DNA from: Bacteroidales bacterium
GTDB taxonomy: Bacteria; Bacteroidota; Bacteroidia; Bacteroidales; UBA932
Reading direction: 5' to 3'
Assembly: GCA_017501525.1 (NCBI GenBank)
Contig: JAFVWT010000014.1
Location: 1-41,942 of the forward strand
DNA: 41,942 nt
Shown here piece by piece: positions 1 through 41,942 of the stretch. The stretch's first letter is position 1; every line of letters starts with the position of its first letter. Under the pieces are notes generated by a model that did not search any database, was not told where the DNA came from, and saw nothing but the letters and a program-made list of their open reading frames with translations. A program made the position numbers and the translations under genes.

Positions 1-43
1 ACAAGGTAGCCGTACCGGAAGGTGTGGCTGGAACACCTCCTTT
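1..43 (+). rRNA. rrs: 16S rRNA, 3' end (partial)
   Basis: The first bases match the universally conserved 3' terminus of bacterial 16S rRNA: the ACAAGGTAGCCGTACCGGAA block, the helix 45 region, and the anti-Shine-Dalgarno CACCTCCTTT that ends the mature RNA near base 43. The rest of the gene lies left of the window. Two tRNA genes follow in the usual spacer order, but no 23S gene does. Confidence 0.95.
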
Positions 44-112
44 TTGGAGCTTACTGATCGGAAGAAGTTAATTCTCTCCTTTTCACTTGATGCTATTAAT
101 TTTGAAATATAT

Positions 113-186
113 AGTCTCGTAGCTCAGTTGGTTAGAGCGCTACACTGATAATGTAGAGGTCCGCGGTTCAACTCCGCGCGGGACTA
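113..186 (+). tRNA. tRNA-Ile (anticodon GAU)
   Basis: A full cloverleaf folds by eye. The acceptor stem is 113-119 with 179-185, the anticodon stem 140-144 with 152-156, the anticodon GAT lies at 147-149, and the T-arm CGCGG/CCGCG is at 162-178. The discriminator is A186 and the 3' CCA is not encoded. It sits 70 bp downstream of 16S, the standard spacer position. Confidence 0.97.
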
Positions 187-209
187 CAAAAAAAGTTCTT
201 TACAAATCT

Positions 210-286
210 GGGGGGCTAGCTCAGTTGGCTAGAGCGCCTGCCTTGCAAGCAGGAGGTCATGGGTTCGACTCCCATGCTCTCCACCA
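210..286 (+). tRNA. tRNA-Ala (anticodon UGC)
   Basis: The acceptor stem is 210-216 with 276-282, the anticodon stem CCTGC/GCAGG is at 237-253 with TGC at 244-246, and the T-arm ATGGG/CCCAT is at 259-275. The discriminator is A283, and CCA (284-286) is encoded, unlike in the upstream tRNA-Ile. The Ile-Ala pair is typical of 16S-23S spacers, yet a terminator begins 5 bp after this gene. Confidence 0.97.
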
Positions 287-290
287 GAGA

Positions 291-325
291 GGGAGTACAG
301 TTTATGTGCTCCCTTTTTTTATTTT
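291..325 (+). terminator. Rho-independent terminator ending the 16S-tRNA operon
   Basis: An 8-bp stem (291-298 with 306-313, one G-U pair) and a 7-nt loop are followed directly by seven T residues, one A and five more T. It stands 5 bp after tRNA-Ala, so transcription of the rRNA operon should stop here, where a 23S gene would normally follow. Confidence 0.85.
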
Positions 326-629
326 TGGAATCTTCATAGCTCTCCCTCTTTTTGAGGTAGCTTTTTAATAGGATGATATTTGATTTCCCTCAATAGAGAT
401 GATGAAATCACTATTCTCTTATTGTTATGGAAGACTTTGACACGATTAATGCCATTTCGCGAGAAAGTTTTCTTGAATGTGCATATCAGCAGGGTTAGGC
501 GAATCAGATGCGGGGAGGGACAGATTCCGAGAGATAATTAATGGTATCAATACTTTCAATGATTATTTGTGTAACTTGGAATTTTTAGAAGTTCCCTATA
601 AAGTAATGTAAATTAGCAATTTTGATTCT
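326..629. other. Intergenic spacer without a recognised gene
   Basis: About 300 bp with no 23S or 5S sequence. The longest plus-strand reading frame from an ATG (near 427) is under 25 codons and ends at a stop near 498. A GAAGTTCCCTATAAAG stretch at 588-603 loosely resembles the dispersed AAGTTCTATAAAAG motif found elsewhere in the window. CAATTTTG at 616-623, just before the next ATG, is one base off the Bacteroidota -7 box TAnnTTTG. Confidence 0.5.
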
Positions 630-2513
630 ATGAACAGGTTTGTTTTTCTCGCCATTTTGTTTTTTTCATTTTTTGCCACTTCTTGTAAGTCATCAACTGA
701 TTCTCCGGTAGTCCCTTCTGGTGATACAAAGTTGGATATTTCTCCATTTAGTTTTGAAATTCCTATTGAGGGGGGCACCTATTCATGCTCATTCAGAGTT
801 GTAAACCCCGTATCGGGAACTCTTCTTTCTGTTACATCCGATGATTTGGAGTGGGTTACCGATATTGTTATTGAAGAGCAAGACTCTACCATTTCATTTA
901 CAGTTCTTCCTAATAATACTTATATAAGACGTACAGCTAATATTGAGTTTTCATACGGAGATATTGTCTCTGCTGAGATAAGTCTGTCGCAGGATGCTCC
1001 CATACAACTACCTTTTGAATTCTCAAACTTTCAGTGTACAGAGTCAACAATATCTGTTGATATAACACCTGTAGACACTGAATCTGTTTATATTTGTAGA
1101 GTGGTCTCCAAGGATTATATGGAATCATTTGATGTGACTGCGGATCAGGAATCTTTGGAAGAGTACGACTTTGAGTATCTGACAATTATGGCTAACTCTT
1201 ATGGTATTTCAGTCAGAGAATATCTTTCTGATATGGTTTTGAAAGGTGTGGCTACGGGATACTTAATTGAGGAACTGCTACCAAATAGTGAGTATCTGAT
1301 ATTCTGCTATCATATCGATATAAATACAGCTAAATGTCTGAGTGATATCGTTTTTCAGTGGGTAACTACAGGTAATGTTGAACAATCTGACCGTCATTTT
1401 GACTTTGAGCACCAGAATGCCGGCGATCAGGTGCATGTAACTGTTACTCCGGAAAATTATCAAGGATACTATTATTATGGCTATTACAAGACTGATGAAT
1501 TCTATTCATATTTTGGTAGTGATGCAGATTTCGCTGATGTTGTCGTGAGGAGTTGGAATGAGAAGGTTCATTATCAGAGGAATCTTTACTTTATCCCGGT
1601 TTCAGATGTTCTGGAACAGAATTGTTTCCAGTCTGAGCATACATTCAACCATTCTTTGGATGCCCAATCTGAATATATTTTATATGCTTTCAGTGTTGAC
1701 AATGAGACAGCTTTTGCAAGTTCTGATGTTACCACCTATACTATTATGACGGAGGATGTCACCCTTTCTGATATGGTTATAGATTTGCAAGTCACCAATT
1801 TGGGGGCGAGAGGAGCAATTTTTCATTTTACTCCCGATAATGATGAAGAAACGTATGTGGGACATTGGATTACTAAAAGTGAATGGGATTCTTATGGAAG
1901 TAATGAACAACAACGTATGTCAGGATTATTAAATGCTTACTCATTTGTTCCTAAAAGTGGTTATATCTCATATAATGTAACAGATTTGACCCCTGCAACC
2001 GATTATGTTATGTTTGCATTCGGTTATGAATCAGGTTTCCCAACTACATCGATTTTCTATAAGGAGTTCTCCACTTCTGCGGATGTTATAGGAGAGAGTA
2101 CCATTACAATCCAGACAGATGTCTATTTTGATTGTGCAGAATTGAGCAATTATGACCCTATCTTCAATGAATTTAGTCAATATGCCCTTTTCCCGTTGAT
2201 TGCAACAGTGGAGCCTGAGTCGGATAATTATTATTATCTTTTGACAACCCCCGAGGACCTGGCTTCATGGACTGACGATGAGATAAGGATGCAACTATAT
2301 GAGCGTTTCCGCCAATATACACTTAGGGATGAGTATAGTATTCTGTTTAATACAGAGGTTGTTTTTGTGGGAGTGGTGATGGATACTAATGGTAATTTAG
2401 GACCATTGTGTAAACAAACCATATACCTGACCAGAGAGGGAGCAAGTGATCCTCAGGATTATTTCAGTGGAAATTATGCTCCCACACCATTAGGCATTAC
2501 TCATTTGAAGTAA
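630..2513 (+). CDS. BACON-domain surface lipoprotein
   Basis: A 627-residue secreted lipoprotein. Residues 1-19 form a signal peptide ending in the lipobox ATSC, so Cys20 should be lipidated. Residues about 34-115 look like a BACON domain: an LDISPFSFEIPIEGG opening, a central LEWV, then an R-T-A-N-I-E-F-like strand and a closing SQDAP. The remainder is beta-rich and contains several fibronectin-III-like segments with a recurrent L-x-P-x-(S/T)-E/D-Y-x(3)-F/A pattern near residues 220, 350 and 445. In Bacteroidota such proteins are usually surface-exposed and linked to glycan or mucin contact, but no SusC/D partner is adjacent. Specific ligand unknown. The ATG start is the only one giving the complete signal peptide. 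The next gene converges on it 7 bp away. Confidence 0.85.
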   Translation: MNRFVFLAILFFSFFATSCKSSTDSPVVPSGDTKLDISPFSFEIPIEGGTYSCSFRVVNPVSGTLLSVTSDDLEWVTDIVIEEQDSTISFTVLPNNTYIRRTANIEFSYGDIVSAEISLSQDAPIQLPFEFSNFQCTESTISVDITPVDTESVYICRVVSKDYMESFDVTADQESLEEYDFEYLTIMANSYGISVREYLSDMVLKGVATGYLIEELLPNSEYLIFCYHIDINTAKCLSDIVFQWVTTGNVEQSDRHFDFEHQNAGDQVHVTVTPENYQGYYYYGYYKTDEFYSYFGSDADFADVVVRSWNEKVHYQRNLYFIPVSDVLEQNCFQSEHTFNHSLDAQSEYILYAFSVDNETAFASSDVTTYTIMTEDVTLSDMVIDLQVTNLGARGAIFHFTPDNDEETYVGHWITKSEWDSYGSNEQQRMSGLLNAYSFVPKSGYISYNVTDLTPATDYVMFAFGYESGFPTTSIFYKEFSTSADVIGESTITIQTDVYFDCAELSNYDPIFNEFSQYALFPLIATVEPESDNYYYLLTTPEDLASWTDDEIRMQLYERFRQYTLRDEYSILFNTEVVFVGVVMDTNGNLGPLCKQTIYLTREGASDPQDYFSGNYAPTPLGITHLK

Positions 2514-2520
2514 CTTTTAC

Positions 2521-4227
2521 CTAGGACTTATTGAATTTGTCAAGATAGGCAATCAGTGATTTATCGTCGCCGGTAAGACCAAACTTTTTGCGAAGTCTGG
2601 TTCTGGCGGCGTTAATTCCATTTATTGTCTGATGTGTAATATTTGCAATTTCCTTTGTCGACATATTCATCTGCATAAAGGTGCAGAGCCTTCTCTCATT
2701 TATTGTAAGGTCTGGATGTGCTTCTACGAGGTTTTTCATAAAGGTGTTGTTCCCCTCAAGACTTTTTTCCACTTCTACCCAATCGCTTTTATCCTCCCTG
2801 CTCTCCAATTGCCTTATAATATTTCTAATCTCCTGATTTGGAATTGTCTCTTTATTGTAAGAGATATTTTCCAATTGATTTATCAGGTGTTGTATGAAGA
2901 TATTTTCCTGATATTGTTGTAAGCGTTTGACTTTAATCATATCGTCTTTTGCTTTCAACTCGTTTTTGTGCTTTTCTTCTTCAAGCTGCAGATTGCGCTT
3001 GAGCAGTTTTCTACGTTGGATAAATATATAAAAGAACAATGTACTGCTTAGCAATATGATAACCAACGCCATGATTATAAATTTTATCCGACTTTTGTAT
3101 TGTTTGTTGATTTCTCTCATTCTCTCATTTTTGAGTTCATTGAGAGATTTGGATAACTCTATAATTTTTTCCTCGTTGACTAATTCTACGTAGATATTGG
3201 TCATTGCTGCAAGGTTCTCATAGGCTTTTTTGTAGTCACTTTTTGTCATGTATATCCATTGCAGAATATCGTATGACCGTAGCAGCATTTGAGGATTGAA
3301 GTCCCCTTTGCTGAGATAGTGGATTGCAAGGTTTATGTTTTCTATTGAACTGTCGTAATTTTCTCTCATAAGCTCAAGATACCCGGCGGCTGAGTAGTAG
3401 TAGCCTGAGTCTTTGATATTTGACAACCTCTCTTTGCTTTTTTTAAGATAGTATTCGGCGAGGGATTCCTCTCCATATTCTATATATTTCAAGACAGCAT
3501 TGAGGTATATACTTACCAGGTTTTTATCAATATTATAATTTTGGAATATCTCTTCCGAGATGTTTATTATAGAGTCCACTTCAGTTTTTTTAAGTGGATA
3601 GTAGAAGAGGTTGTTGAGTGCTCTGGAACGTTGCTCTTGTTCCAAAGCATTTTCGGCACTTGTAGTTATGAAATTGTTATAAGCTCTGGCAATCCTCACA
3701 TCTTTGTAATAGTAGTAGTGTATTCTTTCCATTACGAGGGCACATTCTCTTATTGATATGCTGTCTCTTATTTCGTTTGCTATCTTCATTGCATTCAAAA
3801 TATTGTTGAAAGAGAGGTGCATGTCTCCAACTTTGAAATTGTAATCTGCTATTCTCGCCTGTATTCTTGCTGCTTCTTTCTTTAACTGAAGGTTTTGGTA
3901 TATTTTAAAAGCTGTCTCTCCATGTTTGATTGCATTTCTGTATTTGAATAAATTTTCCCCTTCATACATGGAAATGAATGCGTAGATTTCTCCAATCCCT
4001 TCGTAGTATATCCGGCTTGAATCAATGTCTTGAATCAGACGCAGGGCATTGAAATATGCCGTATCCTGATTACTATCTTTATTTTCTATGAATGACTTGA
4101 AATATTTTTCCTGCTGTTTGGACGAAAGTGCTTGTAGTATCTCATTTTGTTGGTCAGTCATCTCTGATTGGCCATAAGAATTTATTGTAATTAGTGTTAA
4201 TACTATTAATAAGATAGCTTTTTTCAT
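2521..4227 (-). CDS. TPR - transmembrane - HTH regulator
   Basis: This 568-residue protein has the layout common in Bacteroidota: a signal peptide (residues 1-19, ending NSYGQ), a periplasmic alpha-helical tetratricopeptide-like region (about 20-375), a single membrane helix (about 380-402, rich in I, L and F), a basic coiled coil, and a cytoplasmic C-terminal helix-turn-helix (about 505-565; NERRLCTFMQMNMSTKEIA, then a recognition helix ending in RTRLRKKFG) resembling the LuxR/GerE class. Inference: it senses an envelope signal and controls transcription. The start is placed at the ATG before KKAILLIVL. An ATG-like upstream extension of 8 residues would spoil the signal peptide. It is divergent from the GH97 gene and the candidate RNA, which are possible targets. 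No phosphoacceptor domain is visible. Confidence 0.85.
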   Translation of the reverse strand: MKKAILLIVLTLITINSYGQSEMTDQQNEILQALSSKQQEKYFKSFIENKDSNQDTAYFNALRLIQDIDSSRIYYEGIGEIYAFISMYEGENLFKYRNAIKHGETAFKIYQNLQLKKEAARIQARIADYNFKVGDMHLSFNNILNAMKIANEIRDSISIRECALVMERIHYYYYKDVRIARAYNNFITTSAENALEQEQRSRALNNLFYYPLKKTEVDSIINISEEIFQNYNIDKNLVSIYLNAVLKYIEYGEESLAEYYLKKSKERLSNIKDSGYYYSAAGYLELMRENYDSSIENINLAIHYLSKGDFNPQMLLRSYDILQWIYMTKSDYKKAYENLAAMTNIYVELVNEEKIIELSKSLNELKNERMREINKQYKSRIKFIIMALVIILLSSTLFFYIFIQRRKLLKRNLQLEEEKHKNELKAKDDMIKVKRLQQYQENIFIQHLINQLENISYNKETIPNQEIRNIIRQLESREDKSDWVEVEKSLEGNNTFMKNLVEAHPDLTINERRLCTFMQMNMSTKEIANITHQTINGINAARTRLRKKFGLTGDDKSLIAYLDKFNKS

Positions 4228-4248
4228 CGTGATTTGTTCTTGGTTTTG

Positions 4249-4256
4249 CAAATGTA
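4249..4256 (-). promoter_or_regulatory. -7 box for the TPR-HTH gene
   Basis: Read on the minus strand this is TACATTTG, an exact match to the Bacteroidota -7 consensus TAnnTTTG, 21 bp before the chosen ATG at 4227. No convincing -33 TTTG is seen at the usual spacing. Confidence 0.5.
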
Positions 4257-4339
4257 ATAAATTTTGTCATTCTTTTATAGTATTACACAATTCCAATTTC
4301 TGATATTTTATGTAACTTTGTAACAATTTGAAAATGAGA

Positions 4340-4359
4340 TAATACAAAGCATTGTATTA
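4340..4359. promoter_or_regulatory. AT-rich palindrome between divergent genes
   Basis: The perfect inverted repeat TAATACAA-AGCA-TTGTATTA lies in a very AT-rich stretch (4250-4450) between the minus-strand regulator gene and the plus-strand RNA candidate. It has no T-tract, so a protein-binding site is more likely than a terminator. The binding protein is unknown. Confidence 0.35.
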
Positions 4360-4407
4360 TTAATGTAATACTATTTTTTACTAATGTTATATATTTGTAA
4401 TATCAAG

Positions 4408-4442
4408 TTTGGATAGATGAACGACTATGTATTTTATATTTG
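4408..4442 (+). promoter_or_regulatory. Promoter of the candidate ncRNA
   Basis: TTTG at 4408-4411 and TATATTTG at 4435-4442 form a -33/-7 pair of the Bacteroidota type, with a spacing of 23 bp, slightly longer than usual. Initiation would fall near 4446-4449. A second TAnnTTTG-like box lies nearby at about 4390. Confidence 0.45.
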
Positions 4443-4446
4443 TGCT

Positions 4447-4650
4447 AATAAGTAGAGGAAAGGTATGAGTTCCGTAGATGGTACCTATCTCTTCAGATAT
4501 GTATTGTCGACGGGAGTTGTAATTGTTTTCGCATTAGGTTTGGGAGTTCCATTAGGGTAGCAGGAACTCCCGATTACCTAATCAACTTATTAAAGAACAA
4601 ACTTTGAATGAACTTCTAGACCTGTAAAATGATTTGCAGGTCTTTTTATT
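4447..4650 (+). ncRNA. Candidate structured RNA, ~200 nt, unknown class
   Basis: A stretch with no good reading frame but its own promoter-like box upstream and a terminator at its end. Helices visible: AGAG/CTCT (4454-4457 with 4489-4492) stacked on AGGTA/TACCT (4461-4465 with 4482-4486); AGTTG/CAACT (4514-4518 with 4583-4587); ATTAGGT/ACCTAAT (4533-4539 with 4576-4582); and GGGAGTTCC/GGAACTCCC (4542-4550 with 4563-4571). The loop of the first helix holds GAGTTCC (4467-4473), a second copy of a strand of the big hairpin, so it could compete for GGAACTC (4563-4569). Length and rod-like shape recall 6S RNA, but I cannot assign it. A cis-acting leader for the GH97 gene is less likely because the terminator intervenes, though an attenuator is possible. 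Confidence 0.5.
4618..4650 (+). terminator. Rho-independent terminator of the ncRNA candidate
   Basis: The perfect 7-bp stem AGACCTG/CAGGTCT (4618-4624 with 4637-4643) has a 12-nt loop and is followed by a TTTTTATTTT tract. It faces the plus strand, although no plus-strand protein gene lies between 2513 and here, so it must end a non-coding or leader transcript. Confidence 0.75.
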
Positions 4651-4706
4651 TTCATTTCCCTTCATATATTTTATAGTTTCAATTAGTACGTTTCACTAAT
4701 ATGGTT

Positions 4707-4714
4707 TAACTTTG
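4707..4714 (+). promoter_or_regulatory. -7 box for the GH97 gene
   Basis: TAACTTTG matches TAnnTTTG exactly and ends 9 bp before the ATG at 4724. Initiation would be within a few bases of the start codon, implying a very short leader. Confidence 0.5.
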
Positions 4715-4723
4715 AGTAATATT

Positions 4724-6751
4724 ATGATGGTAATTTTATTTTTATTTTCTGTTCTGTTTCTTGTTTCTGCCTGCGATTGTAATTCTCATGTAGTGGAGAG
4801 TCCGTCGGGCAGGTGGAGGGTCGAGTTTTTTTTCTCTTCCACAGGTATTCCTCATTACCGGGTAGTGGATGACATTACCGAACGGACCATTGTTGCCGAT
4901 TCCCGTTTAGGACATGTTTTTTCTGAATCTGGTATCTCTGAGTTTGATATTCTGGAGGGAGTTGTGCATGAGAGTTCCTCTACAGAGTGGAACCAACCTT
5001 GGGGAGAGAATACCACTATCATCGATGCTCATAACAGGATGTCTGTTCGTTTACGGGATTCATTAGGTAACGGGCTTCAAATCCATTTCAAGGCCTTTGA
5101 TGATGGTGTTGCCTTCAGATATGACTATAGTATCCATTATGATACCCTCAATGTGCTCAACGAGTTGACCGAATTTAATTTTCTTAGTGATGGTAGGGCG
5201 TGGTATACTCCGGGTAATTTTGAATCGTACGAATTGGAGTATTTGTCTGACTCTTTGAGTAATGTTCGTAGTGCCTCTACTCCATTTACTTTCCGACTTG
5301 AGGAGGTGTATTGTTCTATTCACGAGGCTGCTTTGTATAATTTCCCCGAGATGGTTCTGCTGCAAAAAGACTCTCTCTCGTTTGTTTCTCTTCTCGCCCC
5401 ATATTCAGAAGCGACAAGAGCTTGTGTGCCTGGAACATTCTCCACTCCATGGAGAACTATACAGTTGAGTGACAGTGCGGTAGGACTGATAAATTCTTCT
5501 ATGATTCTGAATCTCAATGAACCTTCGAAGATAGGTGATTGTGGATGGATTAAACCTCATAAATATATTGGTGTGTGGTGGGAGATGCATTTGGGAACTA
5601 AAGAGTGGAGGGATGGACCCCGAAAAGGGGCAACAACTCAGGAGGCTCTCAGGTATATAGATTTCGCTTCGGAGAACAATATTGATGGGGTCCTTTTTGA
5701 GGGATGGAATAGAGGTTGGGAAAATTGGGGAGGCTCCCAGGAGTTTGATTATGCGGCGCCTGCTGAGGATTTTGATCTGGAATTAATTGCGGAATATGCA
5801 AAAAGCAAAGGGGTTAATTTGTGGGCTCATAACGAGACAGGGGGAAATATCTATGATTATGAATCCAAGATGGAGGAGGCTTTTGAACTTTACAATAGAC
5901 TTGGTATCCATTATTTGAAAACGGGTTATGCGGGTGGAATGCCTGATCGTATTTTTCACCACTCTCAGCAGGGGGTTCAACATTATCAGAAAGTGGTGGA
6001 ACTTGCAGCCAGATACAAGATAGCACTCGACGTTCATGAACCGATTAAGGAGACCGGCATTAGGAGAACCTGGCCCAATATGATGACTCGTGAGGGGGCT
6101 AAGGGAATGGAGTGGAACGCCTGGAGTAAAGGAAATAGCTCTGAACATCTAACTGTCCTCCCATTTACAAGGTTGCTTGCAGGCCCTATGGATTATACAC
6201 CCGGGGTTTTTGATATCTATTTTGAGAGGGCAAGGGGGGATAAGAATAGGCAGCAGTGGAATGGAGATAATTCAGAATGTTTCATTAAGACTACTTTAGC
6301 TCGTCAAATGGCAAATTGGGTGATCCTTTATTCTCCCCTGCAGATGGCTTGTGATATGATAGAGAGTTATCAGGGGCATCCCGCTTTTGAGTTTTTCAGA
6401 AAGTTTAATCCGGATTGTGATTGGTCCGAGGCTTTACAGGGAGAGGTTGGGGAGTATATTGTAGTTGCCAGGAGGTCGGGAGGAAGCTATTTTGTGGGGG
6501 CGGGTACCAATTCTCAAGAGAGGACTCTCTCTCTTCCTCTCGATTTTCTTGATGAAGGGGTAGAGTATTTGGCAAAGATCTATGGGGATGATATGAACGC
6601 TCCCATTATTAAGCAACCCGATGGAACTTATGCTCCGGACAAAAGGTGTTATACCATTTCACAAAAGGTTGTCACTTCAGCAGATGTATTGGAGGTGGCT
6701 ATGGCTCCTGATGGAGGACAGGCAATCTCATTTGTTCCAATAGACAGATAG
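4724..6751 (+). CDS. GH97 alpha-glucosidase (SusB type), lipoprotein
   Basis: A 675-residue glycoside hydrolase family 97 enzyme expected to cleave alpha-glucosidic bonds, placed in the periplasm by a lipoprotein signal (FLVSAC, Cys near residue 17). The N-terminal beta-sandwich (about 25-270) precedes the (beta/alpha)8 barrel. Motifs align with B. thetaiotaomicron SusB: HNETGG (Glu371), VHEPIKETG (Glu439), REGAKGMEW (Glu457, Glu463) and FTRLLAGPMDYTPG. The 24-residue spacing Glu439-Glu463 equals that of SusB Glu508-Glu532, and the LKTGYAGG segment resembles the SusB version rather than the Asp nucleophile of retaining GH97, so an inverting mechanism is inferred. The ATG at 4724 is preferred over an upstream TTG that overlaps the -7 box. 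No SusC/D or other polysaccharide-utilisation gene is adjacent. Substrate specificity beyond alpha-glucosides is not proven. Confidence 0.93.
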   Translation: MMVILFLFSVLFLVSACDCNSHVVESPSGRWRVEFFFSSTGIPHYRVVDDITERTIVADSRLGHVFSESGISEFDILEGVVHESSSTEWNQPWGENTTIIDAHNRMSVRLRDSLGNGLQIHFKAFDDGVAFRYDYSIHYDTLNVLNELTEFNFLSDGRAWYTPGNFESYELEYLSDSLSNVRSASTPFTFRLEEVYCSIHEAALYNFPEMVLLQKDSLSFVSLLAPYSEATRACVPGTFSTPWRTIQLSDSAVGLINSSMILNLNEPSKIGDCGWIKPHKYIGVWWEMHLGTKEWRDGPRKGATTQEALRYIDFASENNIDGVLFEGWNRGWENWGGSQEFDYAAPAEDFDLELIAEYAKSKGVNLWAHNETGGNIYDYESKMEEAFELYNRLGIHYLKTGYAGGMPDRIFHHSQQGVQHYQKVVELAARYKIALDVHEPIKETGIRRTWPNMMTREGAKGMEWNAWSKGNSSEHLTVLPFTRLLAGPMDYTPGVFDIYFERARGDKNRQQWNGDNSECFIKTTLARQMANWVILYSPLQMACDMIESYQGHPAFEFFRKFNPDCDWSEALQGEVGEYIVVARRSGGSYFVGAGTNSQERTLSLPLDFLDEGVEYLAKIYGDDMNAPIIKQPDGTYAPDKRCYTISQKVVTSADVLEVAMAPDGGQAISFVPIDR

Positions 6752-6817
6752 TGTTTTCTGTTCAATAATTTTCGGGAATAGTCGATTTATATGATATAAT
6801 AGCAAAGAATAGTATTT

Positions 6818-7318
6818 ATGGCTGATAATTATTTGGAGAAGAGGATGGAAGAGTTGCGAACCGGATCTTCTCAAAGTGTTGTGAAGAGGGGAAAAATAAC
6901 TTTGAAACAACTTCTTCAAAGGAGTAGAGGATGTCGTCCTTTTGATCCGAAAGTGGTGGTTAGGGAATCTCATTTGAGAGATATTGCAGATGTTGGTTAT
7001 ATTTTGAGTGAACCATTCTCTGAAACAATGTTTTTGTTTACTTTTATTACAAAAGAGGGGGTGAAAAGGGTTTTGCCCTATACGGACATTGGAACACTGT
7101 ATGAGCCCCAATCCTTTATCCTGATTTCATTAAATGGTGATTCTGCTTATTCGAAAATGGCATTGGGGGCATTGATCCAGTCAATGTTGTTGCGGGCTGC
7201 AGAGATGGGGCTTGGAGGTACTTATGTTGGGCTAACAGACCCTACCGGCTTGTCTGCTGAACTTTCTCTCTCTTCTCTACCTGTGGCAATTCTGGCTGTC
7301 GGAAAAGGGATAAAATAG
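6818..7318 (+). CDS. Nitroreductase-family protein, short
   Basis: A 166-residue flavin-dependent nitroreductase-like protein. It has the family's N-terminal signature in the form LLQRSRGCRPFDPKVV (phosphate/FMN-contact arginines), a central strand IGTLYEPQSFILIS, and the long helix and loop ALIQSMLLRAAEMGLGGTY, followed by the closing strand LPVAILAVGKG. It is about 20-30 residues shorter than typical members. The lost part appears to lie between the first helix and the central strand, where the active-site lid usually sits. The cofactor is presumably FMN and the substrate is unknown. It is 66 bp after the GH97 gene and could be co-transcribed, with no obvious functional link. A strong double hairpin ends the unit. 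Confidence 0.8.
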   Translation: MADNYLEKRMEELRTGSSQSVVKRGKITLKQLLQRSRGCRPFDPKVVVRESHLRDIADVGYILSEPFSETMFLFTFITKEGVKRVLPYTDIGTLYEPQSFILISLNGDSAYSKMALGALIQSMLLRAAEMGLGGTYVGLTDPTGLSAELSLSSLPVAILAVGKGIK

Positions 7319-7319
7319 A

Positions 7320-7355
7320 GACTACCGCCAACATTCTGAAATATTGGCGGTAGTC
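7320..7355. terminator. Hairpin between convergent genes
   Basis: A perfect 12-bp inverted repeat GACTACCGCCAA/TTGGCGGTAGTC (7320-7331 with 7344-7355) and a 12-nt loop, right after the nitroreductase stop. There is no direct T-tract, so it may act with the next hairpin as a bidirectional terminator or mRNA 3'-end protector. Confidence 0.65.
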
Positions 7356-7363
7356 CGATCTCT

Positions 7364-7388
7364 AAAAGTCTTCTCTATGAGACTTTTT
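7364..7388. terminator. Bidirectional terminator
   Basis: AAAAGTCT/AGACTTTT (7364-7371 with 7380-7387) is an 8-bp stem with an 8-nt loop and runs of A and T on its two sides, so it can serve the plus-strand nitroreductase gene and the minus-strand iorB, whose stop codon it touches. Confidence 0.65.
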
Positions 7389-7974
7389 ATTTTGTAGACT
7401 CAAGGCTGTATTGGTATCCGGCCTCAAGTGCAGCGAGGTTGCTGTTGACAATCTCCTCACCTTTGCGCGAGAAAATTTTTCTTACAGCTTCTTTTATCGC
7501 TTCGTACTCGATGCCCAACATGGGAACGGCAGCTCCAAGGAGAACCATATTTGATGCTTGTGCAGGTGCACCTGCATTTTTTGCCAATGTTTCCACGTCC
7601 AACATAACATTGTTAGGAATAGCCTTGATGTGTTTGATTACCTCTTCTGTATCCGGATAGTTGGGAATATTGATGAAAGGTATGGTAGATGTAACAATCC
7701 ATCCCTCTTTTGAAAGTGAACCAATATATCTGAGTGCTTCCATTGGTTCAAGAGAGATAATGATGTCTACTCCTCCGGTGGGAATAAGGTCACTTGATAT
7801 AGGGTCTGAAGATAGACGGAGGTTACTTTGAACATCTCCACCTCTTTGGCTCATACCATGAACTTCCGCCTGCTTGATATGAAGTCCGTTTGTCAGGGCG
7901 GCTTCTCCTATAACTGTTGCAATGGAAAGGATTCCCTGTCCGCCGACACCTGCTAATATTATATCTTTTTTCAT
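7387..7974 (-). CDS. iorB: Indolepyruvate:ferredoxin oxidoreductase beta subunit
   Basis: A 195-residue protein matching the gamma-domain (IorB) family of 2-oxoacid oxidoreductases. The N-terminal AGVGGQGILS glycine loop is followed by AEVHGMSQRGGDVQSNLR, both diagnostic, and the length is normal. With IorA it oxidatively decarboxylates arylpyruvates from aromatic amino acids to aryl-acyl-CoA, reducing ferredoxin in the cytoplasm; the reverse direction can serve biosynthesis in anaerobes. It starts 16 bp after the iorA stop and is clearly in the same operon. Its stop overlaps a terminator hairpin. Specificity for indolepyruvate over other arylpyruvates rests on family assignment only. Confidence 0.93.
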   Translation of the reverse strand: MKKDIILAGVGGQGILSIATVIGEAALTNGLHIKQAEVHGMSQRGGDVQSNLRLSSDPISSDLIPTGGVDIIISLEPMEALRYIGSLSKEGWIVTSTIPFINIPNYPDTEEVIKHIKAIPNNVMLDVETLAKNAGAPAQASNMVLLGAAVPMLGIEYEAIKEAVRKIFSRKGEEIVNSNLAALEAGYQYSLESTK

Positions 7975-7990
7975 CTTGATATTGTGCTAA

Positions 7991-9601
7991 TTATTTGTTG
8001 TTCTTTTTCTCTCTTGCGTGACGTTTGAATGTTTGGATACATTCGCGGCGAGGGATCACTACAGATACACCATTGTATGCAATCTCTTCGCGAAGAGTCT
8101 GTTTGATCTCTTCCATATTCTTTGGAAGGGGAACTACTACCCTGATGTGTGCAGGGTCAACACCTACACCAGCGCAGATAGATTCAAGTCTGCCGGTTCC
8201 GGCTGAGTCCTGTCCTCCGGTCATACCTGTTGTAAGGTTGTCGGAGATGATGATGACTACATTTGCGTTGTTGTTTACGCAGTCAAGAAGACCTGTGATA
8301 CCTGAGTGGGTAAATGTCGAGTCTCCGATAACTGCAAATGAAGGGAATTGTCCTGCATCAGAAGCACCCTTTGCCATTGTGATAGAGGCTCCCATATCTA
8401 CGGTAGAGTGGATTGCTCTAAATGGAGGTAGTGCTCCGAGTGTATAACATCCGATGTCGCTGAAGATTCTTGAATTTTCAAATTCTGCTGCAACCTCGTT
8501 AAGGGCTTTATACATATCTCTGTGTCCGCAACCCTGACACAATGCAGGAGGTCTTGAAACTACGATATCATCAGATTCGTGTGCCTTGAGTGGTTCTAAT
8601 CCAAGAGCTTTTCTTACAGAATCGGGGTTTAGTTCTCCCACTCTGGGTAGTTCTCCTGTCAGACGTCCCACGACTTCTACTTTGGATGATATTTTTTGCA
8701 GCATAATCTCTTCTGCCACGGGTTGGCCTTCTTCCATAACCATTACTTTTTTGATACCGTCAGACAGCATCTGCTCGATAAGGGTATCGGGAATGGGGTA
8801 ACGTGAAATTTTTAGAATGCCGTAAGGTGAACCTTGTGGATAGTTTTCCATCAAGTAGTTATATGCAATACCGCATGCAACTATTGCCATACTTTTATCG
8901 GTGCCCGGGATATATTTATTGCGAGGGTCGTTTGCAGATTCCTGTTCAAAAAGTTCCTGCTCCTGAAGCAATGTGTTATAACGAACTTTGGAATTGGCAG
9001 GAAGAAGAATCCATTGACGGGGATTCTCGGGGAATGAGCACTCGTTTTGAGGACGTTTCTGGTCGCATGTCTCCACCTCTGCACGAGAGTGTGCCATACG
9101 TGTGGTAACTCTCAACAATACAGGGATTTTGTATTTTTCAGAGAATTCGAATGCGTCGCGTACCATATCGTATGCTTCTTGTTGGGAAGCGGGTTCGAAT
9201 GTGGGAATGAATGAGAATTTTCCGTAGAATCTGGAATCTTGCTCGTTTTGTGAAGAGTGCATAGATGGGTCATCTGCAGCTACAACAACCAGACCACCAT
9301 TGGTTCCGGTCATGGCAGAGTTTACAAATGCATCGGCAGCTACATTCATACCTACATGTTTCATGCAAACCAATGCTCTTTTTCCCATATATGACATTCC
9401 GAGAGCCGCTTCCATTGCGGTCTTTTCGTTGGTGCACCATCTGCAGAATACTTTTTCAGACTCAGGGGTCGATTTCTGCATGTGTTGGATATATTCTGTT
9501 ATCTCGGTAGATGGGGTGCCCGGATAGGCATAGACCCCGGAAATACCGGAGTGAATTGCTGATAGGGCGATTGCTTCATCGCCTAAAAGTAGTCGTCTCA
9601 T
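7991..9601 (-). CDS. iorA: Indolepyruvate:ferredoxin oxidoreductase alpha subunit
   Basis: The thiamine-diphosphate-binding catalytic subunit, 536 residues from the ATG before RRLLLGDEAIALSA. An upstream TTG-type extension of 11 residues looks artefactual. The N-terminal pyrimidine domain carries YAYPGTPSTEI and EKTAMEAALGMSY. The C-terminal half has CQGCGHRDMYKALNE, SDIGCYTLG and the ThDP-Mg motif GDSTFTHSGITGLLDCVNNN. Classical IorA proteins end in a ferredoxin-like domain with two CxxCxxCxxxCP clusters. Here the chain stops soon after PRRECIQTFKRHA with no such cluster, so an external ferredoxin must take the electrons. It is first in the operon with iorB and divergent from panC. A -7 box lies 21 bp upstream. 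Confidence 0.93.
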   Translation of the reverse strand: MRRLLLGDEAIALSAIHSGISGVYAYPGTPSTEITEYIQHMQKSTPESEKVFCRWCTNEKTAMEAALGMSYMGKRALVCMKHVGMNVAADAFVNSAMTGTNGGLVVVAADDPSMHSSQNEQDSRFYGKFSFIPTFEPASQQEAYDMVRDAFEFSEKYKIPVLLRVTTRMAHSRAEVETCDQKRPQNECSFPENPRQWILLPANSKVRYNTLLQEQELFEQESANDPRNKYIPGTDKSMAIVACGIAYNYLMENYPQGSPYGILKISRYPIPDTLIEQMLSDGIKKVMVMEEGQPVAEEIMLQKISSKVEVVGRLTGELPRVGELNPDSVRKALGLEPLKAHESDDIVVSRPPALCQGCGHRDMYKALNEVAAEFENSRIFSDIGCYTLGALPPFRAIHSTVDMGASITMAKGASDAGQFPSFAVIGDSTFTHSGITGLLDCVNNNANVVIIISDNLTTGMTGGQDSAGTGRLESICAGVGVDPAHIRVVVPLPKNMEEIKQTLREEIAYNGVSVVIPRRECIQTFKRHAREKKNNK

Positions 9602-9622
9602 ATAAAATAGATTGTTATCTTT

Positions 9623-9654
9623 CAAAATTAGCACTAATTTTTTAATTGACCAAT
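9623..9654 (-). promoter_or_regulatory. Promoter of iorA-iorB
   Basis: On the minus strand, TAATTTTG (9630-9623) is a perfect -7 box and ATTG (9654-9651) stands 20 bp upstream in the -33 position. The leader to the ATG at 9601 is short. Confidence 0.55.
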
Positions 9655-9674
9655 ATTTTTTCGCTTAAAATATG

Positions 9675-9682
9675 TATGTTTG
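9675..9682 (+). promoter_or_regulatory. -7 box for panC
   Basis: TATGTTTG matches TAnnTTTG and lies 20 bp before the panC ATG at 9703. It is back to back with the iorA promoter, so the two operons share a 100-bp divergent control region. Confidence 0.5.
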
Positions 9683-9702
9683 CCCCAATTTTAAGAAGTA
9701 TT

Positions 9703-10548
9703 ATGATAGTTGCTAAAAATCTTACCGATTTTAATGAGGCTCGTTCCGCTTTTGATGGAAAAATCATAGGTTTCGTACCTACAATGGGAGCCCTACATGA
9801 AGGTCATGCCTCTTTAATAAGAAAGGCAGTGGCAGAGTGTGATGCAGTGGTTGTCTCAGATTTTGTAAATCCTACCCAATTCAATAATCAGAATGATTTC
9901 AATACCTATCCCAGGACATTGGATCAGGATTGTGCTTTTGTTGAGCAATTGGGAGTAGATATAGTTTTTGCTCCAGGGGTTGGAGATGTTTATCCTCAGG
10001 GGGGTGATTTTGATAAAAAAGTGTTTGACCTGGGAGGACTTGATGAGTATGGAGAGGGCCCCCGCCGTCCCGGACATTTTAATGGAATGGCTCAGATAGT
10101 TACAAGACTTTTTGATATTGTACGTCCCGGCAAGGCATATTTTGGAGAAAAGGATTTTCAACAATTGGCCATAATTGAATATTTTACGAGGGCGCTTAAT
10201 TATCCGATCGAGATAGTCAGATGTCCCATAGCAAGGGCAGAGGATGGTCTGGCGCTAAGTTCACGAAATGAGTTGCTTACTCCTGAACAGAGGGCTGTCG
10301 CTCCGCACATATACAAGTGTATCTCTAAAGCGGTTGATATGGTAGGGAATATCTCTGTGGCAGAAACGATCAAGAGAGTGACCGAGGCAATAGATTCAGA
10401 AAAGCTTTTGAGAACAGAGTATGTGGAAATAATAAATTCATTAACTTTGCAACCAATAACTCACTGGGAACAGGCTGAGCATATCAGGCTCTCTTGCGCA
10501 GTTTATGCTGACCCGGTAAGACTGATTGACAATATAAAGTTAAAATAA
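9703..10548 (+). CDS. panC: Pantothenate synthetase
   Basis: A 281-residue enzyme that joins pantoate and beta-alanine with ATP to make pantothenate, the vitamin B5 step toward CoA. The family's HIGH-type motif is [10 protein letters not shown] (residues 26-35). Also present are [31 protein letters not shown] and an ALSSRNELL segment near the KMSKS position. The length is normal. The ATG at 9703 is chosen because it starts the conserved MIVAKNL strand. An in-frame ATG at 9646 would run through the promoter region. The stop TAA overlaps the panD ATG by one base, so the two are translationally coupled. panB is not in the window. Confidence 0.97.
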
Positions 10549-10901
10549 TGTATCTTGAGATTTTAAAGTCTAAAATTCATAGGGTTACCGTCACCAAAGC
10601 TAACCTGCATTATATCGGAAGCATTACCATAGATGTAGATTTGATGGAAAAGGCCAATATATACGAAGGGGAAAAGGTGTCGGTTGTCAATGTAACAAAC
10701 GGGAATAGAGTTGAAACATACGCCATTCCGGGTGAAAGGGGAAAAGGCCAAATAGAACTCAATGGAGCTGCTGCTCATCTTTTCAATGAGGGAGATATAA
10801 TTATCATTATGGCATATGCGTTAATGACCCCTCAGGAGGCTAAAGAGTTCAAACCTTCAGTGATTTTCCCTGATACTGCGACAAATAAATTAGTCAGGTG
10901 A
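10548..10901 (+). CDS. panD: Aspartate 1-decarboxylase (pro-enzyme)
   Basis: A 117-residue pyruvoyl enzyme that makes beta-alanine from L-aspartate, feeding PanC directly. The self-cleavage site is intact: HYIGS, with Gly24-Ser25, where Ser25 becomes the pyruvoyl group. Lys9 (SKIHR) and Tyr58 ([10 protein letters not shown]) are present. The length matches the family (about 115-127). The gene starts on the last base of panC and its stop overlaps the GTG of the following membrane protein, so all three are probably in one transcript. Like Bacteroidota in general it is of the bacterial PanD type; any PanZ-like activator is unknown. Confidence 0.97.
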
Positions 10902-11932
10902 ATCTTCGTAAATCAGTATTGTTGAAAGTTGTCCAATGGTTTGTTCTGTTGGCTCTCTCTGCGTTTCTTCTTTATGTAGCATTTAAGGATGTGAAATGGG
11001 AAGATTTTATCAATGGGTTGGCAGGGTGTAATTTCTTATGGATTGCCGTTTCTATGGTGGTGAGTGTTATTGCATTTATAGTCAGGGCTTTGCGTTGGAG
11101 ACTTGCAATGTTGCCACTTTCCTCAGAGATTACAAGAATGGATGCCTATCGTGGAGTGACTGTAGGTTATCTAATAAATTTTGCATTGCCCAGAGCCGGT
11201 GAATTTGCCCGCTGCGGAGTGATTTCTGCCACAGGAAAGGCAACTTTTGAGTCGGTGCTGGGATCTGTTGTCTTGGAGCGGAGTTGGGATATGCTCTCTT
11301 ATTTGATAATTTTATTGTCTGTTCTTTTTATAGGGAACAATTCTTTTGGGGATTTTGTTTCAGGACAAGTATGGAATCCATTTGTCAACTCTCTGTCGGG
11401 GACTGCTATATGGGTGTTGGCGGCAGTGGCGATTGCAGGAGTTGTGTCGGTTGTTTTCATCTATAGAAAAAGGGCTGCTCTCTTAAGGTATTCCTTTTTT
11501 AGAAAAATATTTAATATTCTTTCGGGTTTGTGGGATGGTCTCAGAGCAGGGTTGAAGATGAAGGGGAAATCAAGATTTTTGTTGTTGACTCTGTTGTTGT
11601 GGGTGTGTTATTGGTTTATGAGTTATTTTACAATTCGGGCATTTCCTCAGGTGGCTTCGTTAAACTGGGTTGATGCTATGTTTCTGATGGTGGTTGGAAG
11701 TTTGGGGTGGATTGTTCCGGTGCAAGGGGGTATAGGAGCGTATCATTTCATACTCTCTATGGCTTTGGCTCATATTTATGGTTTGGAACAGACTACGGGT
11801 GTGATTTTTGCAACTATATCTCATGAGTCTCAAGCAGTGACAATGTTGTTGTGTGGGGTATTGTCAATGTTGCATACTCTGTTTTTGAGGAATAGAAATA
11901 TAAGGGAAAATAGAACTCCTAAAAATGAATAA
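10898..11932 (+). CDS. Flippase-like membrane protein (UPF0104/YbhN family)
   Basis: A 344-residue inner-membrane protein with about eight hydrophobic helices, resembling the lysylphosphatidylglycerol synthase transmembrane region (YbhN/AglD/UPF0104). Recognisable points are the R-A-L-R-W-R sequence after helix 2, the [14 protein letters not shown] segment near residue 95 (the family's typical P-x-R-x-G-E), [11 protein letters not shown], and a late [10 protein letters not shown]. It has no soluble synthase domain, so it is not MprF itself. It starts with GTG, overlapping the panD stop by 4 bases, which supports co-transcription but implies no role in CoA synthesis. Its substrate, possibly a lipid or lipid-linked sugar, is unknown. 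Confidence 0.85.
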
Positions 11933-11949
11933 TAATTAATATTCAAGTT

Positions 11950-12612
11950 ATGAACGGTAGATTTTTTTTGAAAAGGATGTCATTTATGCTTTGTCTGGCT
12001 TTATGGACAGTGTATGGTTATGCTCAGGGAGATAAAGTCAGGGATTCTGAATATTATCCTAAAAATGAAATATATATCCAGTATGGGACTCCAACCATTA
12101 TGGAACTGGTTACAACTATGCAAGTAGATTACAAGTCTGCATCAGGACATTATGATGGAGAGTCAAGGAACCATAAATTTTCCGGTGTTGGAGGACTTGG
12201 ATATAATTTTTTCATATCTCCCTCCATGGCTTTGGGTGTGTATGCGGGGGTGAGCTATTCAAGTGCAGATTTATATATCACTCACATGGAGAATGTCAAT
12301 CTGAAAGAGCCGACAATGGTATGCCGTTCAAATATAATGAATTATAGTGGACAGTTGTCGCTATCGATGATTTATTGGCAAAGGGGAGCCTGGGAGTGTT
12401 CCGGTGCTGTCTATCTTGGTGTCTGTTATCTTGATGAGAGCATAGATGTGCGTGAGGAACAATATGTTATTCCGGAACCTGACAGCCGTTTCAAAGTGGC
12501 ATATCATATCACTCCTGTAAAATTCAGATATGGAAATGCAGTCGGATTTTTCGCCGAACTTGGTTTCGGTTATCGCGGTTTGCTGAATGTGGGTTTATCT
12601 GTGAAGATATAG
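11950..12612 (+). CDS. Probable outer-membrane beta-barrel protein
   Basis: A 220-residue protein I do not recognise by name. A basic start and hydrophobic stretch (residues 10-25, ending YGYAQ) form a signal peptide. The mature part alternates polar and aromatic residues in strand-like blocks (YNFFISPSMALGVYAGVSYSS, LSLSMIYWQRGAWECSGAVY, GFFAELGFGYRG) and ends in LLNVGLSVKI, typical of small 8-10-strand barrels of Bacteroidota. It begins 17 bp after the flippase-like gene and may belong to the same transcript. A hairpin-forming repeat lies 64 bp after its stop. Function unknown. Alternatives are a porin-like or adhesion barrel. Confidence 0.7.
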   Translation: MNGRFFLKRMSFMLCLALWTVYGYAQGDKVRDSEYYPKNEIYIQYGTPTIMELVTTMQVDYKSASGHYDGESRNHKFSGVGGLGYNFFISPSMALGVYAGVSYSSADLYITHMENVNLKEPTMVCRSNIMNYSGQLSLSMIYWQRGAWECSGAVYLGVCYLDESIDVREEQYVIPEPDSRFKVAYHITPVKFRYGNAVGFFAELGFGYRGLLNVGLSVKI

Positions 12613-12675
12613 CAGTTTCACATGTTCCCTCTATACTAATAGTGCTTCAGTACATTTCTGAGGTGCAATCTTAAA

Positions 12676-12727
12676 TGCCCGTTAAGCCGAACTCGTCATG
12701 TTTGGTTTGATCGGGCAGCTATAATTT
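12676..12727 (+). repeat. Palindromic dispersed repeat, family 1 (degenerate copy)
   Basis: A hairpin of TGCCCG/CGGGCA (12676-12681 with 12712-12717) around AAGCCGAAC/GTTTGGTTT (12684-12692 with 12700-12708, two G-U pairs) with a 7-nt loop. Bases 12694-12727 align with the CGTCATACCCGG... repeat at 40170-40206 and 41240-41271, including the trailing AATTT. It may also end the upstream barrel gene's transcript. Confidence 0.55.
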
Positions 12728-12728
12728 G

Positions 12729-12770
12729 TCAGGGTCGTGGATGACAACGTCTGATCAGGGATGACGTTAA
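12729..12770 (+). repeat. GTCGTGGATGAC-type repeat, family 2 (two units)
   Basis: Two degenerate ~20-nt units with the core GGTCGkGGATGA (about 12732-12745 and 12753-12768). The same core recurs at 39965-40040 and 41106-41200, always in spacers. Confidence 0.5.
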
Positions 12771-12796
12771 ATGAAAATTTATTAATGTCAAGATAG

Positions 12797-12824
12797 ATCT
12801 GCGATTTGACCTTGAATCGCAGAT
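12797..12824. terminator. Hairpin between convergent genes
   Basis: A perfect 10-bp inverted repeat ATCTGCGATT/AATCGCAGAT with an 8-nt loop, between the barrel gene (+) and the deoxynucleoside kinase gene (-). There is no clean T-tract, so a terminator role is likely only by position. Confidence 0.45.
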
Positions 12825-12850
12825 AGTTATAGGGTTTATGCCAATTAAAT

Positions 12851-12887
12851 GGAAGTTCTATAAAAGGCTTTGCGTGGATTTATGGAA
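12851..12887 (+). repeat. GGAAGTTCTATAAAAG repeat, family 3
   Basis: This 37-bp stretch aligns at roughly four bases in five with the minus strand of 22129-22092 and shares an exact 14-mer, AAGTTCTATAAAAG (12853-12866), with 41071-41084. A 9-bp direct duplication TTTATGGAA follows at its right edge. Confidence 0.5.
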
Positions 12888-12930
12888 TTTATGGAACGTC
12901 CCTTTAATGTAACTGAAGGATATGTGAAGT

Positions 12931-13545
12931 TTATTTGAACAATCCGAATAGTCGTGCATCTATCTGGTCAATAATGAAATTGAAGTCTTCAGGACGCTCT
13001 TCGAATTTATATGTGTCTACATCTATAACGAGAAGTTCCCCTTCGTAACTTGCAATCCACTTTTCGTAAATTTCATTGAGACCTTTGAGGTAGTCAATAC
13101 GGATACTGTTTTCGTATTCTCTCCCTCTTTTTTGTATCTGGGATACAAGGTTGGGAATGGAAGATTTGAGATATATGAGCAGATCAGGATATTTTACCAT
13201 TTTTCTCATCAGTTCAAAAAGCGATGAGTAATTGTCAAAATCGCGGGAATCCATAAGTCCCATATTGTGCAGGTTAGGTGCGAAAATCATGGCATCTTCA
13301 TAAATGGTTCTGTCCTGGATTATGTTTATGCCACTATTCTGGAATTCAATAATGTCTCTGAGGCGTTGGTTTAGGAAGTAGATTTGGATGTTGAATGACC
13401 ATCTTTGCATGTCATTGTAATAATCTACCAGATATGGGTTGTAATCTACTGCTTCGTATCTCGGTTCCCATCCGTAATGCTTTGCTAAAAGTCCGGTCAA
13501 TGTGGTTTTGCCGCTTCCAATGTTTCCTGCTACTGCTATGTGCAT
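12931..13545 (-). CDS. Deoxynucleoside kinase
   Basis: A 204-residue kinase of the dNK/dGK/dAK family that phosphorylates deoxyribonucleosides for nucleotide salvage. The P-loop is GNIGSGKTTL (residues 7-16), followed by the substrate-contact W(E)PRYEAVDYNPYL and the DRS-like QDRTIYEDAMIF motif. The lid region holds QKRGREYE. The ATG at 13545 (MHIAVAG) is chosen because the 48 residues encoded upstream in frame are low-complexity and include the promoter-like region. The length then equals the family's. It is a monocistronic minus-strand gene convergent with the barrel gene. Whether it prefers deoxyadenosine or deoxyguanosine cannot be decided here. Confidence 0.92.
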   Translation of the reverse strand: MHIAVAGNIGSGKTTLTGLLAKHYGWEPRYEAVDYNPYLVDYYNDMQRWSFNIQIYFLNQRLRDIIEFQNSGINIIQDRTIYEDAMIFAPNLHNMGLMDSRDFDNYSSLFELMRKMVKYPDLLIYLKSSIPNLVSQIQKRGREYENSIRIDYLKGLNEIYEKWIASYEGELLVIDVDTYKFEERPEDFNFIIDQIDARLFGLFK

Positions 13546-13638
13546 AATTGTTGTGAGTCTATTTAAAAGTTTCTGTGAAACTTGAGGTTTATTTAGAAAC
13601 AATATTATCTGTAAGAATATTTTTACAGACAATCGGCG

Positions 13639-13646
13639 CAAATTTA
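13639..13646 (-). promoter_or_regulatory. Possible -7 box for the deoxynucleoside kinase gene
   Basis: On the minus strand this reads TAAATTTG, matching TAnnTTTG, 93 bp before the ATG. The longer leader and lack of a -33 element make it less certain than the others. Confidence 0.35.
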
Positions 13647-13754
13647 CGAACTCTTTTTGTATTTTTGTAAATAATGAATAAAATACCATCGGGCTTTGTA
13701 ATCTTTCCGTTTTTTCGGAGAGTCAGGTCCGCAGATTTATGGAATTTCCTTGTA

Positions 13755-13762
13755 TAGATTTG
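13755..13762 (+). promoter_or_regulatory. -7 box abutting the MBL-hydrolase start
   Basis: TAGATTTG matches TAnnTTTG and ends 2 bp before the ATG at 13765. If used, transcription would begin at or inside the start codon (leaderless). An upstream promoter is equally possible. Confidence 0.35.
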
Positions 13763-13764
13763 AT

Positions 13765-14397
13765 ATGATTAAAACTTTTTATTTCAATGACCTTCGTACT
13801 TGTTGTTATATAGTGTACGATGCTGCAGGAAAATGTGCGATAGTAGACCCTGGTTGCTATAAACAGTCAGAAAAAGACAGACTTGTAAAATTTGTGGAGG
13901 AGAATAATTTGACACCTCTGATGATTATCCAGACTCATGGACATTTTGACCATGTGATGGGCAATGCTTTTGTTTCTGAGAAGTGGAATATCCCTACTTA
14001 TTTGAATGAGAATGATTGGCCTCAGGTTCAAAGATCTTCTTCCTATGCAGGATATTTTGGGTATATTTTTGACAATCCATCCGACAAGTTTGTAAATATG
14101 AACGATGGGGATATTATAAATATCGGTGAGATTTCTTTGAAAGTGTTTTCAACTCCGGGGCATACAGCCGGGGGAGTGGTATTGTATAATGAGGCAGAAG
14201 GGTATCTTTTGACAGGTGATACCATTTTTCAGGGGAGTGTAGGTAGAACGGACCTTCCAGGTGGTGATTATGATATGTTGATGGAGAGTATCAAGACAAA
14301 AATATTGACATTGCCATCAAGTACACAGATATATCCTGGTCATGGCCCCTCTACAAGTATTGCATTTGAGAGTATGAACAATCCATTCATTGTGTAA
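13765..14397 (+). CDS. Metallo-beta-lactamase-fold hydrolase (glyoxalase II-like)
   Basis: A 210-residue MBL-fold enzyme with the complete metal motif THGHFDH (His58, His60, Asp62, His63), a later PGHTAGG histidine, the bridging aspartate in LLTGDTIF, and the terminal YPGHGP histidine. The size and GSVGRTDLPGG segment fit the small hydroxyacylglutathione-hydrolase-like group (YcbL type) that lacks the glutathione-binding C-terminal domain of true glyoxalase II, so the physiological thioester or other ester substrate is unknown. The ATG at 13765 is preferred to an upstream in-frame ATG-like codon five residues earlier. Its stop codon is immediately followed by the uvrA ATG with no spacer, so the two are co-translated. 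Confidence 0.9.
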   Translation: MIKTFYFNDLRTCCYIVYDAAGKCAIVDPGCYKQSEKDRLVKFVEENNLTPLMIIQTHGHFDHVMGNAFVSEKWNIPTYLNENDWPQVQRSSSYAGYFGYIFDNPSDKFVNMNDGDIINIGEISLKVFSTPGHTAGGVVLYNEAEGYLLTGDTIFQGSVGRTDLPGGDYDMLMESIKTKILTLPSSTQIYPGHGPSTSIAFESMNNPFIV

Positions 14398-17217
14398 ATG
14401 GAATTTATTGAGATAAAGAAGGCATCAGTCAACAATTTGAAGGAGGTCTCATTGAAGATCCCCCGTCATAAGTTGGTGGTCGTTACCGGATTAAGTGGTA
14501 GCGGTAAGTCTTCATTGGCTTTTGATACCATATATGCAGAGGCTAGAAGGAGGTATATGGATACCCTCTCAGCTTATGCAAGGCATTATATTGGTGTAAT
14601 GGAAAGGCCTGAGGTGGAGAGTATAGATGGATTGAGTCCTACTATTGCCATAGAACAAAAGAGTACAAACAGAAATCCCCGATCAACTGTGGGGACAATT
14701 ACTGAAATTTCTGATTTTCTTCGTCTTTTGTATGCCAAATGTTCTACGGCATATTCACCTGCTACAGGTAAGCCGATGGTTCGGTATAGTGATGCACAGA
14801 TAGTTAATCTTATATTGAACAGTTACAAGGGGGTAAGATGTATGATTTTATCGCCACTTGTAAAAGGTAGGAAGGGGAGTTATAAAGATCTTTTCGAGAG
14901 TCTTGTAAGGAAGGGGTATACTCAGGTAAGGGTTGATGGAAATATTGTACCGATTGGGGATGTTGCGGAAGGTTTGGACAGATATAAGGTCCATTTTGTG
15001 GAATTGGTTGTGGATAAGATTATTCCAAAGGATGAGGATGAAAAGAGGGTTAGGGACTCTGTTCAGAATGCTTTGAACATCGGAAAAGGAAGTTTGTTGG
15101 TATATGAGGTGGAATCGGGGAAAGTATCTCACCTGAGTAAGAATTTTATTTGTCGGGATACCGGTATGTCGCTTCCGGAACCGGCGCCACATACTTTTTC
15201 ATTTAATTCTCCTCAGGGGGCTTGCCCTGAGTGTAATGGTTTGGGGGTAGTTAGAGAAATAGACCTGTCGAAGATAATACCTGATACATCTTTATCTATA
15301 GCTGATGGGGCAATCAGACCTCTTGGCCCCAAAAGGGAAAATAATTTCTTTTCGATATTGGAGGCTGTTGCCAAAAAGTTCGGCTTTTCACTTTTTGAGC
15401 CGGTAAGGGATATTCCGGAAGAGGCTCTCAATATTTTGATGCGTGGGTCTGATGAGTTGATAAGAGTGACAACGGGAAGTGGGTCGGATGTAATAACTTT
15501 TGGAGGCATACTTTCTAAGATTGAAAAATCGGAGGAGGATTCGGAAGGGGCAGGATATGAAAAATTTGAGAGATTTTCCTCGGAAAAAGTATGTCCTAAG
15601 TGTAATGGAGGCAGACTCAAGGAGGAGGCATTGTGTTTTAAGATAGATGGAAAGGATATATCAGAGGTGTCTGATATGGATATTTCCCAATTATATGAAT
15701 GGATTGTCTCGTTGCCCGGTAAACTCGACGATAAGAATGTGAGAATATCGGGAGATATTATAAAGGAACTTAAAGAGAGAACCGGGTTTTTACTTGATGT
15801 TGGGCTGTCGTATCTCTCATTGAACAGAACTACTAGGTCGTTGAGTGGTGGGGAGAGTCAGAGAATACGTCTTGCTACTCAGATTGGCTCAAAGTTGGTT
15901 AATGTCCTGTATATCTTAGATGAACCGAGTATAGGATTGCATCAGAGTGATAATATAAAACTTATAAATTCCTTGAAAAAGTTGCGAGATGAACATAATA
16001 CGGTTATGGTTGTCGAGCATGATGAGCAGATGATGCTCAGCGCTGACTGGATAGTCGATATGGGACCAGGAGCGGGAGAAAATGGTGGTGAGGTACTTTA
16101 TAGCGGTCCTCCTGAGCAGATGATGTCAGGGGATAACAAGGGGTATATTGGTTACACATTTGACTATCTTAAAGGGAAGAAAAGCATTTCGGTGCCATCT
16201 GTACGCAGAAGAGGAAATGGACTTTTTATAGAACTGAAAGGGGCTTGTGGCAATAATCTCAAAAATGTGGATATTAAAATTCCTTTGGGATGTATGGTGG
16301 GTGTAAGTGGAGTGAGTGGAAGTGGAAAATCTTCGCTGATTAATGATACTTTGATGCCTGTCATTAGCAATAAGTTATACAGGTCACTTTACACACCGTT
16401 GCCGTACACTTCTATCACAGGAATTGAAAATATAGATAAATTAATTGAGGTGGACCAGTCCCCGATTGGCCGCTCTCCCCGCTCAAATCCTGCTACTTAT
16501 ACAGGTGTGTTGACCAGTATAAGAAAGCTTTTTGAGGAGACTCCGGATGCAAAAATACGAGGTTTCAAGTCAAATAAATTTTCTTTTAATGTCAAAGGGG
16601 GACGTTGTGAGGTGTGTAAAGGTGCCGGAGTGGAGATAGTGGAAATGAATTTTCTTCCCTCTGTAAGTGTAAAATGTAAGGAGTGCAATGGTCGGAGATT
16701 CAAACCCGAAGTCCTTGCTGTCAAATATAAGGGGAAGAGTATTTATGATGTTTTAGAGATGACTATTTCCAGGGCAGTTGAGTTTTTTGAACCTATTCCT
16801 TCGATTGCCCAGAAACTAAAGTCTCTGGAGGATGTCGGATTGGGCTACATTACCCTTGGACAATCTTCATTTACTCTCAGTGGCGGTGAGAACCAGAGGG
16901 TCAAACTTGCCTCAGAACTTGCCCGCCAGGCTACAGGACGTTCTTTGTATATTTTGGATGAGCCAACGACAGGATTGCATCATGAAGATATCAATGTCTT
17001 GATGGGAGTATTGCAGAAACTTGCCGACCAGGGGAATACCATTATAATAATAGAACATAATCTGGATGTTCTCAAGTCTGTTGATTATCTATTTGACATG
17101 GGACCTAAGGGGGGACGTGATGGAGGTATGATAGTTGCAGAGGGTACACCTGAAGAGGTGGCTGATAATCCCAATTCGGTTACAGGGGAATACTTGCGGC
17201 CCTTATTGAACAAATGA
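14398..17217 (+). CDS. uvrA: Excinuclease ABC subunit A
   Basis: The 939-residue DNA-damage sensor of nucleotide excision repair, an ABC-type ATPase dimer that loads UvrB. Both halves are intact: Walker A TGLSGSGKSS (30-39) and SGVSGSGKSS, signatures LSGGESQRIRLA and LSGGENQRVKLA, and Walker B motifs YILDEPSIGLH and YILDEPTTGLH. The insertion and zinc modules are present. The C-terminal module CEVCKGAG...CKECNG has four cysteines. In the first, Cys276 and Cys279 remain but the upstream CxxC is Cys252-x-x-Thr255, a substitution I believe is common in Bacteroidota UvrA. It begins directly after the MBL hydrolase stop. Some genomes carry two UvrA paralogues; this one has all catalytic motifs. 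Confidence 0.97.
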   Translation: MEFIEIKKASVNNLKEVSLKIPRHKLVVVTGLSGSGKSSLAFDTIYAEARRRYMDTLSAYARHYIGVMERPEVESIDGLSPTIAIEQKSTNRNPRSTVGTITEISDFLRLLYAKCSTAYSPATGKPMVRYSDAQIVNLILNSYKGVRCMILSPLVKGRKGSYKDLFESLVRKGYTQVRVDGNIVPIGDVAEGLDRYKVHFVELVVDKIIPKDEDEKRVRDSVQNALNIGKGSLLVYEVESGKVSHLSKNFICRDTGMSLPEPAPHTFSFNSPQGACPECNGLGVVREIDLSKIIPDTSLSIADGAIRPLGPKRENNFFSILEAVAKKFGFSLFEPVRDIPEEALNILMRGSDELIRVTTGSGSDVITFGGILSKIEKSEEDSEGAGYEKFERFSSEKVCPKCNGGRLKEEALCFKIDGKDISEVSDMDISQLYEWIVSLPGKLDDKNVRISGDIIKELKERTGFLLDVGLSYLSLNRTTRSLSGGESQRIRLATQIGSKLVNVLYILDEPSIGLHQSDNIKLINSLKKLRDEHNTVMVVEHDEQMMLSADWIVDMGPGAGENGGEVLYSGPPEQMMSGDNKGYIGYTFDYLKGKKSISVPSVRRRGNGLFIELKGACGNNLKNVDIKIPLGCMVGVSGVSGSGKSSLINDTLMPVISNKLYRSLYTPLPYTSITGIENIDKLIEVDQSPIGRSPRSNPATYTGVLTSIRKLFEETPDAKIRGFKSNKFSFNVKGGRCEVCKGAGVEIVEMNFLPSVSVKCKECNGRRFKPEVLAVKYKGKSIYDVLEMTISRAVEFFEPIPSIAQKLKSLEDVGLGYITLGQSSFTLSGGENQRVKLASELARQATGRSLYILDEPTTGLHHEDINVLMGVLQKLADQGNTIIIIEHNLDVLKSVDYLFDMGPKGGRDGGMIVAEGTPEEVADNPNSVTGEYLRPLLNK

Positions 17218-17238
17218 TATTAGGATATGGCAATAGCC

Positions 17239-17256
17239 TCTGAAATTATTTTCAGA
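17239..17256 (+). promoter_or_regulatory. Short hairpin in the uvrA-nucleoside kinase spacer
   Basis: TCTGAAA/TTTCAGA (7 bp, 4-nt loop), flanked by GCC and GGC that may extend it. There is no T-tract. It might be a weak terminator or a leader structure ahead of the next gene. Confidence 0.3.
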
Positions 17257-17308
17257 CAGGTGGCTCCATTTGAAAAAGGAATTCAGGAAGTGATTTATAA
17301 TTAACAAT

Positions 17309-19009
17309 ATGAGTATGGATAAAATTGAAGTATTTTGTGAAAGTCTTGGAAAGATAGTTGAATGTACTCCGGGTGAAACACTCAGCGAGTTGTCGCAAAG
17401 AGTTATGACGGGATGTAAATATCCTGTTGTGGCAGCACTTGTCGACAATATGTTGAAGGAGTTGTCCTTTAAGTTGTATACCTCTCACACTGTTCATTTT
17501 ATCGATTATACTCATCCTGACGGTCGGAGGACTTACAATCGTTCTCTTTCGATGGTTTTGCAGAAGGCGGTGGCAGATTTGTTCCCCCAGGCCCAATTGT
17601 ATCTTGAATATAATCTTCCAAACGGATTGTATGGGGTGTTGAGGCAAAGGTGTGATGGTCTCTCTTTAGAGGAGATTCCTTTGGGCTCAGAGCAAGTCTC
17701 GGCGATAAAGCAGAGAATGTCTGAGATAATTGCTGCCGATTTCCCTATAGTCAAGACGAAGATGCAGAATTCTGTAGCTTGTGAAATATTCAGAAGAAAT
17801 GGGCAGCCTTTAAAGAGTGCCCTCGTCTCTAATATGGAGAAGTTTTTTGTTTCTGTCTATAATATAGATGGTTATTCTGATACTTTCTATGGGCCAATGC
17901 TGGAACGGACATCTCAAATCTCACTCTTTGACCTTATTCCTTATTCCGGTGGCTTCTGCCTTCAGTCCCCTTCTGTCAGTGATCCTAATCGTATTTCAAG
18001 CTACAAATATCAGGACAAGCTGAGTGCTGTATTTAAAGAGAATGCTTCGTGGTGTTCAATTCTGGGGGCAAATGGTATAAACTCTGTCAATGACGCAATA
18101 CGCAATGGAAAAAGTAAGGATATGATAGCTGTAGCTGAGGCTCTGCACGAAAGAAAGTATGCTGAGATAGCAGATATGATCTATGGCAGGAGGGATAAAG
18201 TAAGGCTTGTGTTGATAGCAGGACCTTCCAGTAGCGGGAAAACAACTACATCGAAGAGATTATCTCTGCAGTGTAAAGTTTTGGGGCTCAATCCTAAGGT
18301 AATTGCAATGGATGATTATTTTGTGGATAGGGAGCATACTCCCAGAGATGAAAATGGGGAATATGATTTTGAAAGTATCTATGCCATGGATCTTGATTTT
18401 CTGGGTATGCAGCTAAATGAACTCTTCCAGGGTAAGGAGGTGGAACTTCCCAAGTTTGACTTTATACAGGGAAAGAGGGTCTCCAGTGGTAATTTTATGC
18501 GCCTTGATAAAGATGATATTCTGATCATGGAAGGGATTCATGCACTTAATCCTGAATTAACCAAACATATTGAGAGTGAGAAAGTATTCAGGGTATATGC
18601 TTCGGCTCTGACCACTTTGTCCATTGATGAGAACAATACCATCTCAACAGCAGATACAAGGATGCTAAGAAGGCTGGTCCGTGATAATCGTACAAGGGGA
18701 ATTGTCCCAGAGGAGACAATTTTGAGATGGCAGAGTGTTCGGGCAGGTGAGGAAAAGAATATTTTCCCATATCAGGAGAATGCAGATGTAATGTTCAATT
18801 CTTCTATTTTGTTTGAATTGCCATTGCTTAAATATTATGCTGAACCACTCCTGAAGAAAATTCCACCTTTGTCAAAGGGTTATGCCGAAAGTGTCAGAAT
18901 GTTGAAATTCCTCTCTTTGGTTCTTCCTCTCGATGCTGAAGATATTGCATTTATACCTCCTACTTCGGTTATGAGGGAATTTATTGGAGGCAGTACATTT
19001 GATTATTGA
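17309..19009 (+). CDS. TGS-domain nucleoside (uridine-type) kinase
   Basis: A 566-residue multidomain protein. Residues about 1-65 form a TGS-like ubiquitin fold. Residues about 70-270 resemble the editing/SAD region of threonyl-tRNA synthetase, including a YNRSLSMVL segment. The C-terminal half is a uridine kinase/phosphoribulokinase-type P-loop NTPase with IAGPSSSGKTTTSKRL (near 305-320), then AMDDYFVDREHTPRD and DFDFIQGKRV-like substrate motifs and IMEGIHALNPEL. Such fusions are common in Bacteroidota and Firmicutes and annotated as nucleoside kinases. The true substrate and the purpose of the synthetase-like half are not established. It is encoded 91 bp after uvrA. The first ATG is used; a second lies two codons on. 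Confidence 0.9.
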   Translation: MSMDKIEVFCESLGKIVECTPGETLSELSQRVMTGCKYPVVAALVDNMLKELSFKLYTSHTVHFIDYTHPDGRRTYNRSLSMVLQKAVADLFPQAQLYLEYNLPNGLYGVLRQRCDGLSLEEIPLGSEQVSAIKQRMSEIIAADFPIVKTKMQNSVACEIFRRNGQPLKSALVSNMEKFFVSVYNIDGYSDTFYGPMLERTSQISLFDLIPYSGGFCLQSPSVSDPNRISSYKYQDKLSAVFKENASWCSILGANGINSVNDAIRNGKSKDMIAVAEALHERKYAEIADMIYGRRDKVRLVLIAGPSSSGKTTTSKRLSLQCKVLGLNPKVIAMDDYFVDREHTPRDENGEYDFESIYAMDLDFLGMQLNELFQGKEVELPKFDFIQGKRVSSGNFMRLDKDDILIMEGIHALNPELTKHIESEKVFRVYASALTTLSIDENNTISTADTRMLRRLVRDNRTRGIVPEETILRWQSVRAGEEKNIFPYQENADVMFNSSILFELPLLKYYAEPLLKKIPPLSKGYAESVRMLKFLSLVLPLDAEDIAFIPPTSVMREFIGGSTFDY

Positions 19010-19042
19010 TGCCGTTACCTATTTGCGGGTGGCTATGTGAGG

Positions 19043-20242
19043 CTATTTTTTCTTTAGCCACAATTCGGGATTCTGTTTGGTGGTCCCTTTCCAAAGTTGG
19101 AAGTGGATTTCTGCATTGCCTGATGAGTTAGTCTGGATGGAGCCTATTTTGTCTCCTGCCTTTATCTTGTCGCCGTTTTTAACGTAGACCCTTTCAAGTT
19201 TGCAGTAGAATGTGAAATATTCTCCATGTTGGACCAGTACGCACTGGTTGTATCCCGGCATGATAAGTATTTGCTTGACCACTCCATCGAAGATGACATT
19301 TGCCTCACTTCCTTTTATGGATGATATGTTTATCCCATTGTTAAACGGCATCTGTATGTTTTTGAATACGGGATGAAAATTCTGTCCAAATTTTTCAATT
19401 ATGACTCCATTGTTTACAGGCCAAGGGAGTTTTCCTTTGTTGTCCGCAAATTTTCCGGTCAGGCGGAAGTCAATCGTTGTCTCTCCCCCTTTTTCCTGCT
19501 GAGTTTTTTTCTCTTTCTCAGCTTGTTTGATTGCTTCAGCAAGAAGCTTTTCAATCTCTTTATTGAGCTTTTCTACCTCCTTTCTCTTCTGTTTGAGCGT
19601 TTGTTTCATCTGTTTTTCCTGAGCGGAGAGACTTTTAATCATCTTATTGACTTTCTTCTCTTCTTCTGTAAGGGCGTTATACTCATCTGTCCTCTCCTTC
19701 TTTGCTTTTTGGGACTCAGTTCGGAGTGCCTGTATTTTCTCTTTTTCCTCCTTTATTGAAGCTTCAGTTAATTTGATTTGGGTGGCTTGTTCACTGATAG
19801 ATTCTGAAATGTTTTTCAGATATTGCCATCTTCTCAGACCTTGATTCAAATTTTCGCTGGCAAGAATATACATAAGAAGTACTTTGTTGTCGCGATGCTT
19901 ATATGCACTAAGAACAAGCCTTTCATGATATTTTCTTAAGGTATCGAGTCTTAGTTGCAGTCGGCTAAGTTCCTTGTTCTTGAGATAAATCTCATTGTCG
20001 TACTCTTTTATCTGAATATCGATCTCATTGATAAGGCTCTTTCGTACCTCAATTTTCTTTTGGGTTAGAATCAGTGTGTTGACACTCTCTTTCTTTTTTG
20101 CAGTGGTGGCGCTGATTTGTTTGTCAATGGATGCAATCTCTTTCTCAATCTCTTTCCTCTGATTCTCCTTTTGAGAGATATTCTGGGCAAACGAGGCGGT
20201 GTGCAGTGCTAATATTGTAAGTATGAGGATCAGTCGTTTCAT
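19043..20242 (-). CDS. EnvC-like murein hydrolase activator (degenerate LytM)
   Basis: A 399-residue periplasmic protein with a signal peptide (1-19), a long coiled coil (about 21-245, rich in K, E and Q, in two segments), and a C-terminal LytM/M23 fold (about 280-399). The zinc site is lost: the HxGxD motif is NNGIN (Asn301, Asn305), and the HxH motif is EIH (Glu378, His380). It therefore should not cut peptidoglycan itself but activate an N-acetylmuramoyl-L-alanine amidase during cell separation, as E. coli EnvC does. The gene overlaps the upstream TPR gene by four bases (ATGA), indicating coupled translation. Active paralogues elsewhere in the genome would be needed for hydrolysis. Confidence 0.9.
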   Translation of the reverse strand: MKRLILILTILALHTASFAQNISQKENQRKEIEKEIASIDKQISATTAKKKESVNTLILTQKKIEVRKSLINEIDIQIKEYDNEIYLKNKELSRLQLRLDTLRKYHERLVLSAYKHRDNKVLLMYILASENLNQGLRRWQYLKNISESISEQATQIKLTEASIKEEKEKIQALRTESQKAKKERTDEYNALTEEEKKVNKMIKSLSAQEKQMKQTLKQKRKEVEKLNKEIEKLLAEAIKQAEKEKKTQQEKGGETTIDFRLTGKFADNKGKLPWPVNNGVIIEKFGQNFHPVFKNIQMPFNNGINISSIKGSEANVIFDGVVKQILIMPGYNQCVLVQHGEYFTFYCKLERVYVKNGDKIKAGDKIGSIQTNSSGNAEIHFQLWKGTTKQNPELWLKKK

Positions 20243-21936
20243 TTTCTTTTTAGGGAGTTTTGTTTTTCTGTTATTTTTTTGTCTATCCCTAAGCTTGGAT
20301 CCAATTTATGGGCATCAGACCAATAGAGAAATGCAAGGTCGTATTCTCCAAGGGCAAACAATATCTCTGCATAGTGATCAATGACATCAGCATTTTGTTT
20401 GCTTCCATTAATGATGGCAAGTTTAATATATTTCTTTGCAGACTGGTTGTCTCCCAGAAGGTGGAGAATCCATCCGTATGTGTCCAGATATGTGGGATTG
20501 TCAGGCTGGGCGTCTATTGTCTTTTGTGACATGTCCAATGCCTTTTTCAATTTTTTGCCCGTAAGACTTAGATAATATGCGTAGTTATTCAATACAGGCA
20601 GATGATCCTTATTAATTTCCAGAGCCATTTCGTAGTACTTGAATGCCGTTTTGCTCTGATTAAGTTTGAAATAGAGGTCTCCCAATGAACTATAGCAGTA
20701 TATAATCATCGGATGCTCCTTTTCGAGGAATGTCAGGATGTACAGGTATCTCTCAATGGCCTTTTCATAATCGTTTTTCTGCCAATAGGAGAGTGCTACA
20801 ATCTCATTTATTCCTTCATTTGTAGGGAACAGTTTTAGTGATTCAATTCCTTGTTTTATCGCCTCATCGTACATTGAAAGGCGGTATAGCTGGGAGATAT
20901 AGTCATAGTGAGCATAGAGTGAGGAGGGATTAAGCTCCATACTTTTTTTATTGAGTTCCAATCCTTTTTCATTTTCCCCAATGGCTACATTGTAGTTTGC
21001 CGCTATTGAATAGGTGATTGTATCTGACGGATATGTCTGTAAGAGGGCACTTATCAGGGAGTCTACATTGGGTTTGAATGCCCTGACAAAGTCGGGAGTG
21101 ATTATTTCATTGTTCAGCAAATTGATTTTGAATTCCAATGAAACATCTTCAGCCCTGATTAGTTTGTCTATGTGGAAGAAGAAATCATTTATCTGATTTC
21201 TCATCAGTGAAACTTGTGAGAGTCCGTAGTGAGCGGGTCCAAATTCGGGGTTGAATTCTAATGCGGTGTTATAGTATGACGCAGCCAATGAATCATTGTA
21301 TGAGGACAAAGCCTCTTCACCGAGGAGAAAAGCATGCTTGTCAGTGGGATTTTCATTGAAGTAGTTTAAAAGATGCTCACTGGCTTTTTCGTTATCTCCT
21401 TTACGTAGCAGCAGTTCGTATCTGAAATCTGCAGTCGTCGGGTCTGCACCCCCTTGTATGAGTTCAATTTTGTCTAAGGCCTCCAAAGCTTTGTCATATT
21501 GTTTGGCATAACCATATACCTCAATGATTTCATAGTAGTTGGATGATTTGTTAGGATTCTTCTCAATCAGCTCTTCGTATAGTTTGATTGACATTTCCAT
21601 TTCGTCTCTCAAGGTGTAGAATCTGGCAAGTGTAATGGTGTACCACGAATTTTCAGGGTTGAGGTGATGGGCTGTACTAAGATATTTCAAGCCTTTGTCC
21701 TCATCAGAATTATTGAGGGCAATCATAGATTTGTAATAAAACGCGGCGTCATGCTTATTGTCCAGTTTGATGCAATTGTCGAACAATTTGTCTGCTTTGT
21801 CCATCTCACCTGATAAAAAGTGGCGCATACCTTCTATGAAGTAGTCGTCAGCAGAGAGTTTTTCTTGTCCCCAAATCATTGAGGGAATGAAAACCAATAT
21901 AATAGTGATGATTAACCTATATTTTCTCATAATCAT
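20239..21936 (-). CDS. Exported TPR-repeat protein
   Basis: A 565-residue protein made almost wholly of tetratricopeptide repeats after a signal peptide (residues 1-23, ending MIWGQ). At least ten helical pairs with the A/G-x(3)-Y spacing can be traced, for example SLGDLYFKLNQSKTAFKYYE and YAEILFALGEYDLAFLYWSD. No catalytic motif is seen. Two Met codons (21936 and 21930) both give a working signal peptide. It is co-transcribed with the EnvC-like activator, which begins on its stop codon, so a scaffold role in envelope or division complexes is inferred. In related Bacteroidota an equivalent TPR gene lies near dut and an M23-like gene, which supports orthology but not function. Confidence 0.85.
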   Translation of the reverse strand: MIMRKYRLIITIILVFIPSMIWGQEKLSADDYFIEGMRHFLSGEMDKADKLFDNCIKLDNKHDAAFYYKSMIALNNSDEDKGLKYLSTAHHLNPENSWYTITLARFYTLRDEMEMSIKLYEELIEKNPNKSSNYYEIIEVYGYAKQYDKALEALDKIELIQGGADPTTADFRYELLLRKGDNEKASEHLLNYFNENPTDKHAFLLGEEALSSYNDSLAASYYNTALEFNPEFGPAHYGLSQVSLMRNQINDFFFHIDKLIRAEDVSLEFKINLLNNEIITPDFVRAFKPNVDSLISALLQTYPSDTITYSIAANYNVAIGENEKGLELNKKSMELNPSSLYAHYDYISQLYRLSMYDEAIKQGIESLKLFPTNEGINEIVALSYWQKNDYEKAIERYLYILTFLEKEHPMIIYCYSSLGDLYFKLNQSKTAFKYYEMALEINKDHLPVLNNYAYYLSLTGKKLKKALDMSQKTIDAQPDNPTYLDTYGWILHLLGDNQSAKKYIKLAIINGSKQNADVIDHYAEILFALGEYDLAFLYWSDAHKLDPSLGIDKKITEKQNSLKRK

Positions 21937-21993
21937 TGGAATCTTTTAAAGGATCTTATAAAAATGTTAATAAACGGTTTGAAGTTTTTAAAC

Positions 21994-22209
21994 TTAAAAT
22001 CTTCTCACCGGAACCTGACCATTTTTGTGCAAAAATACTACAGAAGAGAGCAAAATGCAAAACCACTCTTTTAGAAACTTCTTAAGAGGACTTCTATGAA
22101 TTCCTGCGAAGTGTTTTATAGAAGTTCCCAAAGGAAACTTAGATAAATTCCCCGTTTTCTTAGTCAGATAGCCCGCTATCTCCCATAAAGCCGAAATAAA
22201 AAGTCTCAA
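21994..22209 (-). CDS. Doubtful small ORF (71 codons) containing a repeat
   Basis: An open frame from 22209 to 21994 with a start ATG and no recognisable domain. Its central part, GTSIKHFAGIHRSPL, is encoded by the family-3 repeat (22129-22092). The same frame of the copy at 12851 gives a similar GSSIKGFAWIYG peptide that soon stops. It could be a relic of a small mobile or repeated element, or chance coding in a repeat. No promoter box is visible. Expression is doubtful. Confidence 0.2.
   Translation of the reverse strand: MRLFISALWEIAGYLTKKTGNLSKFPLGTSIKHFAGIHRSPLKKFLKEWFCILLSSVVFLHKNGQVPVRRF
22092..22129 (-). repeat. GGAACTTCTATAAAAC repeat, family 3
   Basis: The minus strand aligns over about 38 bp with 12851-12887 and shares the core TTCTATAAAA with 41071-41084. 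It lies in the 300-bp spacer between the TPR gene and the sigma factor gene. A separate palindrome AAGTTT-TT-AAACTT stands at 21982-21995. Confidence 0.5.
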
Positions 22210-22245
22210 AATATATCATAACTTCTTTGATGATAAAAGTTTATT

Positions 22246-22275
22246 CTTGTTGAAGCAACAATTCTGCTATTTTTG
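22246..22275 (+). promoter_or_regulatory. Promoter of the ECF sigma-factor operon
   Basis: CTTG at 22246-22249 and TATTTTTG at 22268-22275 (exact TAnnTTTG), 18 bp apart, 19 bp before the ATG at 22295. This is a housekeeping-type promoter, so autoregulation by the ECF factor itself is not evident here. Confidence 0.5.
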
Positions 22276-22294
22276 CATCTTAATATTCAGTAAA

Positions 22295-22855
22295 ATGTTG
22301 TCAAAGTCGTATTCAACAATGTCAGATGAGGACCTTGTCAAAGCGTGTGTCAGGAACAATACTGAGGCGCAAAAGGTCTTGTATGAGAGATATTACTCTC
22401 GGATGTTGGCATTGTGCTTACGATATTCTGATAACAAAGATGATGCTAAGGATTCGCTTCATGACGGATTCATTGCAATTTTTTCAAAAATTAGTTCTTA
22501 TAGCGGAAGTGGCTCTTTTGAAGGTTGGATGAGGAGGGTTTTTGTCAATTTGATGTTGATGAAAATAAGGAGAAAAGATGTTGTCAAGGAGAGCGTGAAT
22601 GTAGATGATTTCACTTGGGCGATACCGGTACAAGAGAATGTTTTTGATAAAATTAGAAGCAAAGATGTCATTAAACTTATTTCCGAGATGCCACAGGGGT
22701 ACAGAATAGTGTTCAATATGGTAGTGATAGAAGGGTATTCGTATCAGGAAGTAGCTAAGGAACTTAATATTTCGGAGGTTTCTGTCCGCTCTCAGTTGAG
22801 CAGGGGGCGGATGTGGCTGAGGAATAAAATCTCAAAAATGGAGGATATGCAATGA
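22295..22855 (+). CDS. ECF-type RNA polymerase sigma factor
   Basis: A 186-residue sigma-70 family protein. Region 2 (about 20-85) carries VLYERYYSRMLALCLRYSD, DAKDSLHDGFIAIFSKI and the FEGWMRRVFVNL -10-recognition helix. Region 4 (about 130-180) has LISEMPQGYRIVFNMVVIEG followed by the helix-turn-helix YQEVAKELNISEVSVRSQLSRGRMWL. There is no region 1.1 or 3, as expected of ECF factors. The ATG at 22295 follows a good promoter. An earlier in-frame ATG at 22247 overlaps that promoter, and another Met at 22319 is possible. The gene overlaps the next by four bases, which points to a dedicated partner protein acting as regulator or client. Confidence 0.95.
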   Translation: MLSKSYSTMSDEDLVKACVRNNTEAQKVLYERYYSRMLALCLRYSDNKDDAKDSLHDGFIAIFSKISSYSGSGSFEGWMRRVFVNLMLMKIRRKDVVKESVNVDDFTWAIPVQENVFDKIRSKDVIKLISEMPQGYRIVFNMVVIEGYSYQEVAKELNISEVSVRSQLSRGRMWLRNKISKMEDMQ

Positions 22856-24087
22856 AAGATGAATTGTTTGATAGGAAAATAAGGGAGTCGGTAGAAAGTT
22901 TTCAAGCAGATTCTGATTCCGGATTATGGGACTCTATAAGTGGAGCATTGGCTCGTAAAAGAAAGTGGATGTTCATTAAGAAGGTTTCTCTGTATGGTGC
23001 ATCGGTAGCGGCTGTTCTTTTAGGGGTGTTTATGATAATGTCGCCAGATAATGAGGGGAGGTTGTCCGGTTCTTCTGATTTTTCCGTTTTACCAGGGGAG
23101 CAATTGTCACAGGTAGTCGTGGAAGAGGATGTGCTACCATCACAAGAGCCGCTTAATGAGGATTATGTTGTTGTTTTACAGCAGGAAGTTCAAGAAGTCC
23201 AGGAAGTTCCTCATAAGGTTGCGGCTGATATTCCAGTAAGTCCGACTATAATTGCAGAGTCTATAAATGAAAATTTCCATAGCGGCGAATCTTTTGGTGA
23301 AGAATTGACTGAAAACAAGGTCGCCAAGTCGTCAGAAAATGAGTCTTCTCCTGAGGAAGATTCTGAATATTGGGGAGTTGGCGAAGAACTGTTGGCAGAT
23401 GATGAGTATTTTCAGGAGGAACTTTCAGCTCCAAGAGCAAAAAGAAGACCCATTACTGTTTCTGCGGGAGGAAATGTAAGTACGACTGGTCCTGAAAGTG
23501 CCTATAATTTTGTGCCCGGACCATCATTCAATGTGGGAGGAGGACATGGTGTAAAGGACAATCACAGTGTAACCCCTACATCTGCACCTAATCATTATTT
23601 TCCGGTGTCAGTTGGAGTGAATCTTTCTTATTCTTTTTTAAATGATAAACTTTCTGTAGGTATAGGACTCAATTACACATATCTGTTTTCACGCTATGAG
23701 GCACTTGTGGATAGACGTTATAATGCTGATGTGGAGCAAAGTGTCCATTACATTGGTATACCTGTTAATTTCTATTACAATATTATCGGTAATGAGTATC
23801 TCACTTTTTATGCAAATGCAGGGGGTATGTTGGAACGTGGATTGAGGACAGATTATGATATAACAACCTTTTCGGGTGAGAAAATGGACAGATATACTGA
23901 ACCAAAAGGTGTTCAATGGTCTGTCAATGCGGGGATAGGTCTGGAATATCGTTTTATTAACTTTATGGGAGTCTACCTGGAACCTCGTATTACATATTAT
24001 TTTACAGATGCTCTTCAACCACTTACGGTCCGTTCGGAACAACCTCTACAATTTAATCTTGAACTGGGTTTCAGATTTCATATTTAG
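22852..24087 (+). CDS. Membrane-anchored protein with C-terminal barrel domain, sigma-factor partner
   Basis: A 411-residue protein with three parts. A cytoplasmic N-terminus (1-40, starting KDELFDRKIRESVESF, typical of Bacteroidota sigma-linked proteins) is followed by a single membrane helix (about 43-64). A long acidic, low-complexity linker (about 65-195; repeated E-V-Q/E-V-P and S-E-E-D runs) leads to a strand-rich domain (about 197-411) with alternating patterns such as FPVSVGVNLSYSFLNDKLSV and a final QFNLELGFRFHI, resembling OMP_b-brl families. Inference: an anti-sigma-like cytoplasmic segment tied across the periplasm to an outer-membrane barrel, which could report envelope state to the ECF factor. 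No ZAS zinc motif is seen. It overlaps the sigma gene (ATGA). Confidence 0.8.
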   Translation: MKDELFDRKIRESVESFQADSDSGLWDSISGALARKRKWMFIKKVSLYGASVAAVLLGVFMIMSPDNEGRLSGSSDFSVLPGEQLSQVVVEEDVLPSQEPLNEDYVVVLQQEVQEVQEVPHKVAADIPVSPTIIAESINENFHSGESFGEELTENKVAKSSENESSPEEDSEYWGVGEELLADDEYFQEELSAPRAKRRPITVSAGGNVSTTGPESAYNFVPGPSFNVGGGHGVKDNHSVTPTSAPNHYFPVSVGVNLSYSFLNDKLSVGIGLNYTYLFSRYEALVDRRYNADVEQSVHYIGIPVNFYYNIIGNEYLTFYANAGGMLERGLRTDYDITTFSGEKMDRYTEPKGVQWSVNAGIGLEYRFINFMGVYLEPRITYYFTDALQPLTVRSEQPLQFNLELGFRFHI

Positions 24088-24125
24088 ATGTCTTGTCGGG
24101 GATAAAACCATCTGACTGAGTATCC

Positions 24126-24890
24126 TTAACGTGTGCCAACAGTGCATCCTTTTAGTTGTTGTGCCATCTTTGATGCAAATATGAAGTCGTTGAGAGCTTG
24201 ATTGTCGGCGTGGAAGATCTCTTTATTTGAGCCCTCCCAACTTTTATGTCCCTGATGGATAAATACTATTTTGTCACCTATTTCCATTACCGAGTTCATA
24301 TCGTGGGTGTTTATAATGGTGGTGATATTATATTCCTGTGTTATTTCCCTGATAAGATTGTCAATCTTTATGGAGGTGTGAGGATCAAGTCCTGAATTTG
24401 GTTCATCACAGAACAGATACTTCGGATTGAGTGCTATAGCCCTTGCAATTCCAACCCTTTTTTGCATTCCACCCGATAGTTCTGATGGGTATTTTTTGTT
24501 TACATTCGTGAGACCTACTCTCTCAAGACAGAAATTTGCCCTTTCAAGTTTCTCCTCTTTTGACATATTTGTAAAGAAATTGAGTGGGAATATGACATTT
24601 TCCTGGGCATTGGCAAAATCGAATAGTGCACTTCCCTGGAAGAGCATTCCTATCTCTCTTCTGAGTCTCTTTTTCTCTTTTGCGTTTAGGGAGTTGAGCA
24701 GGGTGTTACCATAGAATATTTCTCCTGAGTCTGCCTCCATTAGTCCTATGATTGTCTTAAGCAGTACTGTTTTGCCTGAACCGCTTGCTCCAATGACCAA
24801 GGAGCATTCTCCCGGTTTGTATGTCGCTGAAATATCATAGAGGGCCTGTTTCCCTTCAAATGATTTGTTGATATTCTTTATGGTAATCAT
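24126..24890 (-). CDS. ABC transporter ATPase, MlaF type
   Basis: A 254-residue ATP-binding subunit of a phospholipid-type (Mla) transporter. It shows Walker A GASGSGKTVL (33-42), a Q-loop in GMLFQGSALFDFANAQENV (the FDSL/FDFA element is characteristic of MlaF), signature LSGGMQKRVGIARA, Walker B YLFCDEPNSGLDP and the H-loop THDMNS. Its start codon overlaps the stop of the MlaE-type permease by one base, so the two are translated together. The substrate-binding MCE protein (MlaD) usually follows or lies nearby but is not in this stretch; the next gene downstream is unrelated. Direction of lipid movement cannot be told. Confidence 0.93.
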   Translation of the reverse strand: MITIKNINKSFEGKQALYDISATYKPGECSLVIGASGSGKTVLLKTIIGLMEADSGEIFYGNTLLNSLNAKEKKRLRREIGMLFQGSALFDFANAQENVIFPLNFFTNMSKEEKLERANFCLERVGLTNVNKKYPSELSGGMQKRVGIARAIALNPKYLFCDEPNSGLDPHTSIKIDNLIREITQEYNITTIINTHDMNSVMEIGDKIVFIHQGHKSWEGSNKEIFHADNQALNDFIFASKMAQQLKGCTVGTR

Positions 24891-25681
24891 TACAACATGA
24901 TTTTAGTCAATATTAGATTTGCTATAAGTATCATGGCACTTGCGACCACAATCGCTTTTGTGCTGGAGCGTCCGACTCCGAGGGAACCCCCGTTGGCATA
25001 GTATCCGTAATATGATGATATGGAACTTATTATAAAACTGAAGACAGATGTTTTTATAGCTGTATATAGTACATAATATTCGGTAAAGGCAAAGCGAAGT
25101 CCTGTTATATAATCTTTCACCATAATTATTCCGGTAATCTGCACCAGTAGGTAGCCACCTATGATACCGACTATAATGCTCATTAGTGTAAGAAGAGGAT
25201 TGAGTAGTGTGGTAGAGCATATTTTGGGTAATACTAAGTATGAGGCAGAGTTCACACCCATCATTTCCATTGCGTCAATTTGTTCGGTTATTCTCATTGT
25301 TCCTATTTCAGAGGATATGTTGGATCCGATTTTTCCGGCCAATATCAGGCATACCATTGTAGATGAAAATTCGAGTATAAGAGACTCTCTTGCCATATAT
25401 CCAATGTACATTTTGGGTAATAGCGGAGAGGTCATATTGCTCGATGTCTGGATCACCAATACAGCCCCTATGAATATGGAAATCAATGCAATGAGAGGAA
25501 TGGAGTTGATCACTAGCTTGTCAGCTTCATTGAAAAAGTTTTTGACGAAAATTCTCCATTTTTCGGGTTTCCTGAAGACTTGACCCAAAAAGAGAAAGTA
25601 ATGTCCTATGTGGTAAAAGAAATTTGATTTCAATGTGTTTCTATTTATAAAGTCCCTCAAAGTTACAAATTTTAGCTCCAT
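24890..25681 (-). CDS. ABC transporter permease, MlaE type
   Basis: A 263-residue inner-membrane permease of the MlaE/TRAP-like family. Five to six hydrophobic helices and the family hallmarks are present: INSIPLIALISIFIGAVLVI, ESLILEFSSTMVCLILAGKIG, the coupling segment SSEIGTMRITEQIDAMEMMG, and YLVLPKI. The length is standard (about 245-265). It pairs with the MlaF-type ATPase immediately downstream to move lipids between the inner membrane and the outer envelope. It has a -7 box right at its ATG. The other transporter parts (MCE protein, periplasmic carrier) must be encoded elsewhere. Confidence 0.93.
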   Translation of the reverse strand: MELKFVTLRDFINRNTLKSNFFYHIGHYFLFLGQVFRKPEKWRIFVKNFFNEADKLVINSIPLIALISIFIGAVLVIQTSSNMTSPLLPKMYIGYMARESLILEFSSTMVCLILAGKIGSNISSEIGTMRITEQIDAMEMMGVNSASYLVLPKICSTTLLNPLLTLMSIIVGIIGGYLLVQITGIIMVKDYITGLRFAFTEYYVLYTAIKTSVFSFIISSISSYYGYYANGGSLGVGRSSTKAIVVASAMILIANLILTKIML

Positions 25682-25682
25682 T

Positions 25683-25690
25683 CAAAGATA
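25683..25690 (-). promoter_or_regulatory. -7 box abutting the mlaE start
   Basis: The minus strand reads TATCTTTG (exact TAnnTTTG), with one base between it and the ATG at 25681. If this is the functional box, the mRNA is leaderless or the true start codon is slightly further in. Confidence 0.4.
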
Positions 25691-25801
25691 TTTATTGCAT
25701 AAACGTAAAATGTTTTGTCTTAAAAGGTAAATAGTTGGTGCTAACTCTTGTGCAGATATATCTGATTTGATAACTTCGCCTTTGTGAAAGAGATAGTGTG
25801 T

Positions 25802-27334
25802 ATGAATGAATTTGTCTATAAAATGTATAGTGCCACCTGTGTGGGTTTGGAGCCGGTGGTGATAACTATTGAAGTTTCTGTTTCGACCGGTGTGGGGATC
25901 TATCTTGTCGGCCTTCCGGATAGTGCTGTAAGGGAGGCTCTTTTGAGAGTGACTTCTGCTATTGGTTTCTGCGATTACAAGGTTCCGGGGAAGAAAATCG
26001 TTATAAATATGGCTCCTGCAAATATTAAGAAGGAGGGTTCAGGTTATGATGTGGCAATAGCTGTATCTCTACTTGCAGCCTCAGGGCAGTGCCACTTTGT
26101 ATTATCGTCAGATTGTCTGCTTCTGGGGGAACTATCTTTGTCGGGGGAACTCCGAAGTGTGCCGGGGACTTTGCCTATTGCAATCAATGCTTCCCAAATG
26201 GGGTTCAAATATCTTATCTGTCCGAAGGATAGTGCAGCTCAGGCAGCTCAAGCAGAAGGTGTTACTGTTTATGGTGTCTCTACATTGAAAGAGGTTGTAG
26301 AGGTTCTCAGCGGAGGAAGTGACGTGGAACGCTTTACTCCTTCTCGCACCCCTTACACTATTACGGACAGGAGTTCTTTCGAGTATGATTTTGCCAATGT
26401 AAAGGGACAAACTTTTGCAAAAAGGGGCTTGGAAATAGCTTGTAGCGGAGGGCATAATATTATATTGTGCGGACCTCCAGGTGCCGGGAAGAGTTTTATG
26501 GCTAAGGCATTTGCGTCAATAATTCCGCCTATGTCGTATCTGGAGTCCATAGAGACAAGTATCATCTATTCAGTGGCAGGAATGATTGGGCAGGGGGATG
26601 GTCTTATAATGGAGCGTCCTTTCAGAACACCTCACCATACGGCGAGTGTAGTGTCGTTTGCAGGAGGGGGAAGCGGGGCAATGCCGGGAGAGATCTCTCT
26701 TGCTCATAATGGAGTGCTATATCTTGATGAAGTTCTGCAATATCCTTCGAGTTTGCTCGATTTGCTAAGGCAGCCGTTAGAAGATCGTGCAATAACAATT
26801 TCCAGAGCAAAATATAAAGTAACTTATCCGGCCTCCTTTATGTTGGTTGGCTCAATGAATCCTTGTCCGTGCGGATATGCAGGGGATTCAAGTGGAAGAT
26901 GTACCTGTACCCCAGGAATGATAAGCCGTTACCGTTCAAAATTGTCAGGACCATTGCTTGATAGGATAGATCTGAATATAAAGGTAAAACCATTGGACAA
27001 TGATTCAATGTTTTCGCAGGAACCTTCTGAACCGAGCAAGGTCATTGCCACTCGTGTGAGAAAGGTCAGAGAGATACAATATGAGCGTTTTGGAGGCAGT
27101 TCCATTTACCTTAATGCGCAGATGTCGGCCTCAGATATCAACACATATTGCAAACTCAATCTCCTTGAGACAAAGTTTCTTCGTGAATTTGCTGATAAAT
27201 TCAATTTTTCAGCCAGGGCATATAGCAGAATATTGAAGCTGGCCAGGACTATAGCAGATATGGCTGGGGAGAAAAATATAAAAATAGAGCATCTTTCTGA
27301 GGCGGTGCAGTACAGATTCCAAGATTTTGATTAA
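25802..27334 (+). CDS. YifB/ComM-family Mg-chelatase-like AAA ATPase
   Basis: A 510-residue protein with an N-terminal Lon-like fold (about 5-165; VGLEPVVITIEVSV and GLPDSAVREAL), an AAA+ module with Walker A CGPPGAGKSFMAKAF, Walker B GVLYLDEVLQYP, a tetracysteine MNPCPCGYAGDSSGRCTC, and a C-terminal Mg_chelatase_C helical domain. This is the ComM/YifB family; in naturally competent bacteria ComM is a branch-migration helicase for recombination of incoming DNA, and in others its role is less clear. The ATG at 25802 (MNEFVYKMYSATCVG) is preferred to a GTG six codons upstream. An imperfect TAACTTCG box is at 25771-25778. It heads the seven-gene run ending with NadCA, with 21 bp to tsaE. Confidence 0.94.
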   Translation: MNEFVYKMYSATCVGLEPVVITIEVSVSTGVGIYLVGLPDSAVREALLRVTSAIGFCDYKVPGKKIVINMAPANIKKEGSGYDVAIAVSLLAASGQCHFVLSSDCLLLGELSLSGELRSVPGTLPIAINASQMGFKYLICPKDSAAQAAQAEGVTVYGVSTLKEVVEVLSGGSDVERFTPSRTPYTITDRSSFEYDFANVKGQTFAKRGLEIACSGGHNIILCGPPGAGKSFMAKAFASIIPPMSYLESIETSIIYSVAGMIGQGDGLIMERPFRTPHHTASVVSFAGGGSGAMPGEISLAHNGVLYLDEVLQYPSSLLDLLRQPLEDRAITISRAKYKVTYPASFMLVGSMNPCPCGYAGDSSGRCTCTPGMISRYRSKLSGPLLDRIDLNIKVKPLDNDSMFSQEPSEPSKVIATRVRKVREIQYERFGGSSIYLNAQMSASDINTYCKLNLLETKFLREFADKFNFSARAYSRILKLARTIADMAGEKNIKIEHLSEAVQYRFQDFD

Positions 27335-27355
27335 CTTTATCCTTTATTTGAAATA

Positions 27356-27769
27356 ATGGGAAAGGTAATAATTAAAAATTTGGAAGATATTGACCGCGCT
27401 GCAAAGGAGTTTCTGGAACTTACGGCTGGAGAATATCTGTATGCTTTTTATGGATCAATGGGGGCAGGGAAGACTACGTTTATCTCGGCTTTGTGTAGGG
27501 CGTGCGGAGTGGAGGATGAGGTTTCCAGTCCTACTTTTACCATTGTAAATGAGTATAAAACAAGTCAATACGATTCAATTTATCATTTCGATTTTTACAG
27601 AATAGATTCTATACGTGAAGTGATAGATATAGGTATTGAGGAGTATTGGTTTTCTGATGGCAGGTGTTTTATGGAGTGGCCGGAGAAGGTGGAAGAGATA
27701 TTGCCCGAAGAGACCCTTAGAGTCTATATCACAACAATGGAAGATGGTTCCCGTCAAATAGAGTTTTGA
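27356..27769 (+). CDS. tsaE: tRNA t6A-synthesis ATPase
   Basis: A 137-residue P-loop protein required, with TsaB, TsaC and TsaD, for threonylcarbamoyl-A37 in tRNAs reading ANN codons. It contains GSMGAGKTTFISALC (33-47), SSPTFTIVNEY with the switch-like motif, HFDFYRI (Asp), and IGIEEYW...CFMEWPEKVEEILP, all diagnostic of TsaE. The length is typical. It begins 21 bp after yifB and is separated by one base from mnmH, so it is co-transcribed with another tRNA-modification gene. No oddities seen. Confidence 0.96.
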   Translation: MGKVIIKNLEDIDRAAKEFLELTAGEYLYAFYGSMGAGKTTFISALCRACGVEDEVSSPTFTIVNEYKTSQYDSIYHFDFYRIDSIREVIDIGIEEYWFSDGRCFMEWPEKVEEILPEETLRVYITTMEDGSRQIEF

Positions 27770-27770
27770 G

Positions 27771-28814
27771 ATGGCACAAGAGATAGATATTACCACAATG
27801 CTGGAGATGATGGAGGAAGGTACACCTGTGATAGATGTGCGCTCACCCTCTGAATTTATGTATGCATCTATTCCGGGGGCTGTCTCAATACCCCTTTTCG
27901 ATGATGATGAGAGGGCTCAAGTGGGGACTATTTACAAAAAACAGAGTAAAGTGAAAGCGGTCCAGAAAGGGCTTGAATTTGTTGGTCCTAAGATGAAGGA
28001 TTTTTCCAAACGGGCGCTTGCATTGGATTCCCAGCAGCTTATAGTCCACTGTTGGAGAGGCGGTATGAGAAGCGGTGCTATGTCCTGGTTATTTGAGATG
28101 CTTGGGCTTACGTGTTATAGATTGGAAGGAGGGTATAAAGCATATAGAAATTATGTTCTTGATTTTTTCTCTCAGCCTATCAGGTTTGTAGTGCTGGGGG
28201 GACGTACAGGAGCGGGAAAAACAGATATTCTCAAACAGTTGGAGGCAATGGGGGAACAAGTGTTGGATTTGGAGGGACTTGCAAATCACAAAGGTTCTGC
28301 ATTTGGCTCATTGGGAGAGTCTGCACAGCCTACATCTGAGATGTTTGATCACTTGATATTCAATGTGCTAAGGCGTTTTGACAAAGACAGAGTCGTATGG
28401 GTGGAGAATGAAAGTATCAATATTGGAAAGGTCTTCATTCCACAGCCTTTGTGGAAACAGATCTCTCAGGCACCTATTGTAGTGGTAGATACTGAGTACG
28501 AAGTCCGTTTGGCAAGAATTATGAGGGTTTATGCCTATTTTCCTACTGAGTTACTCTGTGAGATGATTAAGAAAATTCAGAAACGGATGGGGTATGACAA
28601 TGCCCAAAAGGCATATGAGGCATGTTTGAATGGAGATAAACAACTGGCTGCAAGAATGTGTCTGGTTTATTACGATAAGCTTTATGATAGGGGATTAAAG
28701 ACTAATGAATCCCGAGATATACCGATTTTCTCGGTAAAATGTGATACTGAGAATGTCGAGGAAGTAGCGAAAAAAATAGTTTCATTAAATATTTTCAATA
28801 ATGGCGACCAATAA
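27771..28814 (+). CDS. mnmH: tRNA 2-selenouridine synthase
   Basis: A 347-residue enzyme (SelU/YbbB) that converts 2-thiouridine at wobble position 34 of Lys, Glu and Gln tRNAs to 2-selenouridine using selenophosphate, via a geranylated intermediate. An N-terminal rhodanese domain carries the catalytic Cys94 in IVHCWRGGMRS. A P-loop domain follows with GGRTGAGKT (143-151), then the EGLANHKGSAFG-like motif (DLEGLANHKGSAFG) and WVENESINIGK. The length is close to E. coli MnmH (364). It overlaps the following DsrE-type gene by 14 bp and is followed by selD, the source of its selenium donor, a self-consistent selenium module. selA and selB are not in the window. Confidence 0.96.
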   Translation: MAQEIDITTMLEMMEEGTPVIDVRSPSEFMYASIPGAVSIPLFDDDERAQVGTIYKKQSKVKAVQKGLEFVGPKMKDFSKRALALDSQQLIVHCWRGGMRSGAMSWLFEMLGLTCYRLEGGYKAYRNYVLDFFSQPIRFVVLGGRTGAGKTDILKQLEAMGEQVLDLEGLANHKGSAFGSLGESAQPTSEMFDHLIFNVLRRFDKDRVVWVENESINIGKVFIPQPLWKQISQAPIVVVDTEYEVRLARIMRVYAYFPTELLCEMIKKIQKRMGYDNAQKAYEACLNGDKQLAARMCLVYYDKLYDRGLKTNESRDIPIFSVKCDTENVEEVAKKIVSLNIFNNGDQ

Positions 28815-29145
28815 AAAAGTTACAATTGTAATTAATCGAAACGGAATGGGGCATGCAGATGAGCAATTGACCTCGGTTCTTATTAAGAATTATTTGACAC
28901 TTTTAATGGAAGGAGACCTTCCTGCCTATATATGTCTTTATGCGGAAGGTGTTAAGCTTGCAATAGACGGTTCTTCTGTTATAGAGGAGCTCAGGGCGTT
29001 GGAAGAAGCAGGTGTTAACATCCTTATATGCAAGACATGTCTCAATTTTTATAATGCACTTGACAAGGTGGCTGCCGGTACAGTTGCGACAATGGTTGAT
29101 ATTATGGGTGCGCAAACTAATTGTGATAAAGTGATAGTTCTTTAG
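28801..29145 (+). CDS. YedF-like DsrE-fold selenium-metabolism protein
   Basis: A 114-residue protein resembling the C-terminal DsrE-like half of YedF, a protein repeatedly found beside selD and selenium genes. It has the expected VTIVINRNGMGHADEQL start and the CKTC motif (Cys77, Cys80) in GVNILICKTCLNFY. Full-length YedF (about 200 residues) has a TusA-like N-terminal domain with its own Cys; that part is missing here, and neither the preceding nor following gene supplies it. Inferred role: a sulfur/selenium carrier or accessory factor for SelD or MnmH. It overlaps mnmH by 14 bp and lies 7 bp before selD. The exact function is not known for the family. Confidence 0.85.
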   Translation: MATNKKVTIVINRNGMGHADEQLTSVLIKNYLTLLMEGDLPAYICLYAEGVKLAIDGSSVIEELRALEEAGVNILICKTCLNFYNALDKVAAGTVATMVDIMGAQTNCDKVIVL

Positions 29146-29152
29146 TTGCATT

Positions 29153-30184
29153 ATGGAACAGATAAGATTGACGCAGTTCAGTCCCGGTGCTGGATGCGGA
29201 TGTAAAATTGCCCCGAGGGAGTTGGAGGAGATTCTCAAGGGGAGCCGTTCAAAACTCTCGTTTCCTGAATTGTTGGTTGGAAATGATACTAAAGATGATG
29301 CGGCTGTTTATGATATCGGTGGAGGCAAAGCGATAATCAGTACTACCGATTTCTTTACTCCAATAGTAGATGACCCCTATAATTTTGGAAGGATTGCAGC
29401 GACAAATGCGATAAGTGATATCTATGCAATGGGGGGTAGACCTATAATGGCTATAGGAATTTTAGGTTGGCCTTTAGACAAATTACCTTCGGCTACCGCT
29501 TCTGTAGTGATTAGTGGAGCGCGCCAGGTGTGTGATGATGCCGGTATCCCGTTGGCTGGTGGACACAGTATAAATATTTCAGATCCCATTTTTGGTCTTG
29601 CAGTGACAGGCATTATCGATTCTCATAAGGTGAAGATGAATAGCGGAGCAAAAGTTGGGGATTTGTTGTTCCTGACCAAACCTATTGGTATAGGTCTTGT
29701 TGCATCGGCTGAAAAGTTTGGAGTGGTTCGTGATGAAGATAGGAAAAGGGCTTTGGAACTTATGACACGACTTAATCTTCCAGGTGCTAGGTTGTCAGAT
29801 CTCGATGTGGTCCACGCTATAACGGATGTGACAGGATTTGCCCTTGCAGGACACTCGATAGAGATGGCTCAAGGCAGTGGTCTTATGGCGGTTATTGATT
29901 ATAAGTCGGTACCCAGGATTGAGGGAATCGAGTATTATATTGAGCAGGAGTGTATGCCGGGGGGAACTTTTAGAAATTTTGCAAGTTATGGGGATAAGTG
30001 TGATATGGATCCCGCTTACAAACCATTGATGTGCGATCCTCAAACGTCAGGAGGATTGTTGGTGGCGGTTGACCCTTCAGGTGTGGAAGAGGCCAAAAGG
30101 TGTGTTGAAGAGTGTGGACACGAATTTTATAAAATAGGATATATGGCGGAATGTGATGGAGATAAATATTTGAAAGTGATATAA
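29153..30184 (+). CDS. selD: Selenide, water dikinase (selenophosphate synthetase)
   Basis: A 343-residue enzyme that makes selenophosphate from selenide and ATP. The N-terminal active loop SPGAGCGCKIAP contains Cys15 (the E. coli Cys17 equivalent) and Lys18. It is the Cys form, so no selenocysteine recoding is needed and no in-frame TGA occurs. DDAAVYDIGGGKAIISTTDFF and AATNAISDIYAMGG supply the metal- and ATP-binding Asp residues, and LCDPQTSGGLL is also conserved. Its neighbours mnmH and the DsrE-type gene show that selenophosphate serves tRNA selenation here. A selenoprotein pathway cannot be judged from this window. Six bases separate it from nadB. Confidence 0.97.
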   Translation: MEQIRLTQFSPGAGCGCKIAPRELEEILKGSRSKLSFPELLVGNDTKDDAAVYDIGGGKAIISTTDFFTPIVDDPYNFGRIAATNAISDIYAMGGRPIMAIGILGWPLDKLPSATASVVISGARQVCDDAGIPLAGGHSINISDPIFGLAVTGIIDSHKVKMNSGAKVGDLLFLTKPIGIGLVASAEKFGVVRDEDRKRALELMTRLNLPGARLSDLDVVHAITDVTGFALAGHSIEMAQGSGLMAVIDYKSVPRIEGIEYYIEQECMPGGTFRNFASYGDKCDMDPAYKPLMCDPQTSGGLLVAVDPSGVEEAKRCVEECGHEFYKIGYMAECDGDKYLKVI

Positions 30185-30189
30185 AAAAG

Positions 30190-31752
30190 ATGCTTAAATA
30201 TTTGGTTATAGGGAGCGGATTGGCAGGTCTGTACACTGCTTATAAAGCTTCTAAAATCGGTTCTGTAATGTTGCTTACAAAGAAAGGAATCAGGGTGAGC
30301 AACTCTTATAATGCCCAGGGTGGTATTGCTGCAGTTACAGATATTGAGGATGACCCTGAAATTCATTTTACGGATACAGTTATTGCAGGGAGGGGATTGT
30401 GTGAGGATAAGGCTGTTGATATTCTGGTAAAAGAGGGACCTCAGCGTATCAGGGAGATTATTGAGGATGGAATGAAGTTCGATACCGAAAATGGAAAATT
30501 GTCATTGGGTCTTGAGGGGGGACATCACCGTAAGCGTATTCTTCACGCAGGGGGAGACTCCACAGGAAGATATATGACAGAGTTCCTTATCTCGAAAGTG
30601 GAAGCCGATTCCAATATAGAAATCAGGGAAAATGTCTCAGTGATCGACTTTCTGGTGGAAAATGGAGTCTGTTATGGAGCCCGTTGTTGGGATGAGGAGA
30701 GGGGGAAAGAGGAATTGATATATGCTGAACATACATTCTTGACAAGCGGTGGAACTGCTGCGATCTATACCAGAACTACAAACCCCCAGACATCTGTAGG
30801 AGATGGTATAGCAATGGCTTATAAGGCCGGTTGCCGTATTGTAGATATGGAATTTATCCAATTTCACCCCTCGGCACTATTTATTGAAAATTCTCCTAAT
30901 GCCTTCCTGATAAGTGAAGCGGTCAGGGGTGAGGGGGCACATTTGCTAAATAAGGCAGGCAAGAGGTTCATGTTGCCTATTCATGAATTGGCGGAACTTG
31001 CCCCTCGTGATATTGTGGCCCGTTCCATTTTCAAGCAGATGGCAGTAGATGACCGCCCTTTTGTGACATTGTCTTTGAAACATCTTAACCCTGAGAAGAT
31101 AAAAAGGAGATTTCCTACCATATATGAGAAATGTAAGGAGTGCGGTTATGATTTGACAAAGAGCATCCCTGTGGCTCCGGCAGCCCACTATACTGTCGGA
31201 GGGGTCGCTTCTGACGAATTCGGCCGCTCGGATGTCTCGCGTCTATATGTTTGCGGTGAGATTGCTTCTACCGGTATTATGGGGGCTAATAGATTGGCAT
31301 CCAATTCGTTGTTAGAGTGTTTGGTTTTTGCGGCAAGGGCTATCGAAAAGTCAAAAGAGGTGGGAGAGATATCAGATATCCCCCATTTTGAACCAAAGTA
31401 TCATAAAGATTCTTCTCGTCAGGAGAGGTATTTGCAGCTTAAGTCGCAGATTGCCCACACGATGAACAATTGTTCTGGAATAATCCGTTCAGAGTTATTG
31501 CTTTCTACGGGTTTGAATCTTATAAAGAAGGAATTAAGGGATTTGGGCACTGAAAAGAATGAGTATTATGACGAACTTTCAAGGAAACTTCTTACTGTCG
31601 CCTATCTTATAATGACCGGTGCAAGATTCCGTAGAGAGAGTCGCGGAGGACATTATCGTGAAGATTATCCCACTCTTAAGGAGGAATTTGCAGTCCATAC
31701 CATTCAACAGAAAGGTAAAGAGTTGCAAACAAAAAAAGTTAATGAAGAATAA
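30190..31752 (+). CDS. nadB: L-aspartate oxidase
   Basis: A 520-residue flavoprotein that oxidises L-aspartate to iminoaspartate, the first step of de novo NAD synthesis. It has the FAD Rossmann motif VIGSGLAGLYTA (7-18), the NAQGGIAAV segment, HRKRILHAGGDSTGR, the active-site EFIQFHPSAL and EAVRGEGAHLLNKAGKRFM, HYTVGGV and NRLASNSLLECLVF, all standard for NadB. In anaerobes fumarate serves as electron acceptor. It lies 5 bp after selD and 17 bp before the fused NadC-NadA gene, so the complete path from aspartate to nicotinate mononucleotide is in one operon. Confidence 0.97.
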   Translation: MLKYLVIGSGLAGLYTAYKASKIGSVMLLTKKGIRVSNSYNAQGGIAAVTDIEDDPEIHFTDTVIAGRGLCEDKAVDILVKEGPQRIREIIEDGMKFDTENGKLSLGLEGGHHRKRILHAGGDSTGRYMTEFLISKVEADSNIEIRENVSVIDFLVENGVCYGARCWDEERGKEELIYAEHTFLTSGGTAAIYTRTTNPQTSVGDGIAMAYKAGCRIVDMEFIQFHPSALFIENSPNAFLISEAVRGEGAHLLNKAGKRFMLPIHELAELAPRDIVARSIFKQMAVDDRPFVTLSLKHLNPEKIKRRFPTIYEKCKECGYDLTKSIPVAPAAHYTVGGVASDEFGRSDVSRLYVCGEIASTGIMGANRLASNSLLECLVFAARAIEKSKEVGEISDIPHFEPKYHKDSSRQERYLQLKSQIAHTMNNCSGIIRSELLLSTGLNLIKKELRDLGTEKNEYYDELSRKLLTVAYLIMTGARFRRESRGGHYREDYPTLKEEFAVHTIQQKGKELQTKKVNEE

Positions 31753-31769
31753 TTAAATATTTGACAAAT

Positions 31770-33548
31770 ATGAGTAACGAACAGCTTATTGAACGTTTGA
31801 TTGACCTGGCATTTGAAGAGGATATTGCTACAGGTGATATTACTACTGAGTCTATTATCCCTGAGTCTTCAAAGGCTATTGCTACAATGACTGCAAAGGG
31901 GGATGGAGTTATTTCGGGCATAGATATAGTTGAGAAAGTTTTTAGAAGATTCTCAAATGAGGTGGAGTTTACCCCTTTTAAGAACAATGGGGATAGAGTG
32001 ACAAAAGGGGAGGTGATTCTCAAAATCGAAGCAAGTTATCCCACCCTTTTGATGGCAGAAAGGACCGCTTTGAATTTCTTTCAGAGGATGTCGGGTATCG
32101 CTACCGAGACAGCAAAATATGTCGCGGAGTTGGAGGGTACTCATACTCAGCTTCTGGATACCCGTAAGACAGCTCCCGGTATGCGTGTGACAGATAAGAT
32201 GGCAGTTAAAGATGGTGGCGGAACAAACCACCGTATGGGATTGTACGATATGGTGATGATTAAGGATAATCATATCAAAATGGCGGGTACTATTGCAAAA
32301 GCTGTAGAGCAGGTTAGGGCAAAGGTTCCTGCAGATATAAAAGTGGAGGTCGAGACAACAAATCTTGTTGAGGTGCAGGAGGCTATTGATGCAAAGGCCG
32401 ATATCATTATGCTCGATAATATGTCTAATGAAGATATGGCAAAGGCCGTTGAATTGATAGCAGGTAGGGCAAAGACTGAGGCTTCAGGAAACATGTCAAT
32501 TCCGAGACTGAAGGAGGTGGCTGCCACAGGTGTCGATTTCATTAGTGTCGGAGCATTGACCCACTCTGTAAAGGGATTGGATATCAGTATGAATATCTCT
32601 TTGAAGAAAGAACATCTTATCAGCGAAATTCTCAGATATAAAAAGGAGAAGAATGCTGTTATTTTTGCCCATTATTATGTTGCTCCTGAGATTCAGGATA
32701 TTGCAGATTTTGTGGGTGATTCTTTGGAACTCTCTAAAAAGGCTGCGAGTGTCGATGCCGATTGTATTGTATTCTGCGGTGTGAAGTTTATGGGCGAGAC
32801 TGCTGCAGTCATTTCTCCAAATAAGAAGGTGATTTTACCTGTAGTGGATGCAGGTTGTTCTTTGGCTGATGGTGTGACCGGTGAGGAACTTGCTCAATGG
32901 AAGAGGGAAAATCCAGATGGTGTAGTGGTTAGTTATGTAAATACAACAGCAGATACCAAAGCATTTACAGATGTATGCTGTACTTCAGCCAATGCGGTGA
33001 GAGTGGCAGAAGCGGTGGCTCAGGGTAAGGTGCCCGGTTTGCCTAAAACTGATAAGATTGTATTTGTCCCTGATGAGAATCTTGGAAGATATATAAATCA
33101 TAAGGGTGATTTAGGAATGAAACTATGGAGAGGTAATTGCGTTGTCCATCAGGAAATTAGTGCAGAACTGATTCTGCAACGTGCTCAGGAGTATCCACAA
33201 GCCGATATCCTTATCCATCCAGAATCATCTTGTTCGGGGGATCCTCGTGTAATGTCACATCCTCGTTGTTATTTCTACTCGACTTCTGGAATTTTGAATC
33301 ATGTCGCTTCTTCTCCTAAAAATCATTTTGTGATTGCTACAGAAACAGGTGTGATGCACAAATTACAGAAAGATAATCTCGGCAAGGTCTTTATCCCTGT
33401 ATCTGATCAGGCAGTTTGTAAGGAGATGAAGAAAGTTACTCTTGAGGCACTATACTACGCTTTGAAAAATGACAGATATGTAGTGCAAGTGCCAGAAGAA
33501 GTCGCTAAAAAAGCTATTATTCCTGTGGAGAGGATGATGGCTCTATAA
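31770..33548 (+). CDS. NadC-NadA fusion: quinolinate phosphoribosyltransferase plus quinolinate synthase
   Basis: One uninterrupted 592-residue frame holds two enzymes. Residues about 1-277 are a complete NadC: the LDTRKTAPGMR active-site strand, KDGGGTNHRMGLYDMVMIKDNH, DIIMLDNMS and SVGALTHSVKGLDISM. Residues about 283-592 are a complete NadA: AHYYVAPEIQDIADFVGDSL, then the three cluster cysteines Cys363 (DAGCSLAD), Cys457 (WRGNCVVH) and Cys550 (QAVCKEM) expected to bind the 4Fe-4S cluster, ending with VERMMAL. The linker is only a few residues. Together with NadB it covers iminoaspartate to quinolinate to nicotinate mononucleotide. An internal ATG (32589, Met274) could also initiate a separate NadA. 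The ATG at 31770 is chosen over an upstream TTG. The two are usually separate genes. Confidence 0.96.
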   Translation: MSNEQLIERLIDLAFEEDIATGDITTESIIPESSKAIATMTAKGDGVISGIDIVEKVFRRFSNEVEFTPFKNNGDRVTKGEVILKIEASYPTLLMAERTALNFFQRMSGIATETAKYVAELEGTHTQLLDTRKTAPGMRVTDKMAVKDGGGTNHRMGLYDMVMIKDNHIKMAGTIAKAVEQVRAKVPADIKVEVETTNLVEVQEAIDAKADIIMLDNMSNEDMAKAVELIAGRAKTEASGNMSIPRLKEVAATGVDFISVGALTHSVKGLDISMNISLKKEHLISEILRYKKEKNAVIFAHYYVAPEIQDIADFVGDSLELSKKAASVDADCIVFCGVKFMGETAAVISPNKKVILPVVDAGCSLADGVTGEELAQWKRENPDGVVVSYVNTTADTKAFTDVCCTSANAVRVAEAVAQGKVPGLPKTDKIVFVPDENLGRYINHKGDLGMKLWRGNCVVHQEISAELILQRAQEYPQADILIHPESSCSGDPRVMSHPRCYFYSTSGILNHVASSPKNHFVIATETGVMHKLQKDNLGKVFIPVSDQAVCKEMKKVTLEALYYALKNDRYVVQVPEEVAKKAIIPVERMMAL

Positions 33549-33607
33549 AGGAATTTCATCTATCGGGGGATTGACTTAGTCTCTTGCCTCTTGGTGGTGA
33601 TCGAAAA

Positions 33608-33658
33608 TTTTAAGCCACGCTGCAGTTGTTTTTGTGCTGAGGCGTGGCTTAAATTTTT
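33608..33658. terminator. Bidirectional terminator after the NAD operon
   Basis: TTTAAGCCACGC/GCGTGGCTTAAA (33609-33620 with 33642-33653) forms a 12-bp stem with a 21-nt loop and T- and A-rich flanks on both sides. It lies between convergent genes, 61 bp after the nadCA stop and just after (on the minus strand) the thioredoxin-like gene's stop. Confidence 0.8.
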
Positions 33659-33673
33659 GCGGTAATTTGTGGA

Positions 33674-34726
33674 CTAATTGTAGATTTCGCTTAATACTTG
33701 ATCTATTTCTACTCCTCTTAGCCCTCGTTTTATAATTGTACCATCTGGTCCAAATAGAATAATGTGTGGGATGTGAGTTACATTATATGCATCAGAGGCT
33801 GTGTTGCGTCCATCCATTATTTGTGGGTAAGGAATTTTTAAATTATTGATTACAGATAAGGTTTTCTCCAAATTGTCATTTATAGGAATTCCGATAACAA
33901 CAAGTCCTTTTTCTTTAAATTTGTTGTAAGCATCAATTATATATGGGGTTTCTTCGCGGCAGGGGCGACACCAGGAAGCCCAAAAATCTGCCAATACATA
34001 GTTCCCATTACCAACATAATCTGATAACTTTTGAATTTCTCCATCGTATTCTATTGAAAAGTCGGTAAACATTTGTCCTTCCGCTGTTGCTATGGAGCTT
34101 TCTTTTCTCTTTATCTCGGCATTGATGTAGGTCATTATACTTGAAACAACAGTGTTGTTTCTGATAGATTCATCTGCATTGTTGATAATTGAAACATATT
34201 CTTCTATCGAGACAAGTTCGAGAGCATTGATGTATGTCAGCAGGACAACGGGTGCCGGGGTATTTTTGTGTTTTTTGATAAATTTTTCTATCTCCTTTAC
34301 CTTTTCCTCAGAATTTTTCTCAGCAGATTGCAGTGACTTTATTTGTTTAAAAACAGAATCATTTAGTTTTGAACCGCTAAATGTTCCATTTATGAAATGG
34401 TCTAATGTGATATTTCCTTTCTCCAAAATAAAGATTAATCTGGATTGTCCATATCCTCCAGGAATTTCTACTTCTATAACCAATAAGGCGAGTGTGGGTT
34501 TGTCTATGGTGCCGTTGATACTGAAGAAACCTTCTGGAGAAACTTCTACACGCTCTCCGGGTTTTGTTCCTTCGATATTGATGTATACAGATGAAATTGT
34601 ACTGTTTTCATCATAATAATTGAGTACATCGCTGATATTTCCCGATACTTTATATGTGTTTTCTGTATTGCAAGATGTAGCAAACAGAATTACTGCAAGT
34701 AGTAGAAATGACTTAATTTGTTTCAT
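33674..34726 (-). CDS. TlpA/ResA-like thioredoxin lipoprotein with DUF4369
   Basis: A 350-residue lipoprotein: the signal peptide ends in the lipobox ATSC (Cys19), a beta-rich N-terminal domain (about 25-115) of the DUF4369 kind follows (YKVSGNISDV...GTKPGERVEVS), then a helical linker and an AhpC/TSA-type thioredoxin domain (about 215-350). The redox motif is WCRPC (Cys253, Cys256) in YVLADFWASWCRPCREE, with the cis-Pro in THIPHIILFGPDG. It is expected in the periplasm, attached to a membrane, reducing disulfides or peroxides. Bacteroidota carry many such paralogues, so the partner is unknown. It is monocistronic, with a terminator on its downstream side shared with nadCA. Confidence 0.92.
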   Translation of the reverse strand: MKQIKSFLLLAVILFATSCNTENTYKVSGNISDVLNYYDENSTISSVYINIEGTKPGERVEVSPEGFFSINGTIDKPTLALLVIEVEIPGGYGQSRLIFILEKGNITLDHFINGTFSGSKLNDSVFKQIKSLQSAEKNSEEKVKEIEKFIKKHKNTPAPVVLLTYINALELVSIEEYVSIINNADESIRNNTVVSSIMTYINAEIKRKESSIATAEGQMFTDFSIEYDGEIQKLSDYVGNGNYVLADFWASWCRPCREETPYIIDAYNKFKEKGLVVIGIPINDNLEKTLSVINNLKIPYPQIMDGRNTASDAYNVTHIPHIILFGPDGTIIKRGLRGVEIDQVLSEIYN

Positions 34727-34753
34727 ATTTGTCTTGTTTTTGAATGTTTAGGA

Positions 34754-34761
34754 CAAAGTTA
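34754..34761 (-). promoter_or_regulatory. -7 box for the thioredoxin-like lipoprotein gene
   Basis: The minus strand reads TAACTTTG, 27 bp before the ATG. A TTTG (34788-34785) lies 23 bp further up in the -33 position, and a second TAAATTTG (34780-34773) is nearby. Confidence 0.5.
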
Positions 34762-34827
34762 TAATAATAATACAAATTTATGCACAAATGTTTGCGAACG
34801 TGGGAATTCTTTCAGTTGATATGTCGA

Positions 34828-34858
34828 AAAAAAGCAGCCTTATTTGGACTGCTTTTTT
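34828..34858 (-). terminator. Terminator of the peptidase-kinase operon
   Basis: AAAAAAGCAG/CTGCTTTTTT (34828-34837 with 34849-34858), an 8-10-bp stem with an 11-nt loop. On the minus strand a T-run follows the stem. It lies 8 bp after the PfkB-family kinase stop. Confidence 0.8.
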
Positions 34859-34865
34859 ATAAACT

Positions 34866-35858
34866 TTATAAGTTTTCGGCGATGAGTTCCCTGATTTGTT
34901 GTTTGGCTGCTTTCCAACGGGGAATATCTATTTTGGGTCCAACCACTTCGACTACTTTTGCAGCGATGATTGAACCTATCTTTCCGCATGTTTCAAGTGG
35001 CATTCCGAGGGCATGTCCGTAAAGAAATCCGGCTGCATAGAGGTCTCCGGCCCCTGTGGCATCTACTGTCTGGGCAGGGTATGAATTTATTCTGTAAAAT
35101 TCTTCCCCGCTTTTTATCAGAGATCCCTCTTTCCCTATCTTTACAATAGCAATATCACAAAGTTTAGAGATTGTCTCCACTGCCATTTCTGGTTCCTGTT
35201 TTGCAAAGGCTTGTGCTTCAGTCTCATTTGCAAAAACAATATCTACATAGTTCTCCACAATATCGTGTAGGAAGGTGTCATTTGATTCAACTACATTGTA
35301 GGATGCCAAGTCTATGGAAATATAACATCCTGCAGCTTTGGCAAGTTCTACTGCGTGACGAAGAAGTTGCTGGTTTTGAACCAAGTATCCTTCAATGTGA
35401 AAATAGTCATAACCTTCAAAGTATTCGGGCTTGAGATCTTCAGGGACCATTTCCAATGCAGCTCCAAGGTGTACGGCAAAAGTTCTCTCGGCGTTGGGCG
35501 CTGTTATGAAGACCATTGCTCGGCCTGAAGATTGAACTCCTTTGAGGAGGGTGGATTTTATTCCGTTCCTCTTCTGGTCAGAGAGGTAGAGGGCTCCTAA
35601 TTCATCATCTCCCACTTTTCCGATAAATCCAGAGGGCATACCTAAAACGGCAGTCCCTGTAAGGGTGTTTCCGGCAGAACCTCCTGCAACATATTGGACT
35701 CCGAGAGGTTTGAGGGTTTGCCAGATTTTATCTCCTGTTGTTCCGTCAACATGTTGCATACTCCCCTTTGGAAGATGAAACTGACTTAGCAGTGAGTCAT
35801 CCTCCAAAACGGCAAGTATGTCGGTCAGGGCATTCCCTATTCCTAATATCGATTTCAT
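34866..35858 (-). CDS. PfkB-family sugar/nucleoside kinase
   Basis: A 330-residue ribokinase-like enzyme. The N-terminal GIGNALTDI and GGSAGNTLTGTAVLG segments bind the sugar or nucleoside. The C-terminal TVDATGAGDLYAAGFLYG (GAGD catalytic Asp) and the preceding IVKIGKEGSLIK strand form the ATP site. Length and the NALTDILAVLEDD start resemble adenosine-kinase-like members seen in Bacteroidota and plants, though the exact substrate is not fixed by the motifs. It follows the DPP-IV-like peptidase gene with a 5-bp gap and shares its transcript, ending at a clear terminator. No functional link between the two is evident. Confidence 0.92.
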   Translation of the reverse strand: MKSILGIGNALTDILAVLEDDSLLSQFHLPKGSMQHVDGTTGDKIWQTLKPLGVQYVAGGSAGNTLTGTAVLGMPSGFIGKVGDDELGALYLSDQKRNGIKSTLLKGVQSSGRAMVFITAPNAERTFAVHLGAALEMVPEDLKPEYFEGYDYFHIEGYLVQNQQLLRHAVELAKAAGCYISIDLASYNVVESNDTFLHDIVENYVDIVFANETEAQAFAKQEPEMAVETISKLCDIAIVKIGKEGSLIKSGEEFYRINSYPAQTVDATGAGDLYAAGFLYGHALGMPLETCGKIGSIIAAKVVEVVGPKIDIPRWKAAKQQIRELIAENL

Positions 35859-35863
35859 CTCTC

Positions 35864-38299
35864 TTAGTCGTTATTCATCTGGATGATATCGGCGCTCTCC
35901 TGGCAGTCTCCGATCAGGTGGCGGCTGAAGTAATCTGCCATTTTCCAGAAGAAGTATTCATCCATATCTCCAAATCCATGGCGTTGTCCGGGTAGATAGA
36001 GCATATCAAATCTCTTGTTTGCTCTTATAAGTGCATCTATCACGCGGGTAGTGTTGGCGGGGTGAACGTTATCATCCATATCCCCATGGACCAAAAGAAG
36101 ATGTCCTTTAAGGTTCTTGACAAGCTCTTGATTGAATCTGATGCTATAGTTGAAAACGGTGTCTCCTTTTTCTGTTACTACCTCTTTTACACCATGATGA
36201 GTTTCACTCCACCAACGGTTGTAAATACGGTTGTCGTGGTTTCCGGCACAAGATACAGCTACTTTATAGAAATCGGGATAAGAGAGCAGTGCTGCTGTAG
36301 ACATAAATCCTCCACCGGAGTGACCGTGGATACCTACTTTGTTGAGGTCGATGAATTTATGGCGTGCAGCTAATTGTTGTAGGGCATATCTGTGGTCTTG
36401 AAGTGGATAGTCACGCATATTTCCATATCCGAAGTTGTGATACCATTTGCTTCTGTCGGGGTGACCTCCTCTGTGACCTACAGTGACTACGATGAATCCG
36501 AGTTGTGCCAGACGGTCTATGCGGTTCATGCCTTTGCTCCAGAAGTAGTTGGTAGATTCGGTTTGGGGACCGGGATATACATACTCGATGATGGGGTATG
36601 ATTTTGTCGAGTCAAAGTCGAAAGGTTTGTACATTACACCGAACAAATCGGTAATACCGTCAGCAGCTTTGACAGTGAATACTTCGGGGAATTTGTAACC
36701 CATTGCAAATAGTTGGCTCATATCGGTGGTCTCCAGATCCATTATCTTTTTGCCTGAGGTCGAGTAAAGGGCATTGGCGGGGGCTGTGTCTACCCTTGAG
36801 TAGCAGCTGACAAAGTATTTGTTGCTATAACTGATGGATGTTCGGGTGTCATAGTTTCCAGGGTTTAGCATCTTTACATTACCCCCTTTAAGGTTTGCAC
36901 TGAACAGGTGGGCATAGTAGGGATTTTCTTTTGGATCAAATCCTGTTGCTGTAAAGTATACAATTGAATTTTTGGCATCTATACCATCAATGGAACTTAC
37001 ATGGAATGCACCATCGGTAATCTTGTTAAGGAGTTTGCCGTTAGCATCGTGGAGATAAAGTTGTGCCCAGCCGTTGCGTTCAGAACGAACAACCAGTTGG
37101 TTTGTTCCCTCTACCACTTCAAAATCGGCTACATCTATGTAAGTGTTGAGGCGTTCCTCTACCAACACATAGAGTGAGTCTTGTGCAATATCATATCTGC
37201 AGATGTCGACTCTGTATTGGTCGCGGCTGATGCGGGTCATATAGAAGTTGTTATTGTCTCCTTCCCAAACATTTGTGCGAAAATCTTTGTAGAGATCTTC
37301 TTGGGTAGGACGTTTGTAAGCTACATTGTTGGTCTGGTCCTTAAATGCGTTTACATTGAGTGCTCTTGATGTCTTTGTCTGGATGTCGAACAAAAGAACG
37401 TATGTTTTAGGACCGGGCTCTCCGGGCATCTGATATTTGTATGTCTCAAGGGTGGGACGGGGTTCAGAAGTGGAGTTGATTACCCACATCTCTTTAAGAT
37501 TTGAGAGGTCGTATTTCTCCATCAGGAAGTGTTTTCCGTCAGGAGACCAGATCATATTGATGGGATAGCGTTTGGCAGTGTCGCGCTCACCGGCACCTTT
37601 GTAATTGTCTCCACCGTATGGGATATCTTTTGTACCGTCAAATGTGAGTTGGTGCTCCACGATAGTAGAGTCTTTCTCATCTTTCATTATTTTACGGAGA
37701 TTATCCATATCTGTATAGAAGAGGTTGTAACCTTTACCATAGACTACGATAGAGGTGTCAGGAGATAGGCTTGCCCAATATGGATATCTCTCTTTTTTCT
37801 CTGTATCAGATACATCTGTCAGTTTTTTAGAGGCTATGTCATACTCAAAGCGGAAAACTTTCTTACCGGGTTTACCCTTCTTGTCACCCTCTTTTTTCTC
37901 TTCGTCAAGAGTAGACTGAATCTCAAAAGTGAAAGTTTTGTCATCTTTGAGTTTCAGGCCTCTGAAGGGAATGTGTTGTGCATCAAATGGGTCTCTGATT
38001 ATTTCTGTAAGTTCCATAGCGAGGCGTTCCATATCGAAAACCTCTGTTTTTCCTTTGGTTGCGGGGTCTACAATGAAGTATCTGCTACCATTGGAATCTT
38101 TCCATTCATACCAGAATTTGTCTCCTGAGGGGAACCAGTTGGTCCTTACACTTTGAGAAAATACCATTCTGTTAAGTTTCTTGGGAGAGAATCTCTCTGC
38201 CAATTCATAGTTGGCTTTTGTTATTGGAGTTTGTTGTGCATAAAGATTTACTCCAAAAAACATAGCCAAAGAGATTAGTGCTAAAATTGTTTTTTTCAT
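35864..38299 (-). CDS. S9 prolyl dipeptidyl-peptidase (DPP-IV-like)
   Basis: An 811-residue exported serine peptidase. A signal peptide (1-21, ending NLYAQ) is followed by a beta-propeller N-terminal domain (about 35-530; DPPIV_N type with YPYWASLSPD and YRVDICRYDI blades) and a C-terminal alpha/beta-hydrolase domain. The catalytic triad is visible: Ser661 in GIHGHSGGGFM, Asp in HGDMDDNVHP and His in LPGQRHGFG. Such enzymes trim dipeptides after proline or alanine in the periplasm; Bacteroidota use many for peptide feeding. The propeller Glu pair that binds the substrate N-terminus is not located with certainty, so exact specificity is open. It heads a two-gene operon with the PfkB-type kinase. 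Confidence 0.94.
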   Translation of the reverse strand: MKKTILALISLAMFFGVNLYAQQTPITKANYELAERFSPKKLNRMVFSQSVRTNWFPSGDKFWYEWKDSNGSRYFIVDPATKGKTEVFDMERLAMELTEIIRDPFDAQHIPFRGLKLKDDKTFTFEIQSTLDEEKKEGDKKGKPGKKVFRFEYDIASKKLTDVSDTEKKERYPYWASLSPDTSIVVYGKGYNLFYTDMDNLRKIMKDEKDSTIVEHQLTFDGTKDIPYGGDNYKGAGERDTAKRYPINMIWSPDGKHFLMEKYDLSNLKEMWVINSTSEPRPTLETYKYQMPGEPGPKTYVLLFDIQTKTSRALNVNAFKDQTNNVAYKRPTQEDLYKDFRTNVWEGDNNNFYMTRISRDQYRVDICRYDIAQDSLYVLVEERLNTYIDVADFEVVEGTNQLVVRSERNGWAQLYLHDANGKLLNKITDGAFHVSSIDGIDAKNSIVYFTATGFDPKENPYYAHLFSANLKGGNVKMLNPGNYDTRTSISYSNKYFVSCYSRVDTAPANALYSTSGKKIMDLETTDMSQLFAMGYKFPEVFTVKAADGITDLFGVMYKPFDFDSTKSYPIIEYVYPGPQTESTNYFWSKGMNRIDRLAQLGFIVVTVGHRGGHPDRSKWYHNFGYGNMRDYPLQDHRYALQQLAARHKFIDLNKVGIHGHSGGGFMSTAALLSYPDFYKVAVSCAGNHDNRIYNRWWSETHHGVKEVVTEKGDTVFNYSIRFNQELVKNLKGHLLLVHGDMDDNVHPANTTRVIDALIRANKRFDMLYLPGQRHGFGDMDEYFFWKMADYFSRHLIGDCQESADIIQMNND

Positions 38300-38342
38300 A
38301 TTATAATATTTTGAGTTCTATTTCAGACTTATGTTAATCTAT

Positions 38343-38837
38343 TCATATCGATTTGGGCCACTCACCTATCTCCATGTCGTGAATTTTTCCATTATCAATA
38401 TGGAATCTGATGGCGGTGCGGACCTGATGAAATCCTTGTATGCCGGCGGCACCCGGATTGATGGTCAGTAGGTTGTATTTGGAATCGTTTATCACTTTCA
38501 GGATGTGTGAATGTCCACAAACGAAAATATCGGGGAGGTGGGCGTTTATAAGCTGGAATGCTTTGTAATCATATCTGCCAGGATAGCCTCCAATATGCAT
38601 CATTAAGACTTTTTTTCCTTCACATTCAAATACTTGTGTGTAAGGGACATGGCCTCTGACTTTTTGGTCGTCACAGTTTCCGTAAACACCGATAATGGGT
38701 TTGAATTTTTTTATTTCCAGAAGTGTTTGTTCATTGCCGAAATCTCCTGCATGCCAGATCTGGTCTACAGGGGCAAGGAACTCCTTTACTCTTTCGTCAA
38801 AGTAGCAATGTGTGTCAGAGATAATACCTATATACAT
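38343..38837 (-). CDS. YfcE/MJ0936-type metallophosphoesterase
   Basis: A 164-residue calcineurin-like phosphodiesterase with every metal motif: GIISDTH (Asp, His), WHAGDFG (Asp), GVYGNCDD (Asn, Asp), MHIGGYPG (His) and VCGHSHI (two His). It hydrolyses phosphodiesters in vitro in related proteins; the natural substrate is unknown. The ATG at 38837 is chosen. A TTG three codons further upstream overlaps the -7 box. Monocistronic on the minus strand, 43 bp before the peptidase gene starts, so partial read-through into that operon is possible. Confidence 0.92.
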   Translation of the reverse strand: MYIGIISDTHCYFDERVKEFLAPVDQIWHAGDFGNEQTLLEIKKFKPIIGVYGNCDDQKVRGHVPYTQVFECEGKKVLMMHIGGYPGRYDYKAFQLINAHLPDIFVCGHSHILKVINDSKYNLLTINPGAAGIQGFHQVRTAIRFHIDNGKIHDMEIGEWPKSI

Positions 38838-38843
38838 ATTGTA

Positions 38844-38851
38844 CAAAGATA
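38844..38851 (-). promoter_or_regulatory. -7 box for the phosphoesterase gene
   Basis: The minus strand reads TATCTTTG, exact TAnnTTTG, ending 6 bp before the ATG at 38837. This implies a very short leader. Confidence 0.45.
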
Positions 38852-39107
38852 GGGGAAAATCGTATAATTGAGAAATTTGTACTCCTTTTTTGATACCATC
38901 TTTGCATGATTACTTTTGTTTAGGTACACTTGATATTGTTCCACCATGAGAAGAGGCGATAATCTGGCTTTTATAGTGCTACGGATGGTGTCCGGGGATT
39001 ATTATATAAGGATTTATCAGCGAGAGTAAAATTCGTCATAAAGATGTAGTCAATTTGCGAATGGGTAAAATATAGAGTTGGTAGGGGGTAACTTTGACGA
39101 TATTTGT

Positions 39108-39115
39108 TACCTTTG
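39108..39115 (+). promoter_or_regulatory. -7 box for rsmE
   Basis: TACCTTTG ends 5 bp before the ATG at 39121. A second match, TAACTTTG, lies at 39089-39096. Either would give a short leader, of a few or about 20 bases. Confidence 0.45.
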
Positions 39116-39120
39116 CCGAT

Positions 39121-39852
39121 ATGGAAATTTTTTACTCAAATAGTATTTCTCAACAGAGAATTTCTTTATCGGAGGCTGAAAGTCACCATTGCCTGAAAGT
39201 TTTAAGACATAAAGTGGGTGATGAGGTATTTGTAAGTGGAGGGGACGGTAATTTGTATCGATGTGAAATAGAAGAGATTACACCTAAGAGTTGTTTTTTG
39301 AAGATAATTTCGGTTGAGGGTGGCGTAGGGGGACATCCCTATTTTCTCCACATTGCTGTTGCCCCTACCAAAAATATTGACAGAATTGAGTGGTTTATGG
39401 AGAAGGCGACAGAGATGGGAATTGATAAGATTACTCCGCTGTTGTGTAAACATTCTGAGAGGAAAGTTTTTAAGAAAGAACGAGGCGATAAGGTGATTCT
39501 TTCAGCAGCGAAGCAATCCCTGAAGACAGCTTTACCACTCCTTGATGAATTGACATCATTCTCCGATTTTATATCATACGCAAAGGAATTTGACGGTAAG
39601 AAATATATATGTTTCTGTGATAGAGAGGCAGTTGGCTCTGATGGTTCTGTTCATAAAAGGATACCGCTGACTGAGGCTGTTGCTGAAAAATCTCTCTTTT
39701 TAATCGGGCCTGAAGGTGATTTCTCCCGAGAGGAGGTTCTACTGGCGATAGATAGTGGATTTATTCCAGTCTCATTGGGCGAATCGAGGCTTAGGACAGA
39801 GACGGCAGCCCTGCTTTGTGTAAGTGCCACTTATTTCTCATTTGTCAGGTGA
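39121..39852 (+). CDS. rsmE: 16S rRNA m3U1498 methyltransferase
   Basis: A 243-residue SPOUT-class methyltransferase that methylates N3 of U1498 in 16S rRNA helix 44. It has the N-terminal PUA-like domain (SEAESHHCLKVLRHKVGDEV), the central APTKNIDRIEWFMEKATEMGID and SERKVFKKERGDKVI, and the C-terminal knot LFLIGPEGDFSREEV and SLGESRLRTETAALLC, which binds S-adenosylmethionine. The length is standard. The ATG at 39121 gives the conserved MEIFYS start; the nine upstream in-frame codons lie across the promoter boxes. No obvious terminator follows directly. The next 600 bp are repeats. Confidence 0.96.
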   Translation: MEIFYSNSISQQRISLSEAESHHCLKVLRHKVGDEVFVSGGDGNLYRCEIEEITPKSCFLKIISVEGGVGGHPYFLHIAVAPTKNIDRIEWFMEKATEMGIDKITPLLCKHSERKVFKKERGDKVILSAAKQSLKTALPLLDELTSFSDFISYAKEFDGKKYICFCDREAVGSDGSVHKRIPLTEAVAEKSLFLIGPEGDFSREEVLLAIDSGFIPVSLGESRLRTETAALLCVSATYFSFVR

Positions 39853-39964
39853 TGGATTTGTCACTTGGCCGGTACTTTTAGAAGTTATCTGAGGAAAGTT
39901 TTGGAATTTGATTTTTAAACTGACGGTTATCTGTAATTTATCGCGGTTGGCAATGATGGACTTT

Positions 39965-40040
39965 GGATCCCCGATCGGGTCGGGGATGACTTCGTCAGGT
40001 CGTGGATGGGGTTAAGTTCCGATTGAGTTCGGAATGAGGT
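39965..40040 (+). repeat. GGGGATGAC-type palindromic repeats, family 2 (three units)
   Basis: Unit one is the hairpin ATCCCCGA/TCGGGGAT (39967-39974 with 39980-39987). The second is a half unit, GTCGTGGATGG, near 39998-40008. The third is the hairpin TTCCGA/TCGGAA (40017-40022 with 40029-40034), with matching trailing ATGAGGTT. Units are spaced about 20-25 bp and match copies at 12729 and 41106. Confidence 0.6.
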
Positions 40041-40094
40041 TTAATTGCGATATATATACAAATAAGGCAACTTGTCTTTCTTCAGATTTGCCTG

Positions 40095-40207
40095 TTGCGT
40101 CATATCCGGCTTAACATAATGTCAGGCATTACTGTCATACCCGGCTCGACCATAATACCAGGTGTTACCGTCATACCCGGCTCGACCGGGTATCTCAATT
40201 TATCAAG
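40095..40207 (+). repeat. CGTCATACCCGGCTCGACC repeats, family 1 (three units)
   Basis: A partial unit lies at about 40097-40115. A 22-mer at 40130-40151 recurs with one change at 40166-40187 (spacing 36 bp). The last copy continues into the palindrome ATACCCGG-CTCGA-CCGGGTAT (40173-40193) and TCTCAATTTAT. The spacer 39853-40459 holds no gene. Confidence 0.65.
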
Positions 40208-40270
40208 GTTGCTAACAACCGCTTCAGTCAAATTTTTCCACTTATGCTTGATTGTTTCAGCAAGTAATCT

Positions 40271-40311
40271 TCTACTCCATGTCTTTAAGTATGGAGTAGA
40301 TTGTTTTATTT
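40271..40311 (+). terminator. Terminator-like hairpin in the rsmE-ispF spacer
   Basis: TCTACTCCAT/ATGGAGTAGA (40271-40280 with 40291-40300), a 10-bp stem with a 10-nt loop, followed by TTGTTTTATTT on the plus strand. It is 420 bp after rsmE and may end its long 3' region. Part of it (CTCCATGTCTTTA) recurs at 41301-41313, so it could instead belong to the repeat element. Confidence 0.55.
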
Positions 40312-40459
40312 GACTTAGTTTAAGTCATTACTATCCGGAACTTTTACCGAATTGTAATTATATTAGATTTCATTCATTAGTTCTTTTCTGAGACAAATTT
40401 AAGAGATTCGTGAGAATTTTCCCCAAAAAAAATGACCGATTTGTGATGAAAATAGTCTT

Positions 40460-40951
40460 TTATATTCTCGCGCTTTCGTGGAGCAGTACGCTTGAAAAAA
40501 CTTCTACCCCCTCTTCTCTTCCAACGAATCCGAGTTTTTCGGTGGTAGTTGCTTTTATTGAGATATCGGATATCCTAACGCCCATCACTTGGGCAATTCT
40601 TTCGCGCATCGAAGTGATATGTGGGGCAAGTTTGGGCCTTTGCATTGCAATGGTTATATCTGCATTTGATAGTTCATATCCATGTTCTCTGATCATATCC
40701 ATCACCTTTTTCAATAGTATGGTGCTATCTATGTTTTTGAATGTGGGGTCGTTGTCAGGAAAGTGTTTGCCGATATCACCTAAAGCTAAAGCACCAAGCA
40801 GTGCGTCACATAATGAGTGGATAACAACATCTCCGTCTGAATGGGCAATTGTCCCTTTACTGTGTTCAATTCTTATTCCACCTAAAATGAGGGATTCTCC
40901 TTCTGCAAGGGCGTGGACATCGTATCCGTTGCCTATTCTGAATTTTATCAT
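40460..40951 (-). CDS. ispF: 2-C-methyl-D-erythritol 2,4-cyclodiphosphate synthase
   Basis: A 163-residue trimeric enzyme of the MEP (non-mevalonate) isoprenoid pathway. It contains [12 protein letters not shown] (metal-binding Asp and His), [39 protein letters not shown] split across the classic site (Asp and His pair), FPDNDP, and a C-terminal [16 protein letters not shown] (CDP-binding). The length is typical. Monocistronic on the minus strand, with no obvious terminator directly after it. A good promoter lies 52 bp upstream. No other MEP gene is in the window. Confidence 0.97.
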
Positions 40952-41003
40952 TATTTCAGTTCTCAGATTAATCAGTTTATATATTCGTTAGTAAGTTACC
41001 CTA

Positions 41004-41033
41004 CAAAAATAAGGAAACTTCTATAAATACAAT
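41004..41033 (-). promoter_or_regulatory. Promoter of ispF
   Basis: On the minus strand, TATTTTTG (41011-41004) is a perfect -7 box, with ATTG (41033-41030) 18 bp upstream, giving a 50-nt leader before the ATG at 40951. The repeat motifs of 41013-41084 begin within this promoter. Confidence 0.5.
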
Positions 41034-41084
41034 GTTTTAACATGTTTTAAATGATAATATGTTTTAAGTGAAGTTCTATAAAAG
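41013..41084 (+). repeat. Family-3 motif pair with triple ATGTTTTAA
   Basis: GGAAACTTCTATAAATAC (41013-41030) and AAGTTCTATAAAAG (41071-41084), both family-3 cores, flank three copies of ATGTTTTAA (41032-41040, 41042-41050, 41059-41067). The array lies immediately upstream of ispF on its minus-strand promoter side. Confidence 0.5.
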
Positions 41085-41105
41085 ACGTGTATAGGATGAT
41101 GTTGT

Positions 41106-41200
41106 AAGGTCGGGGATGACGTTGTTAGGTTAAGGATGAGGTTGTCAGGTCAGTGGGAGATACTTAATTTCGATTAGGATCGTGGATGAGGTTAGGTTTC
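41106..41200 (+). repeat. Family-2 repeats, degenerate tandem array
   Basis: Four to five degenerate units of about 19-20 bp with the core GGTCGGGGATGACGTT (clearest at 41107-41124, then near 41126, 41145 and 41173). The same unit occurs at 12729 and 39965. No reading frame is evident. Confidence 0.5.
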
Positions 41201-41237
41201 GTTCATGTCGTGTTTGATGTTGGTTTTGTTACCGATT

Positions 41238-41313
41238 ACGTCATGACCGGCTTGACCAGTCATCTCAATTTATTGGGGTGTTGTGATTTGTAATATTCCT
41301 CTCCATGTCTTTA
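41238..41313 (+). repeat. Family-1 repeat copy with shared right end
   Basis: CGTCATGACCGGCTTGACC (41240-41256 region) followed by AGTCATCTCAATTTAT aligns with 40170-40207. The downstream CTCCATGTCTTTA (41301-41313) also matches 40275-40287. Relative to that copy, about 50 bp in the middle are missing, so these are two versions of one element. Confidence 0.55.
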
Positions 41314-41518
41314 TCTGGGTGGTTTTGCGTTCCTATGGTGGTGGTTGGCGGGAGGGAGGTGGTTTTACCTTTAGGGAGGTGGTTGGAACTGAGGGTGGTG
41401 GTGTTGGGCTTTTCGAAGGGTCGCGGCTTTGAAATGCCGCTTCCTTCTTTTCTACAACCCCCAGACCCCCTTTTAAGGGGGCTTTGGTCGCTGCGCTCCG
41501 AAGATGGGTAGTAAAAAA
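41314..41518. other. G-rich spacer without a recognised gene
   Basis: Noticeably richer in G on the plus strand (runs such as GGTGGTGGTTGGCGGGAGGG) than the rest of the window. It contains the hairpin CCCCC-TTTTAA-GGGGG (41466-41481). A 68-codon open frame here has no support. It sits beside the Rpn-family gene and may be part of that element's flank. Confidence 0.4.
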
Positions 41519-41559
41519 CGAGCCAATGGCTTTACTCTTTTAAGTTTACCATTGGCTCG
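41519..41559 (-). terminator. Terminator of the Rpn-family gene
   Basis: CGAGCCAATGG/CCATTGGCTCG (41519-41529 with 41549-41559), a perfect 11-bp stem with a 19-nt loop. On the minus strand it is followed by a TTTTTT run (41513-41518). It stands 46 bp after the stop of the minus-strand gene. Confidence 0.8.
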
Positions 41560-41604
41560 CTCTATTAAATGTAAAGTAGGCTGCTATTTACTTATAAAGG
41601 TAGC

Positions 41605-41942
41605 CTATAATTGTTCTATCTGTTCCAAGGTAAGCCCTGTGCAAGTGATAATCATCTCTATGGAGATTCCATTTGCCTTCATCAGACGGGCGGTATCTAT
41701 TTTACCTTGTTCAATTGCTTTATCGATTGCGTATTCTATTTGATTTCTCAAATCCCTTTCAGATGTCATTTCGTTTAAGTATTTGATTTTTTCGTTTTTG
41801 TCCATTGCTGCCACCTTTGCTGCAGTAAAGAGACGTTTTATAATCTCGTTAGTGAGTTCTTCGGGGCACTCTTTGAACTTGTAAATATTTCTGAAACAAA
41901 AGTAGAAATTTTCCAATAGATTATCACTATCCAGCTCAGATA
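41605..41942 (-). CDS. Rpn-family PD-(D/E)XK nuclease/putative transposase, C-terminal part
   Basis: A frame open to the right edge of the window, so the start and the nuclease core lie outside. The visible 112 residues match the C-terminal region of Rpn (recombination-promoting nuclease, YhgA-like) proteins: a helical segment around FRNIYKFKECPEELTNEIIKR, a KVAAMDKNEKIKYLNEMTSERD stretch typical of the family, then an acidic helix AIEQGKIDTARLMKANG ending in a short helix-turn-helix-like tail (ISIEMIITCTGLTLEQIEQL). Such proteins are often multicopy and linked to mobile DNA. Catalytic residues cannot be checked here. A terminator follows the stop. Confidence 0.8.
   Translation of the reverse strand, partial: SELDSDNLLENFYFCFRNIYKFKECPEELTNEIIKRLFTAAKVAAMDKNEKIKYLNEMTSERDLRNQIEYAIDKAIEQGKIDTARLMKANGISIEMIITCTGLTLEQIEQL

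Follow-up and report, generated by a model that had tools for sequence, protein, structure and literature searches.

A gut bacterium of the order Bacteroidales very probably carries out two consecutive steps of NAD synthesis with one bifunctional enzyme, derived from a nadB-nadC-nadA operon in the ancestor of its genus. The enzyme is encoded by a single gene within a 41,942-nucleotide stretch of DNA (hereafter the window), in which quinolinate phosphoribosyltransferase (NadC) is followed in the same polypeptide by quinolinate synthase (NadA). Its reading frame and comparison with related genomes suggest that the fusion is genuine, old and functional. The window corresponds to contig C12, part of a 1.53-Mb draft genome that is 83% complete and contains only one match to the fusion. 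We infer that the genus in question is that of Candidatus Coprenecus, which NCBI taxonomy places in the Rikenellaceae of the Bacteroidales.

Two complete enzymes in one reading frame

The original prediction, made from the letters of the window, was that one stop-free frame holds full-length NadC and full-length NadA, and this is borne out (Table 1). The 592-residue translation contains a single stop, the terminal one. At the base composition of the window, a frame of 592 codons would remain open by chance with a probability of about 8e-18, and the other five frames of the same stretch carry 13 to 52 stops each. Pfam matches follow one another along the protein as QRPTase_N (residues 23-108), QRPTase_C (110-274) and NadA (286-590). 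Both halves also score above the curated cut-offs of NCBIfam models. The nadC model TIGR00078 matches residues 11-276 over profile positions 2-269 of 269 (332.6 bits against a cut-off of 198.4), and residues 280-592 match both the whole profile of the nadA model TIGR00550 (313.7 bits against 262.9) and the nadA model NF006878 (377.4 bits against 294). No fusion model is among the NCBIfam matches to the frame.

Table 1. Coordinates of the nadC-nadA fusion and neighbouring features in the window, and of the NadB-NadC fusions in genus g10
Feature	Sequence	Position	Strand	Details
nadC-nadA fused gene	window	31770..33548	+	592 aa; Pfam and NCBIfam matches, genus-wide occurrence
NadC part (quinolinate phosphoribosyltransferase)	window	31770..32597	+	residues 1-276; TIGR00078, QRPTase_N, QRPTase_C, alignment to chain 1x1o
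NadA part (quinolinate synthase)	window	32607..33545	+	residues 280-592; TIGR00550, NF006878, chain 5ktm; Cys363, Cys457, Cys550
nadB (L-aspartate oxidase), upstream neighbour	window	30190..31752	+	TIGR00551, 490.7 bits against a cut-off of 452.75
Junction	window	32598..32603	+	Ser277 and Leu278; unfused relatives have the NadA start Met at the latter position
ATG, Met274 of the NadC ending DISMNI	window	32589..32591	+	same Met in unfused NadC
NadB-NadC fusion	L111	1402-4017		genus g10
NadB-NadC fusion	L112	2271-4748		genus g10
NadB-NadC fusion	L113	2271-4790		genus g10
NadB-NadC fusion	L114	2308-4848		genus g10
NadB-NadC fusion	L115	2629-5172		genus g10

Alignment to solved structures extends over nearly all of both parts: chain 1x1o covers residues 12-275 (NadC) and chain 5ktm covers residues 283-591 (NadA). 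The active-site motifs and the three cluster cysteines had been predicted to be intact, and the structure-chain alignments agree. LDTRKT, GGxNHR, KxNH, EVE and LDN, which we take to be the substrate-binding motifs of NadC, are all present in the NadC part (alignment to 1x1o, 1qap and 5hup). C363, C457 and C550, the 4Fe-4S cluster cysteines of NadA, are matched by cysteines in 5ktm, and all three are conserved in every one of the 18 fused copies.

Taken singly, the two halves are ordinary members of their families. The N-terminal 276 residues form a complete member of the NadC family (TIGR00078; PF02749 plus PF01729), with the difference that the chain runs on into NadA without a stop. The C-terminal 313 residues are likewise complete as a member of the NadA family (TIGR00550, NF006878; PF02445), including the three cluster cysteines, but this part has no start methionine of its own and Leu278 is found there instead. 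The C-terminal part would thus use a 4Fe-4S cluster to make quinolinate from iminoaspartate and dihydroxyacetone phosphate, and the N-terminal part would convert quinolinate and PRPP to nicotinate mononucleotide.

The fusion occurs throughout one genus

Since the window is a draft contig, the continuous frame might in principle reflect an error of sequencing or assembly that removed a stop codon. We consider the probability of this negligible because the same full-length, stop-free frame recurs, at 64-70% identity, in 17 of the genus's 18 other genomes, and the junction could be aligned in all 18 copies. NadC-NadA chains were looked for in other genomes and set on trees, and unbroken ones are present in 18 of the 19 genomes of this genus, the window's own included, and in this one genus only among the matches listed. 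The nineteenth genome (G015) has NadA residues 312-591 only, at the end of a contig.

Fusions were called only from frames split at stops, or from matches to both halves without an internal stop. Among the matches listed for a family sample of 398 genomes, unbroken matches to both halves occur only in the 18 Coprenecus-genus genomes. With an E limit of 1e-100, such matches were found in two genomes of an order sample of 393 (G000 and G004) and in G000 alone of a phylum sample of 395. Thus no unbroken NadC-NadA fusion lies outside the genus among the matches listed for these three samples, which overlap and in which distant fusions could be missed at the E limits used. Nor was there an unbroken both-half match among those listed for three further phyla (198, 249 and 151 genomes), namely those of the Desulforhopalus, Oscillospiraceae and Anaerolineae genomes L059, L110 and L064, in searches that were less sensitive and, at E limits of 1e-50, 1e-85 and 1e-80, had less reach than those of the order and phylum samples. 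In a second genome collection, seven of the best 80 of 418 confirmed loci are fused, all in genomes already counted (loci L031-L035, L037 and L038 are contigs of G018, G012, G014, G010, G017, G006 and G016, respectively, and not extra genomes).

Several candidates and one alignment were set aside. Long open-frame values, for example that of L103/G1181, were not taken as further fusions, as such values can read through stops. The 651-residue NadA frame of G1283 (L137) has an N-terminal half without a Pfam match and was taken as a chance open frame. A first alignment that included NadA-only and NadC-only rows gave the NadA-only rows identities of 21-32%, versus about 50% for most of them when aligned alone, and was read as misaligned.

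A junction without an added linker

Other Bacteroidales (for example L126, L042 and L053) have nadB, nadC and nadA side by side in the same order as in the window, homologous throughout, but at least one stop or frame change separates their nadC from nadA. These unfused relatives reveal what the fusion replaced. Unfused NadC ends in DISMNIQVEK (L126) or DISMNIQVQ (L036), and in 8 of 10 unfused pairs examined an ATG stands 22 residues ahead of the NadA motif AHYY. In the window's fusion AHYY starts at residue 300, which places the old NadA start at residue 278, the leucine that follows DISMNI-Ser. The claim that there is almost no linker is therefore correct, Leu278 being two residues after DISMNI. 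The distance from the nadC stop to the ATG taken as the nadA start is 1-25 nt in nine of ten adjacent unfused pairs and 85 nt in the tenth.

Measured against relatives with adjacent nadC and nadA, the fusion has lost the NadC tail together with its stop codon, as well as the spacer and the NadA start codon, with no linker added. In the model that we favor, this loss would have taken place in a nadB-nadC-nadA operon of an ancestor of the Coprenecus genus and left a linker-free product. The old NadA start position is leucine in 16 of the 18 fused copies; the other two, L002 and L003, carry 3 to 4 inserted residues there. A single fusion event is favored by the near-identical junction in most members of the genus.

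Could NadA also, or even mainly, be made as a separate protein, through an internal start or by cleavage? An ATG is present just before the junction, at Met274, in 18 of 18 copies, and it had been suggested as a start from which separate NadA might be made. This suggestion did not hold up. The methionine is part of DISMNI, the conserved end of NadC, and unfused NadC has it too, so the ATG is no evidence for a separate NadA. In addition, the true counterpart of the old start is the leucine described above, and in at least five of the leucine copies (L008, L010, L013, L015 and L016) its codon is CTT, which is no start codon. We regard separate production of NadA as improbable.

Of 12 genus pairs compared, 8 have unsaturated dS in both halves, with dN/dS values of 0.00-0.08 (NadC) and 0.02-0.14 (NadA); some of these pairs are very close (dS about 0.04), so that their ratios rest on few changes. 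The other four are all of the pairs that involve the window's own copy, and in these dS is saturated in one or both halves. Both halves of the fusion are under purifying selection. Together with the genus-wide conservation, this supports the predicted working bifunctional enzyme, the full-length product of which would be stable and active in both steps.

Probable re-splitting in the genus of Ca. Minthomonas

Ca. Minthomonas equi and UBA1722 belong to a genus (g2; loci L049, L048 and L136) in which nadC adjoins nadB, and NadA is either on another contig (L136) or was not found. The nadB of L049 is in two overlapping frames, due to a frameshift or an error. In phylogenies, g2 falls inside the fused clade with NadA, NadC+NadA, NadB and the three genes combined, and weakly so with NadC. 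The trees were built from chosen subsets of rows: 52 NadC and 50 NadA in the wider trees, 35 for NadC+NadA, 38 for NadB and 26 for the three-gene tree. From the last of these the NadA of L130 was omitted, given its very long branch in the wider trees, and UBA1722 is included without NadA.

Forcing the fused rows into one clade lowers the log-likelihood of the three-gene tree by 28 units (AU p 0.046), a post hoc comparison in that the question of splitting in g2 was framed after the first tree had been seen. The same constraint is not rejected at 0.05 with NadA (0.15), NadC+NadA (0.052) or NadB (0.26), and the g2 NadA branch is long. Based on these placements, it is probable that g2 descends from a fused ancestor and that the fusion was later split. 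Given that its genes are now separate, this probable ancestry implies that the fusion is not indispensable.

Some other relatives have unexpected placements or gene content. At locus L036 (UBA7332, genome G517), nadC and nadA are separate, with two in-frame stops, and share 67% identity with the fusion. The genome is coded as belonging to another family (f3) and its genes fall near f1 in the trees, which possibly reflects transfer or a classification issue. The NadB, NadC and NadA of L045, from a bin named Bacteroides sp., fall with Odoribacter in the trees, so this bin is likely mislabelled. The de novo route to NAD seems to have been widely lost in the family: among the matches listed at E 0.001, 289 of the 398 family genomes have neither NadC nor NadA, as against none of the 19 in the genus.

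A NadB-NadC fusion in another genus of the family

Fusion in this pathway involves another pair of enzymes as well. In five genomes of genus g10 (G146, G202, G207, G212 and G242), NadB and NadC form a single stop-free frame of 826-872 residues, and NadA is the separate next gene in all five. As in Coprenecus, neighbours of the same three-gene set are joined, but the pair of enzymes is a different one and the two kinds of fusion are apart on the trees. A methionine is present at the start position of separate NadC in the fusions of L112 and L114.

Frames were read for 15 of the 23 g10 genomes with a match. Five are fused, eight have separate genes, one is cut by a contig end (G217) and one is interrupted by a run of N (G175) that would fit a NadB-NadC fusion. 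For the remaining eight genomes, no NadC row among the matches listed has a frame long enough for such a fusion. The four of the five NadB-NadC rows used in the NadC+NadA tree form one clade, away from Coprenecus, and on this phylogenetic reading the NadB-NadC fusion arose apart from the Coprenecus fusion. The separate-gene genome G222 (L121) falls among the NadB-NadC rows in the wider trees, where the branching order is not settled; L121 is absent from the NadC+NadA, NadB and three-gene trees, and the NadB-NadC fusion may have arisen once or more than once. Overall, the family presents a case of repeated and probably reversible fusion.

Why might the fusion be kept?

The gain from a bifunctional NadC-NadA enzyme, if any, would lie in fixed 1:1 amounts of the two activities and closeness of the two sites, because both enzymes are in one chain. 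NadC enzymes are dimers with a shared active site. In the simplest picture, the fusion would dimerize via NadC, with two NadA parts attached.

One account compatible with the bifunctional enzyme is that the fusion is near-neutral, i.e., that a small deletion was fixed with no functional gain beyond the two activities. We give this somewhat less than an even chance. With a spacer of 1-25 nt in nine of ten unfused pairs, one small deletion would be enough, and both the second fusion of neighbours in the same family (NadB-NadC) and the probable later splitting are in line with it. However, the fusion has been kept in all 18 genus genomes in which the locus is readable, including five in which nadB is not adjacent.

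A second compatible account is that the fusion is kept because it channels the quinolinate made by the NadA part to the active site of the NadC part. The two steps are consecutive, no linker separates the enzymes and the fusion has long been retained across the genus. The NadB-NadC fusion of genus g10 hints at physical contact among the three enzymes. Against this, quinolinate is a stable metabolite, and channelling is thus not required by the chemistry. The more labile intermediate is iminoaspartate, which passes from NadB to NadA, yet NadB-NadA is not the fused pair. Further, Ca. Minthomonas, with its split genes, suggests that a fused enzyme can be dispensed with. On balance, we think it unlikely that channelling explains retention. 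The original prediction also raised the tethering of the oxygen-sensitive NadA to its consumer; nothing found here supports a protective effect of this against oxygen. Comparably doubtful is a broader proposal, in which NadB, NadC and NadA would form a three-enzyme assembly in this family with NadC as the hub. Both fusions would then record contacts through which iminoaspartate and quinolinate are passed, and the assembly could come apart, as in Ca. Minthomonas.

Genomic context and NAD salvage

The original prediction placed nadB just before the fusion, completing the route. This is so in the window, where nadB ends 17 nt upstream, and more generally at 13 of the 18 genus loci, where the distance is 13-35 nt. 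It does not extend to the other five loci, where nadB is 0.8-3 kb away: the gap is about 790-807 nt in four of them, and about 3 kb with other genes in between in one. At the three loci examined of the four with a 0.8-kb gap (L031, L032 and L037), the space is filled by a gene on the opposite strand that looks aquaporin-like. The fusion persists at loci where nadB is no longer close by.

The salvage enzyme PncB (TIGR01514) was found in 15 of the 19 genus genomes. In the other four (G000, G001, G004 and G010), searches found neither TIGR01514 nor PF04095, the latter of which was found in the comparison genomes G009 and G011. G004 is 99% complete, two others of the four are 86% complete and the last is the window's own genome, so absence could be a draft gap in three of the four. 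These genomes do not form one clade in the three-gene tree. With neither salvage family found in these four genomes, the fusion may be their sole route into NAD.

Relation to known fusions

Among the papers listed in searches of an open-access library, which includes few subscription journals or preprints, no NadC-NadA or NadB-NadC fusion is described in a title or abstract opening. Fusions between neighbours in a pathway are familiar events, and NadA is already known from a fusion protein, as plant quinolinate synthase is fused to a SufE domain. The partner in the plant protein is a cluster-assembly domain, whereas in Coprenecus it is the next enzyme of the pathway.

Fused pathway neighbours point to enzymes that possibly work together. 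With two fusions and a probable re-splitting in one family, fused, adjacent and separate forms of NadB, NadC and NadA are available for a natural comparison, and the Coprenecus fusion is a ready single-chain protein for tests of quinolinate channelling. The gene also serves as a warning for annotation pipelines, in that one frame scores as both NadA and NadC.

Other genes in the window

Three other proteins encoded in the window match only part of a model, and below its cut-off. The 566-residue protein at 17309-19009 is uridine-kinase-like at residues 297-497 only, and has no NCBIfam assignment outside this region. The protein at 7991-9634 (547 residues) resembles the alpha subunit of indolepyruvate ferredoxin oxidoreductase up to position 542 of a 595-position model. 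Its C-terminal end is missing; in this subunit, a ferredoxin-like part is usual at the C-terminal end. Between mnmH (27771-28814) and selD (29153-30184), a YedF-like gene (28801-29145) encodes 114 residues that correspond to positions 82-193 of the 194-position model TIGR03527 (100 bits against a cut-off of 110), the N-terminal part being missing.
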